Source: Candidatus Eiseniibacteriota bacterium (GTDB lineage Bacteria > Arandabacterota > Arandabacteria > JAGLYR01). Taken from it: 9,359 bases of DNA. Location of the stretch: the NCBI GenBank assembly GCA_023132135.1, contig JAGLYR010000301.1, positions 1-9,359 on the forward strand, written 5' to 3'. Position numbers and translations under genes: made by a program. The stretch's first letter is position 1. Each line of letters opens with the position of its first letter. The notes under the pieces are model-generated. The model saw nothing but the letters and a program-made list of their open reading frames with translations, was not told where the DNA came from and ran no database searches. This document shows positions 1 through 9,359 of the stretch, piece by piece.

Positions 1-2
1 AG

Positions 3-470
3 ATCATCAACGAGGTCCGCAGGCAATTCAGGGAGATCCCGGGACTGATGGACGGCACCGGGAAACCTGAGTACCGCCGTTGCGTGGACATCTGTACAAC
101 CTCCGCCCTTCGCGAGATGCTCCTGCCCGGCATCGTGACCGTGCTCTCCCCCATCGTGGTGGGCATCCTTCTGGGACCGTCAGGACTGGGAGGCTTCCTT
201 GTCGGCGCCATCGCCACAGGTTTCATCCTGGCTGTGACCATGGCCAACGCGGGGGGAAGCTGGGACAATGCCAAGAAGTACATCGAGGCGGGTCACCTCG
301 GGGGCAAGGGATCCGACAGCCACAAGGCCGCTGTCGTGGGCGACACCGTGGGCGATCCGATGAAGGACACCTCGGGTCCGTCTCTCAACATCATGATCAA
401 GTTGATGTCCATCATCGCTCTTGTTCTGGCGCCTGTGCTCGCGAAGTTCAGTGGACTGTTGAAATTCTAG
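3..470 (+). CDS. hppA: Membrane-bound ion-translocating pyrophosphatase, C-terminal part (5' end outside window)
   Basis: This is the last 155 residues of a membrane-integral pyrophosphatase, which hydrolyses cytoplasmic pyrophosphate and pumps H+ and/or Na+ across the inner membrane. The frame is open from base 3, so the gene begins upstream; the full family is about 650-800 residues. Seen in the sequence: the conserved [12 protein letters not shown] stretch followed by [17 protein letters not shown]. These carry the Asp, Asn and Lys residues that in characterised enzymes coordinate Mg-pyrophosphate. Three hydrophobic segments fit the last membrane helices: one around [20 protein letters not shown], one around [19 protein letters not shown], and a C-terminal helix ending in FSGLLKF. 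The residues that distinguish K+-dependent from K+-independent and Na+ from H+ pumps lie upstream, so the subtype cannot be called. The gene is convergent with the histidine kinase, and a strong hairpin follows the stop codon by two bases. Family identity is very secure. Confidence 0.96.
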
Positions 471-472
471 GG

Positions 473-505
473 GGAAAAGGGCGACCCACCGGGTCGCCCT
501 TTTCC
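473..505. terminator. Bidirectional intrinsic terminator between convergent genes
   Basis: A perfect 15-bp inverted repeat, GGAAAAGGGCGACCC (473-487) and GGGTCGCCCTTTTCC (491-505), encloses a 3-base ACC loop. It starts two bases after the pyrophosphatase stop and lies 40 bases beyond the histidine kinase stop on the other strand. The GC-rich core is flanked inside the stem by A4 and T4, so a transcript from either strand gives a GC hairpin followed by a short U run. This fits a terminator shared by both convergent transcription units. The U run is only four long before CC, so efficiency is uncertain. Confidence 0.85.
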
Positions 506-507
506 TT

Positions 508-542
508 GCACGGAGCACGGGGCACGTAGCACGAAGCACCCA
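508..542. repeat. Five-unit heptamer tandem repeat (GCACGNA)
   Basis: GCAC recurs exactly every seven bases at 508, 515, 522, 529 and 536, giving GCACGGA, GCACGGG, GCACGTA, GCACGAA and GCACCCA. The first four bases are invariant, the fifth is G in four of five units, and the last two drift. The array fills the space between the shared terminator and the stop codon of the histidine kinase (547-545, minus strand) and codes for nothing on either strand that is supported. It may be a strand-slippage microsatellite or one copy of a dispersed intergenic repeat family; the window cannot tell these apart. Confidence 0.8.
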
Positions 543-544
543 AT

Positions 545-2311
545 CTAGACTAGTGTCTCCACGAGAATCTCGGCTTCCATATCCGTCTGCTTGCGCGCGG
601 CTTCCTCCGCCAGTCGATTCACCGGGAGTGTGAGCCGGAATACCGTTCCCCACTTCGGATTGCTCGAGACCGAGATCTGTCCCCGGTGGTTCATCACAAC
701 CCGGCGGCAGACCGCCAAACCAAAACCATGGCCGTGTTTCTTCGTGGTGAAACTGGGCTCGAAGATCCGTTGCAACAGCTCCTTCGGAATTCCGGGGCCG
801 TTATCCTGAACTTCCACCACAGCCTCATCATGCTCCGCGCGGCAATGCACCCGAACCGTGATCTCGCCATCCCGCTCGGGGCCGATGGCGTCAGCAGCGT
901 TGGAAAACAGGTTGAGCAGAACCTGCTGCATCTGCTGCGGATCCAGGCACATGGTCGGCAAAGAATCCTGAATATCGATACTGAAATGAGTCCGGTCGTA
1001 CTTGTTCTGGGGCTGCACAAAGGCCACCGTCTGCTCGATGAGATCGCCCAGATCACAGTCGATCTCCCTCGTGTCCTGCCTCGATGAATCCATCAGCCCA
1101 TTGGTCAGTACCTGGATTCTTGAGGTCTGGTCTGCGATGATCCTGGCGTTCGCCATTGCTTTGTCCAGGTCACCTCTTTCGATGGTCATGGGAATCAAAT
1201 CGGCCCGACCGGAGATCACGGCAATGTAGTTGTTGAGCTCGTGCCCGATCTCCGCGGACATTTCCCCCATCGCGGCAAGACGGGCAGAGGTAACGAGCTG
1301 GGCCTGCGCTTCCCGGAGACTGCGGTTCAGTTCCGAAATCTCCCGATTTCGTCTCTCCAGATCCGCTGTCCTCTCGGCCACCCTTTGCTCCAACGTGCGA
1401 TTGTACTCCTCGATTTCCTCCCGCGATGTCCGAAGGTCCTCGATCATCTGGTTGAAGGATTCCGCCAGATTGCCGATCTCGTCCCGCGACTTCACCCGGA
1501 CCCGGAGCGAGAGATCCCCGTTAGCAATTCGCTTCGTGCCCAGAACCAGGTCCCGGATCGGTTCCACAATGGTCTGGATGACAGGGACGGTCAGCGAGAG
1601 AGACACGCCGACGACCAGGAGCGTCAGAAGGATGGCCAGCCGTTTTTCCCTTGCCAGACGAGCATTCATCTCGGCCAGGGAAATACCGACGCTGGCCTCC
1701 CCTACAACCGGGCCCCGCGACTGCACCGGACCAGCGGCGGACCGGACAACTTCCGCGATCGCGAGTTCATCATCTTTGCCCGGATCCTTCAGAACTTCGT
1801 CGCCGAAGAAGAGACTCATCTCCTCTTCCGCCTTCTTTTCTCTCTGGATGTGGATGGAACAGGAGAATTCGTAGATCTGCTCCCCGTTCTCGAGTTCGAA
1901 GGTCTTGATTTCAACCCCTTGATCCGTCTGAGGCTCCTGCAGGTAGCTCTCCCTGAGGCGGGAACGGATGTTCTCCTGCCCGTCCCTCTCCAATCGGGCC
2001 AGAAGGGCGCCCTGCTCATCGTACACAGAACAGTAGACGACGCCGGGTTCCCGCAACACACCCTGGGCGATCTTGCGGATCATCTGCTCATCGTTCGCGA
2101 AAGTGCCGTACTCGCAGTTGTAGGCAAATCCGCGGGCGAGGGAAATGCCCCGGCTTACCACGCTGCGCCGGATGTTGACGGCCTCGTGCCGGGCGAAGAA
2201 CTGCCCCAGAGCCACAGAGGCCATGACGATGAGAAGTGAAACCGAAAGAAGCAATTTGGCGCGAAGACCGATACGCGGCGTGTTCAATCGCAGCTCTCCC
2301 CTCAATACCAT
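545..2311 (-). CDS. Membrane sensor histidine kinase (periplasmic sensor, HAMP, coiled coil, HisKA/HATPase)
   Basis: This 588-residue sensor kinase should autophosphorylate on His357 and pass the phosphate to an unlinked response regulator. Seen in order: an N-terminal membrane helix (about 16-37); a periplasmic region (about 40-224); a second helix (about 225-248); HAMP (about 248-300); a coiled coil (about 295-342); the H-box GEMSAEIGHELNN (349-361), with His357, Glu358 and Asn361 as in HExxN kinases; and a GHKL ATPase with N-box NLFSNAADAI, G1 DNGPGIP (503-509), F-box IFEPSFTTKK and G2 GHGFGL. All catalytic motifs are intact. The sensor region contains ARGFAYNCEYG and a REPGVVYCSVYDEQG strand-turn, suggesting a Cache/PAS-like fold, plus a highly charged insertion (about 157-190). 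It lies 54 bases after the substrate-binding protein gene, which suggests that protein or its ligand as the input. GGGAGGG sits unusually close to the ATG; a TTG two codons later (2305) is better spaced and is a possible true start. Confidence 0.93.
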   Translation of the reverse strand: MVLRGELRLNTPRIGLRAKLLLSVSLLIVMASVALGQFFARHEAVNIRRSVVSRGISLARGFAYNCEYGTFANDEQMIRKIAQGVLREPGVVYCSVYDEQGALLARLERDGQENIRSRLRESYLQEPQTDQGVEIKTFELENGEQIYEFSCSIHIQREKKAEEEMSLFFGDEVLKDPGKDDELAIAEVVRSAAGPVQSRGPVVGEASVGISLAEMNARLAREKRLAILLTLLVVGVSLSLTVPVIQTIVEPIRDLVLGTKRIANGDLSLRVRVKSRDEIGNLAESFNQMIEDLRTSREEIEEYNRTLEQRVAERTADLERRNREISELNRSLREAQAQLVTSARLAAMGEMSAEIGHELNNYIAVISGRADLIPMTIERGDLDKAMANARIIADQTSRIQVLTNGLMDSSRQDTREIDCDLGDLIEQTVAFVQPQNKYDRTHFSIDIQDSLPTMCLDPQQMQQVLLNLFSNAADAIGPERDGEITVRVHCRAEHDEAVVEVQDNGPGIPKELLQRIFEPSFTTKKHGHGFGLAVCRRVVMNHRGQISVSSNPKWGTVFRLTLPVNRLAEEAARKQTDMEAEILVETLV

Positions 2312-2365
2312 GCCCTCCCAGCTATCGGTCGCTTGCGGGAAGGACTTGAATTCGTGCGAACAAAC

Positions 2366-3316
2366 CTACTTGCGAACCTCCTTCGCCTTGGCGACAACCG
2401 GGGAAGGAATCTCGATTCCGATGAGGCGAGCGGTCCGCAGGCTGAGGTGCAGGGCAGTAGCTCTCGGGGACGATACCGGAATCCCACCGGCCGATTGGCC
2501 GGCGAGGATCTGCAACACGTTCTCGCTGGCCTGCCGGCCCATGTCCTGATAGTCGCACGACAGGGCAAGCAGGGCCCCCGCCTTCACAAAGGAGGCGGAC
2601 AGTCCCATGAAGGGAATGCCGCACCTCAGGGTGGTGAGGATGATGTGCTCTGTGGAGATGCTGCTGAAGGCGATGGGATCGGGAATACCCCAGAGGGCAT
2701 CGACGTCGCGGGTCAGATCCCGCAGAACCTTCGGCACCGCCTCGTCCGACGCAACCTCGGCCGGGACCAGCTTCAGCCCCATGCTGTCGGCGATTCCCGC
2801 TGCCAATTCGATGAGCCGGCGGTTTCGATCGGTGCTGTAGAGGACGCCGATCCTCCGCGCCCCGGGAACCGTCTCCCTGAGCGCTTCCAGTTGCGCCTGG
2901 ATGGGAATGTCCATCTCGACGCCCGTCGTGCAGCCACCCGGCTGTTTCGGATCGTCCACGAATCCCTTGCCCTCTGGATCCAGAACCATGCAGAAAACCG
3001 TTGGGAGATCCATATTCATGGAAAGCACCCGATCCGTGGCAACCGTCCCCACCGTCACCACAACTTCAATGCCCTCTTCGACGATGACTTCGGCGAACCG
3101 GGCCTCTGCCTCGGGTTCCTCCGAGCTGAGCATCACAACTACGTTAACTCCGGCCGCGTCGAGGGCGCCGGTCAGACCCTCTACCGCCTGGCGGAAGGGC
3201 CCGATATCCCGGGAGTTCAGGATCAGGACCCCATTGGACCAGGCTCCCGGGCACCAGGACAACACGAGCCCGAGGCTGATCACAAGCGTGAGCAGCATGT
3301 TCCTCAACCCGACCAT
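2366..3316 (-). CDS. ABC-type substrate-binding protein (ABC_sub_bind / TrpX-like family), no ABC partners
   Basis: This periplasmic binding protein of 316 residues resembles the ABC_sub_bind (PF04392) family, some members of which bind aromatic amino acids or similar small ligands. Seen: a hydrophobic signal sequence ending near GAWS-N (residue 27); a two-lobe alternation of beta strands and helices; VVVTVGTVATDRVL near residues 85-100; the lobe-crossing RRIGVLYSTDRN (154-165); DALWGIPD (206-213); GIPFMGLSASFVKAGALLALS (about 233-253); and a C-terminal GIEIPSPVVAKAKEV, typical of the family. A GTG at 3331 extends the frame by five codons. ATG 3316 is preferred because GGAG lies six bases before it, whereas the GTG is only about three bases from its nearest purine run. 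No permease or ATPase gene is in the window, and the histidine kinase follows directly, so a ligand-sensing role is inferred. The Cys in LSWC does not make a convincing lipobox. The ligand cannot be predicted. Confidence 0.88.
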   Translation of the reverse strand: MVGLRNMLLTLVISLGLVLSWCPGAWSNGVLILNSRDIGPFRQAVEGLTGALDAAGVNVVVMLSSEEPEAEARFAEVIVEEGIEVVVTVGTVATDRVLSMNMDLPTVFCMVLDPEGKGFVDDPKQPGGCTTGVEMDIPIQAQLEALRETVPGARRIGVLYSTDRNRRLIELAAGIADSMGLKLVPAEVASDEAVPKVLRDLTRDVDALWGIPDPIAFSSISTEHIILTTLRCGIPFMGLSASFVKAGALLALSCDYQDMGRQASENVLQILAGQSAGGIPVSSPRATALHLSLRTARLIGIEIPSPVVAKAKEVRK

Positions 3317-3322
3317 CAAAGT

Positions 3323-3327
3323 CTCCA
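3323..3327 (-). promoter_or_regulatory. Shine-Dalgarno deciding the substrate-binding protein start
   Basis: TGGAG on the minus strand lies six bases before ATG 3316. It supports that start over the in-frame GTG at 3331. Confidence 0.55.
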
Positions 3328-3345
3328 GCACACTTCCTCAGACTT

Positions 3346-4371
3346 CTACCACGAGTATGCGATCGACAACTGGTGGATGTCCTCCAGTGCCTCCACGCCG
3401 CTGTACGCGTAGTCCAGCCTGAGGTCCCCGCGGATCCGTCCGGGAATATTCAACCCGATGCCGAAGAAGGGCCCCCGCCCCTCCCAGTTGAGAATTCCAC
3501 CAGCCCTCAGGGCAAGAACACGCCGGAGAACATACTCCGTTCCCACATGCAACCTCTCCGGTGCATCATTCGGGTGCGTGAAATCCATCGCGACCGTCAG
3601 CTTCTGTGACGAGCTCATCATTGGGTCATACGCGATGCCCGCCTGGAACATCAGCGGCAGGTCGTAGTCACCCAGCGACTTGCTGTCCGCAACCTGGGCG
3701 CTCCCGACGTAGTACTTGTCGAGATAGTCTCCTCCGAAGGTGAGGCTCGGGCCGAAGTTCGTGGCGGACACCCCGAACCGGAGGCTCCGGAAACCTGTGT
3801 GGTAGAGAGTCCCAAAGTCAAAGGCCACTCCCTGAGCACTCCCGCTGTAGCCGATCGCGCTGATGGAGCCGACCCCCTCGCGGATGTACTTCGCCGTGCC
3901 TCCCACGGAGAACCGATCCGTCAGATTCCTCGCGTACGAGATCCCGATTGCCAGATCACTCCAGCTGAACTCCTCACCACTAGCTACGCCGTTGATCTCG
4001 TTCGCTGTGGTCACCTGCATGCTCCCGCTCGAGAGCGAGATCACGCTGAGCGCCACCGTTCCACCCAGACGGTCCACCGCCTGGGCATAGGCAAAGCTGG
4101 TCACGCGGATGCCGGCGATGTACTCTGTGTCACAGAGCCAGACGCTGCGCTGCCACATCTGCGCAAGTCCCGCGGCGTTCCAGAAAACGGACGCCGCTCC
4201 CCCCCCCGGGGTTGCCACGGCGGCACCGCCCATGCCGACCTGCCTTGGGCCGTACCCCAACCGGAGGAACAGGGCACCCGCGGTCCCCGTGTTGTCCACA
4301 GCCATGACCTCACCGCACGTGGCGCAGATTCCCAGGAGCACGATCACGATCCATGCAGATAGCCGTCTCAT
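3346..4371 (-). CDS. PorV/PorQ-family outer-membrane beta-barrel protein
   Basis: This 341-residue exported protein fits the PorV/PorQ (UPF0164-like) outer-membrane barrel family, whose PorV members bind sorting-domain cargo in type IX secretion. Seen: a signal peptide with cleavage likely at EVMA-VDNTG (about residue 24); the family's N-terminal signature, FLRLGYGPRQVGMGGAAVA (35-53), then SVFWNAAGLA (61-70), a variant of the usual NPAGLA; many alternating beta strands such as LTVAMDF and GDLRLDYAYSG; and a C-terminal strand HQLSIAYSW ending in an aromatic residue, as outer-membrane barrels do. Length is normal for the family. AAAGGGG lies 11 bases before the ATG. The gene starts 30 bases after the sorting-domain protein and precedes the substrate-binding protein by 29 bases, within the same presumed operon. 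Neighbouring a sorting-domain protein supports a cargo-handling role, but a separate transport or structural role is equally possible because paralogues of this family are diverse. Confidence 0.88.
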   Translation of the reverse strand: MRRLSAWIVIVLLGICATCGEVMAVDNTGTAGALFLRLGYGPRQVGMGGAAVATPGGGAASVFWNAAGLAQMWQRSVWLCDTEYIAGIRVTSFAYAQAVDRLGGTVALSVISLSSGSMQVTTANEINGVASGEEFSWSDLAIGISYARNLTDRFSVGGTAKYIREGVGSISAIGYSGSAQGVAFDFGTLYHTGFRSLRFGVSATNFGPSLTFGGDYLDKYYVGSAQVADSKSLGDYDLPLMFQAGIAYDPMMSSSQKLTVAMDFTHPNDAPERLHVGTEYVLRRVLALRAGGILNWEGRGPFFGIGLNIPGRIRGDLRLDYAYSGVEALEDIHQLSIAYSW

Positions 4372-4401
4372 TGCGAATTCAGCCCCTTTCCGACGGGCGT
4401 C

Positions 4402-6168
4402 TCATCTCTGGCCGTTGATGATGGCGAACTTCCCTACCTTCTGGCCCAGCCCGGGGGCTGTTACCGAATACAGGTAGAGACCGCTCGCCACAGACTGCCG
4501 GTCGTAGGTCAGAAGGTTCCAGGATTCTGTTCCGATGGCCGGGTCATTGTGCTCAACCGAGTACACCAGATCTCCGGCCAGGTTGTAGATCCTCAGAGTG
4601 CATTGCTCAGGCAAATTGCTGAACAGGATCTTTCCCTCGTAGTCGACGAGTTCCCAATCGGCCGAGCCCACGTAGGGATTCGGGGCCACGGTAATCCGGC
4701 TGAGGGAACTAGCGGTTGCCACGGACCCTTCCACCGCTGTCAGCGTCTTGCTCCACGCCGAATACGCGTTGGATTCCAGGCCCGTCCCGCTCTCAGATGT
4801 CACCAGGAAGAACTGCCCGAATCCGGGCTCCAGATCCACCTCGTAACTCCGGGTCCCGGCCGGGAGTTCGGCGAGGAGCTCCCAGGGACCGATCGCCGTC
4901 GCCTGCGACCAGTAGAGGTTGTAGTGATCGAACCCCGGGTCGGTCTCCGCGTCCGCCGACCACAATACCTCGGCCGTCAGACCCGAGATCTGCGGATCTT
5001 CGATCACAGGCTGTGGAGGTGACACGCCCGCCAGCTCGTAGCCCCCGTTGTGGAAGTCCACGAGATCACGGGTGTTTTCCAGGAGCGACCCCAGTGAACT
5101 GGCCGCCTGGGTCACCCCATCACCCAGAACGTAGGCGATGACGAAAACCGCTGAATCCCCGGCTCTCACCGAGTACGGGCCCACGCCCGTCTGAATCCGG
5201 TAGTCAAAGCCCGAAACCGGAAGATCAATGTCCTTCTCGTTGCTGGACAGACGCTCATAGGCATCGGACTCGCCCGTGACATCACTGTTCCAGTCCCACC
5301 AGTTGAACCCCGACCAGGACACGGATGGAGCCTTCACCGTCGTCCCGGTAACAGCCCCTCCCGGCAACGGCGCCTCCAGCAGAATCTGACCAATGGCGGT
5401 CGTGGATACCTTGTCCCCGTCGGGTCTATCGGGATAGATGGGATCACCGTCCGCGTCGTACATGTAGGCCAGCCCGCTCTCCAGATCGAACCCCGCCAGG
5501 TCATCGATGTGGAAGTCACCGAGGATGTTGTTCCCAACGTCGCAGTCGCTCATCCATCCGAAGTAGAATTGCTCGATATCCTTCTCGAACTGGAGACGGT
5601 TCTCGAAGACGACAAAGCCATCATAGCCTGGCTGGTCCCAGGCCCGGATCGTCCATTCCACCGTCACACCCGGATCCCTCTGGGAGTAGGCCGTGTTGAA
5701 CCGTGTCCGCACCGCCCGCATGCTCCCCTCGGACAAATCCTGGAACCCCTCATCGATCATGTCATAGTTGAGGAAGCTGAACTGGTCGAAGGTCCCTATG
5801 GCCATCCATGGATCCTCGTTGAAGAGCCCGAGACCCGTCGTATCCACATAGCCACCCAGCCAGATCCCTCCCTGCCAGAGGTGGCTGTTGCCGGATCCGC
5901 CCGGGTACTCGGCCGAGCTGGCCGCCAGTCCGATGAATCCCTTGTTGGAGATGTACGGAAGCCAGAAGCTCCCAACATCGAACCCGACGTCCCAGGCCAG
6001 CGATGCCGGGCTTTTCCCCGCTCTCGCTGCTGCCTGGTCCTCGAGCGCCGCGGCGGAGGTTTCCCATCCAGCGCTGTGGACCCGGCCGTGGACGGGCAGT
6101 GGGAGGAGAAGCGCCGCCACCACGGTCGCGACGACTCCCGTCCCAATCCTGTGCCATCTGTCTCTCAT
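4402..6168 (-). CDS. Secreted protein with FN3-like domain and type IX-like C-terminal sorting domain
   Basis: This 588-residue exported protein has no recognised catalytic domain. Seen: a basic N-terminus and hydrophobic signal segment (MRDRWHRIGTGVVATVV to about residue 30, cleaved near VHG or VHS); a large beta-rich body with GGSGNSHLWQGGIWLGGYVD (about 90-109), a pattern I recall from hypothetical exported FCB proteins; an Asp-rich YDADGDPIYPDRPDGDK stretch (about 237-253) resembling a calcium-binding loop; an FN3-like domain (about 390-475); and a C-terminal beta-sandwich (about 491-588) opening with TVAPNPY and including LRIYNLAGDLVYSV, ASGLYLYSV and VGKFAII. The last part matches the FlgD-Ig/Por secretion-tail type of domain. 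ATG 6168 is chosen over the frame's earlier ATG at 6204 because AAAGGGGG lies seven bases before it and the signal peptide begins there. Lying between a TonB receptor and a PorV-like barrel, it is inferred to be a surface-exposed partner or cargo; the substrate is unknown. Confidence 0.83.
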   Translation of the reverse strand: MRDRWHRIGTGVVATVVAALLLPLPVHGRVHSAGWETSAAALEDQAAARAGKSPASLAWDVGFDVGSFWLPYISNKGFIGLAASSAEYPGGSGNSHLWQGGIWLGGYVDTTGLGLFNEDPWMAIGTFDQFSFLNYDMIDEGFQDLSEGSMRAVRTRFNTAYSQRDPGVTVEWTIRAWDQPGYDGFVVFENRLQFEKDIEQFYFGWMSDCDVGNNILGDFHIDDLAGFDLESGLAYMYDADGDPIYPDRPDGDKVSTTAIGQILLEAPLPGGAVTGTTVKAPSVSWSGFNWWDWNSDVTGESDAYERLSSNEKDIDLPVSGFDYRIQTGVGPYSVRAGDSAVFVIAYVLGDGVTQAASSLGSLLENTRDLVDFHNGGYELAGVSPPQPVIEDPQISGLTAEVLWSADAETDPGFDHYNLYWSQATAIGPWELLAELPAGTRSYEVDLEPGFGQFFLVTSESGTGLESNAYSAWSKTLTAVEGSVATASSLSRITVAPNPYVGSADWELVDYEGKILFSNLPEQCTLRIYNLAGDLVYSVEHNDPAIGTESWNLLTYDRQSVASGLYLYSVTAPGLGQKVGKFAIINGQR

Positions 6169-6175
6169 CACGGTT

Positions 6176-6183
6176 CCCCCTTT
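6176..6183 (-). promoter_or_regulatory. Shine-Dalgarno deciding the sorting-domain protein start
   Basis: AAAGGGGG on the minus strand lies seven bases before ATG 6168, placing translation start 12 codons inside the longest frame. A GTG directly precedes this ATG in frame and could also be used. Confidence 0.6.
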
Positions 6184-6240
6184 CTCACAGGCGTCCAGGG
6201 TCACGCCCGGGGTAACTCAACCTTGCTGCGCTGCAGGGCA

Positions 6241-8994
6241 TCAGAAATCGACTCTGAATCCTGCCTTGATGACTCTGGGCGATCCATAGACCGTAGGATC
6301 GTCGTACGGACCGGTCCACCGGCCCGTCTCCAGCAGGTAGTTCATGGACTCCACGTCGCCGTCGTTGAAGTTGACCAGGTTCCGTTTGTCAAAGAGGTTG
6401 TTCACCCGGAGGAACAACGTCTCGCGCAGGTTCCAGAATCTGAAATACTTCTCGATGTGAAGATTGGCCCTCGAGATGCCGGGGAAGCGCCGGTTGTTCT
6501 GTTCCGGTTGCAGCGACTGAGCGGCAACGGTGTACGGGTTACCCGTGGCGTAGGTCCACAGGATGCTGAAACCCCAGTTGGGCACATCGCGGTAGCCCAG
6601 ATGGCAGGCGAGGCTGTGTCTCCGGTCCCAGTCGAGGAAGTACTTCTTCGTGGGCCGGTTCCGGCTTGAGGAACGGAACAGGTACCCTTCGATCACATCG
6701 GAACTGATACCCCGAGCCACCATGAAAGTGTACACCGCCTGAGCGCTCCACCGACCCACGGGATGCTTTTTGAGGGTGACCTCGAATCCCCTGACGTTTC
6801 CGTGCCCCAGGTTGTCGTACATCGTATACTCGTAGGGGAATGGGGCGGCGATCGTGATACCCGAGTAGGTCGTGATGGAATCGGCGATCTCGACCACATT
6901 TGCATCGTTGACCGTCCGGGTGTCGATCAGGTCCGAGATATCCTTGTAGAACCCCGTGATGTCCAGAGTGACATTCTCCGTGACCAGGTGATCCACACCC
7001 ATCTCGTACGAAACCGTGTGCTCCGGGTTCAGGTTCGGGTTGCCCGCCATCATCCAGAAACCATTGGTGTTCCACGTCGAGTTGTCATACAGGTAGTTGG
7101 CCGGGGGCGTCTCGTAGAAGTGCCCGTAGAAAAAGTGGAAGACGTCCCGGTCGCTGATGGGATGCGATACACCGATCCGTGGACACAGTTTGAATTTGGT
7201 CCCGGTCCGCTGGGTTCTGTTCTCTTCCCACTGTCCCGTGGCGTAGTCCATCCGGTATCCTGTCGGCGCCCACACGCGGTCCGAGTGGCCCCAGAGGGAA
7301 TCGGGAGCGGAAGGATCCCACGGGTAGACGGGCGTGGCGGGATCCCGATCCGTGATGGTCTGGCCGGTGAACACATCCCTGGGAACATCGGTCCGGGCGT
7401 TGAAGAACTCACCCCGGAGCCCCAGGTTGACCACCATGCCCTCATACTCCATCTTGTCCTGGATGTAGAGGGCGCCGTAGGTCGGATGGGCGTCGTACTT
7501 GTAGCCGTAGGTGTTACCCGCAGAGGCATAGATGCTCGCGCGGCGCAGCTGTGTTCTTTCGAGATCGCCACCGACCTGGATCTCATGCCGGGGAGTAACC
7601 TGGGATACCAGGCTGGTCCGCAGGGTCAGCGTATTGAAGTAGCGATCCTCGAAGTAGTTGTTGTCACCATCGACGAACAATCGATCTTCGTTCCTTTCGG
7701 GCGAGATGATGTCCACGGGCCTGCAATTGACCCCTTCCAGAGCGTTGGGATCGCCTGTGTTCCATGCCTCGCTCTTGTTGATGTCCCACCAGCGATCGGG
7801 TTGGGCGATTCGCGCGCTGGAGCTGTGGTATCCGATCCTGAGCCGGTAGTAGGTCTCATCGCTCAGGAGATGAGAGAGATCGGCGTAGCCGATGGAGCTT
7901 TTTCGCGCGCCCTCAAGAAACGTGTCGGGGACCAGCTGCCGGACGGCTTCCCATATTCGCCACGTCGCGTCATACCGGAGTCCTCCGATCTTAAGCTTGG
8001 CCCGGGGAGAAATCTCCATGGTGAGGGTACCGAGGGCCTGGTAGTTGGTCCGCCCCTGGTTGTCCAGCGTATGCACGTGCGGGTCCCAGTCGTCCCACGC
8101 GGAGCGCTCGTAGACTCCGAACAGGGCAACCCTCGGCGTGCTGAGGAGCGGTCCCGACAGGGTGAACCGGGTCTTGCGCTCACCGGTATCGTTCTGGTCA
8201 ATGCGCCAGTTCCCCGAACCGACTCCACTGAACGGCAGTGCGAAGCGGTGGAGAACCTGCCCCGACCATTGCCGGCCCCCCTCCCTGGAAACCATGTTCA
8301 CGATGGCCGACTGGGCATCCCCGAACTCCGCGTTGAAACCCCCGCTCAGGATGGTCATCTCCGAAACGGAGTTCTGCGGAAGGTGCAGGGCCAGCCTCTT
8401 GAAGATGGGATCCTTGATGCTGAATCCATCGAGCTGGTAGTTGATTTCGCTGGAGCGCCCACCTCGAACATGCGATCCCCGGATGTCGGCCGCATAACCC
8501 GGGTTGATGGACAGAACCTGCGGATAGGACTCCAGGGGCAGGATCTCATCCAGCTCCAGGCCCGAGAAAACAACCTGGGATGAGGTGAGGTCCTTGACAA
8601 TCAGGGACCGGGTGGCCTGGATCACCACCTCCTCCATCTCGATCGGCGACTCCTCGAGGGTGAAATTCACCTCCGTGGTCCGGTCCGCGGTGACCTTCAC
8701 TCCCTCGACAACTACCGCCTGGTAGCCGATGAAGGAAGCCCTGACGGTGTACGTCCCGGGAGGCATGTTGAGGATGACATAGTACCCCTCGAAGTCGCTG
8801 GCGGCGCCCATCCGGGTACCTACCACCTCGATGTTCGTAGACGCCATCAGCGACTCGTCAGAGGCATCCACGATGCTGCCGCGGACCTTCCCCGTGGTGC
8901 CTGCCCACAAGGGGCTGCACCACACCAGAAAGACCATCAGGCCCAACGCAGTTGCACCAAGGGTTGCCCCGCGCATCTTCAGGAACGAGCACAT
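6241..8994 (-). CDS. TonB-dependent outer-membrane receptor with carboxypeptidase-regulatory-like domain
   Basis: This 917-residue TonB-dependent receptor would import an unidentified ligand across the outer membrane using TonB-ExbBD energy. Seen in order: a signal peptide ending near SPLWA-GTTG (residue 31); a carboxypeptidase-regulatory-like beta-sandwich (about 34-113) with GKVRGSIVDASDESLMASTN, FEGYYVILNMPPGTYTVRAS and FIGYQAVVVEGV; a linker with MEEVVIQATRS, possibly serving as the TonB box; a plug domain (about 130-240) with HVRGGRSSEINYQLDGFSI and SGGFNAEFGDAQSAIVNMVS; and a long barrel with aromatic-rich strands, including FHFFYGHFYETPP, NPNLNPEHTVSYEMGVDH and VTLDITGFYKDISDLIDT. It ends in AGFRVDF with a terminal Phe. 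ATG 8994 is chosen because AAAGGAG lies eight bases upstream; the frame extends 14 codons further but that stretch overlaps the leader repeat. It is the first gene of the presumed operon. No adjacent SusD-like gene is present; the next gene may play the partner role. Confidence 0.94.
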   Translation of the reverse strand: MCSFLKMRGATLGATALGLMVFLVWCSPLWAGTTGKVRGSIVDASDESLMASTNIEVVGTRMGAASDFEGYYVILNMPPGTYTVRASFIGYQAVVVEGVKVTADRTTEVNFTLEESPIEMEEVVIQATRSLIVKDLTSSQVVFSGLELDEILPLESYPQVLSINPGYAADIRGSHVRGGRSSEINYQLDGFSIKDPIFKRLALHLPQNSVSEMTILSGGFNAEFGDAQSAIVNMVSREGGRQWSGQVLHRFALPFSGVGSGNWRIDQNDTGERKTRFTLSGPLLSTPRVALFGVYERSAWDDWDPHVHTLDNQGRTNYQALGTLTMEISPRAKLKIGGLRYDATWRIWEAVRQLVPDTFLEGARKSSIGYADLSHLLSDETYYRLRIGYHSSSARIAQPDRWWDINKSEAWNTGDPNALEGVNCRPVDIISPERNEDRLFVDGDNNYFEDRYFNTLTLRTSLVSQVTPRHEIQVGGDLERTQLRRASIYASAGNTYGYKYDAHPTYGALYIQDKMEYEGMVVNLGLRGEFFNARTDVPRDVFTGQTITDRDPATPVYPWDPSAPDSLWGHSDRVWAPTGYRMDYATGQWEENRTQRTGTKFKLCPRIGVSHPISDRDVFHFFYGHFYETPPANYLYDNSTWNTNGFWMMAGNPNLNPEHTVSYEMGVDHLVTENVTLDITGFYKDISDLIDTRTVNDANVVEIADSITTYSGITIAAPFPYEYTMYDNLGHGNVRGFEVTLKKHPVGRWSAQAVYTFMVARGISSDVIEGYLFRSSSRNRPTKKYFLDWDRRHSLACHLGYRDVPNWGFSILWTYATGNPYTVAAQSLQPEQNNRRFPGISRANLHIEKYFRFWNLRETLFLRVNNLFDKRNLVNFNDGDVESMNYLLETGRWTGPYDDPTVYGSPRVIKAGFRVDF

Positions 8995-9002
8995 GAGGTC
9001 CA

Positions 9003-9009
9003 CTCCTTT
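9003..9009 (-). promoter_or_regulatory. Shine-Dalgarno deciding the TonB receptor start
   Basis: AAAGGAG on the minus strand, eight bases before ATG 8994, is the strongest ribosome-binding sequence in the window. It argues against the upstream in-frame ATG at 9036. Confidence 0.75.
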
Positions 9010-9014
9010 CCGGC

Positions 9015-9044
9015 ATTCCGCCGCAGTACATTCCACCGCAGTAC
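9015..9044. repeat. 15-bp tandem duplication in the operon leader
   Basis: ATTCCGCCGCAGTAC (9015-9029) is followed without a gap by ATTCCACCGCAGTAC (9030-9044), which differs at a single base. The repeat lies in the presumed 5' leader of the TonB receptor mRNA, ending six bases before its Shine-Dalgarno sequence when read on the minus strand. It could be a slippage product or a doubled binding site for a regulator. Confidence 0.8.
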
Positions 9045-9217
9045 CCGATGGCGCGATGGATCCTTATCCTCAGCACCATTCGAGCACTGTGGGACTATGC
9101 GCTTCCTTACTCCCGTGTTTCGGCACGCGGCATGATCCAACTTAAGTGTTTTTCACTATCCCTACCCTCCACGCAAAACATCGCAACCGTTGAGATACGA
9201 ATCGACAGGACAGGGAG

Positions 9218-9233
9218 CGATCGAGTACGATCG
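9218..9233. promoter_or_regulatory. Candidate operator: CGATCG-N4-CGATCG dyad
   Basis: Two copies of the self-complementary hexamer CGATCG flank AGTA, giving a 16-base dyad that is also a direct repeat. It lies 54 bases upstream of the Tat-signal gene start, in the divergent intergenic region. The size suits a dimeric regulator. CGATCG is a common word in GC-rich genomes, so this is tentative. Confidence 0.3.
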
Positions 9234-9286
9234 TCATCCAAATGGGAGATCACATGCGGAGACGGTGAAGGGAGGCAACTCTGGCC

Positions 9287-9359
9287 ATGCATTGGATATC
9301 GAGAAGGGAATTCATGCGATACGCGGCCGCTGGGGCCACCGCCATCTGCGGCTGGGCCA
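9287..9359 (+). CDS. Tat-exported protein, N-terminal fragment (3' end outside window)
   Basis: The first 24 codons of a gene run off the right edge. The translation begins MHWISRREFMRYAAAG and continues through a mildly hydrophobic Ala-rich stretch. SRREFM followed by R is an almost ideal twin-arginine motif (S/T-R-R-x-F-L/M-K), so the product is predicted to be folded, often with a cofactor, in the cytoplasm and exported by TatABC. AAGGGAGG (9268-9275) lies 11 bases before the ATG, supporting this start over the next in-frame ATG at 9314, which would remove the twin arginines. The gene diverges from the TonB receptor operon and may share its control region. Too little is visible to name a family; oxidoreductases and metal-dependent hydrolases are common among Tat substrates. 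Confidence 0.75.
   Translation, partial: MHWISRREFMRYAAAGATAICGWA

Follow-up and report, generated by a model that had tools for sequence, protein, structure and literature searches.

Pairs of a periplasmic binding protein and a sensor kinase are known from LuxP–LuxQ and TorT–TorS, and SusC–SusD joins a TonB receptor to a surface partner. In TrpXYZ-type ABC importers the binding protein works with a permease and an ATPase. BtuB–BtuG is a further pair of receptor and surface partner (PMC10404256). In the type IX attachment complex of Porphyromonas, PorZ is held at the cell surface by PorQ; PorV, besides shuttling cargo, anchors PorU (PMC5562754). In Flavobacterium, genes for type B CTD proteins often have those of cognate shuttle barrels close by (PMC12618676). 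The locus described here contains five genes, P0001 to P0005, each of a known kind, in a combination that we have not found described; a literature search on the family and receptor terms, with most subscription papers outside its reach, found no paper on the five-gene set.

The likeness to each of these systems is partial. As in the LuxP–LuxQ and TorT–TorS type, the gene of a soluble binding protein (P0004) adjoins that of a kinase with two TM segments and a sensor domain in the periplasm (P0005), but P0004 is an ABC_sub_bind/TrpX protein, and the pair is linked to the genes of an outer-membrane receptor and of that receptor's surface partner. As in SusC–SusD and BtuB–BtuG, a TonB receptor gene (P0001) adjoins the gene for a surface-exposed partner (P0002); here the partner, with a supersandwich, an FN3 domain and a probable type IX CTD, is neither SusD nor a surface lipoprotein, and its putative anchor is a PorV/PorQ-family barrel. 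P0002 and P0003 resemble PorZ–PorQ, PorU–PorV and the Flavobacterium CTD/shuttle pairs in combining a surface protein, here with a putative CTD, with an outer-membrane barrel (PMC5562754, PMC12618676). They differ in being linked to a TonB receptor, in scoring below the PorZ, PorQ and PorV equivalog cut-offs throughout and in having a supersandwich in place of propellers. P0004 has the fold and family of the TrpXYZ-type binding proteins, but it lacks a permease and an ATPase and is placed by its tree with receptor- and sensor-linked proteins.

The window, that is, the whole stretch of DNA analysed, makes up the entire contig C226 (9359 bp); the genome, 96% complete, has 3.4 Mb in 345 contigs. 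The five ORFs occupy 545–8994 of the minus strand (Table 1), and both the coordinates and the shared strand of the original prediction were verified, with intergenic gaps of 72, 30, 29 and 54 bp from P0001 to P0005. A simple scan found no promoter-like or terminator-like sites in the four gaps. The space of 74 bp between the kinase gene and the end of the convergent membrane pyrophosphatase gene contains the 15-bp stem of an inverted repeat (folding energy −40.1 kcal/mol, z −4.4), which is probably a bidirectional terminator and the 3′ end of the transcription unit. The pyrophosphatase is represented by its C-terminal part only (3–470, plus strand) and is of the membrane-bound proton/sodium-pumping type. 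The contig carries no response regulator gene. Family-model searches upheld the families first assigned to the five proteins, the type IX tail of P0002 remaining below threshold by HMM.

Table 1. Features of the window (positions in bp; domain and TM positions in residues)
Feature	Position	Strand	Description
P0001, TonB-dependent-receptor-like outer-membrane protein, 917 aa	6241..8994	-	signal peptide, CarboxypepD_reg domain, putative divergent plug region, OMP_b-brl_3 barrel
P0002, surface protein, 588 aa	4402..6168	-	signal peptide, predicted beta-supersandwich ~59-380, FN3-like 382-477, putative type IX C-terminal domain (PorZ-like) 484-585
P0003, PorV/PorQ-family outer-membrane barrel, 341 aa	3346..4371	-	NF033709 171.5 bits vs cut-off 90
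P0004, periplasmic ABC_sub_bind (TrpX-fold) binding protein, 316 aa	2366..3316	-	PF04392 137.8 bits
P0005, sensor histidine kinase, 588 aa	545..2311	-	TM 13-41, periplasmic cache-like domain, TM 222-250, HAMP, HisKA, HATPase_c
Perfect 15-bp inverted repeat	473..505		between convergent stop codons

P0001 matches CarbopepD_reg_2 and OMP_b-brl_3, both above cut-off (39.3 bits against 27 for OMP_b-brl_3). Pfam Plug (PF07715) gives no match at E ≤ 0.01, and inspection by eye shows a plug-like stretch at about 125–247. Other TonB receptors score at least 150 bits against an iterated profile built from P0001 alone, and the orthologues in relatives of the same class score 536–774 bits; the score against the SusC/RagA subfamily (TIGR04056), 47.7 bits, is far below the cut-off of 368. 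By its domain make-up P0001 appears to be a TonB-receptor-like barrel, and uptake energised by TonB/ExbBD is predicted. In the receptor tree it groups with the trios of its class (P0001–P0002–P0003 type).

The two predicted models of P0002 (pLDDT 60 for the first and 69.5 with a deeper alignment) agree in their main parts. The large N-terminal part is modelled as a beta-supersandwich of the kind found N-terminally in GH116 and GH94 enzymes (Z about 15, rmsd 3.6–4.2, about 250 residues aligned), followed by the FN3-like domain (Z 12.6). In the first model the tail superposes on the CTD of PorZ (5m11) with Z 12.4 and rmsd 2.5 over 90 residues, with 32% identity. The PorZ family model covers the tail alone (483–585) at 30.3 bits, below its equivalog cut-off, and is matched at E ≤ 0.01 by 20 of 27 relatives of P0002; the sorting-domain model TIGR04183 gives 16.4 against a cut-off of 23. 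Plain Foldseek puts tandem FN3 structures on top because the small Ig-like domains alone drive these ranks. The fold likeness of the models does not by itself show function. The earlier proposal that P0002 is the surface partner of the receptor is plausible; that it takes the place of SusD is not supported. Family-model searches found no SusD match in P0002. SprA is present in the window genome (G000:C275, a 1982-aa open frame that scores 482 bits together with its in-frame neighbours), and P0002 could therefore be secreted.

The PorV/PorQ family model NF033709 is matched by P0003 and by all 23 of its 23 relatives, and the P0003 family profile matches the solved PorV structure 6h3i_F at 111.7 bits. 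The PorQ equivalog (NF033711) gives 83.7 bits and the PorV equivalog (NF033710) 59.9, below their cut-offs of 220 and 250. As the PorQ score is the higher of the two and both are sub-threshold, PorQ-like anchoring is as likely as delivery; of the first description of P0003 as a PorV-like barrel handling delivery, the family thus stands and the role becomes one of two. By analogy with PorQ, PorV and the Flavobacterium shuttle barrels, P0003 may anchor P0002.

P0004 exceeds the PF04392 cut-off (25.9) by a wide margin and has the solved relatives 3lkv and 3lft. No lipobox was seen, and the protein is single copy in the window genome. Its score against the TrpX equivalog is 109.7, below the cut-off of 390. 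No permease or ATPase gene adjoins it in the window, and the window genome has no cognate ABC permease, the best match being 23.5 bits; genomes that do have the operon reach 592 and 259. In the binding-protein tree P0004 lies in a clade (support 95/80) with 22 other binding proteins, those of five-gene loci in a second phylum, and six from receptor/sensor loci; the orphan proteins of the window's own class fall apart from this clade. In P0005, HAMP (60.9) and HATPase_c (103.4) are above cut-off. HisKA, at 24.5, is just below its cut-off of 26.9, with the H-box GHELNN present, and sCache is also just below. On these sequence features P0005 is classed as a sensor histidine kinase. The kinase tree does not place it firmly, and its branch is long. 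Neighbouring genes for binding proteins and kinases sometimes lack a functional link (PMC11113362), and this is the chief caution on the coupling of P0004 to P0005.

The window's own phylum comprises eight genomes in all, the window genome and seven relatives. The P0001–P0002–P0003 block is present with its order kept in all seven relatives (L080–L088; some cut by contig ends), and in none of the seven does the P0004–P0005 pair lie beside it. The relative of P0004 is encoded elsewhere in these genomes (six have one of about 35% identity), and the closest kinase gene has a receiver and a symporter gene as neighbours. In several of them, as at L031, L033 and L035, the single-copy ABC_sub_bind gene is found at a site unexpected for a binding protein, between hemW and hrcA-grpE-dnaK. 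A fragment with 49% identity to P0004 (G007:C177) was considered as a second system and ruled out as a short remnant of the orphan type. In five sister genomes (L081–L085) the block is preceded by DUF1611 and mandelate-racemase/epimerase-family genes, and by NlpC/P60 where the contig reaches; the gene content of this upstream operon hints at the use of murein peptides or d-glutamate. DUF1611 has no match in the window genome. This genome has further receptor/P2/PorV blocks on C289 (L286) and C285 (L288) without a binding protein–kinase pair, the order on C285 being TonB, PorV, a lipoprotein-like gene and P2; on C288 (L287) the contig ends directly past the receptor gene. Taken alone, the absence of linkage in the phylum would suggest a chance neighbour and argue against a five-gene unit.

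A search for PF04392 over 386 genomes, followed by reading of the neighbourhoods, yielded all five families at two loci, L163 (G164) and L153 (G300), both from one phylum that is not the window's. L163 has exactly the order and strand of the window, followed by two receiver proteins; in L153 the block is divergent from the binding protein–kinase pair. In this second phylum 132 genomes were searched, 100 gave a binding-protein match and the loci of 48 were read. The kinase gene adjoins the binding-protein gene in 45 of the 48, the conserved adjacency expected of a LuxPQ-type pair, and contact between the two proteins is predicted. A member of the trio lies within 1.5 kb of the binding-protein gene in 43, and on longer stretches in three more (L261, L262 and L265), giving 46 of 48; the exceptions are mostly contig ends or short contigs. 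All five genes are found in 15 of the 20 longer loci, the other five being cut by contig or locus ends. In family f157, which includes G164, the order PorV–SBP–HK is present in 7 of 7 genomes, with five genes in the five that have enough contig.

Three arrangements occur in the second phylum: collinear (f157), divergent (most families), in which the trio lies back to back with SBP–HK–REC–REC–HK2, and permuted (f270), with the order SBP–HK–REC–HK2–TonB–P2. The fuller version in this phylum adds receivers and a receiver-kinase hybrid. Because the association recurs across another phylum, the linkage of the five genes goes beyond chance, and the grouping is a recurrent unit, though absent from the nearest relatives of the window. 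Failure of related genomes to link the last two genes to the first three was named as counting against the original prediction; within the window's own phylum this is what is seen. The order of five families that the prediction proposed to look for across genomes recurs exactly in f157, in divergent or permuted form elsewhere in the second phylum and not in the window's own phylum.

The surroundings of ABC_sub_bind genes were surveyed more widely in a sample of 113 PF04392 loci from across the bacteria. Of these, 37 lie next to a kinase or chemoreceptor gene on the same strand, 27 next to a TonB receptor gene and 12 next to both; an ABC permease gene adjoins 16, and 45 have none of the three partner types. 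In none of the 113 does a permease occur together with a TonB receptor or a sensor. TonB receptors are found on 28 of 189 near-flank sides as compared to 1 of 88 far-flank sides, and kinases or chemoreceptors on 43 of 189 as compared to 3 of 88; some genomes give several loci, so that in both comparisons the sides are not fully independent. This survey and the permease search speak for a P0004 that is linked to the kinase, as first proposed, and uncoupled from ABC transporters. Loci with a TonB receptor beside ABC_sub_bind, many with a kinase or chemoreceptor and all without a permease, come from many unrelated bacteria (L036, L040, L133, L141, L145, L151, L160, L171, L173, L175, L183 and others). 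At L114 (G144:C21), L123 and L132 (G092), ABC_sub_bind genes form tandem arrays of as many as six, with no permease gene next to them.

We propose that the five genes encode one envelope-spanning device for uptake and sensing, with surface capture, TonB-dependent import and sensing by the binding protein and the kinase, and we put the probability of this reading at about one in two. The gene order, the families, the recurrence of the set, the missing cognate permease and the presence of SprA are observed; the protein contacts, the ligand and its direction of flow are what we infer. P0002 would be exported by the type IX system of the genome, its CTD would dock on P0003 and the protein would be held at the outer membrane. 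There it would catch the ligand, or a polymer carrying the ligand, and hand it to P0001, which would move the ligand into the periplasm in a TonB-dependent manner. Having no ABC permease partner, P0004 in its ligand-bound form would dock on the cache-like domain of P0005, with no hand-off to an importer. P0005 would then signal to single-domain response regulators, which are kinase-adjacent in the second phylum and would be encoded elsewhere in the window genome. Somewhat more tentatively, at a little under even odds, ABC_sub_bind proteins freed from ABC transporters may be widespread transenvelope sensors that are fed by receptors and report to a kinase or chemoreceptor. The five-gene set would be the version of this design in type IX phyla, the receptor being served there by a surface protein anchored on a PorV/PorQ barrel.

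The main rival is regulatory coupling only: P0004 and P0005 would sense a small molecule or the state of the envelope and control expression of the block, which would not import the sensed ligand. The divergent arrangement in most second-phylum families, which gives the two halves a shared intergenic region, fits such control, and the three-gene block is found alone elsewhere (in the own-phylum relatives and as extra copies in the window genome). Type IX CTD surface proteins can also take part in signalling, as PorA does with PorXY (PMC7712824). PF04392 proteins are, however, also linked to TonB receptors of another subfamily and to chemoreceptors, which regulate no genes; receptor linkage therefore follows the binding protein itself. 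We regard regulation without import of the ligand as unlikely, with roughly half the weight given to the uptake-and-sensing device.

That the outer-membrane trio and the binding protein–kinase pair are two independent modules, adjacent by chance, is strongly disfavoured. It would account for the lack of the link in all seven own-phylum relatives and for the window trio being nearest to unlinked class trios, the other trio copies being unlinked as well, but not for three arrangements of the same association in another phylum together with the exact window order in f157. Equally improbable is that the trio is an attachment or assembly submodule of the type IX system, similar to PorZ/PorQ and with a barrel that does not import, the kinase monitoring secretion in the manner of PorXY. 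The PorZ-like CTD among the P0002 relatives, the PorQ-like score of P0003 and the presence of SprA fit this reading, but P0001 has the domain make-up of a TonB receptor, P0002 has a supersandwich as its main domain in place of the two beta-propellers of PorZ (PMC5562754), and the presence of several copies per genome is more in keeping with receptors for particular substrates than with a core component of secretion. A conventional tryptophan-type ABC importer fed by P0004 and regulated by the kinase would fit membership of PF04392, but is very improbable given the permease and TrpX scores above and the lack of an adjoining permease gene at every sensor-linked locus.

If the uptake-and-sensing device is correct, TonB import at the outer membrane, usually viewed as a matter of nutrition, would feed a dedicated sensor. 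Specific pairs are predicted, P0002 with P0003 and P0004 with P0005. Binding proteins that are normally annotated as parts of ABC transporters would often be something else, and many ABC_sub_bind annotations would change. The locus would also provide a handle on what little-known phyla sense.
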